IMG/VR virus record: IMGVR_UViG_3300025508_002497
Coordinates: 33,164 to 97,163 of that record
DNA from: a virus
Length of the DNA stretch: 64,000 nucleotides
Strand: one strand, 5' to 3'
A model generated the notes under the pieces. That model saw nothing but the letters and a program-made list of their open reading frames with translations. It was not told where the DNA came from and did not search any database. A program made the position numbers and the translations under genes. Each line of letters opens with the position of its first letter. Position 1 is the first letter of the stretch. Of this stretch, positions 1-64,000 are shown in pieces.

Positions 1-374
1 TCAGGCATATACTGAACCGACTTCACGAGTTTATTGGGATCGACCTTTCGTTTGCGTCGAGTGATCTTAGACTTCGCTTCTAGAACTTCAATCAAAGAGT
101 CCAGATATTCGTCTAGTTTCTTCAACTTAGTAGTCGAAAGAAACGAGTAACCTTCCACCAAGTCCTCGTCGGTTTTGTTGATGGCTCCAGTGATCTCACC
201 TCGTACTTCAATGAAGTGATCTCTTAGGAGTTTGATTTCTCTTTTAGTTGGTTTGTAAGACTTGATCGCATTCTCGAAGTTGGGCTTTCTAATCGAACCA
301 CCATCAGAGAGTTTACCCATATAATCGTCCAAGAATCGTTCAAGAATATTACCAAATTCGGTGTCTTGTTTCAT
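1..374 (-). CDS. Hypothetical protein, partial (C-terminus beyond left edge)
   Basis: The reading frame starts at the ATG at 374-372 and stays open to base 1, so the last part of the gene lies outside the window. The visible ~124 residues begin MKQDTEFGNILERFLDDY and are charged and predicted mostly helical, with a Lys/Arg-rich stretch (ITRRKRK) near the window edge. The start codon overlaps the stop of the methyltransferase gene by one base (TAATG), which implies translational coupling in one operon. I do not recognise the family. It is too short for the usual ORF listing only because it runs off the edge. Confidence 0.6.
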   Translation of the reverse strand, partial: MKQDTEFGNILERFLDDYMGKLSDGGSIRKPNFENAIKSYKPTKREIKLLRDHFIEVRGEITGAINKTDEDLVEGYSFLSTTKLKKLDEYLDSLIEVLEAKSKITRRKRKVDPNKLVKSVQYMP

Positions 375-1945
375 TATGCTTTCCGAAAAACAAAGATAGG
401 TTCATACTTCAAATATCTGCCGTTCACTTGACAGAAGTTTTTGCACTTTGGTTTGCCGTCTTCACCCACGCGGTTCTGACCAGGCATTCCTTCTAGTGCC
501 ATTTTCATTTTGTATTTATATTCTACACCAAGTTCACCCAGTATGTCAATAGAGTCTTGCTCTAAAGGCAGATATTCTCCCTTGATCAATATATCTGCAA
601 TGTTCCATAGGAGATAGCCGCCTGGTCGTAACCATTCAGCACAAGTGGAAAGTGTCGGTCGCAAGAATCCATCACGCCATGACTCATATGAACTTCCATA
701 CTTCTTGTAACTCTGGTTTTCATCTTCACTATAAGCCTCTCGATTAAAATAAGGAGGAGAAGTGAAGACCACATCAATCTCGCCTCTGTGCTTTTGAAAA
801 TCTTTGTCATACTGAATCTCCTCGGAACCTAGTTGGAAGACTTCGTATGTATGTGTGCTTGAAAAGAATGGGTTTGATCTGTATGTTTTTGTGTTGTAAA
901 AATCTGCGAGATCACTATAACGAGAACTTCCATCATTATTAAAGTTATCAGGATTGGGGTCAGTGCCAATGTAATGCAGAGTGCGATCATCACGGACAGC
1001 CATAGCCCCAAGGATACGACCACCCCAGCCACTGCTCGGATCATAGATCTTAATCGGTCTGTCTTTGATGTGGTTAGTGAATCGCTCATACAAGTATTTA
1101 GCAGTCATCGGTGGGAAGTTTACTGCGGGTTGAATGTAGCCGATACGAAACGACTTGAACCCGCCAGGAAAAATCTTCTTACCTTTATCATACAAACGAA
1201 TGGCATAGACAGACTCATCGTCCATGTTGTCGATGTCAAACGTCGAGTGGTGTCGATACTCCAGACGATCGCGGAACTCTTCGACTTCTTCTTTTGTTAA
1301 CTGAAGAATGTTTGTTTGCTCTACTTGATGATAGCCTGTATTCAGTCCTTCTCGGATCTTGACTTGTTCGAGCAGGAAGTCCTTGCCCGCAAACATCGTC
1401 GGATTCTCAAAAAACGCGAGGATCCAATCCCTAGCAGAATCAACAGATACAACGCTATGCTTCCTCGAACGCTTGAGGGTGGAGACAGCATGAGAATAAA
1501 AAGAGTCCCTACGAAAGTGCCGAAGAGAACCTTTATACACTCGATCAAAATAGTCTGGGTTGGCGACAAGATCGTAGATCGAGTGTCCATTGTCTTTCTC
1601 CGTATAGTTGATTCTTGTCTTAAACATATTGTCGAAGAACTGATCGGCTTCAACACCAAGTCGAGACTTGTTGATGATCACATCTTTCGGTGTGTCACTT
1701 AGTTCGTCATCGAACTCAAACTGATGAGCAGGAAACTCCGACATGCGGTTGAACGCAGTAACAATATCCTCTTCGTTCTTTCCCGTTCGAGGAGGACAGC
1801 CGTTGTTGTCCCACGCGGCAGTCAACTCTTCACGAAGTTGAATCACCCAATCTTTGAACTGATCGGGTGTCATCTCTAGAAGGTCTTCAAAGTTTACATT
1901 GACATCACTATTAATGATGGCATCATTTCGTTCGTAAAATCTCAT
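374..1945 (-). CDS. DNA methyltransferase-like protein with TSPPY motif
   Basis: A 523-aa protein starting MRFYERND. The start at 1945 is chosen because it forms an ATGA junction with the upstream PLP-enzyme gene; a longer in-frame version adds 19 unlikely residues. The C-terminal half carries an AdoMet-binding loop DPSSGWGGR (about residues 302-310) and a catalytic TSPPYF motif (about 395-400), typical of amino-methyltransferases of the N4-cytosine/N6-adenine type. The N-terminal ~280 residues are not recognised and may serve target recognition or a second activity. Inference: it modifies phage DNA, either for protection from host restriction or as one step of a larger base modification, given its operon with a PLP enzyme and a glycosyltransferase-like gene. 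Whether it methylates DNA rather than another substrate cannot be told from sequence. Confidence 0.75.
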   Translation of the reverse strand: MRFYERNDAIINSDVNVNFEDLLEMTPDQFKDWVIQLREELTAAWDNNGCPPRTGKNEEDIVTAFNRMSEFPAHQFEFDDELSDTPKDVIINKSRLGVEADQFFDNMFKTRINYTEKDNGHSIYDLVANPDYFDRVYKGSLRHFRRDSFYSHAVSTLKRSRKHSVVSVDSARDWILAFFENPTMFAGKDFLLEQVKIREGLNTGYHQVEQTNILQLTKEEVEEFRDRLEYRHHSTFDIDNMDDESVYAIRLYDKGKKIFPGGFKSFRIGYIQPAVNFPPMTAKYLYERFTNHIKDRPIKIYDPSSGWGGRILGAMAVRDDRTLHYIGTDPNPDNFNNDGSSRYSDLADFYNTKTYRSNPFFSSTHTYEVFQLGSEEIQYDKDFQKHRGEIDVVFTSPPYFNREAYSEDENQSYKKYGSSYESWRDGFLRPTLSTCAEWLRPGGYLLWNIADILIKGEYLPLEQDSIDILGELGVEYKYKMKMALEGMPGQNRVGEDGKPKCKNFCQVNGRYLKYEPIFVFRKA

Positions 1946-2709
1946 GCTCCTACATTCCAAAAAAGTGCGCCAGGTGACGCATGATCCTTGATAAACTCCC
2001 ACGCTTTTGCGTCGTAGGTTGGTGCGGACGGGAATGGGGGCAACACTTTGGTTGCTTTGTTGAAGGCGTATTTCGACTGGTAGGTCTTAGCCTTTCCGTA
2101 CTCGCCGCTATGTCCCACACGGACGCAGTGAAAGGAGGATCCTTGCCATGCGAGTTGTAGTCCTCTGGTGAGTGTTCCACTTGATCCTACCGTCCAAACT
2201 TCATCTGGACATACATCCATGTTACGAGCCACCCTAATGATGGAAGCGATAACAGTAGGATGGTCAAAACCAATAGGAAGTAATCTGCGATGCTTTGGAT
2301 CTTCTGCAACATAATCTCTTGCCCTTTTTTCGGTCACACTAAGCATCCCGTTTGGGATCCAGTGCATTATAGCACCTGCTTCGATTGCTTGCAACTGATA
2401 AGGGTGTCTTTTTTCGACAGCACGATCTGCCATGAAGATCACCGCCTTCTTGTCATACCTGCCACACAGATGTGCAAGTGAGATCTGAGCATAACCAGTG
2501 GCAGGTGAACTGCCATACACCCACTCATCAATCTCAGGCTGTGACTGGATCAGGTAGTCGGCGAATCGCATCTTCGACCCACCACCGATGAGATCATCAC
2601 GGACGACGAGGATCCCCTCATGCTCCTCCACGATGGGAGCAGGGAGGGAATCCGTCCAATCACCGATCATCTCTAAGTAGTCTTCTGCTGTCTCTGTGAA
2701 TAGACTCAT
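1942..2709 (-). CDS. PLP-dependent enzyme, tryptophan-synthase-beta fold (ACC deaminase / D-cysteine desulfhydrase-like)
   Basis: 255 aa from the ATG at 2709, which has GGAG six bases upstream; the longer frame to 2757 overlaps the previous gene and lacks such a site. Family features visible are the lysine in GGGSKMRF (K46, expected to form the Schiff base with pyridoxal phosphate), a Ser/Thr-rich stretch GSSPATGYA near residue 66, and a Gly/Ser-rich phosphate-binding loop VGSSGTLTRG near residues 174-183. Fold-type-II PLP enzymes act on amino acids by elimination, deamination or replacement. The substrate here is unknown and the protein is shorter than cellular ACC deaminases (about 330 aa), so parts of the usual fold may be trimmed. 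Its stop overlaps the methyltransferase start (ATGA). Confidence 0.75.
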   Translation of the reverse strand: MSLFTETAEDYLEMIGDWTDSLPAPIVEEHEGILVVRDDLIGGGSKMRFADYLIQSQPEIDEWVYGSSPATGYAQISLAHLCGRYDKKAVIFMADRAVEKRHPYQLQAIEAGAIMHWIPNGMLSVTEKRARDYVAEDPKHRRLLPIGFDHPTVIASIIRVARNMDVCPDEVWTVGSSGTLTRGLQLAWQGSSFHCVRVGHSGEYGKAKTYQSKYAFNKATKVLPPFPSAPTYDAKAWEFIKDHASPGALFWNVGA

Positions 2710-2719
2710 TTTTCTCCGA

Positions 2720-3538
2720 TCATAGATGATAACATAAGTTCCTACAGATATTAACATTCATATCATAATCATCGGTGGGATCTATTAGTGTCTGAACTTC
2801 ATTACCTACAAACTGCTGTATTCCATTTTTTCTAGCAGAGGCAGAAAAAGTTACATACTCCATTTGAACACCGTCCGTGGTGTAATCTAATCCTTTATGA
2901 ATTTGATCTGTTCTAATCATGTAACACATATGAACTAGATCAACAGCAAAAGTTCCAATAAGAGTTTTATTCCATATTGGTCTAGACATATTCTTATTTT
3001 CTTCTGAACCATCATAGTAACCATTTGAAGAACACCTCAAATAAAATCCTCTAGGAAAAGCACCATCATTATGCACCATCATAGGCGCAAAAATAGGTTT
3101 GTTTTCACGCACACAATACTTTATAGTTTCTGGTGGGAAAAAATTATCCCCATCACAAACGAAGTAATAGTCACACCCAGTATTTAAGGCATGGTACATA
3201 CTTGCATTTCTTATTTTCCCGAGTGTACTGAGTCTAATCCCACCTTCTGCGTACCACGCCTCTTCTCCACCGGGACCAGCCGAAACACCATCTAACTCAT
3301 GAAAATATTCTTCAAGAAAAGTTACCGAACGATACTTTCCAGACTCATCTATTTTTTTACACCAGTCTCTAAGTTTTACGTTGGTGTTATCACTATTGTT
3401 ATTTGTATGAACATAGATCGACAGATATTCAGGATCATAATCAATATTTTCTACGCACTTTAAAAACATGGACAATTTATTTTCCATGTCTCTTACTAGT
3501 ATTGTAATTTGCACTATTGGCATCAATCCTCTAGACAT
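2720..3538 (-). CDS. GT-A type glycosyltransferase-like protein
   Basis: 272 aa; ATG at 3538 preceded by GGAG at suitable spacing. The N-terminus (PIVQITILVRDMENKL, then IYVHTNNNSDNT) looks like the nucleotide-sugar binding Rossmann start of family-2-type or Anp1/procollagen-galactosyltransferase-type enzymes. A DxD-type motif, DGDN, lies at residues 129-132, where the divalent metal and sugar nucleotide would bind. It would transfer a sugar to an unknown acceptor: phage DNA, a virion protein or host surface glycan are all possible. It is the first gene of a tight set with the PLP enzyme and methyltransferase. AT-richer codon use than the two following genes suggests separate acquisition, but I did not compute this. 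Confidence 0.65.
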   Translation of the reverse strand: MSRGLMPIVQITILVRDMENKLSMFLKCVENIDYDPEYLSIYVHTNNNSDNTNVKLRDWCKKIDESGKYRSVTFLEEYFHELDGVSAGPGGEEAWYAEGGIRLSTLGKIRNASMYHALNTGCDYYFVCDGDNFFPPETIKYCVRENKPIFAPMMVHNDGAFPRGFYLRCSSNGYYDGSEENKNMSRPIWNKTLIGTFAVDLVHMCYMIRTDQIHKGLDYTTDGVQMEYVTFSASARKNGIQQFVGNEVQTLIDPTDDYDMNVNICRNLCYHL

Positions 3539-3566
3539 CTAACATCTCCATTATATGTTATTATAC

Positions 3567-5288
3567 TCATACTATCTTCAACTTACTAAAGTTATTCTTC
3601 TTATTAAATACCATCATGTTATTAAACTTATCTGCTAACTGATCTGCCTTGTGACTAATAATATAAACATTACATCGAGAGCCTAGGTTATGAAGTAGTT
3701 TCATAAACTCGTCTGTACCCCCTGAATCTAAAGACGAATCAAACACCTCATCAAGAATCAATAAGTTGGTGTTGGCACTGTTCTTCAACCTAGCAATCTC
3801 TCGCCATGTTAATAGTATTGCTAAGTCGATCCTAAGTTTTTCGCCTTCACTGAAACTCATATAACTAAAGTCATCTCGGTGCCTTGACTTGATAGTTTCA
3901 TTGAAGTTTTCGTCTAGATTGAACTGGGCAAAGAAATCCATAACAGTTAGATACTTGTTAATGAGTTTGTTCATGGTTGGGAGGTAGTGTCGGATGATCT
4001 TAGATTTGATCCCACTGTCCTTTAATAGTGCCATAGCATACTCGGCGAGAACCTTTTCCTCTTTTAGTTCTTGCTGCTTCTCTACTTGTTCCTTGCCTTC
4101 CTTCGCAAGATTCTTAAGGATGTCCTTCTCCTTGAGGTTCTCTTTATCGATGGACATGAGCCTACTATACTCTTTCTGGTTCTTCGTGATGTAACTCTGG
4201 TTGGCTCGGATCGTCGTGTTGTGGTTACTAATTTCCTTTTCTTTCTCGCGGATTCGGCCGAGTGTTTCCGTGTACTCATCTAACTTCTTCTCCACAGCAT
4301 CAATGCTTGTTTCATGTTCAACTCGAATTTTATTCTTCTCGTCCTGCTCCTCTGTAATCAACGAACAAATTTTATCCTTATGATCATCGGCGATTGGCTG
4401 ACGACAAGTCGAGCAGTTGTCATTCTCTGTATAGAACTTCATCTCTTTTTCTAGACGATTTAACATCTGCTCAGTCTGATTCAACTTCTTTGTCAGTTCC
4501 TTGAATGTCTTTTTAGTTTCATCCTGTTCACTCAGACCGAGCAACAGGCTGTCAACCTCTACTTGTAGAACCTCAATCTTAGATTCAAGTTCTTTGATGT
4601 TGTCTTCTGTGTTCTTGATGTCGGTCATGATCACTTCGAGGTTGTCTTCGTTTTGTTTCTGTAGCGTCTCGATCATTTTCTTGTGAACAGAAACCTTCTC
4701 CACAATCACTTCGATCTTTTGATCTATAATGCCAATACTTTCCTTCACTTCAGAATATTTACTTTTCATAAGTGTATTCATTGTGGAGAAAATCTGGATA
4801 TCTAGAATGTCCTCGATCACTTCTCTGCGATCTGCGGCAGGTAACTGCATGAAAGGAACGAATGATGAACTACCAAGAATCACCACCTGAGTAAATGACT
4901 TGTAGTTCATCTTCAGGATTTGCTCCTCAAGCATTCGCTGATAGTCTTTCGCCTTGGCATCCTGATGTAGCATTACATCGTTCTTGTAGATCTCAAAGAT
5001 CTTTGGTGCCAGACCACGACGAACCTTGTAGTCATCTTTACCAATCGAGAACTCGACCTCAACCACGCAATGCTTCTGGTTGATGCTGTTGACCAACTGA
5101 GGAATGTTTACCTTACGAAACGGCTTACCAAACAGACCGAATGTAATAGAATCAAGCAGGGCAAAAGACTTACCCTGACCGTTCGATCCTGACACTAGAA
5201 CCATAGAATATTTGTCGAGATATATTTCTGTGAAATAGTTTCCGAAAGAACCGAAGTTCTTAAATCGGACAGTTTTAAATTCAATCAT
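3567..5288 (-). CDS. gp46: Recombination endonuclease subunit gp46 (SbcC/Rad50-like ATPase)
   Basis: 573 aa, close to T4 gp46 (560 aa). Walker A is GSNGQGKS at residues 34-41. Long charged coiled-coil arms flank a zinc-hook CxxC (CSTC, near residue 290). The ABC signature FSEGEKLRID lies near 478 and Walker B LLILDEVFD near 512. With gp47 it forms the Mre11/Rad50-type complex that resects double-strand ends for recombination-dependent replication and helps degrade host DNA. Its ATG overlaps the gp47 stop (ATGA), so the two subunits are translationally coupled, as in T4. Confidence 0.95.
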   Translation of the reverse strand: MIEFKTVRFKNFGSFGNYFTEIYLDKYSMVLVSGSNGQGKSFALLDSITFGLFGKPFRKVNIPQLVNSINQKHCVVEVEFSIGKDDYKVRRGLAPKIFEIYKNDVMLHQDAKAKDYQRMLEEQILKMNYKSFTQVVILGSSSFVPFMQLPAADRREVIEDILDIQIFSTMNTLMKSKYSEVKESIGIIDQKIEVIVEKVSVHKKMIETLQKQNEDNLEVIMTDIKNTEDNIKELESKIEVLQVEVDSLLLGLSEQDETKKTFKELTKKLNQTEQMLNRLEKEMKFYTENDNCSTCRQPIADDHKDKICSLITEEQDEKNKIRVEHETSIDAVEKKLDEYTETLGRIREKEKEISNHNTTIRANQSYITKNQKEYSRLMSIDKENLKEKDILKNLAKEGKEQVEKQQELKEEKVLAEYAMALLKDSGIKSKIIRHYLPTMNKLINKYLTVMDFFAQFNLDENFNETIKSRHRDDFSYMSFSEGEKLRIDLAILLTWREIARLKNSANTNLLILDEVFDSSLDSGGTDEFMKLLHNLGSRCNVYIISHKADQLADKFNNMMVFNKKNNFSKLKIV

Positions 5289-6340
5289 ACAGACAACGAC
5301 TCCATATACAAATCACGAATCATCAGTTTTAATTTTGTCTTCTGCTCTTGGTTCAGTTCCTTCATATCTTCAACCTCATTCGATATGATTGAAACAGTAT
5401 CCAAAGACAGATCAACGTCCTCTTCAATTTCATCTTCGCCACCGAAGTCTTCGACTACCGTAACATTAGACACTGGTACATCATATAGATTATCAAGGAA
5501 CCTGTCAAACAAATATGGTTTAGTTTTATTGTCAACGAACAACTTGACATAGGCGTTTTTGTATTCGCCGAATGGGAACTTGCTGATGTCAAAGTCTTGG
5601 CTGTCGTCGTATGAGATCTTAAAGAACTTCTTTCGTGGGTTCTCCACAAACTCCAAGTCTCTCGTCTCTGTGTCAAAGACATGAAAGCCTTTTCTGTCGT
5701 TGAGATCACTGAAGGTAATCTGATATTGAGTACCAAGATATGTAACATTGTTCTGGACGCTACGGCTGTGGAAGTGTCCAGACAGAACCATATCGAACCT
5801 TCGCAAAGGTTCATCCGACATACCACCATCAAAAGGCAGTCCTCGCATCACCTCATACCCATTGAGTTCAAAGTGACCACAGATGATGTTGCTCTTTGTA
5901 TTCTTTAGATACTCTAAAGTCTTCTCACGATTCTCGCTGTTTACCCACGGAACCATACCAACTTTTACGCCATCAAATTCTAGATCAATCGGCTGTTGGT
6001 AGATAAAGAAGTTTGAATAACGATCACCGAACAACTCGTTAACCGAGTTAAGATCATTGGTATTCTTATAGAACGTATCATGATTGCCTAGAATACAATG
6101 AACGACGATGCCTTCACGAAGCAGTGGCTCCATGAACTCACTACGAACAGTATTCAGTGTATTGAAGTTGACAAACTTTCGTCTGTCCATAAGATCACCT
6201 AAATGAAGAACAGTATCAATGTTGTTCTCCTTCAAATACGGAAAGAACTGTTCACGAAAAAAGTCCGTGAAGTATTCTAGGAATATTTGACTATCTGATC
6301 TTGCACCCCAATGAGTATCATTTATTATTGCTATCTTCAT
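5285..6340 (-). CDS. gp47: Recombination endonuclease subunit gp47 (SbcD/Mre11-like nuclease)
   Basis: 351 aa, compared with 339 in T4. All metallophosphoesterase motifs are present: D8-T-H10, GD49, GNH87D, GH156 and GHFH (H189, H191). It supplies the nuclease of the gp46/47 complex. The start at 6340 has GAGG six bases upstream and lies inside the last codons of gp55 (23-base overlap), so gp55, gp47 and gp46 probably share one transcript starting at the promoter at 6907-6934. Confidence 0.95.
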   Translation of the reverse strand: MKIAIINDTHWGARSDSQIFLEYFTDFFREQFFPYLKENNIDTVLHLGDLMDRRKFVNFNTLNTVRSEFMEPLLREGIVVHCILGNHDTFYKNTNDLNSVNELFGDRYSNFFIYQQPIDLEFDGVKVGMVPWVNSENREKTLEYLKNTKSNIICGHFELNGYEVMRGLPFDGGMSDEPLRRFDMVLSGHFHSRSVQNNVTYLGTQYQITFSDLNDRKGFHVFDTETRDLEFVENPRKKFFKISYDDSQDFDISKFPFGEYKNAYVKLFVDNKTKPYLFDRFLDNLYDVPVSNVTVVEDFGGEDEIEEDVDLSLDTVSIISNEVEDMKELNQEQKTKLKLMIRDLYMESLSV

Positions 6341-6884
6341 TTACATCCTCAAAACATGAAGTCAAACCGGCTTGATTTTTCTTCTTACTCTTTTTAGGCT
6401 CAAACTTCTTCAAGTCATTATCATTTAACTGAAAGAACTCTTTCATTGCATCATTTGGATTCTTATCAAAGTAATTCTCCTTGAACCACTTGTGGATATG
6501 ACCAGCGTGATCACCTTCTTCAATCATCTTGAACTTAACGTATGACTGCTTCTTTTCTTTCTCGATACGTCTGAGAAAGGCATAGTAAATAATTTGAGTG
6601 AAATATGAGAAAGGATTCTTCGACTTCTCGGGATTGAAATTGTGTGCATATAGAATACAATTCTCAATCGCATCGCCGATCATTTCATCGACGAAGGAGT
6701 AGTTCATGAAGTTAGGCTTCATCGCAAGATTGGTTGCGATCTTGATAAAGCACTCACCGATATACTCTGTAATGGGAGGTTTGGGATCTCCGTTACTTTC
6801 GGCAAGGACTACCTGCTCTTTCCAGTCGGACATCTTATCGAAGAACAATTTGTTATCGATATAGTGGTTTGATTTCTTCGCCAT
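6318..6884 (-). CDS. gp55: Late-transcription sigma factor gp55
   Basis: 188 aa; T4 gp55 is 185 aa. The ATG at 6884 is preferred because GGAAG lies eight bases upstream; an in-frame GTG at 6893 would sit directly on that site. The central segment (NPFSYFTQIIYYAFLRRIEKEKK) matches the sigma-2-like helix that contacts RNA polymerase and the late -10 element. The C-terminus GLTSCFEDVNEDSNNK is where T4 gp55 binds the sliding clamp; whether the hydrophobic residues here do this is inference. It would direct host polymerase to TATAAATA promoters such as those at 13249 and 18281, together with the gp33-like protein at 59274. Confidence 0.9.
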   Translation of the reverse strand: MAKKSNHYIDNKLFFDKMSDWKEQVVLAESNGDPKPPITEYIGECFIKIATNLAMKPNFMNYSFVDEMIGDAIENCILYAHNFNPEKSKNPFSYFTQIIYYAFLRRIEKEKKQSYVKFKMIEEGDHAGHIHKWFKENYFDKNPNDAMKEFFQLNDNDLKKFEPKKSKKKNQAGLTSCFEDVNEDSNNK

Positions 6885-6906
6885 GTGAATCACTTCCTTT
6901 TGTCAT

Positions 6907-6934
6907 AATATACCCTCTAAAAAATTATTGTCAA
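6907..6934 (-). promoter_or_regulatory. Host sigma-70-type promoter for gp55-gp47-gp46
   Basis: On the minus strand, TTGACA at 6934-6929 and TATATT at 6912-6907 are separated by 16 bp. The expected start is near 6900, giving a leader of about 15 bases before the gp55 ribosome site and ATG. The -35 is a perfect consensus. The arrangement fits early/middle expression by unmodified host polymerase. Confidence 0.7.
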
Positions 6935-6942
6935 GTTTTTCC

Positions 6943-6970
6943 TTGACAGTTTTCCAAACCCCCATATAAT
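6943..6970 (+). promoter_or_regulatory. Perfect consensus sigma-70 promoter facing plus strand, antisense to HNH gene
   Basis: TTGACA at 6943-6948 and TATAAT at 6965-6970 with a 16-bp spacer point rightwards, although every gene between here and 53.6 kb is on the minus strand. The -35 box forms one arm of an inverted repeat (TGTCAAG 6929-6935, CTTGACA 6942-6948) whose other arm is the gp55 -35 box. Transcripts would start near 6977 and run antisense to the HNH gene; no ribosome site with ATG follows within the first 100 bases. Confidence 0.55.
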
Positions 6971-7016
6971 TCGACTTGTCGAGAGGAAAAGGGATACCTC
7001 CGGATACCGGATACTG

Positions 7017-7532
7017 TTAGGTTGGTATCCACCGTTTCCAAATACGAAGCAACTCATCTTGTATCTCAGCCAACTGCATCTCTAGATGCTTTGGTTTTCT
7101 TGGTTTGTTGATCAGGGGCATCTTACATTCTTTAGGTTTTCGATTTCCCTTCTTTGAGTTACAAGGCGCACAAGCAGTTGTAAGATTTGTCCAAGAAGAA
7201 TCACCACCTCTTGATCTAGGCATAACGTGATCAATTGTTAATGTCTTATTGTTTTTCGATTTCAAACCACAGTATTGGCAAGTCCAGTTATCTCTCTTGA
7301 AGATATTTCTTCTTGTGGGTAGATGTGATTGATGTGGTGTGAGAACATATCGAATCAGTACTAGTGCTGCGGGTAGTGGATATGTTCCCTTTGGTGTTTT
7401 AATCTTATAAGTCTTGGAAAAGGAATAAGGTTTTATTGCCTTTCCAGATTCTAAAAGTGCTACTGCTTTTTTCCAATCGATCACATTTAATACTTCCTCA
7501 GAAGCGTTCAAGAGCAAGACTTCTCGATCCAT
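7017..7532 (-). CDS. Free-standing HNH endonuclease
   Basis: 171 aa; start at 7532 with GGAG five bases upstream. The HNH/zinc module is complete: C85-x2-C88, then D101-H102 in TIDHVMPRSRGG, N116, and C121-x2-C124-N. The N-terminal ~70 residues (VLLLNASEEVLNVIDWKKAV) are the pattern seen in a widespread bacterial and phage HNH family. It would cleave DNA. In T4-like phages such genes can be homing-type selfish elements or packaging/recombination accessories. It is an insert between the Sm-like gene and gp55, with its own intergenic region downstream, which favours a mobile gene. No intron is visible around it. Confidence 0.8.
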   Translation of the reverse strand: MDREVLLLNASEEVLNVIDWKKAVALLESGKAIKPYSFSKTYKIKTPKGTYPLPAALVLIRYVLTPHQSHLPTRRNIFKRDNWTCQYCGLKSKNNKTLTIDHVMPRSRGGDSSWTNLTTACAPCNSKKGNRKPKECKMPLINKPRKPKHLEMQLAEIQDELLRIWKRWIPT

Positions 7533-7544
7533 GTGGTCTCCAAA

Positions 7545-8252
7545 TTAGTTAAGGTAATCGTCGATGTCCGAACTCCAGTCAGTTAATCTATTGCCAAAGT
7601 CTGGATGATTTTTATCATCCCCAGTGTATTCCTCTGTGATCTTTTCTGAGTTCATGTTCTCAAATAAGAACTCAGACATCTGATCAGGCTTAATGATACC
7701 CTGATCTAACATCTTCTTTAACATCTCAGGTGGAATCATTAGAGTCATCACGATGAACTCTTGCATTTCATCCTCATCTAAATCATCCAGTCCATCTACA
7801 CCATCAAGTTGATCTGCCAATTCGTCGTACATCTTTTTCATGGCATCGTCAACATTTTTGTTCACATCAAACAAATCACCCAAAGGATTCTTTAGTGGGG
7901 GTGAGTTTGGATTTTCTTCGTCATTGTAGTTGATTACATTTCTTTTCTTCTTGAGTTCTTCTTCCCTCTTCTTCTCTATAGTATAGAGTTTTTCTGTTTC
8001 CCCAGTGGGATTCAAAAAGGCAAGAATATTCTCCTGTTGAATTGTAATCTCATCACCATCAGCAAAAGCGGTCCAACTCTGAAGCATGGTAACGTCTTTC
8101 TTCATGCCGCTCATCGGATCGATTACTGATTGTGTTCTGAATAAGAAGGGTTTATGTAGAGTCAGTTTCTTTCGATCTGACTTTACAATCTTTGCTATCA
8201 CATCATCTCCATTTTTCAATCGGATGATTCTGCTCGTAATCTCATCAGTCAT
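7545..8252 (-). CDS. Sm/LSm-like domain protein with acidic C-terminal half
   Basis: 235 aa. The start is set at the second ATG (8252), since AAGGAG abuts the first ATG (8258) but lies six bases from the second. The first ~40 residues (RIIRLKNGDDVIAKIVKSD then LTLHKPFLF) have the beta-strand pattern of the Sm1 motif, and ENILAFLNPTGE may complete the barrel. This resembles the Sm-like proteins of marine T4-like phages. The second half is acidic and helical (GLDDLDEDEMQEF), ending in WSSDIDDYLN. A role in binding RNA, or in oligomeric scaffolding, is inference only. It is coupled to uvsW by the short overlap region at 8252-8258. Confidence 0.55.
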   Translation of the reverse strand: MTDEITSRIIRLKNGDDVIAKIVKSDRKKLTLHKPFLFRTQSVIDPMSGMKKDVTMLQSWTAFADGDEITIQQENILAFLNPTGETEKLYTIEKKREEELKKKRNVINYNDEENPNSPPLKNPLGDLFDVNKNVDDAMKKMYDELADQLDGVDGLDDLDEDEMQEFIVMTLMIPPEMLKKMLDQGIIKPDQMSEFLFENMNSEKITEEYTGDDKNHPDFGNRLTDWSSDIDDYLN

Positions 8253-8254
8253 AA

Positions 8255-9754
8255 TCATCTCCTTATATGAATTTTCGATATCTCATAATCAAACTTCTCA
8301 CTAGTATATATTTTGATTCTTTCTCCAAGATGTCGGAAAGTATGATTTTCATATTTTCCTATGGTAAGATCATCTGAAAGATCAAACAACTTTACTTTCT
8401 GTTTCCTATCTGATTTTCGTAGTCCTCTGCCTATACTTTGAAGAACTCTTACAACAGATTTAGAAGGGCTAGCGAAAACAATGTTATCAATATTCCTAAT
8501 ATTAATGCCAGTAGAGCAGGTTCCGTAAGACGCAACCAAAACCGAGTTAGTTTTCCTATCAACGATCTTGCGAATCTCTTCCCGTTGTATGACATCTGTT
8601 GCTCCGTGTATGAGGAAAGTCTCTTTATCTCCTTGACTAATCAATTCATACAACGGTTTCCCGTGCTTCTCCACATAGTTGAAGAGGACTAGAGTATTAC
8701 CCTTTAACCTGTTGGTTAGTTCGGCAATAAACTGGTTTCTCTTCTCATGAGTAACAATCCATTCTATTTCATCCTGATATTTTTTTCTCTTCATAAACTC
8801 CTTCTCGTCCTTAGTATACTGCAATGAAATGCAGTTGATTGATAAGGTTGAGAGAAGATTCTTATCCATTAAGTTCTTGGTTGTCGTAACCTGAAACACC
8901 CTACCAAAGAGTCCTTCAATTACGAGTTTGTGTGTCTGTGTTCCATCGAGTGTGCCTGTAGTTCCTATTCGATAGTAGCAGTCATCTAGATTCGACATTA
9001 ACGTCGAGAGTGATTTGGCTTTAAATAAGTGGCATTCATCTCCAAACACACAACCGAATTTTGAAAAATATTCTTTTGGCATTTGGTATAAACTCTGCCA
9101 AGTTGAGATGACAATTCTCTTATCTGTTTCTTTCGACTGCCCACTGAACACTTGATGGCAGTTAGACATACAATCCCAGTCGTCGTTAGACGAATAGTCT
9201 TTGAAGTCCTCAAGCATCTGTGATACTAGACCTGTGGTTGGTACAATGATCAGTAACTTCTTCTCTGGGGGCAGCAGTTCCATATAGTAACGCATCAGTG
9301 TATAGATGATCAGCGACTTCCCAGACGCAGTAGGAGAGAGCAGGAGACATCTCTTGGTATTCAATGCGTGTTGAATAGCATTCACTTGATGTAAGTGTGG
9401 TTTAATTGCTTTATTATTTGCTACGATGGACAGGGAGTCAATAAAGTCCGTAACGTCGCTCTGAGAGAACTCTGAGGACGGTAGAGAGTCCTTCAGCGTT
9501 TCCTCTAACTGGATACTATATTTTCTATCCTTAGCGAACTGAATTACATAATCCAGTAAGCCTCGGTATATAGTCTGCTTGTATAGGTTGAATAACTTGA
9601 TAGTGCCGTCCCACTGCTTCTTTTTGTAAGCGGGACTGAACTCATGGTTTGGAACTTTGAACGTGAAGAAGTCGGATAACTCTTTTGCTATCCACCTCTC
9701 ACAATCCAATTTCACATATACAGAATCTAAATGTAGAACAGAAATATCACTCAT
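8255..9754 (-). CDS. uvsW: DNA/RNA helicase UvsW
   Basis: 499 aa; T4 UvsW is 503 aa. Superfamily-2 motifs: Walker A PTASGKS (141-147), DECH box (239-242), motif III GTTGTLDG, and motifs V-VI around STGINIRNIDNIV and QSIGRGLRKS. UvsW unwinds R-loops, D-loops and stalled forks, and shifts replication from origin- to recombination-dependent mode. The start codon lies in a 9-bp hairpin directly after the uvsY stop (see 9749-9771), and only a weak ribosome site is visible, so translation probably depends on uvsY. Confidence 0.93.
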   Translation of the reverse strand: MSDISVLHLDSVYVKLDCERWIAKELSDFFTFKVPNHEFSPAYKKKQWDGTIKLFNLYKQTIYRGLLDYVIQFAKDRKYSIQLEETLKDSLPSSEFSQSDVTDFIDSLSIVANNKAIKPHLHQVNAIQHALNTKRCLLLSPTASGKSLIIYTLMRYYMELLPPEKKLLIIVPTTGLVSQMLEDFKDYSSNDDWDCMSNCHQVFSGQSKETDKRIVISTWQSLYQMPKEYFSKFGCVFGDECHLFKAKSLSTLMSNLDDCYYRIGTTGTLDGTQTHKLVIEGLFGRVFQVTTTKNLMDKNLLSTLSINCISLQYTKDEKEFMKRKKYQDEIEWIVTHEKRNQFIAELTNRLKGNTLVLFNYVEKHGKPLYELISQGDKETFLIHGATDVIQREEIRKIVDRKTNSVLVASYGTCSTGINIRNIDNIVFASPSKSVVRVLQSIGRGLRKSDRKQKVKLFDLSDDLTIGKYENHTFRHLGERIKIYTSEKFDYEISKIHIRR

Positions 9755-9771
9755 ACACTATATGTATGAGT
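9749..9771 (-). promoter_or_regulatory. Hairpin enclosing the uvsW start codon
   Basis: The arms ACTCATACA and TGTATGAGT form a perfect 9-bp stem with a 5-base loop at the uvsY-uvsW junction. The uvsW ATG (9754-9752) is inside the 3' arm on the mRNA. The purine-rich GGCGGA at the end of uvsY sits just at the stem base. Confidence 0.45.
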
Positions 9772-10205
9772 TATCCGCCGTTAGAAAATTTAGCCCAGTC
9801 GATTGCGGATCGAATATACCACTGTCGGTTGTTGATGATCTTTACTACCCCTTCAAGATACTTGACCTTTTCTTCCTGTAGGGCAAGACGATGCGACTGA
9901 ATGATCAGTTCACGATCTGATTCTATAAACTGATCGATATCGGCACGCAGAACATTGAGAGGGAAAGGTTCCCACCCTCGCTCTTTCAGTTCGTCGTCAC
10001 CCATTTTACCAGTGTAGTAAAGCCACTTATCCTTGCGGAGTGTCTTGTATTCTGCCTGCATCTTCTTATACAACAACGTCTCATCCGTGAATAGGATAAG
10101 ATACTTGTTGTGGAGTTGGGGTGTTTTGATGGACTCGATATCCAGTTCGGTTCGATCCATCTCTAGGTCTTTGTTGACCATCTCACGAATATCATTTAGG
10201 TTCAT
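9771..10205 (-). CDS. uvsY: Recombination mediator UvsY
   Basis: 144 aa (T4 137 aa). The C-terminal segment KVKYLEGVVKIINNRQWYIR followed by SAIDWAKF is the characteristic UvsY helix. UvsY loads the UvsX recombinase on single-stranded DNA covered with gp32; both UvsW and gp32 are in this window. The ATG overlaps the stop of the tube-like gene upstream (ATGA). Confidence 0.9.
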   Translation of the reverse strand: MNLNDIREMVNKDLEMDRTELDIESIKTPQLHNKYLILFTDETLLYKKMQAEYKTLRKDKWLYYTGKMGDDELKERGWEPFPLNVLRADIDQFIESDRELIIQSHRLALQEEKVKYLEGVVKIINNRQWYIRSAIDWAKFSNGG

Positions 10206-10693
10206 AGTTTAGTGATTTTCAATCCAGTAAATCTAAATTCTGTACTTATGATTATAGGGTCTGGATCGGTGGTTGTCAAATCAAATCCGATTTCATCTAG
10301 CCTAACTGGGAAAATATCCTGATACTGAACTTCAATATTGGGTCTACTCTTGTTGTCCATGACTATAAGAATGCCACTTGCTAGTGAATCTGCATCTCTG
10401 AGTGGAGGACTATCTTCTACGGGAACTTGACCTCTTATCCAGTTGTATATTTCCATATAGTTAGCCATGTCTTCGTCAACGATGAACGAGAGATTCAATG
10501 AACCATATGTAATCCTTCCGCCTGTGTCATAGACAGGCTGAGCATATAGACTTTTAGTTTCTATATTATCAACATCTATCGATGGGATATTTGCTTGCTG
10601 AATATAGAAGTTTACATTTGGGATTCTCGGAATCTCAAACTTGAAGCCATTATTCTTCAGATAGTTTACTGAATCTGGTGCTTTACCTGACAT
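10202..10693 (-). CDS. Tail-tube-like virion structural protein
   Basis: 163 aa; GGGAG stands seven to eight bases before the ATG. The opening (NNGFKFEIPRIPNVNFYIQQ) and middle (LSFIVDEDMANYMEIYNWIR) follow a pattern common to a tube-like family of marine T4-like phages related to gp19/gp48/gp54. The position between uvsY and gp23 is known for structural genes in this group. Exact location in the virion is not known. Its transcript follows the gp23 terminator, so it probably has its own promoter, which I could not pin down. Confidence 0.5.
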   Translation of the reverse strand: MSGKAPDSVNYLKNNGFKFEIPRIPNVNFYIQQANIPSIDVDNIETKSLYAQPVYDTGGRITYGSLNLSFIVDEDMANYMEIYNWIRGQVPVEDSPPLRDADSLASGILIVMDNKSRPNIEVQYQDIFPVRLDEIGFDLTTTDPDPIIISTEFRFTGLKITKL

Positions 10694-10720
10694 AATATTC
10701 TCCCAATAAAGTATGTATAT

Positions 10721-10753
10721 AAAAAAACACAGCCCCCCGTGAGGGAGGCTGTG
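10721..10753 (-). terminator. Intrinsic terminator after gp23
   Basis: On the minus strand CACAGCCTCCC pairs with GGGGGGCTGTG (one T-G wobble) around a 4-base loop and is followed by seven Ts (10727-10721). It lies 25 bases past the gp23 stop. This is a strong rho-independent terminator for the abundant capsid transcript. Confidence 0.9.
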
Positions 10754-10777
10754 CTTTATGCTACCTTTGAACTACAC

Positions 10778-12220
10778 TCAGAGTGCAGTGTTCTGACCGT
10801 GGAGATTAAGAATCTCGAAGATACGGTAGTACTGGTTGACACCAGTGGTCTCAATGTTGTTGGTACTTGCAGTTCCAACGAAGGGGTTGGTGACCATTCC
10901 GTAGCGGGTCTTGAACCCGATACGGGGCTGGAAGGTATCCTCACCGACCGCACGGACCATCTGTAGTGGAACGTAGGGGCAGTAGAACATACCAGCATCG
11001 TAAGGCGAAGAACCTCTGTAACCGACACAGACGAAGTTACGAGTACCAGCGTAGGGATCGATGTAGACCTTCATCTTACCGTTAAGAACACCAGCGAAGG
11101 TGCTAGCAGTATCGTCAACGTTGAGGCTGACGTTTAGTGCTGGTGAGATGTTGAGGAATCCACCCATTGCGAGGGCTGAAGCAACGTCGGAAGAGACGAT
11201 GCAGAAGTTACCCTTACCGCGTCGAGTTTCCTTAGCGATTACGTTGGCTTCACGCTCTAACTGGAACATGAGACCACGGAAACGCTCTGCGGACCAACGA
11301 CCATCAGCATCTCTGTTGATGTCGTAGATACCACCAGTGACACCCTGACGAACGTGGGGTGTGACTAGGACACCATCATTAGTGATACCAGCCTCTGTCT
11401 TGGTGCCAGAGAAGGTAAGGTCAGTCTGTAGAGCGCCGAGTTTAGCATTGTTGTAGATCTTACGAATGACTTCGCGGTTGATTTCAGCAAGGATTTCGGT
11501 GGAGAGGATGTTAGAGAGTTCAGTCTCTGCATCAAGTCCGTGAACAGCCTTGAGATCCTGTGCGAGTTCAGTGGTGTACTGAGCCTTGAGGGCACGGGTT
11601 CTTGCTTCAACAGCAACACGCTCGATGGTGAATCCCATTTCGCGGAATGCTTGGTCGTTTCCTTCACCAAGACGCTCGGAGTTGGCGACAAGCATACCAG
11701 GCTTCTGGGCGGCACTATTAGCAGCATGTCCACTACCGAAGGGATCGGTGCTGATGGAGGCGGCTGAGGCGAAGTCACCACCAGTATGACCTGCACGGGT
11801 GTCGGCCTCTTGGAAGAGACCCTCTTCACCGAAGGTTGCATTACCACTGGAAATGTTAGCGTACTTGGTACGCATTGCGAAGATCAAGCCAGTGGGAGCA
11901 GACATGGGCTGCACACCACAAACGTCGTATGCCATTAGGTTGGGCATAGCACGACGAACGAGGCTGATGAGAACGGGATCAAAACCAGCGTAGTTGCTGG
12001 AGTTACCTGAAACAGCACCGCCACCGAGGTTACCACCAAGAGCGTTCATGGGGGTTTCGGTTAGGTTCTGCTCACGAAGAGCCTTCTCTTCGTTTTCGAG
12101 AAGGACAGCGGTGACCTTTCTCTTATAAGGATCTTGAATTGGCTCAAGATCGCTATGTTCTAGAATGGGAGTCCACTTTTCTTCAAGTGAATCCATTGGT
12201 GTGATGTTATCGAAATCCAT
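10778..12220 (-). CDS. gp23: Major capsid protein gp23
   Basis: 480 aa. The signature GVQPMSAPTGLIFAMR (residues 102-117) is diagnostic of T4-type capsid proteins. A strong AAGGAG precedes the ATG. T4 gp23 is matured by the gp21 protease after an L/I-x-E site; L53-T54-E55 is a candidate here (inference), which would release a propeptide of about 55 residues. It forms the hexameric shell lattice. It is last in the gp20-67-68-21-22-23 run and followed by the terminator at 10721. Regulation probably comes from the late promoter upstream of gp22. Confidence 0.97.
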   Translation of the reverse strand: MDFDNITPMDSLEEKWTPILEHSDLEPIQDPYKRKVTAVLLENEEKALREQNLTETPMNALGGNLGGGAVSGNSSNYAGFDPVLISLVRRAMPNLMAYDVCGVQPMSAPTGLIFAMRTKYANISSGNATFGEEGLFQEADTRAGHTGGDFASAASISTDPFGSGHAANSAAQKPGMLVANSERLGEGNDQAFREMGFTIERVAVEARTRALKAQYTTELAQDLKAVHGLDAETELSNILSTEILAEINREVIRKIYNNAKLGALQTDLTFSGTKTEAGITNDGVLVTPHVRQGVTGGIYDINRDADGRWSAERFRGLMFQLEREANVIAKETRRGKGNFCIVSSDVASALAMGGFLNISPALNVSLNVDDTASTFAGVLNGKMKVYIDPYAGTRNFVCVGYRGSSPYDAGMFYCPYVPLQMVRAVGEDTFQPRIGFKTRYGMVTNPFVGTASTNNIETTGVNQYYRIFEILNLHGQNTAL

Positions 12221-12250
12221 TTTGACTTCTCCTTTGTTAGTTTATTTGAT

Positions 12251-13213
12251 TCAGCGGGTTCTAGCGATTGCGTTTGCGTAACCTTCCATAATCGAGTTAG
12301 TCTCGGTTACGGTAGGTGTTCCTTCGTTGTTGTCGTCGGCAACAGTTTCTGTATCGACGGCATCATTGAAGTATGATTCCTTGACAATATTGAGTTTTTC
12401 AGCGTACTCATCGATGTCGGCATGTTCGATACCTTCTGCAAGGGTCTTGAATCTTTCGACTTCAGTGTCAACAAGACCTTCGCACATATCGTGGAACACG
12501 ATCTCACGCTGGAACTCAAGAAGATTCTCGGATAGATCCATAACTTTCTGGATCTCATCGTTGAGTCTGGTGACGAGTTCCTCGTTCTCTTCAGCGAGTT
12601 CGTCAACAAGGTCAACCTTGCTCTCGGGAACTTCGATGTAGTGATCGTGGAATAACTGGTGGAGTCCATTCATGAATGACTCACTGACTTCGGTACGAAT
12701 GCCCTGCTCAACAGAGAGTTCGTTCTCCTGTAGCCAAGTCTGGACTGCGTAATCGAGATACTCATCAATCTTGTTGGTGAGTTCTTCGGTAACTTCAGCA
12801 ACTTCCTCGGCGAGAGCAACGTTATATGCCTCTTCGAGTTCAGCGACTTCGGCCGAGACCTTCTCAGCAATAGCAGCCTCGAAGATGGTGATTGCCTTTA
12901 CCTTGAAATCTTCGGTAAGATCTTCACCATCAAAGAGAACGCTTAGATCCTCAGTGACGCCACCACCAGCCTGGTTTCCACCAGCGGGGAGGACTTCAGG
13001 AACCTTCTTCTCGGGTTTGGCCGCAGAGGGCTTAGCGTCGATGCTCTTCTTGTTCTTCTTTGCGTTGTTTGGACCCTCATCGGTGTGAACCTCATCACCC
13101 TTGCCGGTGGCGTCCTTGTTGTATGTTTCTGAGTCAAGAACTGGTTTCTCTTCGTCGATTGACTCGATCTTTTCGAGAATAGTTCTTGCTGTGTCTACGG
13201 GATTCTGGCTCAT
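12251..13213 (-). CDS. gp22: Prohead core scaffolding protein gp22
   Basis: 320 aa (T4 269). A Lys/Ala/Pro-rich N-terminal linker (to about residue 80) precedes a highly acidic helical body with many Glu/Val/Leu heptad-like stretches, as expected for the internal scaffold that is destroyed by gp21 during maturation. AAGGAG lies eight bases before the ATG, and a TATAAATA late promoter (13249-13256) sits about 36 bases upstream. The extended N-terminal linker makes it longer than in T4. Confidence 0.9.
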   Translation of the reverse strand: MSQNPVDTARTILEKIESIDEEKPVLDSETYNKDATGKGDEVHTDEGPNNAKKNKKSIDAKPSAAKPEKKVPEVLPAGGNQAGGGVTEDLSVLFDGEDLTEDFKVKAITIFEAAIAEKVSAEVAELEEAYNVALAEEVAEVTEELTNKIDEYLDYAVQTWLQENELSVEQGIRTEVSESFMNGLHQLFHDHYIEVPESKVDLVDELAEENEELVTRLNDEIQKVMDLSENLLEFQREIVFHDMCEGLVDTEVERFKTLAEGIEHADIDEYAEKLNIVKESYFNDAVDTETVADDNNEGTPTVTETNSIMEGYANAIARTR

Positions 13214-13247
13214 GAAAGGGACTCCTTTTTATTCGTTGCTAGCGTCA

Positions 13248-13261
13248 TTATTTATACTTTT
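13248..13261 (-). promoter_or_regulatory. Late promoter (TATAAATA) for gp22-gp23
   Basis: The minus strand reads AAAAGTATAAATAA, with the late -10 octamer at 13256-13249, overlapping the gp21 stop codon. Start of transcription is expected about six bases further, leaving a 25-35 base leader for gp22. The same 14-mer occurs before gp18. Confidence 0.75.
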
Positions 13262-13914
13262 CCAAGTTTTGACATGAAGGAAGCGTATACTTCCATCAGT
13301 TTAGTTTCTCTGTTTCTTTGTGTGGTATACGCATCTTCAATATCCTCTTGGAAAGACTGAATATCTCTCTCCTTGAGAAGACCGTTATCCCAGATCCACT
13401 CCTTACCTTCCATGATACCGTTGACAAAGGCATCAGGAGCAGAAGGATCTGCCACAATATCTACTGCGGAAAGCATGAAATCCTTTTGGACTTCGTTGAT
13501 TCCGTTTCTCTCCTTGAGTGATCCCATACCTCTAGAGGATACACCAAGTTTGGCACCCTCATCCATAAGGTTCTTTACGATCTTACCCATAGGAGTTTCC
13601 ATGATTTTTGCTTTACCTACAAGGTTATCGCCGTCTTCTTTGAGTTCTTTGATAATGTGTGATACACGATCAAGGTTTACGGTTGGACCTTGTGGGTGGT
13701 TGAGTTCACCGAACGCTCTGTTCTCATCAACATAAGTCTTGATATAACGCTTTGCTTCTCCGAAAAGAATGTTTCTTTCGTAGATGCGGTTGTTTCGATT
13801 AGGCTTGTTGGCTTGCATGAAGACACCTTCGATGAAGTAGTTCTTCTTGCCATCTTCTGTTGCTTCCGTGATAATACGGACATCATCAGTTGTAGTTTCG
13901 GTGATAAGTAGCAT
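13252..13914 (-). CDS. gp21: Prohead maturation protease gp21
   Basis: 220 aa (T4 212). A herpesvirus-assemblin-type serine protease: the His motif GELNHPQGPTVN has H73 and the Ser motif LGVSSRGMGSL has S126/S127, the spacing seen in the family. It cuts gp22, gp67, gp68 and gp23 at L/I-x-E sites during capsid maturation. Located between gp68 and gp22 as in T4, with a three-base gap after gp68. Confidence 0.93.
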   Translation of the reverse strand: MLLITETTTDDVRIITEATEDGKKNYFIEGVFMQANKPNRNNRIYERNILFGEAKRYIKTYVDENRAFGELNHPQGPTVNLDRVSHIIKELKEDGDNLVGKAKIMETPMGKIVKNLMDEGAKLGVSSRGMGSLKERNGINEVQKDFMLSAVDIVADPSAPDAFVNGIMEGKEWIWDNGLLKERDIQSFQEDIEDAYTTQRNRETKLMEVYASFMSKLGKV

Positions 13915-13917
13915 GTG

Positions 13918-14082
13918 CTATTCCTCTTCTTGTGGTTTTTCGATTTCTTCTACCTCATCATGACTTGGGTATTGACTCTTAATACCATTTGCCATCTTGG
14001 CATATAGAATATCTTTGATATTTTTCTCTGCTTCGACGTAATTTTTATCTAGTAAATTATTTATAATTTCAGCCGGTTTCAT
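13918..14082 (-). CDS. gp68: Prohead core protein gp68-like
   Basis: 54 aa from the ATG at 14082, which has GAGG six bases upstream; the longer frame to 14139 lacks a ribosome site and overlaps gp67 more deeply. The protein begins MKPAEIINNLLDKN and ends in an acidic tail (EVEEIEKPQEEE). Position (67-68-21) identifies it as the gp68 equivalent, although T4 gp68 is longer (141 aa). The N-terminus resembles that of gp67 next door, at protein and DNA level. It overlaps gp67 by 14 bases. Confidence 0.65.
   Translation of the reverse strand: MKPAEIINNLLDKNYVEAEKNIKDILYAKMANGIKSQYPSHDEVEEIEKPQEEE
14058..14065 (-). promoter_or_regulatory. Possible internal late promoter within gp68
   Basis: TATAAATA occurs on the minus strand inside the gp68 start region, about 145 bases upstream of gp21. 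The flanks differ from the shared 14-mer at the other late promoters, so it may be chance in AT-rich coding sequence. Confidence 0.25.
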
Positions 14083-14323
14083 TTGGATCCTCGCTTTCGC
14101 TGTCATCAACTTCAATATATTCTCGCTCTTCGTCCTCAATCTCTTCGATTTCGGGTTCTTCGACCTCTGGTTCTTGCTTGGTGACTAGATTTGCCACAAC
14201 GTCTGGGGTGATTGCCCCTGTGGCATCTTGAACCTTCATCTTGAAAGTATCACCAAATGTTTGCTGAAACTTTTCCATGTTGTCGTCAAGCATACTCTTT
14301 AATAGTTCTTCTGCTGGTTTCAT
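14069..14323 (-). CDS. gp67: Prohead core protein gp67-like
   Basis: 84 aa (T4 gp67 80 aa), starting MKPAEELLKSMLDDN with an extremely acidic C-terminal half (EPEVEEPEIEEIEDEE). In T4 this small protein is part of the scaffold and is cut to internal peptides. ATGA overlap with gp20. Confidence 0.8.
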   Translation of the reverse strand: MKPAEELLKSMLDDNMEKFQQTFGDTFKMKVQDATGAITPDVVANLVTKQEPEVEEPEIEEIEDEEREYIEVDDSESEDPNETG

Positions 14324-15837
14324 AGTTCATCCTCTGTAGGGGGAGGTGGTTCCGCCGCCATTTCTTTAGCGATTTCTTCCATCTCCTTTTCACTTTGCTT
14401 TAAAATATTCTTTCGTACCCAGTTATCTGAGTAGAATCTTCCGAGATATGGCTCTACGCTTTGAAGCATCTCAAGACGCTCTCGCATAATCTCTGCTTCT
14501 TTGAGTTCTGTAAAATAAGAGTCCTTCTGATAATCAAAGTAGATATCTTGAACAATCCTATTCCAGTCATCTTCTTTCATAATACCCTTGAGAAGACATT
14601 GAGTTCTCATCAACTGAATAAACAGATCCGAAAAACGTTGACGAAGACGATCGATAAACTTGAAGAAGTTCAGTTCGTCTCGGCTGATTTCAGAAGATCG
14701 TCCCATGTTGAAGCCGTTTTCTGCATCCATTCGGGAGGTAGGGACATGAAGGGCGCGATATACTTTCTTGAGGAAGTAATCAACATCTTCCATCTCACCG
14801 AGGTTCTGTCCACCATCAAGAGTGCTGATTTCAGTTCCTCTACCACCTTCTCGCCTTGGTAGCCAATAATCTTCAAGCATGTTCATATGCTTACGATCAT
14901 CTTTGATCTCACCAGTGCTGGCATCATAGACCAACTTGTTCTGGTATCGATTCATGATGTCCTTGAGATACTGTTCTGCCTTCTGCTTGGGTAGGTTACC
15001 TACGTCAATATAGAAGATACGACGCTCTGGCGCACGGGAGATACGATAAACTACAGTGGCATCTTCTGTCTGTCGAAGCATGTTCAATGGACGGATTGCC
15101 TTCTGAAGATATCCAACAACTCGCTTGGTTCCTGAATCAATAATACCAGAGTGAACATAACAGATAGAATCAGGAGCGATCTTCAATCCTGACTGTGATG
15201 TCTGGAAGGAGGACTGCTTGTCTAGGTTTGTATAAAGATAAAACTCTTGAACGTTTTTAACAACGGCAACTTGAGTTCCATTCACACTCTCTTGTGCTTT
15301 CTGAACGTTACGAACTTTCTTAATTTTTGCTGGATCAATAGCACGAAGTTCAATGATACCTTTATTCTTATTTGATTCATCTAGAATAATATGGTAATAG
15401 ATCTTGCTATCGATGTACCATCTTCTAAAAATTTCATATGCTTTTTGATTAAACTTGAGTAGTCTAAGTATTCCCTCAAACTCATCCTTCATTTTATTTT
15501 TGATAGAAACTGGCATATCAACTTTATCTAAATCAATAGAGACTATTGTTCTGTCTTGACCGTGAACAATAGCCTCTGTTGTAATATCATCGATCGCAAG
15601 ATCGACTTCGGGATATAGTGCCATACTTCTGTAACGGGCGATCAGATCATTTTCTGATTTGAAACCACCCTGAAAGTCAACGTACTGACCAAAAACTCCA
15701 CCACCATCTACGGTGAATGTTCCATCATATTCGTCTGGACCAACAAATGACGCTGCTTTTGAGTCAGCGCCATTTGTTGATTTTCCTGTTAGTTTTCCAT
15801 TACGACCAATGGTAAAACCAAATAAATCAATTGCCAT
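14320..15837 (-). CDS. gp20: Portal vertex protein gp20
   Basis: 505 aa (T4 524). Diagnostic segment WLPRREGGRGTEISTLDGG in the second half, followed by GEMEDVDYFLKKVYRAL, is the conserved portal sequence used for marine myovirus typing. It forms the dodecameric ring that starts head assembly and through which gp17 pumps DNA. GGAG lies seven bases before the ATG. Confidence 0.96.
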   Translation of the reverse strand: MAIDLFGFTIGRNGKLTGKSTNGADSKAASFVGPDEYDGTFTVDGGGVFGQYVDFQGGFKSENDLIARYRSMALYPEVDLAIDDITTEAIVHGQDRTIVSIDLDKVDMPVSIKNKMKDEFEGILRLLKFNQKAYEIFRRWYIDSKIYYHIILDESNKNKGIIELRAIDPAKIKKVRNVQKAQESVNGTQVAVVKNVQEFYLYTNLDKQSSFQTSQSGLKIAPDSICYVHSGIIDSGTKRVVGYLQKAIRPLNMLRQTEDATVVYRISRAPERRIFYIDVGNLPKQKAEQYLKDIMNRYQNKLVYDASTGEIKDDRKHMNMLEDYWLPRREGGRGTEISTLDGGQNLGEMEDVDYFLKKVYRALHVPTSRMDAENGFNMGRSSEISRDELNFFKFIDRLRQRFSDLFIQLMRTQCLLKGIMKEDDWNRIVQDIYFDYQKDSYFTELKEAEIMRERLEMLQSVEPYLGRFYSDNWVRKNILKQSEKEMEEIAKEMAAEPPPPTEDEL

Positions 15838-15872
15838 CTAGATTCTCCGTTCAATAATAAATAAATCAAATA

Positions 15873-16388
15873 TCAATCAAAGGTCCAGTGATCGAACCCG
15901 ATTGTAACACTAAACTCAGCAACTGCATCGGTAGTGTCATAAGAAAGATCAATGGTTCCAACTTCGATTGGCCAACAATCAATGAGTTTGATTGTTTTAC
16001 CAGCGGGAATATCACTACCTAGAGAAGTGTTGTTAGCAAGAGCGACACTCAAAGGAGCAACAGTCCACTGAGCATAAGCCAAACCTCTTGTGGTATCCTC
16101 TAGACCCATGAATGTTTGTGACCATTCGATGAACTTCTCATGAATAGCATTTTCTTCATCACAAAGAACACTGATAGTCCAATCAGGGAAAGTTCTATCT
16201 CCTGCTCTCTTTACTTCTCTTCCCTTGAAAGGTACAGTGACAGTACCAAGTGAAGCAGAAGGCATAGCAGCGGTTTTGATTAAAAGACTTTCGTCTTGTG
16301 TTAATGTAAAGCCGTCACTTGATGTGACTGTATAAAGATTTGGTCTGATACCTTGACCAAATTTTCCTTTAAAATCTCCTAGTGCCAT
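15873..16388 (-). CDS. gp19: Tail tube protein gp19
   Basis: 171 aa (T4 163). Motifs such as VPFKGREVKRAGDRTFPDW and the C-terminal EFSVTIGFDHWTFD are typical of T4-type tube subunits. It polymerises from the baseplate inside the gp18 sheath. AAAGGAG is seven bases before the ATG. It follows gp18 after 27 bases and is probably transcribed with it. Confidence 0.94.
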   Translation of the reverse strand: MALGDFKGKFGQGIRPNLYTVTSSDGFTLTQDESLLIKTAAMPSASLGTVTVPFKGREVKRAGDRTFPDWTISVLCDEENAIHEKFIEWSQTFMGLEDTTRGLAYAQWTVAPLSVALANNTSLGSDIPAGKTIKLIDCWPIEVGTIDLSYDTTDAVAEFSVTIGFDHWTFD

Positions 16389-16415
16389 TTAAACGCTCCT
16401 TTGTTCTAGTATGTA

Positions 16416-18245
16416 TCAGCCTTCTGAGAAGAATGATCCTGAGTTGTTTGCGACGAAGTTGAGTTTGACGAACTGAACTGACTTGGTGGGCTGTAGGAAG
16501 ATGTCGCAAACGAACTCACCTCTATCTACGACCGAGCCTGGGTTGTTTGATTCGTCACAAACAATCCTATAGTTTTCAAGACCTCTCTTGTTTTGAACCT
16601 CTCTTAGAACTGGATCGATTTGGTTCACGAAACTACGTCTAGTGAACGCATCATTTTGTTCAAAGAGAATGAAGTTTGCTGATGTAGCAAAGGACTTCTC
16701 TAGGATGTTAAAGAGTCTTCTTACTTGGATTCTATCAAAGGCACTTGGCTTAGTCTGAAGTGTCTTGTCTCCCCAGAGAACTGTACCAGAGCCAGGGAAG
16801 GCTACGACGTTGTTGATTCCAGCAGAGTAGATAAGATCTCTCTGTGCCTTGGATGGGTTGAATGCTAGTTTATTGACATTCAAGATGCTACCTCTAGCAT
16901 AACCACCTGGCGAGAACCAAGCACCGAAGTCGGTTTCTGTTCTGGCAAGAAGTCCAGCGATGTCACCATTTAGCGGAAGCCATCTGGTGATACCGTTGTA
17001 ACTATCGCTCTGCTGCTTCCAGTTACCATCCATTGCAGCGTATGAAGTGTCTCTATTGAGATCATTGTTCCTAGAATCAATGACTGTCTGGAAGGTAACA
17101 TCTGATAGAGTTGCTTTGTTGGCGAGTGATGCTGTATCGGCGAAACCAGAACCAACTGGCTGCGAGATGACTGCCATGCAATCCTTACGAGTAGCAGCGA
17201 TATCAATGACCTTCCGGTTAAGTGCGTCGTCTGCGTCTCCTGCGATGAGGATACTCACATCAGCAACATCAGGATCGGCGAAGTAAGTGTCCCATGCGGT
17301 TTGCTTATTGGAAGAAGTGACCGCAGTACCATATGCACCACCCTGAAGTGTGTAGGTGTATGGATTAACAATACCCTTGCGTGCGTTTGTGGTCGCTTCG
17401 TGTGCGTCAAGAGGAACTCTATCGAAGTTGGTCTTGGTGCTTACGAGGGCTCCGCTTGCGTCCAAGTCAGCAGATCCGACTGTAACATCAACACCTAAAG
17501 TAATTCCAATGGCTCCTATGGCGCCGGCGCTATAATCAGCAGAGGCTCCAGTGAGTCCAGAGAATCCAAAGATACTCTCAAACTCACCGACTCCATCGTC
17601 GATCTTGATGTAATCTGAGTTGGCGATTTGATACTTGTAGTAAAGTGCAGTTCCGTTGTCGTCAACTGCGTTGATGATTGAACTCATTCCCTCGTAAAGT
17701 TCTAAGACAGAACCACTAGGACCATAAACACCCTTGCGATCAATAACGGCGAGTGAAAGTTCATCACCACTAGCACCGAAACGAGCAGCATATGAGGAAG
17801 TTGCTGGTCTGAATGTAAATGCGTCAGTGGTTGTTCCTGCGTCATATGTCATACCAGCAGTTACGACTTGAATTTCAAGAGCGCCGTTAACCTGTGCGCC
17901 TTCATCCTTTGATCTGAATGTAAAGAATGTTGGTCCACCGGGGTATTCCGCAGTCAAACCAGCAGAACCAGAAGTTGCTCCTGATCCTGCGACGTTTACG
18001 ACTGTTAGGTTGTTTCCGTACTGTAGGAAGTTATAGCAGGTCCACCAATCGGAGCCATAACGCTCAACGCTTGGAGTACCAAATGTTTCCTGTAGTTCCT
18101 TGACACTACTGATTAAAATACGTTCGTTGACTGGTCCCTTGTCGAAACGACCGACAAAGGCAGCGGGTGTAGTAGCGACAAGTGATACGATACCCGAGAA
18201 GTCTCGTTCGGTAACGTCTACACTGGGACTTAAAGTAAATGCCAT
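16416..18245 (-). CDS. gp18: Contractile tail sheath protein gp18
   Basis: 609 aa (T4 659). N-terminal LSPSVDVTERDFSG and C-terminal QPTKSVQFVKLNFVAN are conserved sheath features; the middle protease-resistant domain is variable, rich in Gly/Ala/Ser/Thr. It drives contraction on infection. It is directly behind a late promoter (18280-18293) and an AAGGAG ribosome site. Confidence 0.96.
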   Translation of the reverse strand: MAFTLSPSVDVTERDFSGIVSLVATTPAAFVGRFDKGPVNERILISSVKELQETFGTPSVERYGSDWWTCYNFLQYGNNLTVVNVAGSGATSGSAGLTAEYPGGPTFFTFRSKDEGAQVNGALEIQVVTAGMTYDAGTTTDAFTFRPATSSYAARFGASGDELSLAVIDRKGVYGPSGSVLELYEGMSSIINAVDDNGTALYYKYQIANSDYIKIDDGVGEFESIFGFSGLTGASADYSAGAIGAIGITLGVDVTVGSADLDASGALVSTKTNFDRVPLDAHEATTNARKGIVNPYTYTLQGGAYGTAVTSSNKQTAWDTYFADPDVADVSILIAGDADDALNRKVIDIAATRKDCMAVISQPVGSGFADTASLANKATLSDVTFQTVIDSRNNDLNRDTSYAAMDGNWKQQSDSYNGITRWLPLNGDIAGLLARTETDFGAWFSPGGYARGSILNVNKLAFNPSKAQRDLIYSAGINNVVAFPGSGTVLWGDKTLQTKPSAFDRIQVRRLFNILEKSFATSANFILFEQNDAFTRRSFVNQIDPVLREVQNKRGLENYRIVCDESNNPGSVVDRGEFVCDIFLQPTKSVQFVKLNFVANNSGSFFSEG

Positions 18246-18279
18246 TTTCTGTTCTCCTTAGATACGCTGCGTAATCACT

Positions 18280-18293
18280 TTATTTATACTTTT
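18280..18293 (-). promoter_or_regulatory. Late promoter (TATAAATA) for gp18-gp19
   Basis: The minus strand reads AAAAGTATAAATAA with the octamer at 18288-18281, identical over 14 bases to the gp22 promoter. It sits in the 54-base gap between gp17 and gp18, about 36 bases before the gp18 ATG. Confidence 0.75.
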
Positions 18294-18299
18294 ACATAT

Positions 18300-19988
18300 T
18301 TAGAAAAGACCACTATCATTGGTATTCTGATCAGAATACCATCTATCTTTTCCATCCCAAACGCTGTCTTCTCCACCAGCATCACTAATAAATCCAAAGG
18401 GAGACATATCTTCTTCTAATTGTTCTATGTCTTCTTTGTATATATCTGTTCTAACGTCAACGTCTGTGAGGTTCTTGAAATACTCTTGTCGTGTGAGCCA
18501 CCCAAACAACACTAAACACATCACCAAATCGTCGTGGTGTCCATCATCTGCCTCATATGACTGTTTTTTTGCCACAAACGTGGTGAGTTCTCCCACGATT
18601 TCTTGATCTTCTACTAGTAGTTTGTCTTCTTCTATAAGACTCTTCAACACAGAACAGCCTAGTTTCTTGACCACCTGTGATGTCCGAACACCAAACTGAA
18701 CTGTTCCCTTACCGAAACCACCACTAATGGTCTGTCCCTTTCTGCCTTGGTGGGAACACATCAACACGTTTTCATACTCAAGATCTGAGTACAAAACGTC
18801 TGCTACCTGACCACCGATATCGTTAATCTCAACCAGGCAGAATGCGTTGTTATACTGCTCTGCTAGTCTCTTAACGACGGTTGGGTAAACCATAGGTGAA
18901 ATAAGGTTGTTTCTAAAGCGTGCTACAACTTTATATGGGGGATTTGTTATGTCAATCACACAGAACGCACTGTAGTCCTTTCCCTGACCTCTGGAGGTAT
19001 CCACAGTGATCACATAGGTATGTCCCTCTACAGGATCATCATAAACACAAAGTCCATCTGCGTTTTTGATCTTAGGCTTCACCCAAGCAAGGGAGTGAAT
19101 CTTGTGTGAGGATATCAAGGTGTTACTGGAGCCGATGAAGTCACACTCAAACTCTGACTGGAACTGCTGCTCGCTGGTGTTGGCAATGGTTTCATTCATC
19201 CATGCCTCATCACGGAGAGGACCGCCTGGATACTTAGGAACCTGAGACCAATGGACCTCGATCGGAATATATTCATTCTTTCCAGACTCTCCCACCTCCT
19301 TGATGGCGTGCTTCCAATAATGATAGAACATGTTCAGTCCATTTGGAGTGGATACCATAAGCACCTTTGTGTTCTGTCCAGATGTCACGGTGGGATATAC
19401 AGAACTAAAGAACTCTTCGGCAATATTATTTGGAACGTGAGCAAATTCGTCAAGGAAGATCATGTTAAACGAACCACCACGAATGGCAGATGATGATGTA
19501 GCAGAAGCAAGAACCTTGGATCCATTCTCTAGAATGATAGATCCCTTGTTCCATTCCACAATCCCTTGCTGTAGCCATAGGGGTAGATACTCGTATGCAA
19601 GTTTAAGACGAGATAGAATCTCGCGGGAGGTAGCCTGCTTGTTGGCGAGAATACCAACAGTCATTGACTGGTTGAATAAAATGTAGTGGAGAATGTAGGA
19701 TACAATCGTGGTTGATTTACCGCTCTGTCTCGGTAATTTGGCAATCACAAAACGATTATTGTGAACCTTATTGATAATATCTTCTTGATAATCGTAGAGT
19801 TCAAATGGAATCAAACCCTCATCTAGAGAGACAACCTTAACATACTCTTTGATAAAGTAGTTTGGATCTTGGGCACACTTCATGTACTCTTTGACTTGCT
19901 TTTTTGTAAAGTTCTGTTCACGCCCCGACTCTTTTAAGTTGGGGTTTCCCAGATAACCACTTTTCTTATCCGTCATCCTTTGGTTCAT
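18300..19988 (-). CDS. gp17: Terminase large subunit gp17
   Basis: 562 aa (T4 610). ATPase: Walker A LPRQSGKS (85-92), Walker B MIFLDE (D180, E181), coupling motif STPNG (about 213-217). RNase-H-like nuclease: VDTSRGQGKD (D330) and DDGHHDDLV near the C-terminus. It powers DNA packaging and cuts concatemers at headful. The start at 19988 overlaps gp16; an alternative ATG at 19976 cannot be excluded, as neither has a well-spaced ribosome site and both are probably coupled to gp16. Confidence 0.96.
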   Translation of the reverse strand: MNQRMTDKKSGYLGNPNLKESGREQNFTKKQVKEYMKCAQDPNYFIKEYVKVVSLDEGLIPFELYDYQEDIINKVHNNRFVIAKLPRQSGKSTTIVSYILHYILFNQSMTVGILANKQATSREILSRLKLAYEYLPLWLQQGIVEWNKGSIILENGSKVLASATSSSAIRGGSFNMIFLDEFAHVPNNIAEEFFSSVYPTVTSGQNTKVLMVSTPNGLNMFYHYWKHAIKEVGESGKNEYIPIEVHWSQVPKYPGGPLRDEAWMNETIANTSEQQFQSEFECDFIGSSNTLISSHKIHSLAWVKPKIKNADGLCVYDDPVEGHTYVITVDTSRGQGKDYSAFCVIDITNPPYKVVARFRNNLISPMVYPTVVKRLAEQYNNAFCLVEINDIGGQVADVLYSDLEYENVLMCSHQGRKGQTISGGFGKGTVQFGVRTSQVVKKLGCSVLKSLIEEDKLLVEDQEIVGELTTFVAKKQSYEADDGHHDDLVMCLVLFGWLTRQEYFKNLTDVDVRTDIYKEDIEQLEEDMSPFGFISDAGGEDSVWDGKDRWYSDQNTNDSGLF

Positions 19989-20436
19989 CCACTAGTTCAC
20001 TAACGATCTTCTTCGTGCTTCTATTGGCATTAATCAGGTTCTGTAACTCTGATGTTGATCCAATGAAGATTGAATTGTTAGTTGTTTCATTATTTTCAAC
20101 TTTGGTGACTTCAACATCCTTGACCTTCTTATGAATGTCAATAAGATCTTTGTTCACATCTGCAACAGTCTTGATGAGTTGTGCAACGACTTCATATGCC
20201 CGAGGATGCTCACCCTCTTCTGCTACGTTCATAATCCCCTGAATGGCGTCCTTACCGTTGTCGATAAGATCCATTAGGTTCTTTCGTGTAGCAAGATAGT
20301 CCTTCTTGAGATCAGGATCCTGAATATCCTTATGATCGACTTTGATCTCAGTTGGTTTTTTCTTTACTATCTCTTTCTTTTCTTTTTCTTCAAAATCCAC
20401 GCCTAACGCCTTTGCTAGATTTTTGTTGGGATCCAT
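19966..20436 (-). CDS. gp16: Terminase small subunit gp16
   Basis: 156 aa (T4 164). Position directly before gp17 and a central helical region (KDYLATRKNLMDLIDNGKD) that would form the coiled-coil oligomer fit gp16, which regulates gp17 and recognises DNA. Charged Lys-rich N-terminus. AGGA lies six bases before the ATG. Confidence 0.88.
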   Translation of the reverse strand: MDPNKNLAKALGVDFEEKEKKEIVKKKPTEIKVDHKDIQDPDLKKDYLATRKNLMDLIDNGKDAIQGIMNVAEEGEHPRAYEVVAQLIKTVADVNKDLIDIHKKVKDVEVTKVENNETTNNSIFIGSTSELQNLINANRSTKKIVSELVDEPKDDG

Positions 20437-20444
20437 AATAATTC

Positions 20445-21269
20445 CTATCCATAAGTGGGACCAATGTAGTTCCCGTAAGTATCTATCGCTCCAGTTACGC
20501 CGTAGTTTCCTAGTTCATAGTTATACTCATATGTGTCGAAGGTAGAACCTGAAGTATATCCTGAGATACCACCAGAAACACCTGTCTCGAAGAACTCCAT
20601 AGCACCAGACTTTCCTGTGATATAGTTCCAACTGCGAACATTGGTATCACTAATGAGTTTACCTGTTTTCTCTGGTCCGTAGATATATGTTTTTGCTGTG
20701 AAGTCGAATGTTAATAGAATATTTCTACGAGTATCAAAATCACCATCGTAGTCTTCTGCCAAAGTTGTGTCATTAAGAACAATAGGAATATCTACCTTCT
20801 TAAATAAATCGGTGAAGTTTACTGTGATGGTAAAATCTGGGGAGAACATTGGAAGAATCTGTTCCATAATCTGGAATCCATCATCCATATTTCTAACCAT
20901 AGCATACAAAGAAAATGTTATATTATATGGCACTTCTGAATATGAAAATGTAGTATTTCCATTTGTGTCTGTGGCAGTGCAAGTTCGATTTAATCTATTC
21001 TTTGCTCTAGTTGGATCATATGATATAGCAGTAATCTCAAAGGACATTCGAGGTAATGTTATTTCTACTGTGGTTTGATTTTCATTGATACTACTAGGCT
21101 GATCTAGTCTCATCAAAAACTTTTCTGATGGACCATAAGCAAGAGGAACTCTAATACGATCGATTTGTGTTCCTTCGTTGTTTACACGGCGAATAACAAT
21201 ATTGTCGAATAGACTACCAAATCCAACAACCAGTTTTCTTACCGCAGCGTTATAATAAGTGCTAAACAT
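20445..21269 (-). CDS. gp15: Tail sheath stabiliser / completion protein gp15
   Basis: 274 aa (T4 272). Segments FSTYYNAAVRKLVVGFGSLF and the C-terminal half with many Gly/Tyr residues fit gp15, the hexameric cap on the head-proximal end of the tail. Its start shares one base with the gp14 stop (TGATG). The Gly/Tyr/Thr-rich final ~35 residues extend past the usual fold. Confidence 0.9.
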   Translation of the reverse strand: MFSTYYNAAVRKLVVGFGSLFDNIVIRRVNNEGTQIDRIRVPLAYGPSEKFLMRLDQPSSINENQTTVEITLPRMSFEITAISYDPTRAKNRLNRTCTATDTNGNTTFSYSEVPYNITFSLYAMVRNMDDGFQIMEQILPMFSPDFTITVNFTDLFKKVDIPIVLNDTTLAEDYDGDFDTRRNILLTFDFTAKTYIYGPEKTGKLISDTNVRSWNYITGKSGAMEFFETGVSGGISGYTSGSTFDTYEYNYELGNYGVTGAIDTYGNYIGPTYG

Positions 21270-22186
21270 CAGTAGTTACCCTCCGAGAATGGATCGGTTT
21301 CTGAGAAGTCTAACACACCTTGTTTCTCTACACCAAATGTATCGGCATCTCCATCTGGAGTATCTGTTACGACATTTTCTGGTACGACAAGATTTGTTAA
21401 TGTGCTTCCTGTTAGATAGTATTCTGTACCCGACTTTTCACCTTGAATACTTTGCGTAGCACCGACAACGAATGGAGTTTTACTTATACTAGACACAGTT
21501 AACGTGCTTGTATCAAGTGACCAACCAACAATAGTTCCTGTTGATGTGGCTTGTCCTAGTGTTGCTCCTGTGATTCCAGCAGCCTGGAAAACTGTTTCAC
21601 CCAAGTAGAATCCAGATCCTTCGGTTACTGCGGTGCTTACGGTAAACTCTGTGGCATATTCCTTCGTGTTTGTCATCTCGTCTGGACCACAAACACCAGT
21701 ATCGAACTTCTCTAGTGAGTATGTGAAAAGTTCTGCTTGAAGTAAATAAGTTTGATTCTTACCTAACTGATAAAATGGATTTTCGTGTTCAACGAAGTTG
21801 ATTTCAAACAAATAGTTACCAAGAGGGAAGTAAATCAAATCACCTTCCCGTGGTCTTGATAGTGGCTCTAGGTTTCCAACCTCGTCCATAAACCTTCTTC
21901 TAGAAACAACCATTTCAACTTTATCTTTAATCTCCAGTCCATACTTTGCTAGAATATCACCTTCACCTTCAAAGCCATCAACGCTCTGTAGATACATTTC
22001 TATTTCATAAGTCTTATCAAACTGACTAAGAACATCTTCACCAAATAGTCTGTCCTTCTTCACATACTCTCGGGGAAGATATAGAACATCCATACCCATC
22101 GTTTTGATTGCTTCGATGGTTAGGTCTTCCATTAGATTTTGTTCAGTGGAAGTGCTTTTAAAGTTGAAGTATGGATTTGTTGCCAT
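21269..22186 (-). CDS. gp14: Neck protein gp14
   Basis: 305 aa (T4 256). N-terminus NPYFNFKSTSTEQNLMEDL and the conserved VLYLPREYVKKDRLFGED are typical of gp14, which with gp13 forms the collar joining tail to filled heads. The extra length lies in the C-terminal third, a Thr/Ser/Gly-rich segment between about residues 190 and 270. Confidence 0.9.
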   Translation of the reverse strand: MATNPYFNFKSTSTEQNLMEDLTIEAIKTMGMDVLYLPREYVKKDRLFGEDVLSQFDKTYEIEMYLQSVDGFEGEGDILAKYGLEIKDKVEMVVSRRRFMDEVGNLEPLSRPREGDLIYFPLGNYLFEINFVEHENPFYQLGKNQTYLLQAELFTYSLEKFDTGVCGPDEMTNTKEYATEFTVSTAVTEGSGFYLGETVFQAAGITGATLGQATSTGTIVGWSLDTSTLTVSSISKTPFVVGATQSIQGEKSGTEYYLTGSTLTNLVVPENVVTDTPDGDADTFGVEKQGVLDFSETDPFSEGNY

Positions 22187-22189
22187 TTA

Positions 22190-22996
22190 TTACCCTGTCA
22201 TGAAGTCGATAGGAAGTTCGTATTGTAATCTGATCTCTTCTTCAAGACGTTCGACCTCTTGCTCTGCTTGCTGGTATATCTCTCCACCCTTGAGACTGAC
22301 TCCGCCAGGTAACTGAATACCATCATACTTGAGCATGTTCATACCCCACTGCTTCTTCAACAAGGCAGTAAAGTATTTCTTCACCATTCGATCATTGAAA
22401 ATCTCAGTGAAGGTGTTTGGGTTCAGAGCGGCATACGCTTCAACTACAATATAGTCTCCAACAACCGCATCCGTAGACCAGTCCATATCGATGTGTAGTC
22501 TATTTGTAACCTTACTGAAACGTATAGCCTTATCTGGATTGAAGAAGTCATTGATCAGACTATTGTAACGTTTAAAGATATCATAAGAAGCAAGAGGTTC
22601 AGAACCTCCACCAAAGGCGTTTCCTGTGTTGATACCAAATACGTCGTTCAATGCCCACTGATAACGAACATCAAACATGTTTGATGAAGAAGATTCCATG
22701 CGGAAGATTCTAACCACAGAAACAATATCAGATCCATCAGGTCCATTTCCAGTAGGACCATCAACGGGTGGTAAAGACGTAGTTGAGATATATTCGTTAT
22801 CGATGTCAGTCTGTGTTATCTGATGTTTAAAGTAACATCGTTCAACACCATCAAAGTGTCGTTCGGTAAAATAATCCAACGCTTCGTCTAGTCGATCTTC
22901 TGCCTGCTGGTAATCTACATTGATTTCAACAACAGGCGCACCGAGTTTACGCATGGCATAATCAATCAACTGACTTCTGGATGCGGGTGATGCCAT
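22190..22996 (-). CDS. gp13: Neck protein gp13
   Basis: 268 aa (T4 309). Opening SRSQLIDYAMRKLGAPVVEI and EDRLDEALDYFTERHFDG match gp13 of marine T4-like phages. Neck component acting with gp14. Its ribosome site AGGAG is in the 3' arm of a 14-bp hairpin (23003-23042), so translation or readthrough is probably controlled. Confidence 0.9.
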   Translation of the reverse strand: MASPASRSQLIDYAMRKLGAPVVEINVDYQQAEDRLDEALDYFTERHFDGVERCYFKHQITQTDIDNEYISTTSLPPVDGPTGNGPDGSDIVSVVRIFRMESSSSNMFDVRYQWALNDVFGINTGNAFGGGSEPLASYDIFKRYNSLINDFFNPDKAIRFSKVTNRLHIDMDWSTDAVVGDYIVVEAYAALNPNTFTEIFNDRMVKKYFTALLKKQWGMNMLKYDGIQLPGGVSLKGGEIYQQAEQEVERLEEEIRLQYELPIDFMTG

Positions 22997-22997
22997 T

Positions 22998-23042
22998 AAA
23001 AAATCTCCTATGTTCTAATGTATGTATAAGAACATAGGAGAT
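22998..23042 (-). promoter_or_regulatory. Hairpin with U-tract that buries the gp13 ribosome-binding site
   Basis: Arms at 23003-23016 and 23029-23042 form a perfect 14-bp stem with a 12-base loop. On the mRNA the 3' arm ends AUAGGAGAU followed by six Us and then AUG of gp13. The structure reads both as a modest intrinsic terminator (stem AT-rich) and as a cover over the only ribosome site of gp13. Confidence 0.65.
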
Positions 23043-23062
23043 CGTTTAGATTTTAGAAAGGT

Positions 23063-23605
23063 TTACTTTTTGTTTGTATCCAGAGGAGTTCCATTGACTG
23101 TCACATTAACACTATCAACATCTTTCATATCCATCTGTTCAATGTAATGTCTTCTAGTAATAGGAGATTTTGCCTCATCTGGTGATGATGGTTCATAGTT
23201 GGTAAATCCAGGCATCTTTAGAGGACATGATACCTTCGGATAATCAAGTTTACCATATTCATTTCCATCCGAAACTAACCATGTTTGTTTACGATCACCA
23301 CACCCACAACCACCGCAAAAACTTTCTTTAGGATTTACCTTACTTTGACGTAGGTATTCACATGGAGGTAGTTCACCTTTACCATGACAAGACAACACAC
23401 GGAGTTGCTTAGTCTTCTTATCAATCCTATTATTATTGATTCCTCTAGAAGCCATAGCCATAGCAAAGGAACCAACCATTCCTATTCTATCTTTAAGACT
23501 TTTCTTTGTTACATCTTTTGCAGGGGCAAACTTTACTTTTTTTTCGTTTGCTTTCTTCTTTGCTTTTTGTTTTTCGATTCGCTTGTTGATGTCATCCTTG
23601 GACAT
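23063..23605 (-). CDS. Hypothetical protein with cysteine cluster
   Basis: 180 aa; GGAG upstream of the ATG. The first ~45 residues are strongly basic (KKKANEKKVKFAPAK). The middle carries cysteines in CHGKGELPPCEYLR, FCGGCGCGDRKQTW and SCPLKMPGF, a spacing that could bind zinc or an iron-sulphur centre. I do not know a function; the cluster is not the ACC...GG module of the genes that follow. It lies between gp13 and the giant Cys-rich genes and is followed by the gp13 hairpin, so it is probably the end of the Cys-rich island transcript. Confidence 0.65.
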   Translation of the reverse strand: MSKDDINKRIEKQKAKKKANEKKVKFAPAKDVTKKSLKDRIGMVGSFAMAMASRGINNNRIDKKTKQLRVLSCHGKGELPPCEYLRQSKVNPKESFCGGCGCGDRKQTWLVSDGNEYGKLDYPKVSCPLKMPGFTNYEPSSPDEAKSPITRRHYIEQMDMKDVDSVNVTVNGTPLDTNKK

Positions 23606-23617
23606 AAAGAGACTCCA

Positions 23618-26600
23618 CTAGATAATAAAGGACATTCTGTTTAAGACTTGTTGAATAATACTCAGACTACTATAGTCTACACTACTATTTATACCAGTCA
23701 AGATTATTCTTATTTTTTCGGTATGTTGAATCCGATCAGCGTTTGTAATACCGCCAAAGATATATTCAAGTATCTTCTTGACACTAGCAGTATCACCCTC
23801 AACTGTATCTATTACATTACTCAGATCGATTGTTTCACAGTACACGGGGTTATCCCCTCTATTTTCAAAGTTACCAACGGCATTAAAGGTAGTATTGTTT
23901 AGATTAGTAAATCTAGTTATAGCAATAGTATCAGCCATCTTCTTTACAAAATCATCATAACCTGTTGCTTGAACATTATTGTTTCTGAAACTAAATCTGT
24001 TTAATGCAGGGTTTGTATCTGGAATCACTGCACCTGATATACTATCAGGAAGACTTCTAATCGTTCTGTTTGTTTGATTAGGTAATACAAACGAATCAAG
24101 AACAGTTGATGCAGTTACACAGTCATCTAGATTAATATAATCAATCGATGGACAAGAAGATAAATCTAAACTAGAAAGAGAACTATTTCTTTGTAGTTGA
24201 ACTTCAAGTAAGAAAGGCATATTGCTAAAGTCTAAAGTGTTGAAGTTACATCTCTGTGCATAGAATGTTTCCAGTTGTGGATATGATCCTGAGATGCTTG
24301 ATAGATTTTCATTATATCCTACTCTTAGATCCGCAAGATAAATACTATCATCTGCAAAAGTTAGGCTGCTCAGATTATTGTATGTGACATCTACACTTGT
24401 GATATTAGGGTTATTAGATAAGTTTAAAGTAGTAATCTCATTATCGCTCAGTGCAAGTCTTTCTAGTTTTGGACACCCAATAAGACTCAGTTCTTCTGTT
24501 AATCCACTTCTTCTAAAATCTAAAGCAGTTAGTTCTGGGAAGATTGCGACCTCGAAGTCAGTTTGTAACTCTTCATAAGAAGAACCTTGGAGTCCTAGTT
24601 GTCTTAGTTGATTCATTCCTATAAAGTTAACATACTTAATTTTTCTATTTTCTTCAGGAAGTCCAAATCCACCTGTCCAATAGAAACTAGGATAGTTCAA
24701 AATCAATCTAGTGATTGTATCACGGGGTTGATTTGTTTCTAACGTAACACCCTTAATCTCTCGTAATGTTTCTGAAGAGAATGGAATAGTAAATGGTTCT
24801 TGTTTATCTACTCTGAAGAAAAGTTGTTGTGAATCTTGAATAACAATATCATCTAAGAACGTTCCAGTTCCGTCTTCCAGAGCAGATACGATAAACGTTG
24901 TAAATGGTTCATTGGAATAGTTATACTTTAAATCACCGATGGGTCTACTATCAGTGTATATTTCTTCATTTTCAAACGGGCCACCTATATTGGGTGGATC
25001 AATGTAAGTAACCATGATATTCTTTGAGAAGTTTGTTTCATCATAATACGGAATAGCATCTACTGTGGGATCACCACAAGTAGATCCTGCCCATATATCT
25101 CGTTCATTTTGTCCGTCTTGTCTTGCAAAAACTCTCAAGGCTGTTTCAGTTGGTTCTTCATCAACAACACACTTACACGAAGCGGTTCCGAGATTTTCTT
25201 CTGGAGTTACTGGTTCTAGGAACGCTACCATACCACAATCTCTATTCGCACATGAAGTTCCAGGCCCGTGGAAAAATCCTTGCTGTCCTTGACACTCTAG
25301 ATAAGTTTTACCATCTAAACATGTATTTGCATCGGTGCAACAAGAACCTCGTTCTGTTGGTCTGGTTAATCCTACATCATCACAAGTCTGACAACCAGAA
25401 TGCCATTCACCGTGAATAAGTTCACAGTCTGGTTTTGTAAAGTTGTCGAGACAGGCGGTTTGTCTGCCTGTATTATACCTGTAGTTAGTTAGACTTCTAT
25501 TACTACCTGTGCCGTCAACATAAGTACCATCTTTTGTTGTACTGATCTCACATCTTCCTAGAGTGATATCTGAATCAAGATTTACTTCATTTCCACAACT
25601 AGGATCTGAACATTTTCTTCCGGGTCTCCACGTTACTTTTAACCTATTATTAATATCATTCTCATTCCAGTTGACGTTATTTTGTGCCTCTAATACTTGT
25701 AGATAATAATCACGCCTTCTTTGTAGGGCATTAAAACACTGAAACTCTGTTTTCATGTCACCACACTCTAGGTCTGGATTTCTTCCATCAGAAAGTACAG
25801 AGTCTTCGAGGCGACAAGAACCTGCTAAATATCTATCACCGATTCCACTTGGTTTAACGGTATCAAATAGTAATCCAGAAGCGGGAGCAGATCGTATATC
25901 ATCACAATAGATTCCAGGCCACCATTTTCCTTCTAACTGTGAACACTCTTCTGATGTTTTTGATTCGCAAAGATAATGTCCATTTGAGGTTGGATATTGA
26001 CAACCACCCCACATAGTTGCCTTACTTATATCACCATCAGTTGATGATATAATACCACCGGGACATTCTCCTGCGGTATTAACTAAAGTAACCCATACAG
26101 GTTCTTTTGAATATGTTGGACCGGGAGTTCCGTTCCATTTACCTGAAGTTGGTTCACCGCCTACATTTGAATCATAATAGTACTTTTTGGGAGTTGGTCT
26201 TGAACATACTAACTGTCCACCACCGAAGTTACCATTTGAATCTCTGTTCTGTTGTTGATCAGGGATTTCTCTTCGTCTTTCCTCTATAAATGTTCCTGTC
26301 CTACAATCATAATCGATAGAACAATCTGCATTGATGATCCACTCACCATTATTACGAGTAACACAATCTGCTTCTGTCATTTGACCAATACAAACTCCAG
26401 CCCTACAACAAGCACTGGTTTCTGTAATATTATTTAAGTTACCGCAAGGATTGGAGGCACACTGAAGTTCTGTTCCTGTTTGAATACCATCGTGAAATAC
26501 TCCACCAAGTGAGGCACAATAATCAGAGTTACAAGTGTCGAAGCAAGATCCATCACCGATGCAGCAGGCATATTTTTGATCTTTGATTGAAGATAGTTTT

Positions 26601-26956
26601 TCTCTTTCTACTTCGGTACAAACTCTACCCTCAAAAAACTCAGCATCAAAATTTTCTTGAGTTATACAATCTGCCTCTAAAATATTGTTAGTGCAACTAC
26701 TACACGTTTTACATGCTCCGTGTAAGTCTGAGTTTAATGGTGCTGGTGGTTTGATTGCATCACCGCCAGGACATCCTTGAACTTCACATGTAGAATCTTT
26801 ACCTCTAAAAATACCCAAGTCTCTTTTACAATCAAGGTACTTTACATTGTCTTCACAAACAAATGTATTATTAGTTTCATCTACGGTACAACAAGCGCCA
26901 ACATCGTTGCCGTTTGGTTGAATTGCTTTTGATCTTGTTCTAAACTCTATAGCCAT
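23618..26956 (-). CDS. Giant Cys-rich modular protein with leucine-rich repeats (1112 aa)
   Basis: The first ~600 residues hold several copies of a disulphide-type module: G-x-C-C, a short loop with C, an acidic stretch with C, GG-x-[FWY], then a C-x3-5-C end. Examples begin GACCTVDETNN, YACCIGDGSC, SACCRAGVC and GSCCTDANTC. After a spacer come leucine-rich repeats (about 770-945), e.g. KLERLALSDNEITTLNLSNN and LEVQLQRNSSLSSLDLSSC, then a C-terminal domain without cysteine clusters. No signal peptide or membrane segment is visible. Inference: a virion-surface adhesin or fibre-associated protein, as it lies in the tail-fibre region downstream of two relatives. A possible late octamer TATAAATA occurs near its 3' end (23693-23686). 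Confidence 0.75.
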   Translation of the reverse strand: MAIEFRTRSKAIQPNGNDVGACCTVDETNNTFVCEDNVKYLDCKRDLGIFRGKDSTCEVQGCPGGDAIKPPAPLNSDLHGACKTCSSCTNNILEADCITQENFDAEFFEGRVCTEVEREKLSSIKDQKYACCIGDGSCFDTCNSDYCASLGGVFHDGIQTGTELQCASNPCGNLNNITETSACCRAGVCIGQMTEADCVTRNNGEWIINADCSIDYDCRTGTFIEERRREIPDQQQNRDSNGNFGGGQLVCSRPTPKKYYYDSNVGGEPTSGKWNGTPGPTYSKEPVWVTLVNTAGECPGGIISSTDGDISKATMWGGCQYPTSNGHYLCESKTSEECSQLEGKWWPGIYCDDIRSAPASGLLFDTVKPSGIGDRYLAGSCRLEDSVLSDGRNPDLECGDMKTEFQCFNALQRRRDYYLQVLEAQNNVNWNENDINNRLKVTWRPGRKCSDPSCGNEVNLDSDITLGRCEISTTKDGTYVDGTGSNRSLTNYRYNTGRQTACLDNFTKPDCELIHGEWHSGCQTCDDVGLTRPTERGSCCTDANTCLDGKTYLECQGQQGFFHGPGTSCANRDCGMVAFLEPVTPEENLGTASCKCVVDEEPTETALRVFARQDGQNERDIWAGSTCGDPTVDAIPYYDETNFSKNIMVTYIDPPNIGGPFENEEIYTDSRPIGDLKYNYSNEPFTTFIVSALEDGTGTFLDDIVIQDSQQLFFRVDKQEPFTIPFSSETLREIKGVTLETNQPRDTITRLILNYPSFYWTGGFGLPEENRKIKYVNFIGMNQLRQLGLQGSSYEELQTDFEVAIFPELTALDFRRSGLTEELSLIGCPKLERLALSDNEITTLNLSNNPNITSVDVTYNNLSSLTFADDSIYLADLRVGYNENLSSISGSYPQLETFYAQRCNFNTLDFSNMPFLLEVQLQRNSSLSSLDLSSCPSIDYINLDDCVTASTVLDSFVLPNQTNRTIRSLPDSISGAVIPDTNPALNRFSFRNNNVQATGYDDFVKKMADTIAITRFTNLNNTTFNAVGNFENRGDNPVYCETIDLSNVIDTVEGDTASVKKILEYIFGGITNADRIQHTEKIRIILTGINSSVDYSSLSIIQQVLNRMSFII

Positions 26957-26965
26957 AATCTACCT

Positions 26966-29900
26966 TTAGATAAATCTCATTTCGTAAACATTGTCTCTTT
27001 GTGTAATTAAAATCTTCACATCAGTATTTATTCGTCTAAAATCTCGTCCGCCGGCGGGAAGTCTTGGAATCCCGGGATTGTTGGTAGTAAACGGATTATT
27101 CCACTCCGAAGGAACACGGGGATCCTTGATTGCTGGTCCCCACACCTCTGCTGCACGATCCTTACAAACTCCATTTCCTCCACCTGAACTAGCGGTTGAG
27201 TTTGAACCCAAACCATTTCCTCCAGTAGCAGGAACTCCTATTGGTGAGGATGCTGGTTGAGTTCCTTGACAACTCGATCCAACTTGATCCGATCCAAAAC
27301 CTTTGGGTGCTTTTGTTCTGTCGTGAATAAATCGGCAACTACTAAAGACGTATTGTTCACATGGACCATCGGGACAAGTACTAAATGTTGGCGGGGGAAG
27401 ACAGTTACAACCCTCACATGCTGTGAGTTCTGATATATCATCTAGAGTTCCTGCTGTTGCTTTCGTTGTATTGTTTTTAAACGGATCACATGGTCTACCG
27501 TCCTGTTCGCAAATGGTCTGCTTATCGCATTGTCCACATACACTCTCTGCTTCACGAACTGGATCTACACAAGCGGCAGGTTCAGTTGTATTACCATCTA
27601 CAATATTACACCAATCAGTAATATCGTTCAAATTGTTTGAACAGGCGGATGGGAACCCGCCACCGTCACCACATTGCTCTGTCTTGTGATAGAAAACACC
27701 AAGTTCTTCTAGTTTTACTCTATCCTCCATAGGACATGGTTTCGCCTTACATCCGCCAGGGTTCTTGCAACAATCTTGCCATCTATAGGGAAGTTCAAGA
27801 CCTTGTGGAGTGACATAAGGTCTTCCACTTTCTCTTACCTTATGATCCGTTGGATCAAAAACATCGTTAGGATATTGACTTGGTTTATATGGACCACTTC
27901 TACCGTCCCAAGGTCGGTTCCAGCCTGGAATGTCACCATCAAAATCACAGTTACTGCAAGTTATTTTAATATCATCCACTATACAGTCTTCACACGAATT
28001 CGCATTACTAGTACTGAATACATCGTTGTTAGGACAGAACAGAGTCCAATACATGCAACAACATGCACCAATGAACTTAGTTTTAGGACAACCAGACATA
28101 AAGCAAGGATCAGTACTGAACTTCCCCTTACATCCTGTATTAGTGTTTGGGTTATAGGCTGAGTTGTTTCTTGATACGATGAAAGATCCATCATAGCAGT
28201 TACCACCAAAGAAACAGCAAGAACCAGTTAACCAGTCGCTGCGTGGATCTATTCCACCGCCGCCACCTCCGCCGCCGACGCCACCAAAGCCTCCGAATCC
28301 TGCGAAGTCAAAACCATCACTATCTCTCTCTGGTTTGATACCATCATCATCATCATCATCATCATCACAACCGTCCGGACCTGGCGGTTGTCCAGTTTCT
28401 TCACAACAATCCACGGGACCATTACAACCACACCCCGGTGGATCATCACAACAATCATCTCCATCACAACAGTCATTTCCTGCATCCGGATCACAACAAG
28501 GACTTCGATTTGGATGTCCAGGCGGACAGTCACAACAATCATCTTCTACACAGTCACAAGGACATTCTCCTGCTTGATAACAACTTACACTTTCGCATTG
28601 TGACTCATCACCCATGAACAGTCCACCAACAGCGGAACATTGTTGTGGTGTTATATCATCAATACACTGATCCACACAAAGGCAACATGCTCCTCGATAT
28701 TCTTTCTGAGGACAACAGATATCACAGTCTTCTACATTTGGTGTCCACTCGCCACTGAATACATCGCATTGAACCTTTGTTGTGATTCCGAAACATTCAC
28801 CAGAGAACTCGTTGCAGCAAGTACCAAACTCAAAAGGCTGACAAGCGTCAAGACCATCACAGATATCACAAGGAGTCTGTGGAGGTATTACGCTACTTTC
28901 TGGAACAAAGTAACCATTAATGAGATTACAAGAAAGTGCAGTTGCTGGTGTCAAACATATAGGTCTTGCTACTGTGTTTAATACTACACCTTCGCAATCT
29001 GCACAGTCGTCCTTGATTCCGCCAGGACATATAACCGAAGTAATATCATCAGGAAGATTTCCATATATTGTTAGACACGCACCATCAACTGAACAGTCTT
29101 GACAACATTTTTTACTGTTACCTCCCGTAAAACAGAAATCTGGCTCACCAGCGTTGGGACTACTAGGGGGTAGGATGGGGGATCCACGGTCTGCACAAAC
29201 CACACCGGGAATATAACCACCATCCAAAAAATTGCACTGATCACGTTGACAACTGTCACTGATATTAACACAAACATGTCCTCCGTCTGGAATGCTTGCG
29301 TCGTACAAACAACAAGATCCGAGTTCTTGCGTACAAACACCACAGTCTCCATCGGGACAACAGGACAGAGGATTTGCTTCACTACCACATTCACCAAAAC
29401 AAGCCCATGACTGACATACTGGATTCTGATCGGGACAGTCGATGGTGCCGCCGTCAATCTGCTGACAATCGGGATCGTCTGGATTATCTACACAATAGCA
29501 GTTATCTTTTACTGGCCCATCACTATCATCACAAACATATTCTATTGTAGTTTCTCCTACACCAGTGCAACATGCACCCTGTTCGCCCGCACCACAAACA
29601 TCATCTGTTCTATTTGCACATGCAACATTTAGTTCAAATGATCCTCCATCACCGAGACGATCACAATATTCTTCACTTACAAAATCAACGCAGTTCAAGT
29701 TATTACAACAAGAACCCAAGTTACTAGTCTTGAATACATCAACATCCCACCCATAACCAGTCATTGTTGCATACCAAGTTTCACCATTATCAATAGATGC
29801 TAAGTTTACAATATCAATACCACTAGTGAAAGTTGGTTTTCCTGCGAAGAAAACATTATCAGGGAATGCTATATTTTCTGGTCCGCCTTCTACGACTATG

Positions 29901-31522
29901 GTGATGTTTTTCATTTCAGCATAATCAAGACCGTCATCTGCGGCGAGTGAAAGGCCAGGACGTTGCTCGTATGACCAAGTAATACCTGCGATCTGGAAAG
30001 GTGCTTGCACCTGAAAGAAGTTGGTATTTGTGATATCTAGATTTATTCTACCCGTAACTGTTTCTATTGAAGTTGTTGCAGAACCACATGTATTAGTACA
30101 ACACTGAGTTTCAGTATGGTCACAACCACAAACAGATTTACAACCAATCTGAAATCCATACTCAGGCTTTAGATCGACTTGATCTTCACCACAAGAAGGC
30201 ATAACAACCATACGAATCTTACCATACCAAGGATCTAAAGTATTCTCAGACTCGAACATGTCTTGGGTGATTCGTAAACAATAAGATGCGGCAGTATATC
30301 CTGCAATCTTAAGTGGACCAGCAGTGCAGAAATCTTTGCCTCTGAACTTTGCTCCTATGAAATCATCGTTGGATCTACATCCACTATCATAGATTATGGT
30401 TGGGTGTTGACCTTGATCAGTATCAGAATCAGATGGACAAGGAATCGGATCGCCTGAATCTGCTACGTTCCAAGTTTGTGGGTGGACATTAGACTCAAAA
30501 CCATCACCAGAAAAATATCCTTCTGATGCGTTGATGTATGGAGTATTGAAGTTAACAATATCTCGTCTAGTTTCCTCATCACCATATCCTTCATCAGAGA
30601 AAGATACAGTTCCCGAAAGAGGATCGTCAAAGTTAATCTCTGTCGCACCCCATAAAGGATATTTAAGTTTCTCTGTTATAGTTGTATTTGGATGTTTTGT
30701 TCTTAGTAAAACAATACGATCTTCTTGATTTTCTGTTGTGACACTTATACACAGATTTCCGTATGTGATACCATCACCATCAACGTATCGACATATGGAG
30801 GATACATCTAAAATATACTCTCTTAGATTATCATTGCCAAGTTCTCCTACCTTAAACACTTTTCCACAAAAGGCAGAGTCAAACTCATCAGTAACCTCAT
30901 CGATTACGTTACGGAACTTAACTTTAATAGAATCGCCTGTTCCTGTATTATCACCTGATGCGCCGAAAAATGTACCATATCCACCTTGTGCTTTCCAACG
31001 AGGATCTAGGTGTAAGAACTCTCCAGTCGCTCCACGATCTACATAACCACTTGTGATACCACCTGTACCGCCAATATAAATCTCTGTGTCTGTTACATAA
31101 AGTTGAAGATCACCACCAGCAGTCAGTCCTCTAAACTGAAAAGTTGTTCCTGTTCCAGGCCCGTCAGATTGACTAACGAAAACTCTCCCAGAGGATCCAA
31201 TGTTTTCTGCTCCAGCGGTTAGTCCAATATAAGAACCCAAACCATCTGTAGTTCTTTGATTTGTGGGACGATCCTGTTCTCGTGTGGGGAAAGCATTCGG
31301 CCCTGTTACGGCATCAATAACTACAAAACTCAAATCCGAAAAAACTAATTTTGCTTTTCCTTGATTATTATTATATGGATATTCATATTCAATCAAGTGT
31401 GGTGAGTTTGGTCCGGTATCACCAGTTGGACCTGTATTTCCATCAACACCAATAACTCCGACGGCCTTTACACCTTCGGGTCCAGTTGGTCCTGTTACTG
31501 ATTGAAATGTACTATATGCCAT
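26966..31522 (-). CDS. Giant Cys-rich modular protein with collagen-like N-terminus (1518 aa)
   Basis: It starts with G-x-y triplets (GPTGPEG...GNTGPTGDTGP) over about residues 10-45, then a Gly/Thr-rich beta-type head to about 580, then roughly seven ACC...GG modules (GSCCNNLNC, GACCTGVGE, GSCCLYDAS, GTCCNEFSGEC, GACCLCVDQC, GSCCFFGGNC, GACCCMYW). An Asp/Cys-rich segment (about 965-1060) with CCDCPPGHPNRSPCC and eight consecutive Asp is followed by a Gly-rich linker. Similar layout to the 1944-aa neighbour. Likely a secreted-type, disulphide- or metal-stabilised virion fibre; this is inference from position and composition. Ends 9 bases before the 1112-aa gene. Confidence 0.75.
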   Translation of the reverse strand: MAYSTFQSVTGPTGPEGVKAVGVIGVDGNTGPTGDTGPNSPHLIEYEYPYNNNQGKAKLVFSDLSFVVIDAVTGPNAFPTREQDRPTNQRTTDGLGSYIGLTAGAENIGSSGRVFVSQSDGPGTGTTFQFRGLTAGGDLQLYVTDTEIYIGGTGGITSGYVDRGATGEFLHLDPRWKAQGGYGTFFGASGDNTGTGDSIKVKFRNVIDEVTDEFDSAFCGKVFKVGELGNDNLREYILDVSSICRYVDGDGITYGNLCISVTTENQEDRIVLLRTKHPNTTITEKLKYPLWGATEINFDDPLSGTVSFSDEGYGDEETRRDIVNFNTPYINASEGYFSGDGFESNVHPQTWNVADSGDPIPCPSDSDTDQGQHPTIIYDSGCRSNDDFIGAKFRGKDFCTAGPLKIAGYTAASYCLRITQDMFESENTLDPWYGKIRMVVMPSCGEDQVDLKPEYGFQIGCKSVCGCDHTETQCCTNTCGSATTSIETVTGRINLDITNTNFFQVQAPFQIAGITWSYEQRPGLSLAADDGLDYAEMKNITIVVEGGPENIAFPDNVFFAGKPTFTSGIDIVNLASIDNGETWYATMTGYGWDVDVFKTSNLGSCCNNLNCVDFVSEEYCDRLGDGGSFELNVACANRTDDVCGAGEQGACCTGVGETTIEYVCDDSDGPVKDNCYCVDNPDDPDCQQIDGGTIDCPDQNPVCQSWACFGECGSEANPLSCCPDGDCGVCTQELGSCCLYDASIPDGGHVCVNISDSCQRDQCNFLDGGYIPGVVCADRGSPILPPSSPNAGEPDFCFTGGNSKKCCQDCSVDGACLTIYGNLPDDITSVICPGGIKDDCADCEGVVLNTVARPICLTPATALSCNLINGYFVPESSVIPPQTPCDICDGLDACQPFEFGTCCNEFSGECFGITTKVQCDVFSGEWTPNVEDCDICCPQKEYRGACCLCVDQCIDDITPQQCSAVGGLFMGDESQCESVSCYQAGECPCDCVEDDCCDCPPGHPNRSPCCDPDAGNDCCDGDDCCDDPPGCGCNGPVDCCEETGQPPGPDGCDDDDDDDDGIKPERDSDGFDFAGFGGFGGVGGGGGGGGIDPRSDWLTGSCCFFGGNCYDGSFIVSRNNSAYNPNTNTGCKGKFSTDPCFMSGCPKTKFIGACCCMYWTLFCPNNDVFSTSNANSCEDCIVDDIKITCSNCDFDGDIPGWNRPWDGRSGPYKPSQYPNDVFDPTDHKVRESGRPYVTPQGLELPYRWQDCCKNPGGCKAKPCPMEDRVKLEELGVFYHKTEQCGDGGGFPSACSNNLNDITDWCNIVDGNTTEPAACVDPVREAESVCGQCDKQTICEQDGRPCDPFKNNTTKATAGTLDDISELTACEGCNCLPPPTFSTCPDGPCEQYVFSSCRFIHDRTKAPKGFGSDQVGSSCQGTQPASSPIGVPATGGNGLGSNSTASSGGGNGVCKDRAAEVWGPAIKDPRVPSEWNNPFTTNNPGIPRLPAGGRDFRRINTDVKILITQRDNVYEMRFI
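28343..28366. repeat. (ATC)8 trinucleotide repeat encoding Asp8
   Basis: Eight tandem ATC units (GAT on the coding strand) specify the poly-Asp run of the 1518-aa protein. Slippage by whole units would change run length without a frameshift. Confidence 0.9.
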
Positions 31523-31547
31523 ATAATCCTCTAGTTATGTATATCTG

Positions 31548-34500
31548 TTATACAGGTATCGTGCCGCAGTCTACCTCTTCACCAATAGGCTGCTGGTTAT
31601 CCAGACATCCAATACCGTCGCCGTTATAAGTAAATACACTTCCGATCGGCTGATCATGTATTCCATCACAGTTTGAAGTACGAATGTAAAACTGGTTATC
31701 AGACTGCAAGACGTTTGGACTCCCAGAGAACAACGTACTAAGTTGAACGGTTCTGAATCGAGGCGGATCGAGTCCCTGAATAAAGTCTGCTGTTACGTCT
31801 TGACAACATTTATTTTCATCAGGATCATCATTACACCCACCATTCTCTGTGTACAAGTCTGTGATGTCGTCAAAGGGAATCGCACATCTTGTTCCATCTC
31901 CTGTACATAAAAGTATTTTAACATCTGGTTTACATGTACCCGAATCTGGGAATAGACTGAAACTATCTTCATCAAATCCTACAAATGTGTTTGCATCAGG
32001 ACATTCAAATGGACCGCCTCCAGCACTCTCCAGACAGGTGAACGGCGTGATCGTGGCGGAACTACACTGGCCACAGAAACAACATGATTCAGTATTAGCA
32101 CAATCTGTACACTCTACGGACCCTTCAGGTGCTTCGCCAGTTTCTTGTGGTGATTGAGGACCATCAACAATCACTCCCGTAATACCACAAGTATTAAGTA
32201 GATAGTTACCATTACAGTTACCTTGTTCTACATGTACACATCTAGTTTCACCAAGGAACGTAGGAAAACAGCACTTCACTAAGGTTGGTTCTGGACGATC
32301 TACACATGTTTCACATACAGTCTCTCTCGCACCCCATGTACCATTCAGTGTAGATTCACAATAAAACCTACCGATATTATATTGACATATTGGAGGTCCA
32401 GCCGAATCTGGTCTATGACAGCAGTATCCCCAGCCTTCCTGATTCATACAAGTTGCATCAACATCACATGATGTGGTCGTTACTGTATTATCACTACCCG
32501 CGGCCGCCGAAGTATTTTGTGGTCCGTTCACAGTAGAGGTTAAACAAAAACCCTCTTCTCCAATAAGCACGGCATCTGAACAATCATACTGTGCATTTTC
32601 TGTACTGAATGTACCATTCCTATTTGGACCTAGAGGTATTCCCACACAACATGTAAACTCTTGCGGTTGTTCGCATGGGCTTGAAACACAACTTTCTCCT
32701 TGAGCAAACTCTTCTTCATTAATAATAAAAGTTCCTCCAGAGGGGATAACAACACGAGAATCGTTGATCTCTACGATTTCACAGGCACTTTCATCACACA
32801 AACGACCAGTTGGAACAGCACAATCACCAATAAACCATGTTCCATAAATAATGAGGTTTCCATCGATTCGACCACTTAGTTGACACATAGCCTGGGTGGT
32901 TGGATTTTGCTCTGTTCTATAACTTTGGTTTCCATTATCTATGATTTGAAAACAACATCCAACAGGCTCATCGGGGGGACATGATTCCGTGTCTTCGTCT
33001 GCCGGACCGCTCCACACACCTCCGCCGGAGCACTTCTTTTCACATGTATATGAATGTTCATTTTGACCGTTCCCGACTGGTGTGCAACAGTTACCCAAGG
33101 GCTCTCTACCACATTCACAAGCAAGAGACTCACAGATGACATCTGGTTGTGTCCAAGTCCCGCCCTTGTTTCTGCATTCAAATAATCTCAACGGCTCACA
33201 ACCATCGTCAGAACAACACTGTCCGATAGGACAAAGACTTTCTTGTGGTTGTTCTGAACAGTCTGGACCTAAAGTTTCTCCTAGATTGCAAACTAAACGA
33301 TCTACACAACTACCTGTCTGACAGTTATAACATCCTACAGTGGGTGGATCAAATGGTTCTATAACGCTAGGTGTTCCACAAACAGAACATGCCGTTCGTG
33401 TATCACCTTCACGACATAAGACTCTGTTTTGACAATCAGTAACAATCAATCCATACAACTGGTTGTTGTTATTTCCTACACCCTTGTTGAGTCTGATTGT
33501 GGTTTCAACTCTGTCTTCTCTGGATCCTGTTCTAACGGGCAAATTATTATCACAGTTCCCGCTGTAACAAAGACCAAGATTATTTGTGCTACCAACTAGT
33601 GATTCATTTGGATTATTTGGATTATCAATACCATAAATCAATGCGGTGTATCTTGCGGTGTCGTTACTACTACCAATAGTAGAAGGTAAATCCCGTTGAC
33701 CTGCTATACATGAACCAGTGAGGGGACATAGAACTGGAACGAAACTAAACGCCAAACCACCAGGCACCTGTCTCTTATTGGGTGTTGTGGGATCACTATC
33801 ATCACTATCATTCAATAAGTTTGGATGTTCTACTTTATCTCTAAAGTTCGCATAAAGAAGATCCTTAAAATCACCGGTGATGTTCTCCTCACAGTTTGGA
33901 ACTTCGTTTCGTGTGTTCTCGATTCTAGTTCTGCATTCGTTAGAAGAGTCTTTAAAGTTTTGTACATCTTGTGGATTGAATCTACCAAAGTTTTGTACTT
34001 GGCCTTCAACATCTTCCCACCGAACATCATTACCACAGAATGGATTATGATTACTACATTCTCCCGCATAAACCTCATCGAAGTATGCTTCGTAAAGAAG
34101 AGCGGCATTTTCATCCCACGCACCACCACGCTTACACCACTTTAATGCTTCTGCCGTGTTGTCACCAATACTCATTTGGTAAGCACAGAAAGAGTTCAAA
34201 CAAGGTTCACAAGAAAAGACAGGTTTAAATGTATCTGTTGGTGTAGCGTTTGGCCAACTAGTTGCTGTTCCTGGCCAAACTTTAATATTTTCATTACAAT
34301 CTGGACTTCCTCCACATGGGAAGTAGTTATCTTCAGGCCATTCTGTTTGTTCACATGTTGATTCTGGGTTATCATTCAGACGAACTATAAAATCTTCACT
34401 GAGTCCCTTTCCACACAAACCAGTAGTGTGAGTAAAGAAACAATCATCAATAGTTTGATCATACTGACTGACACCCTCACAAACACTATCATCGTTACAT

Positions 34501-37382
34501 TCGTAATCAACACCGTATATCTTAAGTTCATTACAATATGCTTTAAGTGTTCCAGCAGCAATGACGTTTGGTGACAAGACGTTAACATCAGTTTCACATG
34601 TAGTTACCTTGTTGTGACCAACACAATATCCTTGTGTTAAAGGTCCACCATTCTGAACGGTGGTTGGACTTATATTAAAGTCAGGCAAAGCAAAACCTAG
34701 AGGATCGTATGCACCGACTGGCTCCCCCGTTGTTGTATCGATGTCTCCCGCGTAGTAATACATCTGCTCGGCAAGACCGTTGGCACAAGCAGTTTCATTT
34801 ACTGCATAAGAAAGAACTCCTGCTCTAGCACAGTTGTTCTTTTCTAATACTGGTGGTTCTGGTTCTTCACATGGACTACTTACAGCACAATCTGCTGAAG
34901 GATTATCATTTTGATATACGCCCCCAAGATCAATACAATCGTATTCATTCTGGATTGAACAATCCTGTAAATCATTCGTACAGCAGTAGCCAAAATCTAG
35001 TGGACTGGCACATGAATAAGTAGGAGGAGATGTTCGATCGAGATAATCTGATAAGTTCAATGAACAGTTGGTGGCAAATATTCCTGCATATCTGGCACCA
35101 TTTACAACTTGACCAATAACATATTCATCGCTTGTGGCATCGTCTGGTAGTAGTTCTCTATAGACTGCTAATGCTCTTCCAACATCTGTGGAACTAGTCA
35201 TTGTGATAACCTGAGAGAATCCACTTTCGTTTATTGTAAAGAACTTATTTCCCTCAGATCTGGTTGATGTCCAATATTGCGGATTTTCGTCTGTAACATT
35301 GAATAATACGTTATTGTATAGTTTATTTGTGTAAACCAGATACGCCATCTCAGAAGCACTTGGAATATATCTAAACAGTTCTGCTGCCATTCCTTCTGTA
35401 TTGAAAGATTTGGCCCAAGGCATTGCTTCTCTGTCTGGATTATATTCTAATCCTTGATCATCATAACGCTCAAAGTATGTGTTGTGATAACCATCAGACA
35501 TTCTATCACAACCAGTTGGTCCAGATACAAAATTCGTATCAATGAGAGGTAGAAGTTTAAGATCAAAGTCGGAATTACTTCCTGTGATTCCATCAACCCA
35601 AAGTCTCCATTTCTTAAAGGTTGGTGTATTAGTTGTATTACAGTCACATTGAATAGAATCAGCACATATATCACAACCAGTTGCTCCTGCAACCCATGTA
35701 CCACTACATTCTATTTTTCTTACGGGATATGAGGGAGAACACCCATTTTCTGTACAACAGATTCCAAGGGGAATAGATTGTCCTGCACAACAATCTACAT
35801 TACCACAAGTGGTTCCAGCACCCATGTGAATACCGCCGTCTTGTCGGCATTCTTCTGGTAGTTTTCCGCCTATACACTCATCTGTTAAACAGCAAGCACC
35901 TTTAGTAAACTCTACGCATGGATCTGGTGCGTCTTCCTCGGTAGGACATGGAGTGTCACTTACAAAGGTTCCACCAAGTTCGTTACAAGTTTCTTGATCT
36001 GTACTATAAGGTACACCATCAACACAACAACAACCAACATTTGCACAAGGATCAGGACATGTAAATGTTCCACATGCCGTGTTTAAGAAGAACTGTCCTC
36101 CAACTGTTGCACATTTTTCTCTAGAGAAGTTGTAACAAGTGTTGTTTACACAACAGGCACCAAACTCTTCAGCACATGGTTCAGAGAAACAAGTGGTTCT
36201 ATTGAAAAAAGTTCCTTCACATTCGTTACCGAAAACATAGTCTCTACAATCTCCATCTTCACAACATGCACCTATTCGTACTTCATTATCACGGGTTCCA
36301 AAAGTTACACCATAATCTAGTCCCGCAACAAAACATTGCCAACTTACCCCCTTATCGAAAGAGATACAGTTTACAATGTCAGTTCCAGAAGTTGTTAGAG
36401 ATGGAGTCCTATAGAACTTGAATGGATTGAGGTTAGTGTTAAATGGATTTCCTTGACTAGACAATCCACCATTCTTGATGATCATTGTTAGGTTAACAGA
36501 CTCACCATATGTAACACCGTCAGCACTAAGAGCAGACAAAGAAGCATTTGTATTTGCAGTTCCAGAAGTAATCCTAAAGTTTTCTTTACCTACAATATAA
36601 TGAGTGTTTGCTTCGTTAGTGTCTAGCGTAACAGATCCACCCGCGACAGGATCGTGACGTTTTACTAGTTCCTTAAAGTCACCTAGAATGGCATGAAGAG
36701 AATCTGATTCTGCACTTAGTCCATTTGACTCTTTGAAGAATGTTCCAGTGGCACCAACAATATAGTTGTCTCCTCCATAATAGAGTAGTTCTCCTGTACC
36801 ACCAACAATCTGTGACTGCTGACCCGATCCTTCAGGTGCAGAGATTTTTAATCCAGCAGGAGTTGTGAGTTCTTCGATTGTAATATCTGGGTCATCTGTA
36901 ACTATTGATTTAAAGTAGGCAGTGGGTCCGCTGATTCCTCTCAGAATACTAGCACCCGTTCCAACAACATCAATGTCAAGTCTAGGATTACAAGGAGAGC
37001 CAAGGTCAGGTAAACAAGGATCTCCCACTGGAATACATGTTCCACAACAACAATAACTACCTTGTCCTCCAACACCCCCAGAAGGACACTCTAATCCAGC
37101 AGAACAACTATCACATATTACACCACCAACTCCACCATTAGAAGAAGCAGTTGCTCCCGCGATAGGACCAATGACAAAATACTCTCCATCAAGATTTACT
37201 AGTAATCTTTGGTTGCAGTTTGTAAGACCAGCATCAGCACTGATACCAGAACCAGTTGCCCCAGTTGGTCCAGTCGATCCAGTATTTCCAGTGTTTCCTG
37301 TAGTTCCAACAGAACCATCTGGTGCTGTTGGTCCCTTTGGTCCTGTTGGACCCATTAATGTAGAGATGGAAGAGTTGGCCAT
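31548..37382 (-). CDS. Giant Cys-rich modular protein with collagen-like N-terminus (1944 aa)
   Basis: The largest gene in the window. The N-terminus has G-x-y triplets (MGPTGPKGPTAPDG... TGSTGPTGATG, about residues 10-45), then a beta-rich head with a short CC cluster (SYCCCGTC). About a dozen ACC...GG modules follow, in two blocks (about 370-560 and 1360-1850), e.g. GACCVNNTCYNFSREKCATVGG, here cut to GACCVNNTC ... CATVGGQF, GACCLTDEC and GQCCSDDGC. Between them is a ~750-residue region with more scattered cysteines, including FDLKLLPLIDTNF and AMPWAKSFNTEGM, that resembles no family I can name. Probably a giant tail or head fibre. It heads the transcript of the Cys-rich island after the 387-aa fibre gene. 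Confidence 0.75.
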   Translation of the reverse strand: MANSSISTLMGPTGPKGPTAPDGSVGTTGNTGNTGSTGPTGATGSGISADAGLTNCNQRLLVNLDGEYFVIGPIAGATASSNGGVGGVICDSCSAGLECPSGGVGGQGSYCCCGTCIPVGDPCLPDLGSPCNPRLDIDVVGTGASILRGISGPTAYFKSIVTDDPDITIEELTTPAGLKISAPEGSGQQSQIVGGTGELLYYGGDNYIVGATGTFFKESNGLSAESDSLHAILGDFKELVKRHDPVAGGSVTLDTNEANTHYIVGKENFRITSGTANTNASLSALSADGVTYGESVNLTMIIKNGGLSSQGNPFNTNLNPFKFYRTPSLTTSGTDIVNCISFDKGVSWQCFVAGLDYGVTFGTRDNEVRIGACCEDGDCRDYVFGNECEGTFFNRTTCFSEPCAEEFGACCVNNTCYNFSREKCATVGGQFFLNTACGTFTCPDPCANVGCCCVDGVPYSTDQETCNELGGTFVSDTPCPTEEDAPDPCVEFTKGACCLTDECIGGKLPEECRQDGGIHMGAGTTCGNVDCCAGQSIPLGICCTENGCSPSYPVRKIECSGTWVAGATGCDICADSIQCDCNTTNTPTFKKWRLWVDGITGSNSDFDLKLLPLIDTNFVSGPTGCDRMSDGYHNTYFERYDDQGLEYNPDREAMPWAKSFNTEGMAAELFRYIPSASEMAYLVYTNKLYNNVLFNVTDENPQYWTSTRSEGNKFFTINESGFSQVITMTSSTDVGRALAVYRELLPDDATSDEYVIGQVVNGARYAGIFATNCSLNLSDYLDRTSPPTYSCASPLDFGYCCTNDLQDCSIQNEYDCIDLGGVYQNDNPSADCAVSSPCEEPEPPVLEKNNCARAGVLSYAVNETACANGLAEQMYYYAGDIDTTTGEPVGAYDPLGFALPDFNISPTTVQNGGPLTQGYCVGHNKVTTCETDVNVLSPNVIAAGTLKAYCNELKIYGVDYECNDDSVCEGVSQYDQTIDDCFFTHTTGLCGKGLSEDFIVRLNDNPESTCEQTEWPEDNYFPCGGSPDCNENIKVWPGTATSWPNATPTDTFKPVFSCEPCLNSFCAYQMSIGDNTAEALKWCKRGGAWDENAALLYEAYFDEVYAGECSNHNPFCGNDVRWEDVEGQVQNFGRFNPQDVQNFKDSSNECRTRIENTRNEVPNCEENITGDFKDLLYANFRDKVEHPNLLNDSDDSDPTTPNKRQVPGGLAFSFVPVLCPLTGSCIAGQRDLPSTIGSSNDTARYTALIYGIDNPNNPNESLVGSTNNLGLCYSGNCDNNLPVRTGSREDRVETTIRLNKGVGNNNNQLYGLIVTDCQNRVLCREGDTRTACSVCGTPSVIEPFDPPTVGCYNCQTGSCVDRLVCNLGETLGPDCSEQPQESLCPIGQCCSDDGCEPLRLFECRNKGGTWTQPDVICESLACECGREPLGNCCTPVGNGQNEHSYTCEKKCSGGGVWSGPADEDTESCPPDEPVGCCFQIIDNGNQSYRTEQNPTTQAMCQLSGRIDGNLIIYGTWFIGDCAVPTGRLCDESACEIVEINDSRVVIPSGGTFIINEEEFAQGESCVSSPCEQPQEFTCCVGIPLGPNRNGTFSTENAQYDCSDAVLIGEEGFCLTSTVNGPQNTSAAAGSDNTVTTTSCDVDATCMNQEGWGYCCHRPDSAGPPICQYNIGRFYCESTLNGTWGARETVCETCVDRPEPTLVKCCFPTFLGETRCVHVEQGNCNGNYLLNTCGITGVIVDGPQSPQETGEAPEGSVECTDCANTESCCFCGQCSSATITPFTCLESAGGGPFECPDANTFVGFDEDSFSLFPDSGTCKPDVKILLCTGDGTRCAIPFDDITDLYTENGGCNDDPDENKCCQDVTADFIQGLDPPRFRTVQLSTLFSGSPNVLQSDNQFYIRTSNCDGIHDQPIGSVFTYNGDGIGCLDNQQPIGEEVDCGTIPV

Positions 37383-37403
37383 ATTAAAGTCCTGATTTTT
37401 TAC

Positions 37404-38567
37404 CTAGTATGTAGTAAAGAATATATCTACATTTGGATTGGATTTCAAAGGACTTCCGTACCAAATAATGCCGTTATCGTTTTTCTGTCCATAAGAAACA
37501 AACTGATATATGTCAGTTGCGTTCGTGAGAACTGGTCTTTCGTTGTATGGGAAAATCCAGTTGGGTGGGAAAGTATCACCATCCAAGGTTGCTCCATCAT
37601 CTCTTCGTGTGAAGTCACCACCCTTTACTATTAGAGTAAAGGCAGATGCTCTGTTTGTATTGTCGCCACCAAAGTAATCCTTGAACTCGGCGGTCAGTGG
37701 CGTGATATCATTGAACTTAACAAAAGGAGCCTTTGTACCCAAGTCCCCATCTGTGTTTCCTGTTTCATCTCGATAAAGTTGGTTAGCATCAATGACCCAA
37801 ACATTCCCCCAACCAGCAGACGAACCATATGGGTCGCTTTGTATTGTTGAACTACCAAGATGAAGGCCTGGATTTACATTAAACTCTATTGTTCTTGTTC
37901 CATTTACAATCGATCCACCACTAACCTCAGTAAGACCGAAACGATATCCAACCTCATTGTAACTACGAGAGATTGCCTTAATGTTTTGAGTTTCTGGATT
38001 ATACTCAAAACCTGTTGCACCTCGAACTAGTGGAGTTGCTTCTGCACTGTTTCCACCAGATCCACCCATGTAGGCAATCTGTCCAGTTGCTCCACTAACT
38101 GGAACAGGAATAGTTCCACTACCAGTATATCGAACGATGATTTCGTCGTCCGTCTGGGTTACTACAAACCCACCAGTTCCTGCAATAGTTTTTAGATATA
38201 TTTTATTATCTTCACAATCACCAGTAAAAGTAAGTGGTTCATGTGGGCCTGTTGTTTCAGAATAAACCTCAAAGACAACTTCACCTTGAGGCCCTAATCT
38301 TCTTGGATTTAGACAATCTATTGTAGTTGAGATTTCAAGATCAACGGTGATAATATCATCATTAGTGTATGTTGTTCTTGCCTGGTAAGTTCCAGTATCA
38401 TTGAAATCAGCAATCGTGATGTTGTCAATAGTATAACCACTCGCTCCAGTAACACCAATAGAGCCAGTGTTGCCTGTGGGCCCTGTTTCTCCATTTGGTC
38501 CTGTGCCACCAGTGGGTCCGGTGGGACCAATCTCACCTATATTATAACCGATTACACTATTTGACAT
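37404..38567 (-). CDS. Collagen-like tail fibre protein (387 aa)
   Basis: The N-terminus contains G-x-y triplets GPTGPTGGTGPNGETGPTG (about residues 13-40), then a beta-rich domain and a Gly-rich motif GQIAYMGGSGGN near residue 165 that also appears in variant form in the 1944-aa protein (GELLYYGGDN). The C-terminal ~180 residues may be the distal domain. A trimeric fibre is likely from the triplets. It has no cysteine modules, so it may be the ancestor-like form of the two giant proteins or a shaft that pairs with them. Confidence 0.65.
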   Translation of the reverse strand: MSNSVIGYNIGEIGPTGPTGGTGPNGETGPTGNTGSIGVTGASGYTIDNITIADFNDTGTYQARTTYTNDDIITVDLEISTTIDCLNPRRLGPQGEVVFEVYSETTGPHEPLTFTGDCEDNKIYLKTIAGTGGFVVTQTDDEIIVRYTGSGTIPVPVSGATGQIAYMGGSGGNSAEATPLVRGATGFEYNPETQNIKAISRSYNEVGYRFGLTEVSGGSIVNGTRTIEFNVNPGLHLGSSTIQSDPYGSSAGWGNVWVIDANQLYRDETGNTDGDLGTKAPFVKFNDITPLTAEFKDYFGGDNTNRASAFTLIVKGGDFTRRDDGATLDGDTFPPNWIFPYNERPVLTNATDIYQFVSYGQKNDNGIIWYGSPLKSNPNVDIFFTTY

Positions 38568-38570
38568 TTA

Positions 38571-39866
38571 TCATCCTGCTGATACTTTGACTATTCCATC
38601 CACACCTGCATACAAAGATCCTGCTACGGCTGGATCTGAAGTAGGTAGGTCTGTAAGAGAAAGGGTCTTGAGACTGAGTTGATTTAGGAATGAAGTATAA
38701 CTCGAATCACCAAGACGAATGATCCAGTTTGTCGTAACATAAGGAGGCAAGTTTTCAATGGAAGTCAAACCACTCTCGGTTGTCTCTGAGATTCCAAAGT
38801 TTATATTTGTATCTTGATTTGATATGAGATTCATCTCTATCTTTTCTGAACCACCTTGCTTATTCAAGCCACTGTTAGTTAAGTCTCCCGTTGCTCCCAT
38901 TATAAACTTATTTCGGAGATCGGGTGTAAGAACAGAGTCAAGAGTTACTGTATCAACAGTTACCTCAACAAAAGTTCCTCTAGAAATACATCTAACTTTA
39001 TCGCCTGCCTGAAATCCAACAGGAGTTAAAGAAGTTTCTGTAAATGACGCTTGACCATTTTCACCACGAACACCATCGATATTTTGTGATGTTCGGAAGG
39101 ATGTGTATTCAACAAGAAGTCTATTGTTTCCACTTTCTATTACAGTTGCCACTATATTACCTAGTTCTACAGTATCACATTGAGGAGGCTCTGTTGATGT
39201 AAATGTAATACTATCACGGAATCCATATAGTTTGTTAATCGTTGAAGCAAAATCTGGATATGATGATGCACTGATTGGACTTCCATTACATAAAGCCCAT
39301 CCAGTCGGAACTTTGGTTGCATCTCCAGCAAAGGCATGGATAGATCCAACTGGGTTAACTCCGCTCATATAAACAGCAGTATCTCCCCCTAGATAGTTAC
39401 CCACATAGTTTTTAACAATACCTTTATCTTGTGTTACACCATTAATGCTCACAGATGGGAGACGAACCACAACTGTCTTCAGAACGGATCCTGCGTCGTT
39501 TGGTGGGGTGCTGTCCATCACACCTGCGGTTACGGAACTAAGGAAGAAAACTTCTGCCGCAGTAGAACCAGCAATCGCACCTGTTTCCGCAAAGGTGTTC
39601 ATTATAATATCACCAGCCATAACGTAGCCAAAGATATTAGTAGAGACAGATCCCTCAGCAACAACACCACATACCTCTGCGTTTGCTGGACTATCTGCTT
39701 GTGCTAGTGTGTAACCATTTGAATCAACATCAAATCTGATTACATTACCTGATGTAAAACCGTGACTAGCCTGAACCACATCAACTTTAAGTTGTGATCC
39801 AACCTGAGTTACCTCTCCAGCAATAGGAGTTCCTGAAATATTTGAACTAGATGAATTACAAGTCAT
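38571..39866 (-). CDS. Tail collar domain protein (gp12-like short tail fibre candidate)
   Basis: 431 aa. The middle contains the phage tail-collar pattern GSIHAFAGDATKVPTGWALC then NGSPISASSYPDFA (about residues 173-207), and DLRNKFIMGATGD near 313 completes the collar signature seen in T4 gp12-type receptor-binding fibres. The N-terminal domain (VTQVGSQLKVDVVQASHGF) looks like a virion attachment or shaft domain. It overlaps the 911-aa fibre gene (ATGA) and probably forms part of the host-recognition apparatus. Confidence 0.75.
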   Translation of the reverse strand: MTCNSSSSNISGTPIAGEVTQVGSQLKVDVVQASHGFTSGNVIRFDVDSNGYTLAQADSPANAEVCGVVAEGSVSTNIFGYVMAGDIIMNTFAETGAIAGSTAAEVFFLSSVTAGVMDSTPPNDAGSVLKTVVVRLPSVSINGVTQDKGIVKNYVGNYLGGDTAVYMSGVNPVGSIHAFAGDATKVPTGWALCNGSPISASSYPDFASTINKLYGFRDSITFTSTEPPQCDTVELGNIVATVIESGNNRLLVEYTSFRTSQNIDGVRGENGQASFTETSLTPVGFQAGDKVRCISRGTFVEVTVDTVTLDSVLTPDLRNKFIMGATGDLTNSGLNKQGGSEKIEMNLISNQDTNINFGISETTESGLTSIENLPPYVTTNWIIRLGDSSYTSFLNQLSLKTLSLTDLPTSDPAVAGSLYAGVDGIVKVSAG

Positions 39867-42598
39867 TCATTGACTCCTGTATTGAACTCTGAATTTAGAA
39901 CATAGTGGAAAGCCACCACATCTCCGAACACCCACCCGAATAGCGAGTTGAAACCAAAACCTGTTGTTGAACTAGAAGTTCCAAAAACTGAGGCACGACT
40001 TTCCCATGAACGAGCCTGATTGTTATAACCTCTAGTTCCTGAAGTTTTATCTAACTCTCTACCAGCACTAAGATTAAATGCCATATTTGAAGTTCCCTTT
40101 GGTGAATATATCTTCACACTAGTTGGAACCTTTCTTAGTTCGACGGGAATCCGAACTAGTGACCTAGATGAACCACTAATCATGCTAATACTTGGTGTTG
40201 ATTCATCCGGTGAAGATGTTGATAGCATAGTTGACTTTCCGACATAATCAGTAACCTTGTATGAAGTCTGATAGAATCTCTTACACCTTCTCAACTCTTG
40301 ATCTATATCAACTATCGAAGGATCGGTGACTATAAAACCAGACTCCATTTGAACCTTGGCAAGAGAAACCTCTCCTGCATAGAGAACATCAGCAGCACCT
40401 GTATTACCAGACATACCTCGGAACCTATATGGGAAAATGGATAGTTGTGCCCAACTCTCATCTCTGTTTATTAGACCTGATGCTGTTGGTCCGATGACAG
40501 GGGCAAATTTCATTGAGTATCTTGTCCATTTATATTCACCATCCAAGTAAACTAGAGGTAGAATCTGGTTACTTGAGGTTCCTCCTGTAGTTCCTTCCCA
40601 ATACTGAGTGTATTCAACTGCAAGGAATCCTGTGACTCCAGTTGCACCTTTAGCATAAAAGGAGACAACAGCAGGTTGTCCTGCTAGGGTATTCGCATCT
40701 TCAATCACGTTATTCCAAGAGATAAAATCACCACCGTCAACTGCGGTTTCGCCTGCACCTGGCGCAAAGTTTGCCCTCACTCTGGCATAATATTCTGGAT
40801 TACCTCCAACATCAGTTTGACCCTCGGAGAATACACCACGCTCAATCTCTGCTATGTCCTTACCAACAGGAGAAGTTAGTCGTTTGTTTCTATACCATCT
40901 GTCAGCGAAGTAAGTGTCTGCGGTTCCTGTATGTGTAGAATCTACACCAACACCTCTTTGCCAAATATCAAAACCACCATTGACTAGTAGATTTTTGATT
41001 CCTTGACCTACAGTATTAGAACCAGCAAGTCCCCCACCTCCTACTTGAGCCCCGTTTATACCACCTTTAACTTCTTCCGCAGTAAAGGCATCTGGATCTT
41101 GTAAAACATTGTCTAATGCTCCCTGACTTGGATTACTATAACCCTGACCTGGCCTTGTGTTGAAGAAGTAGATCTGATTAGATGCTCCAAGACGCATAGC
41201 AAGTGGAGTCGATGGAAAAACTTCAGGTCTTTGTGACAACTGACCAGTCTCATATCCACCATAATACAATGGATCACCATCAGAATCAAACACTCTAATA
41301 TTTGTTGCCAAGTCAAATGTGTCTGTTGGTTCTGTGACACCATGTAGTAACATTTCGGAATCATTAACTACAAGACCCAGTGTTCTTGATATATGTTGTA
41401 ATGCGTTATTTGCCGTAGTTAACTTGATGTAAGTTCCGCTATCGTTTATTCCTACAAGATCACCAACAGCAAATCCACTAGGTTTAGGTATTCTAATAGA
41501 TCGACCGTTACCAGTAGCACCACCGCCACCACCTCCGCCGGCGAATGAATTTACTTCCTGACCTCTGTAGTTTACAAACAAACCTCTGTCTGCTGATAGA
41601 CCAATGAGGACAGGTTTTGAAACGTGTCCAGGCGTGTTTGGTTCTACCGTTGTAATAAATCCTTTACTCAAAGGAGAAAGGAAGTATGGACACCCAACAG
41701 AGAGGACTCCACCAGAAACTGTTGTGAAGTCTCCTTCGACCTCACCATTAAACGTAACTTCAAAGTCAGAGTCTCCGTTGTCCCTAGAAATCATACCAAC
41801 TGCTTCTGCTAAAGTAGATCCCCCACCACCGAACGCCAAGGTAAATCCATTTGCATCGGCACTAGATGCCCTGACTACATTACCAAACTGGAAGTCGTGC
41901 GATACACCTGACACTCTTCTCTTGTTCACACCTCTAAGGATATCAACTCGACCATCGTAGGATCTGATTCTAGCGATCTCACCAGAAAGAGTTGATCCTA
42001 CAGGGATTGTATCTAGAGTGTGACCATTGCCGATTATCAGATCTGTTACGTTCTGTTTAAACGCAAGAGTCTTTCCGTTTGCCTCTCCGAAAAGAATCTG
42101 CTGCATTGAGGCATTAGCGAGTGTTCCTCCACCAATCATCTTTAAGTCTTGGTTAGTAAACCAAGCACCACCAAGGTTCAGTAAGAATGGAGCAGTTGTT
42201 CCTGTGTTGAAGTCGGGCCCAGTATATGATCCTACAACAATACCACCAGTGGCATAACCTGCGACTGGACTATCATCACCATTTACATTTACAAGTCCGT
42301 TTGGAAAGGAGACTTCACCAGCCGTAGAAAAACTAACATTACCAGTGACAACAAGATCACCACCGATGGTAATACCTTTACCAATCGTATCGGAGATTTC
42401 CATTTCATATGTACCACCACTTCCTCCGCCGGCGAAACCACCAGTTACAGAAAGACCAGTGCCGCCATTAATATCATAAACTCTCATTAGGTTCAACTTA
42501 GCAATAATCTGATCGTTCGTAAGAGTACGCCAATCATTGATTGTATCACCAAGTGACACTTCTGAAATTTGTGAATCATTTTTTGTTATATCGGACAT
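39863..42598 (-). CDS. Large tail fibre / baseplate fibre protein (911 aa)
   Basis: The N-terminus (SDITKNDSQISEVSLGDTIN then DWRTLTNDQIIAKLNLMRVY) is a virion-anchor sequence typical of marine T4-like fibres. Poly-Gly stretches (GGFAGGGSGG, GGGGGGA) separate beta domains. From about residue 540 the segment NLLVNGGFDIWQRG ... YFADRWYRN is a carbohydrate-binding-type domain common at the distal part of phage fibres. Probably recognises the host surface with the collar protein next to it. Confidence 0.65.
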   Translation of the reverse strand: MSDITKNDSQISEVSLGDTINDWRTLTNDQIIAKLNLMRVYDINGGTGLSVTGGFAGGGSGGTYEMEISDTIGKGITIGGDLVVTGNVSFSTAGEVSFPNGLVNVNGDDSPVAGYATGGIVVGSYTGPDFNTGTTAPFLLNLGGAWFTNQDLKMIGGGTLANASMQQILFGEANGKTLAFKQNVTDLIIGNGHTLDTIPVGSTLSGEIARIRSYDGRVDILRGVNKRRVSGVSHDFQFGNVVRASSADANGFTLAFGGGGSTLAEAVGMISRDNGDSDFEVTFNGEVEGDFTTVSGGVLSVGCPYFLSPLSKGFITTVEPNTPGHVSKPVLIGLSADRGLFVNYRGQEVNSFAGGGGGGGATGNGRSIRIPKPSGFAVGDLVGINDSGTYIKLTTANNALQHISRTLGLVVNDSEMLLHGVTEPTDTFDLATNIRVFDSDGDPLYYGGYETGQLSQRPEVFPSTPLAMRLGASNQIYFFNTRPGQGYSNPSQGALDNVLQDPDAFTAEEVKGGINGAQVGGGGLAGSNTVGQGIKNLLVNGGFDIWQRGVGVDSTHTGTADTYFADRWYRNKRLTSPVGKDIAEIERGVFSEGQTDVGGNPEYYARVRANFAPGAGETAVDGGDFISWNNVIEDANTLAGQPAVVSFYAKGATGVTGFLAVEYTQYWEGTTGGTSSNQILPLVYLDGEYKWTRYSMKFAPVIGPTASGLINRDESWAQLSIFPYRFRGMSGNTGAADVLYAGEVSLAKVQMESGFIVTDPSIVDIDQELRRCKRFYQTSYKVTDYVGKSTMLSTSSPDESTPSISMISGSSRSLVRIPVELRKVPTSVKIYSPKGTSNMAFNLSAGRELDKTSGTRGYNNQARSWESRASVFGTSSSTTGFGFNSLFGWVFGDVVAFHYVLNSEFNTGVNE

Positions 42599-42613
42599 TT
42601 AGTATTTCCTAGA

Positions 42614-43417
42614 CTATGCTTCTGTTTGTACTACTACTGTTTCATCACCAAAGGCGAAGTTATAACCTTCTGTTTCTTTTTTGATAATAGGAACAAAGAG
42701 ACCAGTATATAACCCCCCGCCACTGTTATCTGGTCTTATTTCAGGGTTTTTTCCTATACTCGCTGGTTGACGGACCAATGCTTGTGGATTATCGGGATTT
42801 CTACTCTGATTTACTATTTCATAAACTAGTCGCCCTGCTCCAATAGCATTCGAGTTTTGAACTCCTACGGCTGGATCTGTGAATAAATATTTATTTCCAA
42901 ACTGATCAAACTCTGTTCCGTCTCCAGTAACTATTCTTATTAATACATTAAATCCAAGATAATCCCCAACTGCCATAGTGTCTGGAATAGTTTCTTCCAT
43001 AGCAGTCTTCATAAGTTGAGACGCAACGTTTAAATATGGTGGGAATGTTATCCAAAATCCAGTAGGAATCCAAGACCGATCTGCGGCAGTAGTAGTAAAG
43101 TTAGTAAAGAACTCAGCATTTCTGTAAACTCTAAGATTTCTGCCATTCTCTGCAAGCACCACGGGAGATTTTGTTGGATCCCCAATATCTTCTCTTTCTA
43201 AATCGATACGAGGTTGTCCGTGATGAAACAAACATCTATTTGTTGTAGACGTTTGGTATGATTGAATAGTTTGTAGTTCTAAAAGTTCTCTGGATTGTAG
43301 AGCATAGCCTGGAATAAATCCAATAGAAATATGATTGGATTTAGGATTCCAGTCATCACCATAACCAGAACCGGCTCCAAACATAGAAAAGTTCCAAGAT
43401 GTATTTGTAAAGGCCAT
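42614..43417 (-). CDS. Baseplate/fibre adaptor structural protein, DUF4815-like
   Basis: 267 aa. The motif GFIPGYALQSRELLELQTIQ (residues ~33-52) is the recognisable start of myovirus baseplate-fibre adaptor proteins, where FxPGxALQxxEL is conserved. Located between the gp8-like wedge protein and the fibre genes, the position of gp9/gp10 in T4. A direct T4 counterpart is not assured. Confidence 0.55.
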   Translation of the reverse strand: MAFTNTSWNFSMFGAGSGYGDDWNPKSNHISIGFIPGYALQSRELLELQTIQSYQTSTTNRCLFHHGQPRIDLEREDIGDPTKSPVVLAENGRNLRVYRNAEFFTNFTTTAADRSWIPTGFWITFPPYLNVASQLMKTAMEETIPDTMAVGDYLGFNVLIRIVTGDGTEFDQFGNKYLFTDPAVGVQNSNAIGAGRLVYEIVNQSRNPDNPQALVRQPASIGKNPEIRPDNSGGGLYTGLFVPIIKKETEGYNFAFGDETVVVQTEA

Positions 43418-43428
43418 TTATACTCCTA

Positions 43429-44982
43429 TCATAGTGGGATGAAGAATTTCACAATATATTTTGTCTCTTTTAGAATGGTGAAAATGTTCTGTATTATGTA
43501 TAATATATTCCCTGAGCCTACTTGAACTTCCGAGGGGAATACCTGCTCAACCTCAAAATCATCGCTCCCAGATCGCACTGTTTCTCCTGCAACTGGTAAT
43601 GTTTTCTGTCCTGTAATAAAGAGATCTGCTCTATTACTTGTTCCAGGCCCTGTGTAGTTAAATGGTCTTAGGTCAACGGTGGTTGCGTCTGTATCTGAAG
43701 TCAGAAAAGAAACTTTTCCATTAGTAGGTAATCGAGAATCCGCGATTGCTTTGGCAGTTGTGAATTCAAATCCAGTGCCGCTGTTGTCTTTGATTTGAAC
43801 TTTTGCTGCCTGTCGAATGTTTAGTTTTGTATCCGTTCCTTTGCCTAGTTCATCACCAACAACTTTCCCTGCGTTGTCTCCTGTTGCGTAGACTGGATTG
43901 GCAATCAAACCAAATGACCCCATCACAGTTCCATCAGGAAATGATCCGATTGTGTCGTCAGACTGGCTCATAGTACCAACAAACATTAGAGTTCTTGCTT
44001 GTAATGCAATGGTCGCATCACTGCCAATATCTAGGTCTGCTCCACCAAAAGATGCCTGTGGTGTGATTAGAGATTCTAGATCAGATTTACTCGTGATATC
44101 TGAGTTACTGTTTGGAGAAATGTCTAGTTTCACAGCACCACCAATATAGCCATTTCCGCCTGCTGGAATACTATACCCAGTTAACTTATAGCCCTTTACT
44201 GGATCAAATGCAGTTCCAATGTTTATCTTAGCACCAGTACCCTGTCCAATCACAGTTGCGGTTGGTTCTGAATCGAAGTAAACGTTACTGTTGCCGATAT
44301 TAATATCGACATCATTGATCTGTCCTTTAGTTTGGTCACTAGCAAGTTGAACTTGGTATTGTCTGTATTTGGCACTGTTGATTCCCGTAGTTGGTTCGGT
44401 CGTTGGAGTAGGAACCGGAAGCCAAGTAGTTGTCAGGAATTTAAATAGTTGATCTACGATCGAGTATAGGTATTTCCAAGTATACCCATCTGCTGTTACG
44501 AATGATTCAGTCCCTCGTCCTTTTGGTTCTACTGTTGATCCTACTTTATCTCTATCTAAACCAGTCGAACTGTTCTTGATACAAACATATACGTCGAACT
44601 CAGAGTTCAATACATAAGGTTTATTTAGATAAGTAATTACACCATCGAAGTCTACTGTGTACTCATAGTCGTTTTTGTATGGGTTAAACGGATCATATAC
44701 TGTTCCACTTGTCCAGTCAATGCGAGGAACACACATAGCCACATCGTTAGGAGTAACTCTTTCTAGAATAGTAATGTTTTCATATGTGATCTCATCTTGA
44801 AATGAAGAATCAGCAGAGGCTCCAGATGATCCTGTGAAACCCGCATGTGCAGCAAAGAAAAACACTTGATTTTGCTGTAATAGATTATCTATAGCATTCT
44901 TCGCAATCAAGTTACGAAACTTTATAGAACTTGTATTTTCAATAGTTCTGTTGGATATGTTTGTATTATTAACTGATGCCAT
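43429..44982 (-). CDS. gp8: Baseplate wedge protein gp8-like
   Basis: 517 aa, longer than T4 gp8 (334 aa). Similar segments are CVPRIDWTSGTVYDP and FVTADGYTWKYLYSIVDQLF, which recall VIPRRDWGD and GDGYVWEYLFEI of gp8. The C-terminal ~200 residues are extra, Gly/Ala/Asp-rich and beta-like. Position after gp6 and the gp7-like gene fits the wedge order. Confidence 0.65.
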   Translation of the reverse strand: MASVNNTNISNRTIENTSSIKFRNLIAKNAIDNLLQQNQVFFFAAHAGFTGSSGASADSSFQDEITYENITILERVTPNDVAMCVPRIDWTSGTVYDPFNPYKNDYEYTVDFDGVITYLNKPYVLNSEFDVYVCIKNSSTGLDRDKVGSTVEPKGRGTESFVTADGYTWKYLYSIVDQLFKFLTTTWLPVPTPTTEPTTGINSAKYRQYQVQLASDQTKGQINDVDINIGNSNVYFDSEPTATVIGQGTGAKINIGTAFDPVKGYKLTGYSIPAGGNGYIGGAVKLDISPNSNSDITSKSDLESLITPQASFGGADLDIGSDATIALQARTLMFVGTMSQSDDTIGSFPDGTVMGSFGLIANPVYATGDNAGKVVGDELGKGTDTKLNIRQAAKVQIKDNSGTGFEFTTAKAIADSRLPTNGKVSFLTSDTDATTVDLRPFNYTGPGTSNRADLFITGQKTLPVAGETVRSGSDDFEVEQVFPSEVQVGSGNILYIIQNIFTILKETKYIVKFFIPL

Positions 44983-44993
44983 TTATATTCCTC

Positions 44994-46307
44994 TTATGCT
45001 AACGTACAAGTGCTAACGTCCTCGACTGGATCATTGGGTGAAACATTATATCCCTTAGCAGCATCTGGTGTGAGATCAACTAAATTACCTAACCTCATAT
45101 CACCAAACTGAGAACCTAACGGAATATCCTCAACCCAAGAAGCAGGGTGATTATATACTACCCAAAACGTATATCCTCTATCTTCTGCTGTATTGTATGT
45201 ATCTGCTGTGTAAGTGTAACCCGCCGCTTCAGCGGCCGCACCATAAGTATAACCAATCGGAAACCCATTTGGATTGTGTGCAGGGGTAAAGCAGTTTACT
45301 GAGCCGTTTAATGGATTGGTTGTATATGGATTGAAACCACAAGGGAACAAATCAACTAAATTACACAAAGCAGGGAAAGGCTCTCTTCCGTTTAGAGTAG
45401 TATCAAATCTATACGCTAAGTAATGTCCAATCAAAGGTGATTCTGAATAACCAGTATCAATCGGTCCTGGCGGAGCAGGACGATAAGAATCAGGTCCAAC
45501 ATTGTTGAAAAGTTTAAACCCTGCGGGGTGAGTTATATCTTTTATTGGTTTTGTTGTAAACTCATAGTCTTCATCTATATTACCATCTGCAATGTTTTCT
45601 AAAGGCGTTATGGCTGTGACTGAATATGAGAACTGTTGAAAGTATTCATCTTGAAGTCTAACACCACCACTTAGTGTTGTTCGACTATCTGCCCAGTATC
45701 CATTGTATAGATTGCCTAATGTATCAGTATCCCCGTCAAGGTTTGGAACCCAGATAGAGTCAGATAATATACAGAGTTGAACTTTAGGATAATCGAAATC
45801 AATAGATCCTGCATTAATACCAAACAAAGATGAGAGCAGAAATCTAGTTGACTCTTCGGTTCCTTTGGTTAAGTAGAACTGACGAATGAAAGATAAAAAA
45901 CGTCTAATATCCACTAGTGAGTTATCAGGATCACGCCAGTTATAAATGATTTGTCCGTTGTCTTCTTCTTCTGATGTATTTCTAACTGAGGTTTCTGGAA
46001 AGAGACTAGCGAATAGTTCTTTATGATGAATCAAAAGATTACTCGGTATATTTTTAAGATCCATCAGATAAGGAATCTGATTGATGTTGTTGCTAATACC
46101 TAGCCATTCAAAGTAGGATTCAATGAACTTAACATACAGTTCATGGTTTTCTAGAATATGAACAGGAAGTCTATCACGAACATAGAAAGGAAACCTTGGA
46201 GTAATAACATCAGGGGCAGAAGAAGTTCTTTCTGTCTGACGGTCAAATGCCACCTGTGCTTTGTTTTCTTCAAAAACACTAGCCTGTTGGTTTGTAGTTG
46301 TAATCAT
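44994..46307 (-). CDS. Baseplate wedge-region structural protein (gp7 position)
   Basis: 437 aa. The N-terminal ~190 residues (HELYVKFIESYFEWLG, DIRRFLSFIRQFYLTKGTEE, FLLSSLFGINAG) follow a pattern widespread in myovirus baseplate proteins, where a KGTE helix leads to a conserved fold. The rest is Asn/Pro/Tyr-rich. In gene order it occupies the place of T4 gp7, but it is far shorter (1032 aa in T4). The stop of gp6 and its start overlap (ATGA). Confidence 0.5.
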   Translation of the reverse strand: MITTTNQQASVFEENKAQVAFDRQTERTSSAPDVITPRFPFYVRDRLPVHILENHELYVKFIESYFEWLGISNNINQIPYLMDLKNIPSNLLIHHKELFASLFPETSVRNTSEEEDNGQIIYNWRDPDNSLVDIRRFLSFIRQFYLTKGTEESTRFLLSSLFGINAGSIDFDYPKVQLCILSDSIWVPNLDGDTDTLGNLYNGYWADSRTTLSGGVRLQDEYFQQFSYSVTAITPLENIADGNIDEDYEFTTKPIKDITHPAGFKLFNNVGPDSYRPAPPGPIDTGYSESPLIGHYLAYRFDTTLNGREPFPALCNLVDLFPCGFNPYTTNPLNGSVNCFTPAHNPNGFPIGYTYGAAAEAAGYTYTADTYNTAEDRGYTFWVVYNHPASWVEDIPLGSQFGDMRLGNLVDLTPDAAKGYNVSPNDPVEDVSTCTLA

Positions 46308-48025
46308 ACATTGACATCCAGATTATCTACTTTACCTATTCTAAAGGTTGCTTGTTTGCTTGATTTAACTGAATTACTTTTAGGATTTGCTCTGATTATA
46401 AGATCAGAATCTCTAATCCCAGCATCCCAATCTGTTAGACCGAATATACTAATGTCACCCTTTAGATAATTTACAGTTCCGATTCTATAGTTGATATATT
46501 TTCTTACATTATTTTCTAGTATGTAAAATCTTAAAAATCCGTTTCCGTCATCATCAATATATCCTATATTTTCATCAGCATCACCAAATCTAACGGAGTC
46601 GTTGATTAACTGAAACTTACCTTCGATGCTATTTTTTACAATATTATTAACGAAGGAGATATATAGATTTCTATTTAAAGCATCATCGTTAGGATAATCT
46701 TCAGCCTTAAAGGTTGATGACATTTGTACATTAAACTCTACAGATCTTATTGCTTTATTTTCTTCTACAAGTTGTGAAACAACAGTTGAATATGGAAAGA
46801 CTTCTCTAAATCCACATGCAGGATCAAAGTCAGAAATCTTCGTTTGAACTATAGTGTTCAAACCAGATCCATCTATATTTACTACTCTATCGTATATAAT
46901 CTCTCCACTAAGAATATCTAAGTCATAACAAGTTGGTTGCACAAACTCAGGAAGAATGCCAACAACAGTTTTCTCTTGTAGTTTAGCAGCAAACACTGAA
47001 AGTTCACTTTGTGTAAATGTGAGACCAGCAGCATCTTTTACACATGCAAGATACAAACGACCATATTGAGGAGGATTATTATCCTCACCACCCCATGCAG
47101 TGGCATCAAAGACTTCGGGGTTTTCTACCTTGAACACAATCTCGGCATCCTCTGCTGTAACTGCTCTGTTCTGTGCTTGGAAGTATGATGGAGCATTTCT
47201 TCTAATGCTTTCACTGTCTTCTCTTTCTGCACCTCCGTATGAAGGACTTACTACTTCATTGACTGTAATGCTAGGTTGTCCATCTCCATTCAGTGGTGTG
47301 AAACTTCTTTCACCATTTGCATTATCAACTCCGTTGGGAGTTAAGTATGACACCACGACGTTAGAGTCTTCTGGAACTTTCACTCCATAGGTGCCATCAC
47401 CAAAGGAAACTTCATATGCTCCAGAGTAAATAGGATCAACAAAGAAAACTTCAGAAGAGGCAGATAGAACTGAGATTCTATCTGCCTTCGTAAATTCTCT
47501 ACCACCAACTGTTACTTTTAGGGAAGATATATCGGCAGTCTCAGGTACTGTGACACTCCCATTAAAGTAAGTTGTAGATACTGATCTGTTTTCAGAGAGA
47601 TTTTGATATACAATTATATTACCCGTGGATGATCCGAAACGTTGATCTTCTATCGTTATGAAATCATATCCAGTATCTCCACCAGAAAATACTCGGCCTG
47701 CTTCGATTCCACTACCACTACTCATTGTTACATTTAGTTCGGCTCTAGAAGCGATTCTGGATCTTGGTGTGTAACCAACAAGTCTTGCTAATGATACCAG
47801 AGAGTCTCTCTTTTGTGCTGAATCTATAAAACTTTCATTGGCTAGAAAGTTTGTATAGGTAGAAAAGAAAGTTGTATTATATGCCAACAGATCTATTAAA
47901 GTAGATAGAGCAGATCCATTGAAATCATAATCACTAAACTCATCTTTAGTTTTAATAAAATCAGTAAGAGAGGTTCTCACTTGATTAAAATCTGTTTTAC
48001 TAAGATTGATATATGAATCGGGCAT
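46304..48025 (-). CDS. gp6: Baseplate wedge protein gp6
   Basis: 573 aa (T4 660). Opening INLSKTDFNQVRTSLTDFIK followed by LIDLLAYNTTFFSTYTNFL is the conserved start of gp6/gpJ-type wedge proteins, with SYGGAEREDSESIRRNAP (about 264-281) and TAEDAEIVF as in phage Mu/P2 gpJ family. Forms the inner ring of the baseplate. Start overlaps the gp25 stop by one base (TAATG). Confidence 0.92.
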   Translation of the reverse strand: MPDSYINLSKTDFNQVRTSLTDFIKTKDEFSDYDFNGSALSTLIDLLAYNTTFFSTYTNFLANESFIDSAQKRDSLVSLARLVGYTPRSRIASRAELNVTMSSGSGIEAGRVFSGGDTGYDFITIEDQRFGSSTGNIIVYQNLSENRSVSTTYFNGSVTVPETADISSLKVTVGGREFTKADRISVLSASSEVFFVDPIYSGAYEVSFGDGTYGVKVPEDSNVVVSYLTPNGVDNANGERSFTPLNGDGQPSITVNEVVSPSYGGAEREDSESIRRNAPSYFQAQNRAVTAEDAEIVFKVENPEVFDATAWGGEDNNPPQYGRLYLACVKDAAGLTFTQSELSVFAAKLQEKTVVGILPEFVQPTCYDLDILSGEIIYDRVVNIDGSGLNTIVQTKISDFDPACGFREVFPYSTVVSQLVEENKAIRSVEFNVQMSSTFKAEDYPNDDALNRNLYISFVNNIVKNSIEGKFQLINDSVRFGDADENIGYIDDDGNGFLRFYILENNVRKYINYRIGTVNYLKGDISIFGLTDWDAGIRDSDLIIRANPKSNSVKSSKQATFRIGKVDNLDVNV

Positions 48026-48411
48026 TATCTTACTCTTTCTATGGTTATGTCTAGTACATCATCTTCATCTAAAAAACTATATTCTACTTGTACCTTTAGT
48101 TCTTGATTTATATCATTATATTCAGCCAAAACATTTATCAAGTTAACTCGGGGTTCAAATGTCACGATTGCTCTTCTTACATCAGATTGAACTTCGGAAA
48201 CAATACCAGGCGATGGTTGATCGAAAAGTTTAGCAACAAGATTGGCACCAAGCGATGGACGAAAAGGTCTTTCATAGAAGTTAGTAAGGACCACATTCCT
48301 TAACGACTGCTTGATTGCATTGTTATCGAACTTTCGAGCAACATCCTTAGTCGTGGATTGAGCGAAGTTAAAATCGAGATCGGAATATCTAAACTTATCT
48401 GTTTTAGCCAT
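48025..48411 (-). CDS. gp25: Baseplate wedge protein gp25
   Basis: 128 aa (T4 132). Motifs DLDFNFAQ at the start, FDNNAIKQSLRNVVLTN, ERPFRPSLGANL and the C-terminal beta hairpin are standard for gp25, which joins the sheath and wedges. No strong late promoter is visible before it; the gap upstream is 15 bases. Confidence 0.93.
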   Translation of the reverse strand: MAKTDKFRYSDLDFNFAQSTTKDVARKFDNNAIKQSLRNVVLTNFYERPFRPSLGANLVAKLFDQPSPGIVSEVQSDVRRAIVTFEPRVNLINVLAEYNDINQELKVQVEYSFLDEDDVLDITIERVR

Positions 48412-48426
48412 ATCTTATGTATGCCT

Positions 48427-51400
48427 TTATTCTGATGGATCGTAGGGTAAACTATCTCTATTTAATCTTACTCTCATCATACTAGAGTTATCTCTATCGA
48501 ACACTCTGCGAATACCTGTAACTAAATATTTACCTGCAAGTGGATCTGATTTATCAACTTTTCCTAGTAGATTATCATCAATCGTATCTGGAGATCTACC
48601 AGTATCAACACGAACAAGTTTTCCGATTGACATATCCATGTCGTTTGGAACTACTATTTCAATTTCTTGAGATTGAATCAGAGCAACTTGAGCCCTTCTA
48701 TATAACGGTTGTTCTTTAGGTGTTGACCAATATCTATTCCAAGCGTATGAACAATACTTAGCATACTCAACAGACCTACTTGTGTCAGTTACAGCATTGT
48801 CTAGTCCAACACAAGTACCATTGCAGTCTAGGAAATTTTGCCAATCTTTGGCGTTCCATATTGGATTACTACCGTCTGTCAACCCTAGTTTATCGTTAGG
48901 ATAGTAGTTACCTTGAGTATAACTGTTGTAAAGTTGTTCACTAGTGGCCGCGACGGGTTGATTAAACTCACCTCGATTATACCAATAACCCCAATAATAT
49001 GAGTTGAAGTAATCATCATCACCAAACTGAGCAACCAAACCAGCAGAGAACTGACGAAGAAACTCTGTTACACCATCTTCACTTAGTGTGGGTGGGAGTG
49101 TACTTATGGCAGAGTATGCATATGGATTACCTCTACCATATAAGGCAGGCCAGGTAACAGAGACAGTATCTACTTGTATATCCACTAAATCAAAACCAAT
49201 AAACGCCCCTGCTCCGATCTCAGGTTTTTCTAGTTTGACTTTACTCACATATGGAATATCAAGAGTTTCTTCCGCAACATCCACATGTCCACATAATCTA
49301 GGAATAGCACAAGTCTTAAGCATCGAATACTCGGGATTATTTTGATATGAAACATCTATACTTCTCTCGAAGGTTCTAGTTGATCCAGGCCCAACTTCTA
49401 CTTGGATTGTCTCACCTTTTGCGTTTACAAAACTACTAGGAATATTAACCACTTCGGTAACTTCAAGACTTGAATTTGGTGCAAAAATATAATGGGAAGG
49501 AACAAGTTCGGTATTACTGTATAGGTCACTTATTCCACCATCATAATAATCATAGTTATAGAACCAAAAAGTGTTATAGGCATACGAACTATAATTGAGT
49601 GGAATAACTTCACTATTACTGGGACGAACTTCAGTTGTCCTGAAATCTTTGATAAACATATTAGTCTCAAAGAACTGTTTACCATATCCACCAAATCGTC
49701 TACTATATCCCCAATAGTCACCAAAGAATCTAGTTAAGGTTCTTGTGTTTGGAATACCAAAACGTGGATTCAGCCAATAACTATTCCAAAACATATTATT
49801 ATAGAAGTTGATTGGATCTCCAAACTTACCTCTAATCGCAGGAGAACAATATTCTTTTCCAAGGTACTGAGTAATCAAGCCACATTCAGATGGTATGTTG
49901 TTCCATTTTTGTTTTAGTGTTTCACAATCTACTGGATCGCCATTGTAAGGAAGCAAGGGTTCTTGATTTTCACAACGTGGATATGATTGACCAATATATT
50001 CTGGAGAGAGTCTCGGTACGTTATCAACTTCTATTTCTGGTGGAAAAATATCGGCCTGATCATCATAACCACTACTGAATAAAGTATATCGAAAATCTGT
50101 ACCAAATTTTGTACAAGGAATGTATGTGCCGAACTTAGCATAAAACTCTGGATTCAATCCCTCTAAAACTGGAACTAGACTATCTGGTCTTGCTTCACCC
50201 AGTATAATACGATCTACCAGAACTTGTGGATTGTCAGTTTCAGAATTTTCACTTACCCAGTTTTCAATCGCATTCCTTTCTGCACTACTAGTTTGCGATC
50301 CATATAGGTCGAGCATTTCATCCCTACTACTACAATATTCACAGAACCCTTGTCCTATGCCTCTACCTAATGTACCCTCTCCCGTTTCTAGTGAGTTTAA
50401 TCCACTGTCGATTACAAAATTATGTTCGTAATACAAACGCTGTATTGCAGCATCATAATATTCCTTGAGAGAATCTATGATAGGCATCTTGATATTATCA
50501 TGAACAACTCTGAACTTATCGCCAGGTAGATCCATCTGTCTTGCAAACTTTGTCCTAAAGAAATCATCTGGATTTGTTTGATAAAAAGAGTTCACGGTTC
50601 TGTAACTTGAGTTATACCAACCATACCAAGTATTATCTAAATCATAGGAACTTGAGTTATACCAACTAGAGTTTCCTATACCTTGCTGCATATACACGGG
50701 AGGAACTTCAAGAAAACTAGGTTGAGTGTATTTTGAAAACTGTTTTTCACTTGAACGAATTAAGGGATAAGTTTCGACACTGTTCCATTTGTCTTTATCT
50801 TTCAAGTAATCATATTCTATAGAACCTTCAATGATTGCCTGAGTTTCAATAGCAGTGTTTCCTAGTGAACTGTCTAGTCCATTTGGTCCAATGACTTTTT
50901 GAAGTCCTCCTAGATTGGCAGGAAGTGTTGCGTAGTAAGACGCAAACTCATTATCTGGATTCAACTCGTAGTAAACAACCTTAGACGACAGAGCCTGTTT
51001 ATTTAACAAGTCCATAAAATCAACTTGTTGTATACTATTGAGTTCGATAATTCTTGTTTCTTCACCAGTTCCATTTGGGTTTGAAATATCATAAGTATAA
51101 ACTTTATCAACTTCTTCATTTCTATCTCTGAGATAACTATCGATTGATCTAAAATGCCATCCGCGAAGATCATGCCACACAAAGAAGTTTGCTGCATTTG
51201 GGTTTTCCTTAGAGACAGCATTTTCTGCTAGTTCACCTAGTAGTTCAAAAACCTTCTTCGGTCTAGCATCTTGATTTTCATCGTTGTTGTTTATTCCCGC
51301 TACATCTCTGTTTAAATAATATCCTCTTCTTGTAGATTCAGGAGTATTTCTATCATCAAGATAAGATGGGATATAGTTGATCCAGTTGCCAGTAGATTCT

Positions 51401-51942
51401 ATATCAATGGGATTTGTATTTTCTCGACTAATATCAAGTTCAAATCCTGCAACATCAAAAATCTTATTCACCAATCCATAGTCTTGGTTTGTTAAAGATC
51501 CCGATTCTGATTCTGTAGAAATTGGTCCAATATGTTTGTTACTTAAGTGACCTTCAAACTTTAAAGAATCCACAAGAAACTGATATGTAGTAAAGTAAAA
51601 AATATAGGATGTAAATCTGTTTACCCTATCCGTTGATTGATTTACCTTATATACTTTAAATCGTTGAGTACTACCCTTAAATTCTTGTTCACCGTTTTTA
51701 TTGGTTTTTGGACTAAATGAAAGTGTAATCCATTCTGTTCCCTGAACACCCTTTAACGTACCATCCCAACCAGAGGTATTGTTAAGTATAATTCTACCAG
51801 ACATAGAAGTGCTGAATATATCTTCAGTAAAATCTAGACCTTCAAAGTCTAAATTCAAATCAACAACAACAGATGTTTCAAAATCATCTGTTGTTATTTC
51901 TACTTGAGATACACCACCTATAAATGCAGATTGATCTAACAT
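48427..51942 (-). CDS. Baseplate hub protein, gp27-like, greatly expanded (1171 aa)
   Basis: The N-terminal ~170 residues (TSMSGRIILNNTSGWDGTLK, WITLSFSPK), the middle phrase FVWHDLRGWHFRSID (near 247) and the C-terminal LVRVDTGRSP ... KYLVTGIRRVFDRDN match the layout of T4 gp27 hub proteins (391 aa), here roughly three times longer. The insertions are rich in Tyr, Trp, Asn and Ser, e.g. GNSSWYNSSSYDLDNTWYGW and NSYWLNPRFGIPN. The gp5 lysozyme is not seen in the window. The assignment rests on position (gp53 - hub - gp25 - gp6) and these phrases. Confidence 0.55.
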   Translation of the reverse strand: MLDQSAFIGGVSQVEITTDDFETSVVVDLNLDFEGLDFTEDIFSTSMSGRIILNNTSGWDGTLKGVQGTEWITLSFSPKTNKNGEQEFKGSTQRFKVYKVNQSTDRVNRFTSYIFYFTTYQFLVDSLKFEGHLSNKHIGPISTESESGSLTNQDYGLVNKIFDVAGFELDISRENTNPIDIESTGNWINYIPSYLDDRNTPESTRRGYYLNRDVAGINNNDENQDARPKKVFELLGELAENAVSKENPNAANFFVWHDLRGWHFRSIDSYLRDRNEEVDKVYTYDISNPNGTGEETRIIELNSIQQVDFMDLLNKQALSSKVVYYELNPDNEFASYYATLPANLGGLQKVIGPNGLDSSLGNTAIETQAIIEGSIEYDYLKDKDKWNSVETYPLIRSSEKQFSKYTQPSFLEVPPVYMQQGIGNSSWYNSSSYDLDNTWYGWYNSSYRTVNSFYQTNPDDFFRTKFARQMDLPGDKFRVVHDNIKMPIIDSLKEYYDAAIQRLYYEHNFVIDSGLNSLETGEGTLGRGIGQGFCEYCSSRDEMLDLYGSQTSSAERNAIENWVSENSETDNPQVLVDRIILGEARPDSLVPVLEGLNPEFYAKFGTYIPCTKFGTDFRYTLFSSGYDDQADIFPPEIEVDNVPRLSPEYIGQSYPRCENQEPLLPYNGDPVDCETLKQKWNNIPSECGLITQYLGKEYCSPAIRGKFGDPINFYNNMFWNSYWLNPRFGIPNTRTLTRFFGDYWGYSRRFGGYGKQFFETNMFIKDFRTTEVRPSNSEVIPLNYSSYAYNTFWFYNYDYYDGGISDLYSNTELVPSHYIFAPNSSLEVTEVVNIPSSFVNAKGETIQVEVGPGSTRTFERSIDVSYQNNPEYSMLKTCAIPRLCGHVDVAEETLDIPYVSKVKLEKPEIGAGAFIGFDLVDIQVDTVSVTWPALYGRGNPYAYSAISTLPPTLSEDGVTEFLRQFSAGLVAQFGDDDYFNSYYWGYWYNRGEFNQPVAATSEQLYNSYTQGNYYPNDKLGLTDGSNPIWNAKDWQNFLDCNGTCVGLDNAVTDTSRSVEYAKYCSYAWNRYWSTPKEQPLYRRAQVALIQSQEIEIVVPNDMDMSIGKLVRVDTGRSPDTIDDNLLGKVDKSDPLAGKYLVTGIRRVFDRDNSSMMRVRLNRDSLPYDPSE

Positions 51943-51954
51943 GAAAACTCCAGA

Positions 51955-52893
51955 TTACAATAACGATAAATTACTTTGATTTGCTGAACGGATTACTGAT
52001 GTTCTTCCACCAGATGGCTTTTGACTAATTAGGGAAGTCATTAAAGTAAGTGCTTCATTTTTAAGATTATCAGGAAAGACTTTTATTGTTCTTAATGAAT
52101 CAGACCTATCCTCAAACTGATAGGTAACAGAGCGTGAGAATTCTTGAAATACCTCAGTTCCCTCAATCCACTCATATATTAAAGTAGTTCTTAAAGCACT
52201 CGAAGGCGCACCTTCTGCGGTAGGATCAAGAAGAACACTAAAATCACTTCTCCAAGCGAAAGGAGGCACTTCACCACCCGAACGATCCTCAAACTTTTCT
52301 ACCGTTGTGATTGGATTTTCTAGACGAGTGACTGTGTTTACATGTTCAATACTACCATTGTTGTTTACACCAAACTTATCTCCTACCTTTAGTCTAACTC
52401 CACTAGAGGCAGGAATGTTTAAATCAATACCAAAAAAGTTGGGTCGTATTCTAGTGATAACCGAGGAGAAAGGATTATCTTCATCATAGTCACCTGAATC
52501 GGTTACACGAACTATTTGATCACCAACATCATATGGATTTAGTGTTTCAAACGAACCTGTTCCGCCAGGAAGATAATGAACTGTATCTTCTGTTACGGCA
52601 GGTATAGTCTGATCAAAACCACTTCTGGGCCAATCTCTAAACGGATCAGTTAGATCATTAAACAACATAATCAACCAATACCAGTCGGGAGATCCATATA
52701 ACTTAGTAGAAACAACCTCTGGTGTTTCTCCTGTCTTAACCGTATATGACTTGTAGTTCCTGACGGAACCAAAGTTGTCTAAAAATCTAACGCGCCTCAT
52801 CATGTCAACTACTTCTCTGACATCAGCACTGGGTCCATTTATGCCATTTGGATAAAATGTATATGTGGTTGTTGGAAAACTTGAATTAAACAT
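51955..52893 (-). CDS. gp53: Baseplate wedge protein gp53
   Basis: 312 aa (T4 196). The LysM-like segment YTVKTGETPEVVSTKLYGSP followed by DWYWLIMLFNDLTDPF (about residues 47-85) is the mark of gp53. The extra C-terminal half contains beta structure and is seen in marine relatives. It joins neighbouring wedges. Confidence 0.85.
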   Translation of the reverse strand: MFNSSFPTTTYTFYPNGINGPSADVREVVDMMRRVRFLDNFGSVRNYKSYTVKTGETPEVVSTKLYGSPDWYWLIMLFNDLTDPFRDWPRSGFDQTIPAVTEDTVHYLPGGTGSFETLNPYDVGDQIVRVTDSGDYDEDNPFSSVITRIRPNFFGIDLNIPASSGVRLKVGDKFGVNNNGSIEHVNTVTRLENPITTVEKFEDRSGGEVPPFAWRSDFSVLLDPTAEGAPSSALRTTLIYEWIEGTEVFQEFSRSVTYQFEDRSDSLRTIKVFPDNLKNEALTLMTSLISQKPSGGRTSVIRSANQSNLSLL

Positions 52894-52903
52894 TTATGCT
52901 ACC

Positions 52904-53611
52904 TCAGAGAACACCATTTATATCTTCTGATGTATGGATTCTAATATCTTGGAATGTGAGAGTCAGTTCTATTGCTTGGTAGTAGTTATCAGGAGTCAAG
53001 GAAACTCTTCCACTTCCTGCATAGTTCGTCGATATACTAGTTAAGAACGCAGCGTCAATTTTAGGAAAAGCATTATCAACTCCGAAGCCTTGATATACTT
53101 CAAACTCATGCGGAAACGCAAAGAAGGACTTTCCCGTCCCCAAACCATAGAACGTTGGATAAGCCTTTTCTCGAAGACTTTTTATGATCTCTGCTATGAC
53201 TGTTGCTTCTTGTTCACTTCTTGCAAACATGTTAAATGTAAATGAATGTGTTCTCAACTCAGGTGTTTTGAATAGAAGTTCTTCTTTGGGGTTGATAGAA
53301 CCACCGAGGGCTCTTGACGTATTATTGGTTGCAGTACTGGATAACCCTTCAAGCATCCTCCCTCCAAGAGCCAATAAGTTACCAAATGTTTCACTCAGTT
53401 CTGCTACTGCCGCAGCACCCAAAACACTAGTTTGTTCATATGTAAAGTTGTCATCAGATTGTATATTTTGTGGGATGATTATTTTATAACTCTCTATTTC
53501 AGGATTTCGCTTGCCTTCCGATACCTGAAAAGCACTAGCATATTCCCTGGCATTGATAACCAGAAAAGGTTCACCTGAAAGTTCTATATTAGATGGATAA
53601 CTGTAAGACAT
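52904..53611 (-). CDS. gp48: Baseplate tail-tube cap protein, gp48-like
   Basis: 235 aa (T4 gp48 364). The pattern NPKEELLFKTPELRTHSFTF and FARSEQEATVIAEIIKSLRE is typical of the gp48 (tube cap) proteins of marine T4-like phages. It starts 23 bases from the divergent gp4 gene; AGGGAAAG precedes the ATG. T4 gp54 is the alternative. Confidence 0.6.
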   Translation of the reverse strand: MSYSYPSNIELSGEPFLVINAREYASAFQVSEGKRNPEIESYKIIIPQNIQSDDNFTYEQTSVLGAAAVAELSETFGNLLALGGRMLEGLSSTATNNTSRALGGSINPKEELLFKTPELRTHSFTFNMFARSEQEATVIAEIIKSLREKAYPTFYGLGTGKSFFAFPHEFEVYQGFGVDNAFPKIDAAFLTSISTNYAGSGRVSLTPDNYYQAIELTLTFQDIRIHTSEDINGVL

Positions 53612-53634
53612 TTACTTTCCCTATAGATACTAGT
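53612..53634. promoter_or_regulatory. Divergent intergenic region between gp48-like and gp4
   Basis: Only 23 bases separate two divergent starts. TATAGATA on the plus strand (53622-53629) is one mismatch from the late octamer, but it leaves almost no room for a leader before gp4. Signals for both directions must overlap the coding starts; I see no convincing consensus. Confidence 0.3.
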
Positions 53635-54072
53635 ATGGCATATAAAACAAAATACTCACCACAAAATCCTCAAAAGTATATAGGTAACCCAAACAATATA
53701 ATCTGCCGTTCTTTGTGGGAACGTAGAGTTTGTAGGTTCCTAGATGAAAACACAAAAATCATTCGTTGGGGTTCTGAAGAACTATACGTTCCATACTACT
53801 CTCCTGTCGATAGGAAGAATCATAAATACTATCCAGACTTTATCGTTGAAAAGGCAGATGAAAACGGAGAAGTGAAAACCCTCGTAGTAGAAGTGAAACC
53901 AGAGAAGCAAACCAAACCACCAAAGCAACCTAAAAAGAAGACTAGGAACTACCTCCGCGAGTGTATGACCTACGAAACAAATATGGCTAAATGGAAAGCA
54001 GCAAAAGAATACTGCGAGAAGAAGGATTGGGAGTTTATTGTAATCACAGAACTGGATATTTTCTCCAAGTAG
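53635..54072 (+). CDS. gp4: Head completion nuclease gp4
   Basis: 145 aa (T4 150). The frame is open from 53593, but the ATG at 53635 gives the conserved start AYKTKYSPQNPQKYIG. PD-(D/E)xK nuclease residues: YYPDF (D68) and VEVKP (E86, K88). It trims or seals the packaged DNA end so that tails join heads. First gene of the plus-strand tail block. Confidence 0.88.
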   Translation: MAYKTKYSPQNPQKYIGNPNNIICRSLWERRVCRFLDENTKIIRWGSEELYVPYYSPVDRKNHKYYPDFIVEKADENGEVKTLVVEVKPEKQTKPPKQPKKKTRNYLRECMTYETNMAKWKAAKEYCEKKDWEFIVITELDIFSK

Positions 54073-54097
54073 GGCATATATACTACGGAGAAAACTG

Positions 54098-54634
54098 ATG
54101 TCACAAGCAGGTTTTAACAAAGTTAAGTCTACTACGAAAACTCCTAGAGAGATTTTCGACAAATATACTTTTGATATTAGTCTTATTGGTCCATCAGCCG
54201 TAGGAATATTGTCCAGTGGCGCTGGTGATTTTCATGCGTTGAGTTGCACTACTCCAACCAAAAGAATAGCAACAGACGAAAAAACTCTATGGGGCCCTGT
54301 TTACAACGTTCCATATGCTAAAGTGTTTAGTGGTGATTTTGAACTATCTTACATGTACCAACAAAACGTCCACGAATACATTCAAAGATGGAGTAATCAG
54401 ATAATATTCGGTGAAGATAGAGCAGGATATTATAATGATTTTGTTGGTAGTATTGAAATAAACTATAGTAGTCGAGACGAGACAAGTGTAACGACCTATA
54501 AATTAAAAGATGTTTTCCCTGTATCGATAAATGGGCTTGAACTTGATATGGCATCAACCAACTCATATCAAACAGGAAATGTGTCATTCTCGTTCCGTGA
54601 CTTTGATTTGTTTATAAATGGTGAAATAATATGA
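54098..54634 (+). CDS. Tail-tube-like baseplate protein (gp54 candidate)
   Basis: 178 aa; GGAG seven bases before the ATG. The C-terminal phrases VFPVSINGLELDMASTNSYQ and VSFSFRDF are characteristic of tail-tube folds. It stands directly before the chaperone and tape measure genes, the slot of the tube protein in lambda-like tails and of gp54 (tube initiator) in T4-like phages. gp19 at 15873 is the main tube subunit, so this should be an initiator or hub tube. Confidence 0.5.
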   Translation: MSQAGFNKVKSTTKTPREIFDKYTFDISLIGPSAVGILSSGAGDFHALSCTTPTKRIATDEKTLWGPVYNVPYAKVFSGDFELSYMYQQNVHEYIQRWSNQIIFGEDRAGYYNDFVGSIEINYSSRDETSVTTYKLKDVFPVSINGLELDMASTNSYQTGNVSFSFRDFDLFINGEII

Positions 54635-54647
54635 AAGGATTTGGTAA

Positions 54648-55358
54648 ATGAAGTTAGTTGAAATGTTAAGGTCAGAACTGCCTGATTATAGTATAAAAGT
54701 TCCGTCAGTCGAGGATAATTTATCTTTTAGACCTTTTCTGGTTAAAGAAGAAAAGAATCTACTCTTAGTATCAGAAGAAGGAAATGAACTGGATATCATA
54801 AGGGCGATCAAAAATATTCTGATTGCTTGTTTTGATAATTTGAATCTAGACAATATATCTTTAGGTGAAGCAGAATATCTTTTTGTTAAACTACGAGAAC
54901 GTTCTGTTGGTGAGAATCTAGAACTAATCTATAGTGATGGCTCAAGTAAAAAGCCTGTAAATCTAGATCTTCGCACAATAAAAGCACCAAAGAGAACGGG
55001 ACCAAAGAAAAATACTTTTAGTGTAACAGAAAATATCACTATAAAGTTAAGAGAACTCACTCTAAATGATGTCATCAAAAATGAAATAAAAATTTGGAAT
55101 AAAGACCAAGATACTTACATCAAGATGGTAGCGTCGATGATAGACACAGTGACTATCAAAGAAGAGTCTCTTAGCGGCACAGATCTCTCACATAAAGAGA
55201 TGGTAGAGTTTGTAGAGAGCATGACAGAAACTCAGTTTGCGGCATTACTTAAATACGCCGAAAAATCACCTCAACTACATCACGCATTAGAAGTAGATGG
55301 CAATAAAATAGAAATCAGTGGGTTAAATGATTTTTTCGGTTTAGTGTCTCCCACATGA
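54648..55358 (+). CDS. gp26: Tail assembly chaperone / baseplate hub protein gp26-family
   Basis: 236 aa (T4 gp26 208). The composition and phrases (ITIKLRELTLNDVIKNEIKI, MVEFVESMTETQFA) fit the T4-baseplate family (PF12322), now compared with tail tape-measure chaperones. AGGA precedes the ATG. Near the end is a slippery heptamer TTTTTTC in the X XXY YYZ phase (55331-55337), from which the -1 frame is open to 55522. A fusion of 230 + 61 = 291 residues would be made by frameshift. The gene is followed by the tape measure. Confidence 0.65.
   Translation: MKLVEMLRSELPDYSIKVPSVEDNLSFRPFLVKEEKNLLLVSEEGNELDIIRAIKNILIACFDNLNLDNISLGEAEYLFVKLRERSVGENLELIYSDGSSKKPVNLDLRTIKAPKRTGPKKNTFSVTENITIKLRELTLNDVIKNEIKIWNKDQDTYIKMVASMIDTVTIKEESLSGTDLSHKEMVEFVESMTETQFAALLKYAEKSPQLHHALEVDGNKIEISGLNDFFGLVSPT
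55331..55337 (+). promoter_or_regulatory. Predicted -1 ribosomal frameshift site (U UUU UUC)
   Basis: Codons read GAT TTT TTC, so the heptamer T-TTT-TTC permits simultaneous -1 slippage of both tRNAs. The gp26 stop is 19 bases downstream. A possible stem follows (55354-55375; CATGAATC with GGTTCATG, one wobble pair, 6-base loop). Confidence 0.55.
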
Positions 55359-55522
55359 ATCTAGAGGGGTTCATGAAATTGGTGTTTCAACTAATGCACC
55401 ATTATAAGTATTCATACGACGACATAATGAAATGGATACCGTGGGAAAGAGATGTCTATATTTATCAGTTACAGGCTTGGTTGAAAGAAGAAGAAAAGAT
55501 TAAAGCAAAAAACAAAAGGTAA
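55355..55522 (+). CDS. Small -1 frame ORF between gp26 and tape measure (55 aa, GT-like)
   Basis: ATG at 55355 overlaps the gp26 stop (ATGA), but no ribosome site precedes it; upstream is the T-rich slippery region. The -1 frame is open from 55337, so the product may instead be a 61-residue extension of gp26. It begins MNLEGFMKLVFQLMHHYKYS and ends with a basic helix (LKEEEKIKAKNKR). By position it matches the GT extension of lambda, or T4's gene after 26. It stops two bases before the tape-measure ATG. Confidence 0.65.
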   Translation: MNLEGFMKLVFQLMHHYKYSYDDIMKWIPWERDVYIYQLQAWLKEEEKIKAKNKR

Positions 55523-55524
55523 AC

Positions 55525-57996
55525 ATGGCACAGACACCACAACAAAAACCTAAAACTGCTGAAGAAATCAAGCGAGAAAAAGAAATTCTGCGTACACAGA
55601 AGTTGATGCAGAAGTTCATTAAGGAACGTCAAAGAGACCAGAGAACTGGTTCTAGTATTGCTAATAAAAACCTGAATAAACAGAGTCTTAAAGATCTAAA
55701 GAAAACTGGGGTTCAATCTAGAAGTGCTGCTACAGAATTTGGTGCAGAAAAACCAGAAGGTTTAACTTCGGTTGTCGTTGGTACTGCCAAAGAAAAAGGT
55801 GCTGAAATCGCAGGCAATTTACCAGGCGCAGGTGTTGTTAAGTTCTTCAGAAGAAGAAACCTACAAAAGAAAGCATACGAAGAACTACAGAATAAAAGAA
55901 AAAACTTTCTAAAAATAATAAGAGAATCTGAAAAAGAAAACCCTGTAGGATATGCTAAGTTAATACAGTCCGTAAAAAACTCATACAAGGGTGATGATAA
56001 TATATCAGAAGTTCTGATTGATACCCTGATTCAAATGGGTATTACAACAAAAGAAGAACTTTTGTTGTTGCTAGATCAACTCGCCGGCGGGGCTCCAGAT
56101 GAGGCTATACAGAATGCTATTGGTGAACAACTTCAAGCAGCAGGATTTGAGGCTAAGTCAACAGGACTCTCTGGTCTTGGTATAAGTACGCCCTCTTTGG
56201 TTTCATCTAATGATAGTCCAGAAGTCAGTCCTGTAAGTGGCGGTGTAGCATCTAGTTCTTCGCCTGTACCTTCATCTGCATCTGGTCTCTCTTTAAATGT
56301 CATCGAGAAAGAACTAAAGTTACAAACGAAATCACTATCCAACATAGAAGATAGTCTCAAGATTGATAAATCGAAACAAAGAGAAGAAAAACTAGAAGAT
56401 AAGCAAGAGGAAACTCAAACTGAATCTCTAACAACTATAGCACAATCTGTCTCTGTTAAAAGTGGTGATAAAGCAAAAGAACGAGAGAATAAACTAGAAG
56501 GTGAAAGGGCTGCAAGTCTTGCTTCGGCTGGACTTGGTGGAAGTCTAGATCTCCCAGATATTGGTGGAGATGGAGAAGGTGGAGATGGTGATGGTGGAAT
56601 AATAGGAACCATCTTTAGTAATGTTATGGGAGCATTAGGAATCAGCCTCACCGGCGGCCTGGGCATCAGCGGCTTTATCAAGGAAAAAGTCAAGAGTGTT
56701 TTGGGTTTTGGTAAGGGTAAAACACCCACACCTTCAGTCACACCTCCACGCACACCCTCAACTCCTCCTCCAATGCCAGGTGGTGCGCCGGCACCTCCTC
56801 CCCCAGCGCCTACCACAGCACCGAAACCAAGAGGGTTCTTTGGTAGAATGTTTGATCGAGCAAAGGGTGCGATTAAAACAGGAAAAGATTTTGTTGGTCG
56901 TGGATTCTCTGCTGCAAAGAATGTCGTCGGTAGTGGAATTTCTGCCGCAAAGAATCTAGCAACTGGACCTGCGATGAAGGCACTTAAAAAGCAAGCAGGA
57001 CCAATACTAAAGGCTATTGGTAAAAAACTACCAATCATTGGTCCTGCTATCTCAGGATTGATTTCTCTTATTGATATTAATACTATCAAAAATGATCCAT
57101 CTCTATCTGTTAAAGAGAAAAAAGAAGCGATAGGTAAATCTCTAGGTGCAGCATTGGGTATGGCTTTGGGATCATTAGGAGGAGCGGCACTTGGTACTTT
57201 GATTCCCGTCCCCATAGTAGGAACCCTCGCGGGATCCTTCGCTGGTGGATATCTTGGCGACTATATTGGTAGTAGTCTTGCTGGTTGGGTCGGTGGAGAA
57301 AATGTGTATAATGTGCTAGAAAAGATTCCCGTTCTCGGTAGTATCATTGGCCTAGACGAAGAAGAAACTCCATCTATAACTCCAGCAAATGTCAATAGTT
57401 CTGAGTTATCACCAAATACGAATGAACAAAGTATGATGTCTTCGGGTGATGTTTCCAACCTATCCACAACACCACAAACAGGACCAATGGTAGGTACGGG
57501 AAGTGCTACACCTAGAACATCGTCCAGTAGTCAGGATATAGCAGCACAACGCAAAGCCAGTTTCAGAGCCAGAGAGGATCTTAAGTCTAAAATGGGAGTA
57601 AGCACTCTCCCGCCAGGTGTTGTTACAGATGTAAAACCAACAGGTGATGGTTATACCGCTACAGCAACTTTCAATCCAGCAACGGCGGAAGCAGCGAGTA
57701 GAATAAGTGAATCATTAAGTAGTTCTAATGGATCTGCTGGTGGTGAAGAGATAGCAGGAAGACGAGATCTATCGATGAACACCTCCAGTCAGATTGATCG
57801 CTCGACTAGAAATGAAGCAGGTATGTCCTCATCTGGTTCCGATGGTAATACAAACATAGTTGCTCCATCATCTACATCAACTACTAATAATAACAACACA
57901 TTTAGTAGCGTATCAATGTCACAAGAGGAAGCATCATTCATGGCATCTCAAATGGTAAACCGTGGATCTAGATTCTCTGCTGCTAGGTTTGGATAA
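55525..57996 (+). CDS. gp29: Tail tape measure / baseplate hub protein gp29-like
   Basis: 823 aa (T4 gp29 590). A charged, helical N-terminal third (residues 1-200) precedes Ser-rich segments, a Pro-rich stretch (TPPRTPSTPPPMPGG, about 404-418) and Ala/Gly hydrophobic segments between about 505 and 620 (KSLGAALGMALGSLGGAALG, LIPVPIVGTLAGSFAGGYLG) that could insert in the host membrane at DNA entry. A low-complexity Ser/Asn/Thr tail ends the protein. Length suggests a longer tail than T4's. The ATG follows the small ORF after two bases; the weak site AAAGGTAAAC precedes it. Confidence 0.8.
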   Translation: MAQTPQQKPKTAEEIKREKEILRTQKLMQKFIKERQRDQRTGSSIANKNLNKQSLKDLKKTGVQSRSAATEFGAEKPEGLTSVVVGTAKEKGAEIAGNLPGAGVVKFFRRRNLQKKAYEELQNKRKNFLKIIRESEKENPVGYAKLIQSVKNSYKGDDNISEVLIDTLIQMGITTKEELLLLLDQLAGGAPDEAIQNAIGEQLQAAGFEAKSTGLSGLGISTPSLVSSNDSPEVSPVSGGVASSSSPVPSSASGLSLNVIEKELKLQTKSLSNIEDSLKIDKSKQREEKLEDKQEETQTESLTTIAQSVSVKSGDKAKERENKLEGERAASLASAGLGGSLDLPDIGGDGEGGDGDGGIIGTIFSNVMGALGISLTGGLGISGFIKEKVKSVLGFGKGKTPTPSVTPPRTPSTPPPMPGGAPAPPPPAPTTAPKPRGFFGRMFDRAKGAIKTGKDFVGRGFSAAKNVVGSGISAAKNLATGPAMKALKKQAGPILKAIGKKLPIIGPAISGLISLIDINTIKNDPSLSVKEKKEAIGKSLGAALGMALGSLGGAALGTLIPVPIVGTLAGSFAGGYLGDYIGSSLAGWVGGENVYNVLEKIPVLGSIIGLDEEETPSITPANVNSSELSPNTNEQSMMSSGDVSNLSTTPQTGPMVGTGSATPRTSSSSQDIAAQRKASFRAREDLKSKMGVSTLPPGVVTDVKPTGDGYTATATFNPATAEAASRISESLSSSNGSAGGEEIAGRRDLSMNTSSQIDRSTRNEAGMSSSGSDGNTNIVAPSSTSTTNNNNTFSSVSMSQEEASFMASQMVNRGSRFSAARFG

Positions 57997-58002
57997 TAGA
58001 AA

Positions 58003-58028
58003 AGGGGAGTGACCGAAGCCACTCCCCT
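58003..58028. terminator. Convergent terminator after gp32 (minus) and the tape measure (plus)
   Basis: AGGGGAGTG and CACTCCCCT form a 9-bp stem, extended on the minus strand by a G-U pair and C-G closing a UUCG tetraloop; TTTTC follows on that strand. It is a good rho-independent terminator for gp32 21 bases past its stop, and a hairpin without a clear T-run for the plus strand. Confidence 0.8.
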
Positions 58029-58048
58029 GATCATCCCTCTCCTGTTTT

Positions 58049-58927
58049 TCACTCGTCATCTGCTGCGAGTTTGTTGAAGAAGGACAAGGCGTCCTCTTCA
58101 GTCTCAGCAGTGGGAGCGGCTGCGGGAGCAGTAGTGACCTCAGGCTCACTAGTCTCTGCGGTTTCAGTAACAGCATCATCCTGAGTAGAACGAATGTCGT
58201 TACCGAGAACGTCGTTGAGACGCGCCTTGAGTTCCTCGTAAGACTTGAACTGATCGGGAGCAATAATCTCAGTAAGAGAGTATTCAGACTTCCACAGATC
58301 CTCAAGACGAGTATCATCACCATCAAACAGAGCAGACTGTGCCTCGAACTCACTCTTGTCGTAGTTGATGTAACCAGCAACCTTACGAACCTTGAGTTTG
58401 AAGTTGGCACCCTTCCAGAAGTCGAAGGGATCGACTGGAGTTTCGTCTGCAAATTCAGGCTTCATAGATTCCTGAATCTTGTCAAAGATCTTCTTACCAT
58501 ACTTGTAGAGGAAGACCTTACCCTCATTCTGTGGGTTGCTGGGATCGCTCACCACAAGAATGTTACTGATGTAGGAGAGACGACGCTTACGCTGTCGAGC
58601 AATATCCTTATCAGATTCAAGTCCGCTGTTCCAAAGATCGTTGTTTACCTCACAGAGTGGACACTTGCCACCGATAGTGGTGGGACAGTTCTCAATGAAC
58701 CAACCACCCTTACCCTGAAATCCGTGAGTGTAAAGACGAGCGAACGGGAGTTCCTCATCGCCAGGAGCGGGGAGGAATCGAATAACGGCATAACCATTAC
58801 TCGACTTGTCTAGTTCAGGACGCCAGTAGCGGTCATCCTTGTAAGACTTCTTGTCATTCATCTTTTCCATCTTGTCCGAGAGAGCAGATACATCTCCGCT
58901 TCTCTTCTTCATGTCTGAAAAGCCCAT
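58049..58927 (-). CDS. gp32: Single-stranded DNA-binding protein gp32
   Basis: 292 aa (T4 301). A basic N-terminal LAST-like start (MKKRSGDVSALSDKMEKM), an OB-fold core with zinc ligands H68, C81, C89 and C92 (H...C-x7-C-x2-C), and an acidic C-terminal tail ending AEEDALSFFNKLAADDE-like (EDALSFFNKLAADDE) that recruits UvsY, helicase loader and others in T4. Start at 58927 with AAGGA seven bases upstream. The leader carries a perfect sigma-70 promoter and two hairpins (58943-58986), a likely autoregulatory operator as for T4 gene 32. Confidence 0.94.
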   Translation of the reverse strand: MGFSDMKKRSGDVSALSDKMEKMNDKKSYKDDRYWRPELDKSSNGYAVIRFLPAPGDEELPFARLYTHGFQGKGGWFIENCPTTIGGKCPLCEVNNDLWNSGLESDKDIARQRKRRLSYISNILVVSDPSNPQNEGKVFLYKYGKKIFDKIQESMKPEFADETPVDPFDFWKGANFKLKVRKVAGYINYDKSEFEAQSALFDGDDTRLEDLWKSEYSLTEIIAPDQFKSYEELKARLNDVLGNDIRSTQDDAVTETAETSEPEVTTAPAAAPTAETEEDALSFFNKLAADDE

Positions 58928-58942
58928 ATGCTTTTCCTTTCT

Positions 58943-58986
58943 CTAGGGATCTACCCTAGCCTGAGTTACGCAAGGAACTACCTTGC
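58943..58986 (-). promoter_or_regulatory. Tandem hairpins in the gp32 mRNA leader (possible autogenous operator)
   Basis: Hairpin one (58986-58970): GCAAGG, loop UAGUU, CCUUGC. Hairpin two (58959-58943): CUAGGG, loop UAGAU, CCCUAG. Both have 6-bp perfect stems and 5-base loops beginning UAG. AGUU in loop one can pair with AACU two bases past the stem, suggesting an H-type pseudoknot. Hairpin two ends 15 bases before the ATG, just upstream of the ribosome site. Confidence 0.55.
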
Positions 58987-59001
58987 ACGAATGTTAGATT
59001 T

Positions 59002-59029
59002 ATTATACCACCCAAAAGTCATTTGTCAA
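59002..59029 (-). promoter_or_regulatory. Perfect consensus sigma-70 promoter for gp32
   Basis: TTGACA (59029-59024), 16-bp spacer, TATAAT (59007-59002) on the minus strand. Expected start near 58995, so the transcript carries about 68 bases of leader, holding both hairpins. The promoter overlaps the end of the upstream small gene (59030-59269). Confidence 0.8.
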
Positions 59030-59269
59030 CTAAGGTTGTATTTTATTTTTCTTTCTTTTCTTACCATTTTGCCTATAATCTTTACTCTGTTGATCTTTCA
59101 TTCTCCAGCCTTCTACTACCTCTATAGCCTTACTGCGAGTAAGATCTCTTTTCTTCATGACTTTTTCTACATCACTATAAAATTTATCATCCTTGATTAT
59201 CTTGAATGACTTTTTATAGCCTTGTCGTCTATTCTTATTTTTCCATCCAGAGAATGTGTGCTGGTTCAT
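59030..59269 (-). CDS. Small basic hypothetical protein
   Basis: 79 aa, Lys/Arg-rich throughout (NQHTFSGWKNKNRRQGYKK at the start, NGKKRKKNKIQP at the end), so nucleic-acid binding is plausible. The ATG lies four bases past the gp33-like stop (TAATGACATG) without a clear ribosome site, which suggests re-initiation. T4 places other small genes between 33 and 32, but I see no match. Confidence 0.5.
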   Translation of the reverse strand: MNQHTFSGWKNKNRRQGYKKSFKIIKDDKFYSDVEKVMKKRDLTRSKAIEVVEGWRMKDQQSKDYRQNGKKRKKNKIQP

Positions 59270-59273
59270 GTCA

Positions 59274-59492
59274 TTAAATTGGGAGTTTTGCTGAGGTTAG
59301 TTGAGGCAAGATATTGAGATCTCTGCCTTCGATTTCCAACTTCTCGATAATAGGCTTTGTAAGAGTCTTTGCAACGAATACGGGATCAATATCGTATTCT
59401 TCGCAAATACTCAATACAGCCTCAACGTAGGTTCCACCATTTTCCTTCACATAAGTTTCAATCTCATGTGGGAAGTTTATATCTTCAATCAT
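59274..59492 (-). CDS. gp33: Late promoter coactivator gp33-like
   Basis: 72 aa (T4 gp33 112). The central part, YVEAVLSICEEYDIDPVFVA then KPIIEKLEIEG, aligns with YLEATTAFLEENSIPETQFA and SGIIEKIQSEA of T4 gp33, the helical region that binds RNA polymerase beta flap. The N-terminal ~35 residues of T4 are missing and the clamp-binding LDFLL-type end is replaced by LTSAKLPI. Works with gp55 and the sliding clamp (outside the window). AGGA stands seven bases before the ATG. Confidence 0.7.
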   Translation of the reverse strand: MIEDINFPHEIETYVKENGGTYVEAVLSICEEYDIDPVFVAKTLTKPIIEKLEIEGRDLNILPQLTSAKLPI

Positions 59493-59519
59493 TACGAATC
59501 CTTTTGGGTGTTGGTTACT

Positions 59520-59548
59520 ATTATATATATTAAAGATCAGAATATCAT
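59520..59548 (-). promoter_or_regulatory. Possible sigma-70 promoter for gp33-like gene
   Basis: TATAAT at 59525-59520 with ATGATA (4 of 6 matches to TTGACA) at 59548-59543 and a 17-bp spacer, in the 69-base divergent gap. The opposite strand has TATATT (59526-59531) with a poor -35, a possible start signal for the plus gene at 59562. Confidence 0.4.
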
Positions 59549-59561
59549 ATCGGAGTAGATC

Positions 59562-61040
59562 ATGGCTGATAACATTATCGTCGCTAGCGGACCTTCAGGT
59601 GCCACATATAATATGGCTACAGATGACGGGTTCGGTGTTAGTGCAGACGCACAAGTTCAAATCATCAAACCCGTATTTGGTGACACCACCACTTCAACTC
59701 GCGTATCAAATAACAATCCTATGCCTGTTCAGTTGTTCTCTGGATACTCCGGAGGATCAACTGCATCTATTATAGAAGATGGTGAGTTGAAAGTCAAGGG
59801 AACATTCAACATCGGTAACTCGATGGCTGTTTACGGAAGCACCGCAGCATACCTCAAGGTAATCGTTGCTGGTGGCGTAACGGGAACTTCGGGTGCTACA
59901 GGTGTTATTGGTTCTGCTGGTAATCCAGCAGTATACTCTGCCGTAGAAGTTACTGGAGCGGTACAGGGTATCTCTGGTGGACAAGCACTCGCTGTGTCTG
60001 CCACTGATCTTGATATTCGCAACCTAACTGGCGGAACAATAGGCTACACAGGATCTACTCTATCTGATTATGTGGCTGTTCAAGGAATCTCTGGTGGAAT
60101 GGCAGTTTCCGTATCTGCCACTGATCTTGATATTCGTAACTTAACTGCCACTGATGTTGTCACTGTGGTTGGTACTACTGCCTCTAACGTGGGAGTCACT
60201 GGAACCGTTACTGCCATTGCAACTGATCTTGACATACGGGATCTCGCAGCAGGAACGGACTCTGTAGCGGTATATAACTCTGCTGGAGGTACGACCCTCC
60301 CAGTCGATCTCTACGCAGCAGGGACCGCTCTAGGAGTCTCTGGAGACGCTCTGAAGGTCGCGTTCGATAGTGTCACTGGAGTTACGTTCTCAGTCAATGT
60401 AGCAAGCGATATCGGGGTCTCTAACACCGCTGGAACCACCCTAGCAGTCGAGGGTAGAGCAGGAATGGTCCCTGTAACGGTCCAAGGAGAAGGTGCGGGA
60501 GACTCGGTTGTCGTCTCGGCCACCGATCTTGATATTCGTGATCTAACTGCCTCTGATCAAGTTACAGTGGTCGGTGATCTAGTGACTCACGGTGCCACTA
60601 CTGCCGCTCAGATTACACAAGCCAATCAAAAGATTGGCACTCTCAACAACACTGTATCTGGAGTTGGTGCTAAGGTAGACACCGCAAACACTTCACTAAC
60701 GACACTCTCTGATTCTGTAGTAACAGTAGGAAACGATAAACTAGTGAAGACTAGTATGGATCGAGTTACTCCTCCTAGTCAGATTTATGTTGCCACTGTT
60801 AAGGTTTCTGGTGCTGGTAAACCTCTTGCTTCAGCAACACTACAAAATGGTGTGACGATTAAATCTTCTTCTAGTAATATAGGAAGTATTTTTGTGGGTG
60901 CAACTTCTCTTGTGAATAGCACAAGTAATGGTTTCCCCCTTCTTCCTGGCGAAGAGTTATTCATAAGCATCTTAGATCCATCCAAGATCTTTGTTCGCAC
61001 AGATTCCAGATCATCTACAATCCATGTAATAGGTTCTTGA
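59562..61040 (+). CDS. Repeat-containing virion structural protein (492 aa)
   Basis: CGGAG lies just before the ATG. A conserved-looking N-terminus (FGVSADAQVQIIKPVFGDTT) precedes beta repeats; the phrase ATDLDIR[ND]L occurs four times (residues ~146, 185, 222, 319), twice preceded by VQGISGG. A Thr/Ser-rich helix follows, then a C-terminal domain that ends STIHVIGS. The style is that of head- or tail-decoration fibres of marine phages. Whether it lies on the capsid is inference. Confidence 0.6.
   Translation: MADNIIVASGPSGATYNMATDDGFGVSADAQVQIIKPVFGDTTTSTRVSNNNPMPVQLFSGYSGGSTASIIEDGELKVKGTFNIGNSMAVYGSTAAYLKVIVAGGVTGTSGATGVIGSAGNPAVYSAVEVTGAVQGISGGQALAVSATDLDIRNLTGGTIGYTGSTLSDYVAVQGISGGMAVSVSATDLDIRNLTATDVVTVVGTTASNVGVTGTVTAIATDLDIRDLAAGTDSVAVYNSAGGTTLPVDLYAAGTALGVSGDALKVAFDSVTGVTFSVNVASDIGVSNTAGTTLAVEGRAGMVPVTVQGEGAGDSVVVSATDLDIRDLTASDQVTVVGDLVTHGATTAAQITQANQKIGTLNNTVSGVGAKVDTANTSLTTLSDSVVTVGNDKLVKTSMDRVTPPSQIYVATVKVSGAGKPLASATLQNGVTIKSSSSNIGSIFVGATSLVNSTSNGFPLLPGEELFISILDPSKIFVRTDSRSSTIHVIGS
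59997..60538 (+). repeat. Direct repeats coding ATDLDIR in the 492-aa protein
   Basis: A 23-base unit TCTGCCACTGATCTTGATATTCG is exact at 59997-60019 and 60114-60136 and diverged at 60516-60538, with a shorter relative near 60217. Local duplication inside the gene is clear. Confidence 0.85.
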
Positions 61041-61041
61041 T

Positions 61042-62478
61042 ATGATAAGAAGACCAAAGAGAACTTCTACTGCAAATAAAAAAGCAGTAGAGACGAGTGA
61101 TAATCTGATTCGACAAAATAGTGCAACTGTATATGGACTATACTTTGCCTCATCGAATACTGACTTTCTTTTAGATGAAAAGAAGACTCGTTTCTCTTTG
61201 CGTCCTAGTGTAGTTGTAAAGCCTGATAGACAAACTGTAATGTTTGACTACTCGCAGGTCACTGGAGATGAAGCATCAATCTTTGATGGCTTCTTCCGAG
61301 GACTTAGTGCTGGTGCTACGCTAACACTAGATGGTGGTATTGAGTCCACCTGCAATTTTATCAATGAAGTTACTGGTGTTCCACTAACCAATTTCGCAGA
61401 CACCTACACGATCTCAACTGTTGATGTTTCAAAGAAAATCTTAGTGGCGACTAAAGGCACTACTATAACATCAACAACTGCTTCTGTGTTTGATGGTAGA
61501 TACTTCATCGATCTACCCCAGTGGACTAAAACTCAAACGAATGAAGACTCCACTTCAATCAGTAAAATCTTAAACCTACTTCCAAGTCAGTCTATCAGTC
61601 ACTTGGGTGTTGTACCTGGCTCTGTCTTAGAGTTTGCAAAGACCAGTAAGAATAATAGTCGATATACAGTAGAAAGCATCTATACTCAAAATGGTATTGA
61701 ATGTATTGATGTAACAGAACAAGTAGTTCAAGAAGATGCCTCTGAAGAGCAGGTTATTGTTTCTGTTTATGGAGAAGAGCCTCCTGTATCAGAATCTTCT
61801 TCTTATGAACCTGTTCTTTATGTAACAACAGGTGCCTTAGGAGGGGATTGTGAACCGCCCATCTACGGACCAATGCCGACTCCTATGACTGGAAAACCAT
61901 TTAAAGACTGGTTAAAGAGAGACATGGAGTGTTGTAAGTGTCTTGTCTATGCAGAGGCTGAGTGCAATGACGATCAATGTCAAATATGTAACGCATGGGT
62001 CATATGGAATCGAAGAAGAGATAGAGTTCCAGGCGGAGCAATCCCACCAGATGACGGCACCGGAAGAGATGAAGACAGTTATTGTGATATGGCAAGATTG
62101 CGTAATAGATTTTCTGGTGGATGGGGAGCAAAAAAATTCAATGAATGTTTCTGCAAGACCACAGATAATTCTTTAGAAAAAAGATGTATAAAATCAGCAG
62201 AAAAGATCTGTAATCAAATTGGTCACTCAAACTATCGTGGTATGGAAGATCCAACAGGAGGGGCGAACTACTTCTTTAGAGACGGAGCCGTTCCGGGGTG
62301 GATGGACTGTAATGTTCAAGCAGGTCACTGTACCAAGGTCACAAATAAAAAATGTGGTTCTTGTGGAAACGTTTTTTACAAATGCGATATAGTGCCTAAA
62401 CCATGTGATGAGTTAGGAAAGAAACCTGGCGGTGGTGAGGATGTTGAGCCAGACGATACTCCCGTCGTTCCCGCTTGA
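61042..62478 (+). CDS. Virion-associated hypothetical protein with Cys-rich C-terminal half
   Basis: 478 aa; starts one base after the preceding stop region. The N-terminal ~270 residues (NLIRQNSATVYGLYFASSNT, FDYSQVTGDEASIFDG) are beta-type and look structural. The C-terminal half carries at least 20 cysteines in patterns such as MECCKCLVYAEAECNDDQCQ, EKRCIKSAEKIC and KKCGSCGNVFYKC, reminiscent of secreted disulphide-rich domains but different from the ACC...GG module. Function unknown. Its stop abuts the stop of the convergent SET gene (TGATCA shared). Confidence 0.55.
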   Translation: MIRRPKRTSTANKKAVETSDNLIRQNSATVYGLYFASSNTDFLLDEKKTRFSLRPSVVVKPDRQTVMFDYSQVTGDEASIFDGFFRGLSAGATLTLDGGIESTCNFINEVTGVPLTNFADTYTISTVDVSKKILVATKGTTITSTTASVFDGRYFIDLPQWTKTQTNEDSTSISKILNLLPSQSISHLGVVPGSVLEFAKTSKNNSRYTVESIYTQNGIECIDVTEQVVQEDASEEQVIVSVYGEEPPVSESSSYEPVLYVTTGALGGDCEPPIYGPMPTPMTGKPFKDWLKRDMECCKCLVYAEAECNDDQCQICNAWVIWNRRRDRVPGGAIPPDDGTGRDEDSYCDMARLRNRFSGGWGAKKFNECFCKTTDNSLEKRCIKSAEKICNQIGHSNYRGMEDPTGGANYFFRDGAVPGWMDCNVQAGHCTKVTNKKCGSCGNVFYKCDIVPKPCDELGKKPGGGEDVEPDDTPVVPA

Positions 62479-63036
62479 TCACTCTTCTTCGTTTGCGGCC
62501 TCAATAGTTTTATTGATACCTCGATCAACAGCGGCTTCTTCTACTGACCTTGGTCTAAACTTGAGTGGTCCCTCTTCAAACTTTTTAGTTTGTTCTGAGT
62601 TAGCCAACTTCATGTTTTCTTGAATCTCATTAACCTTATCTAACCAGTTCTGGAATCCTTCACCGTAGTTCATAAGGATCTCGTCACCTTCCTTGATATC
62701 ATCAAGGGCAGTTAGAGCAGTAACGGACTCGGTGTAGTCGTGAACTAGAACGGCGTTGGGTTCTAGAGAGTGGTTGGTAAACTGACAATAACCAAACGGA
62801 ATAGCAAAGTTAATGCCTTCCTTCTGACACTTCTCACAGTTGCAGTTGATGCCGTAGGAATAGTGGTGAAGGGCGGGGTCACGGTTCTCGTTCTGCGACC
62901 TATGGGTGGTGCGGACGAAGATCGTCTCTTCAATAACCTCACCCTTTTCGATCGCTTCCTTTGCGAATAGACCGTAGCGGTGTAGATTAGATTGACGAAC
63001 AGCAACCTTAGTTGAAATCTTTAGTTCTTCTTTCAT
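62479..63036 (-). CDS. SET-domain protein (putative protein-lysine methyltransferase)
   Basis: 185 aa. SET motifs: YGLFAKEAIEKGEVIEE (21-37), FTNHSLEPNAVL (86-97; NHS and PN are the AdoMet/substrate motifs) and ALDDIKEGDEILMNYG (110-125) with the catalytic-type Tyr. A CNCEKC cluster (65-70) lies in the insert. SET proteins methylate lysine side chains with AdoMet; the target could be a host ribosomal, chromatin or phage protein. AAAGGA stands before the ATG. Length is short, so it consists of the catalytic domain plus a helical tail. Confidence 0.75.
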   Translation of the reverse strand: MKEELKISTKVAVRQSNLHRYGLFAKEAIEKGEVIEETIFVRTTHRSQNENRDPALHHYSYGINCNCEKCQKEGINFAIPFGYCQFTNHSLEPNAVLVHDYTESVTALTALDDIKEGDEILMNYGEGFQNWLDKVNEIQENMKLANSEQTKKFEEGPLKFRPRSVEEAAVDRGINKTIEAANEEE

Positions 63037-63060
63037 GATGAATATCCTTTAAAGTATATA

Positions 63061-63279
63061 TTACCGTGCCCGAGAATACTCTCGGTTGAGTCGTCGGACG
63101 TTCTCTTTGCCCTTGGCGATAAAGACTTCACCCGCAGTTTTATGCGAGTAGATCATTCGTGCTACAACGGGCGCCGCGTGCTTGTCTGCACAGTTCACGC
63201 AGTAGTCAGTTTCGCCGATCGCTTCGATGCGAGCAGCAGGAATTTCGTTATTACAGTCAAGACAGTTCATATATATCAC
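63061..63279 (-). CDS. DksA/TraR-like C4 zinc-finger protein
   Basis: 72 aa from a GTG at 63279 that overlaps the previous stop (GTGA); an ATG at 63270 is the alternative. CLDC (C6, C9) and CVNC (C27, C30), with NEIPAARIEAI between, is the DksA/TraR zinc-finger layout. Such small phage proteins bind the secondary channel of host RNA polymerase and alter initiation. The coiled-coil of DksA is absent, as in TraR-like minimal forms. Confidence 0.6.
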   Translation of the reverse strand: MIYMNCLDCNNEIPAARIEAIGETDYCVNCADKHAAPVVARMIYSHKTAGEVFIAKGKENVRRLNREYSRAR

Positions 63280-63530
63280 TTATCCTCTTCAAACCTTCCA
63301 CGGAGAATTCGATTATCCATACGTTCTCGATACTGCTTCGGGTTCTCCCAGAGGCGAACATTGCCCATGAGATCCACCTTGCACTTCCAGATTATACCAC
63401 ACATTGCAAAGAAAGCAAGCGACATTCCGTATTCAATCGGGATAAATCCTGCGACCATTGCAATACCAAGAAAGACATTGGTCACGGTCATAATCAAAAG
63501 CATAGTCATTGCGTACTGTTGTTCAATCAT
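63276..63530 (-). CDS. Small membrane protein
   Basis: 84 aa. Two hydrophobic segments (about residues 8-28 MTMLLIMTVTNVFLGIAMVA and 33-50 MSLAFFAMCGIIW) are separated by a short loop, with a charged C-terminal tail on the same side. Function unknown; a holin is possible from the topology but there is no lysin beside it. Overlaps neighbours on both sides by a few bases. Confidence 0.6.
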   Translation of the reverse strand: MIEQQYAMTMLLIMTVTNVFLGIAMVAGFIPIEYGMSLAFFAMCGIIWKCKVDLMGNVRLWENPKQYRERMDNRILRGRFEEDK

Positions 63531-63732
63531 TATCTTCCATTCTTGAAGTTTTAAGTGCGTTCCATTTCAGCAGTTCAGTGTTCAACGCACTGATTTTGCC
63601 TTCAATGATATTCGTGAGTCGATCACTCTGAAAATCAAATGCCTCGTAGATTCCCTTGACGAAAACCAAAGTGTGTCCGTCGTGAGTATTGTGAATCTGA
63701 TATGGTCCCTCGAAATCATGAACCTCTTTCAT
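63523..63732 (-). CDS. Hypothetical small protein
   Basis: 69 aa, soluble: MKEVHDFEGPYQIHN, then a VKGIYEAFDFQSDRL region and an amphipathic C-terminal helix. Start overlaps the upstream gene's stop (ATGA) and its end overlaps the membrane protein start by 8 bases. Not recognised. Confidence 0.55.
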   Translation of the reverse strand: MKEVHDFEGPYQIHNTHDGHTLVFVKGIYEAFDFQSDRLTNIIEGKISALNTELLKWNALKTSRMEDND

Positions 63733-63989
63733 GGACCCACCTTCCTCACCTTGTTATCCTTACGAGACAGCATCCAAAGAACACCTTCGCTATCTTCCCA
63801 AGTCCAAAAGACTGGTTGAGTAGGATCTTCGATGCGAACCAACCACAGTTCAGTTGTTGCCTGTTGAATCTCTTGTTGGTCGTCCAGTTCCTTCTTGGTA
63901 TCATCCCATCGAAAGAACAGAGTCAGTGAAATCATAATTGAAATCAACGCAATGCAAACCAGAAGTTCTAGTGTACTAAATGCTCTCAT
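63729..63989 (-). CDS. Small protein with type IV pilin-like N-terminus
   Basis: 86 aa. MRA is followed by FSTLELLVCIALISIMISLT, which has the F1...E5 pattern of type IV pilins/pseudopilins (Glu at +5 after the cleavage site, then ~20 hydrophobic residues). The remainder (WTWEDSEGVLWMLSRKDNKV) is short and soluble. It could be a membrane-anchored phage protein that only resembles a pilin, or a real mimic of host pilus machinery. The start overlaps a stop codon (ATGA) for a gene entering from the right edge, of which only ~4 codons are visible (63986-64000). Confidence 0.5.
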   Translation of the reverse strand: MRAFSTLELLVCIALISIMISLTLFFRWDDTKKELDDQQEIQQATTELWLVRIEDPTQPVFWTWEDSEGVLWMLSRKDNKVRKVGP

Positions 63990-64000
63990 GAGAACACCGC

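Follow-up and report, generated by a model that had tools for sequence, protein, structure and literature searches.

A conserved slippery heptamer and an open -1 frame predict a programmed frameshift that joins the gp26-family tail chaperone to a gp51 domain in T4-like phages

Phage lambda (G/GT) and HK97-type phages encode a short tail chaperone and a -1-extended form of it between tube-type and tape-measure genes. The lambda G/GT chaperone model was summarised in a 2016 review, which described G-T frameshifting as widely conserved among long-tailed phages "except T4" (PMC5009743). For T4-like phages, the papers on PRFect (PMC10885494) and on phage Adele (PMC12846349) credit Vladimirov, Gautam & Davidson (2022, Virology 566:9-15) with identifying the gp26/gp51 chaperones and with the two-gene solution, and the Adele paper also credits them with poly-T -1 signals in the TAC-N genes of these phages. 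As represented in these citing papers, the 2022 study appears to have already published the outline of the frameshift described here. In the TAC locus of Adele, whose families (Vandenendeviridae/Andersonviridae) differ from that of the phage analysed here, a -1 shift occurs at a poly-T GTTTTT near the TAC-N end, and the -1 frame is without a stop across genomes (PMC12846349). T4 gp51 was reported to be required yet absent from the particle (PMC3004832), and the gp51 of cyanophages and vibriophage was described as being without the first ~200 residues (Sullivan et al. 2010, PMC3037559).

We analysed a window of 64,000 nucleotides of virus DNA (positions 33,164 to 97,163 of IMG/VR record IMGVR_UViG_3300025508_002497), in which T4-like genes for the sheath, terminase, portal, major head protein, ssDNA-binding protein, head closure, tube cap and wedge were present. 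One gp26 copy was found in the 97,163-base record that contains the window, and the gene occurred at 100% identity on four other metagenome contigs (L001-L004). The gp26-family ORF (54648-55358, + strand, as are all features below; 236 aa) corresponds to the short chaperone form (G-like, TAC-N) and matched PF12322 (E=3.4e-44) and phrog_150 (E=6.5e-46). Its AlphaFold model had a pLDDT of 87, and in a Foldseek search of the PDB the HK97 tail chaperone 2ob9 ranked second, at a level that was not significant (E=0.37, TM (target) 0.40); PDB sequence searches found no homologue. No sequence homology to the lambda G/GT or HK97-type proteins was found, and the slippery site differs from theirs, being T_TTT_TTN here.

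Upstream of gp26, a tail-tube-like ORF (54098-54634, 178 aa) matched phrog_45 (E=2.4e-16). Its counterparts at the same place in relatives are annotated as gp54 or tail tube initiator and, going by this position, the ORF is probably gp54, the tube initiator. Downstream, the 823-aa ORF at 55525-57996 is presumed to encode the tape measure, on the basis of its position and one match, of 27 aa only, to the equivalently placed S-SM1 gene; BLAST comparison with the corresponding KVP40 ORF gave no match, and a Pfam search did not find the T4 tape-measure domain. The earlier note had likened this gene order to that of lambda, a comparison in which the tube-like gene is confirmed by its phrog_45 match and the tape measure enters only by position and the one short match. 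Farther along the same strand, the ORFs at 59562-61040 (492 aa) and 61042-62478 (478 aa) had no PHROG match, and the former holds a repeated motif like VSATDLDIRNLT.

Read in the gp26 frame, the codons at 55329-55337 are GAT TTT TTC, and direct reading confirmed at 55331-55337 the slippery heptamer T_TTT_TTC that the earlier note had pointed out, formed on the gp26 codons TTT TTC. From 55331 the -1 frame is open through the gp26 stop to a stop ending at 55522. The ORF coordinates agree with the 291-aa fusion (230 + 61 aa) that had been proposed, and the small ORF indeed ends two bases before the 823-aa ORF, which starts at 55525. The extension (55337-55522, 61 aa plus stop) matched phrog_634, the T4 gp51 profile annotated as "baseplate hub assembly catalyst" (E=1.3e-18), over the C-terminal half of the profile only. 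Judged by this profile match, the small -1 ORF is the C-terminal domain of gp51, an assignment absent from the earlier note. Taken with the comparisons below, this arrangement indicates that a programmed -1 frameshift very probably yields a gp26-gp51 fusion alongside gp26.

Relatives were gathered by gp26, by gp51 motifs excluding the heptamer, and from annotated phages; a search with the locus by distant blastn against phages gave no match, and the relatives came from protein searches. The sample comprised 149 sequences with a recognisable gp51 domain, the window included, and removal of near-duplicates at 85% identity gave a non-redundant set of 102 loci. Two loci that were broken off at the heptamer site (L011 and L047) were left out of the counts. 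The gp51 sequence overlapped gp26 in the -1 frame in 146 of the 149 sequences and in the +1 frame in none, and it was a continuous single gene in the other three. An in-phase T_TTT_TTN lay at the overlap in 145 of the 146 two-ORF loci (101/102 non-redundant), and it was retained in 34/34 loci thinned to <68% identity as well as, in the same phase, in all 62 non-redundant loci found by gp51 motifs only. Elsewhere in gp26 the same in-phase heptamer occurred 7 times per 22,732 codons, and the chance expectation within ten codons was about 0.3%, as against the 101 of 102 observed. The programmed -1 frameshift that had been read from the window is supported by these 62 loci, none of which shows what the earlier note had named as refuting it, a retained ORF with the heptamer lost or the ORFs in other frames. 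The sole exception among the 146 loci (L038) has G_TTT_TTT near the gp26 stop, resembling the GTTTTT motif of Adele and its relatives. Two loci missed by the gp51 profile (L136 and L137) showed GAT TTT TTT/TTC and an open -1 frame on direct reading.

The heptamer was found in cyanophages, Vibrio phages KVP40 and nt-1, Pelagibacter phage HTVC008M, Sinorhizobium and Rhizobium phages, Pseudomonas phage pf16, and Ochrobactrum and Acidovorax phages, and likewise, by direct reading, in a Stenotrophomonas phage and an Acinetobacter phage. In the window, T6 runs (T/A) were depleted (51 seen vs 87 expected from dinucleotide shuffles). A T6 run by itself carries no meaning here; what exceeds chance is the in-phase conservation.

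This conservation could in principle be a by-product of a Phe-Phe/Leu motif kept for the protein in AT-rich genomes, with the overlap reflecting gene packing. A Phe near the gp26 end is itself conserved and the phages are AT-rich, but codon choice among synonyms is far more strictly fixed here than in the rest of the gene: the first slip codon was TTT in 102/102 loci, compared with 30% TTC among Phe codons elsewhere, and the codon before it ended in T in 101/102. Moreover, T4 and Salmonella phage STP4-a keep two Phe near the gp26 end and spell them TTC TTT, with no heptamer. We regard a protein motif as having a negligible probability of being the explanation. Slippage of RNA polymerase at the T run, with the fusion translated from mRNAs that have lost or gained a U, would suit the homopolymer of 6 to 8 T that is present at the site in all loci. 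However, most runs are just 6 T, whereas bacterial slippage has been described for about 9 (PMC5009743), and the run begins at codon position 3 in 101/102 loci, although phase should be irrelevant to the polymerase; elsewhere in gp26, runs of at least T6 begin mostly at position 1 (19/26). Polymerase slippage is thus extremely improbable.

In most database records gp51 appears as a CDS of its own, and in the window phage an ATG at 55355, where the gp51 domain begins, opens a 55-aa ORF; gp51 might be a separate small gene with its own start codon. However, the first 12 codons of the -1 frame include no ATG, GTG or TTG in 34 of the 102 non-redundant loci, and the gp51 domain is already conserved within that start-less stretch. 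Where starts are available, the ribosome-site energy upstream of them falls short of that at randomly chosen positions in the gene (-1.2 vs -2.1 kcal/mol). A separate gene would also leave the fixed in-phase heptamer unexplained, and we consider this reading very unlikely. On these counts an independent gp51 start, transcriptional slippage and protein constraint were each rejected, and we return to the programmed -1 frameshift.

The E. coli dnaX cassette, with its spacing of an upstream SD-like element from a homopolymeric heptamer followed by a 3' stem-loop, has a layout like that of the gp26 locus. The gene is unrelated and its heptamer is poly-A, whereas the heptamer here is poly-T and the stimulators would be those suggested by synonymous-site statistics. 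Family-wide, a stretch about 15 nt before the heptamer paired with the anti-Shine-Dalgarno sequence at -7.0 kcal/mol, vs -5.2 kcal/mol under the synonymous null (z about -13, and -6 across the 34 loci that diverge most; the z-values of both stimulators are optimistic, as they count related loci as independent). The Glu codon in this element was GAG in 60/80 cases, vs 29% elsewhere. In relatives L008-L152 an SD-like GGAGGG/GAGGG is preserved through synonymous codon choice and is placed like a dnaX-type 5' stimulator. The pairing energy was -6.4 kcal/mol where a -1-frame start is absent and -7.3 kcal/mol where one is present; because the element is nearly as strong without such a start, a role as the gp51 ribosome-binding site is unlikely. 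The synonymous-site statistics suggest instead that the element may act as a 5' stimulator of the shift. The corresponding site in the window phage is an 8-nt stretch at 55316-55323, starting 15 nt before the heptamer, and is weak at -4.3 kcal/mol against the family mean of about -7. No report of the SD-like element was found in the literature searched, in which Vladimirov et al. (2022) is represented by its citing papers.

RNAalifold gave no consensus structure on the ungapped family alignment, and downstream structure was tested against a synonymous-codon null instead of an RNAalifold consensus. The 40 nt from heptamer position +12 folded more stably than this null across the family (z about -16 to -18, likewise optimistic). 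The favoured helix register, +12/+42, had at least 6 pairs in only 27/102 loci, and there is no single conserved downstream fold. The hairpins between +12 and +52 change sequence between relatives. In the window phage, the stem-loop at 55354-55375 that had been put forward as following the site does exist (9 bp including G-U, 4-nt loop), but it is not unusually stable, with z about -1 (-0.35 to -1.15 with dinucleotide shuffles, -1.0 with synonymous recoding). It begins 16 nt past the site, compared with 5 nt for the recurrent family helix, and it is kept in L005 and not in L006. Alone it is not significant; it is possibly a weak 3' stimulator.

Three observations count against the frameshift. 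Neither of the presumed stimulators is strong in the window phage, the ATG at 55355 offers gp51 a possible start of its own there, and in E. coli A_AAA_AAG was shiftier than heptamers made of U runs (PMC5009743).

The T4 branch has a different arrangement of the same two proteins. In T4 (L051), Aeromonas phage 25 and Salmonella phage STP4-a, gp26 and gp51 are separate genes, and the heptamer is absent from gp26 in all three; past T4 gp26, the -1 frame enters another gene. T4 makes the long form from its separate full-length gene 51, whereas the window phage has only the overlapping arrangement. The statement that such a frameshift is not standard for T4-type phages thus holds, among the phages examined, only for T4 and the Aeromonas and Salmonella phages; the frameshift layout is the rule in rhizobiophages, vibriophages, cyanophages, a pelagiphage and others. 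In T4 gp51 (249 aa), residues 12-185 match gp26 and residues 199-244 match the -1 extension, and by these matches T4 gp51 resembles a single-gene version of the frameshift product, a pre-fused gp26 plus extension. In T4, L145 and L151, gp51 is paralogous to gp26 and carries the extension as an in-frame fusion, and the gp26 next to it has no heptamer. We propose that the ~200 residues "missing" from the cyanophage and vibriophage gp51 are missing because they are supplied by gp26 via the frameshift.

What can be read directly from the sequences is the heptamer and its phase, the conservation of the -1 ORF and its identity with the C-terminus of T4 gp51, and the T4 counterpart. Because the heptamer and the -1 frame are conserved and the T4 branch, without the heptamer, has a full-length gp51, we favour a frameshift of the lambda G/GT type. 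From this we infer the shift itself and its efficiency, as well as a stimulatory effect of the 5' and 3' elements. Most ribosomes would translate gp26 to its stop and produce the 236-aa short chaperone, and a minority would move back by one base at U_UUU_UUC, read past the stop and produce the gp26-gp51 fusion of 291 aa. On the model of lambda G/GT, from which the partners are taken, both forms would coat the tape-measure protein through their common part, the long form would bring in tube subunits through its gp51 extension, and a fixed ratio of the short and long forms would govern tail assembly.

With regard to the history of the superfamily, we find the case evenly balanced that the frameshift is the older state among T4-like phages, carried by a cassette of SD-like element, T_TTT_TTN and 3' hairpin, that the T4 branch swapped in a fused duplicate gp51, and that the gp51 of cyanophages and vibriophages is not truncated. 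The frameshift reading would correct the annotation of gp51 in many phage records, in which it is now a separate small gene or is not listed. The upstream SD-like element provides a defined target for reporter assays. Two phage groups would make the same short and long pair, one by frameshift and the other by a second gene, and this contrast would permit a test of whether the ratio of the short and long forms matters.
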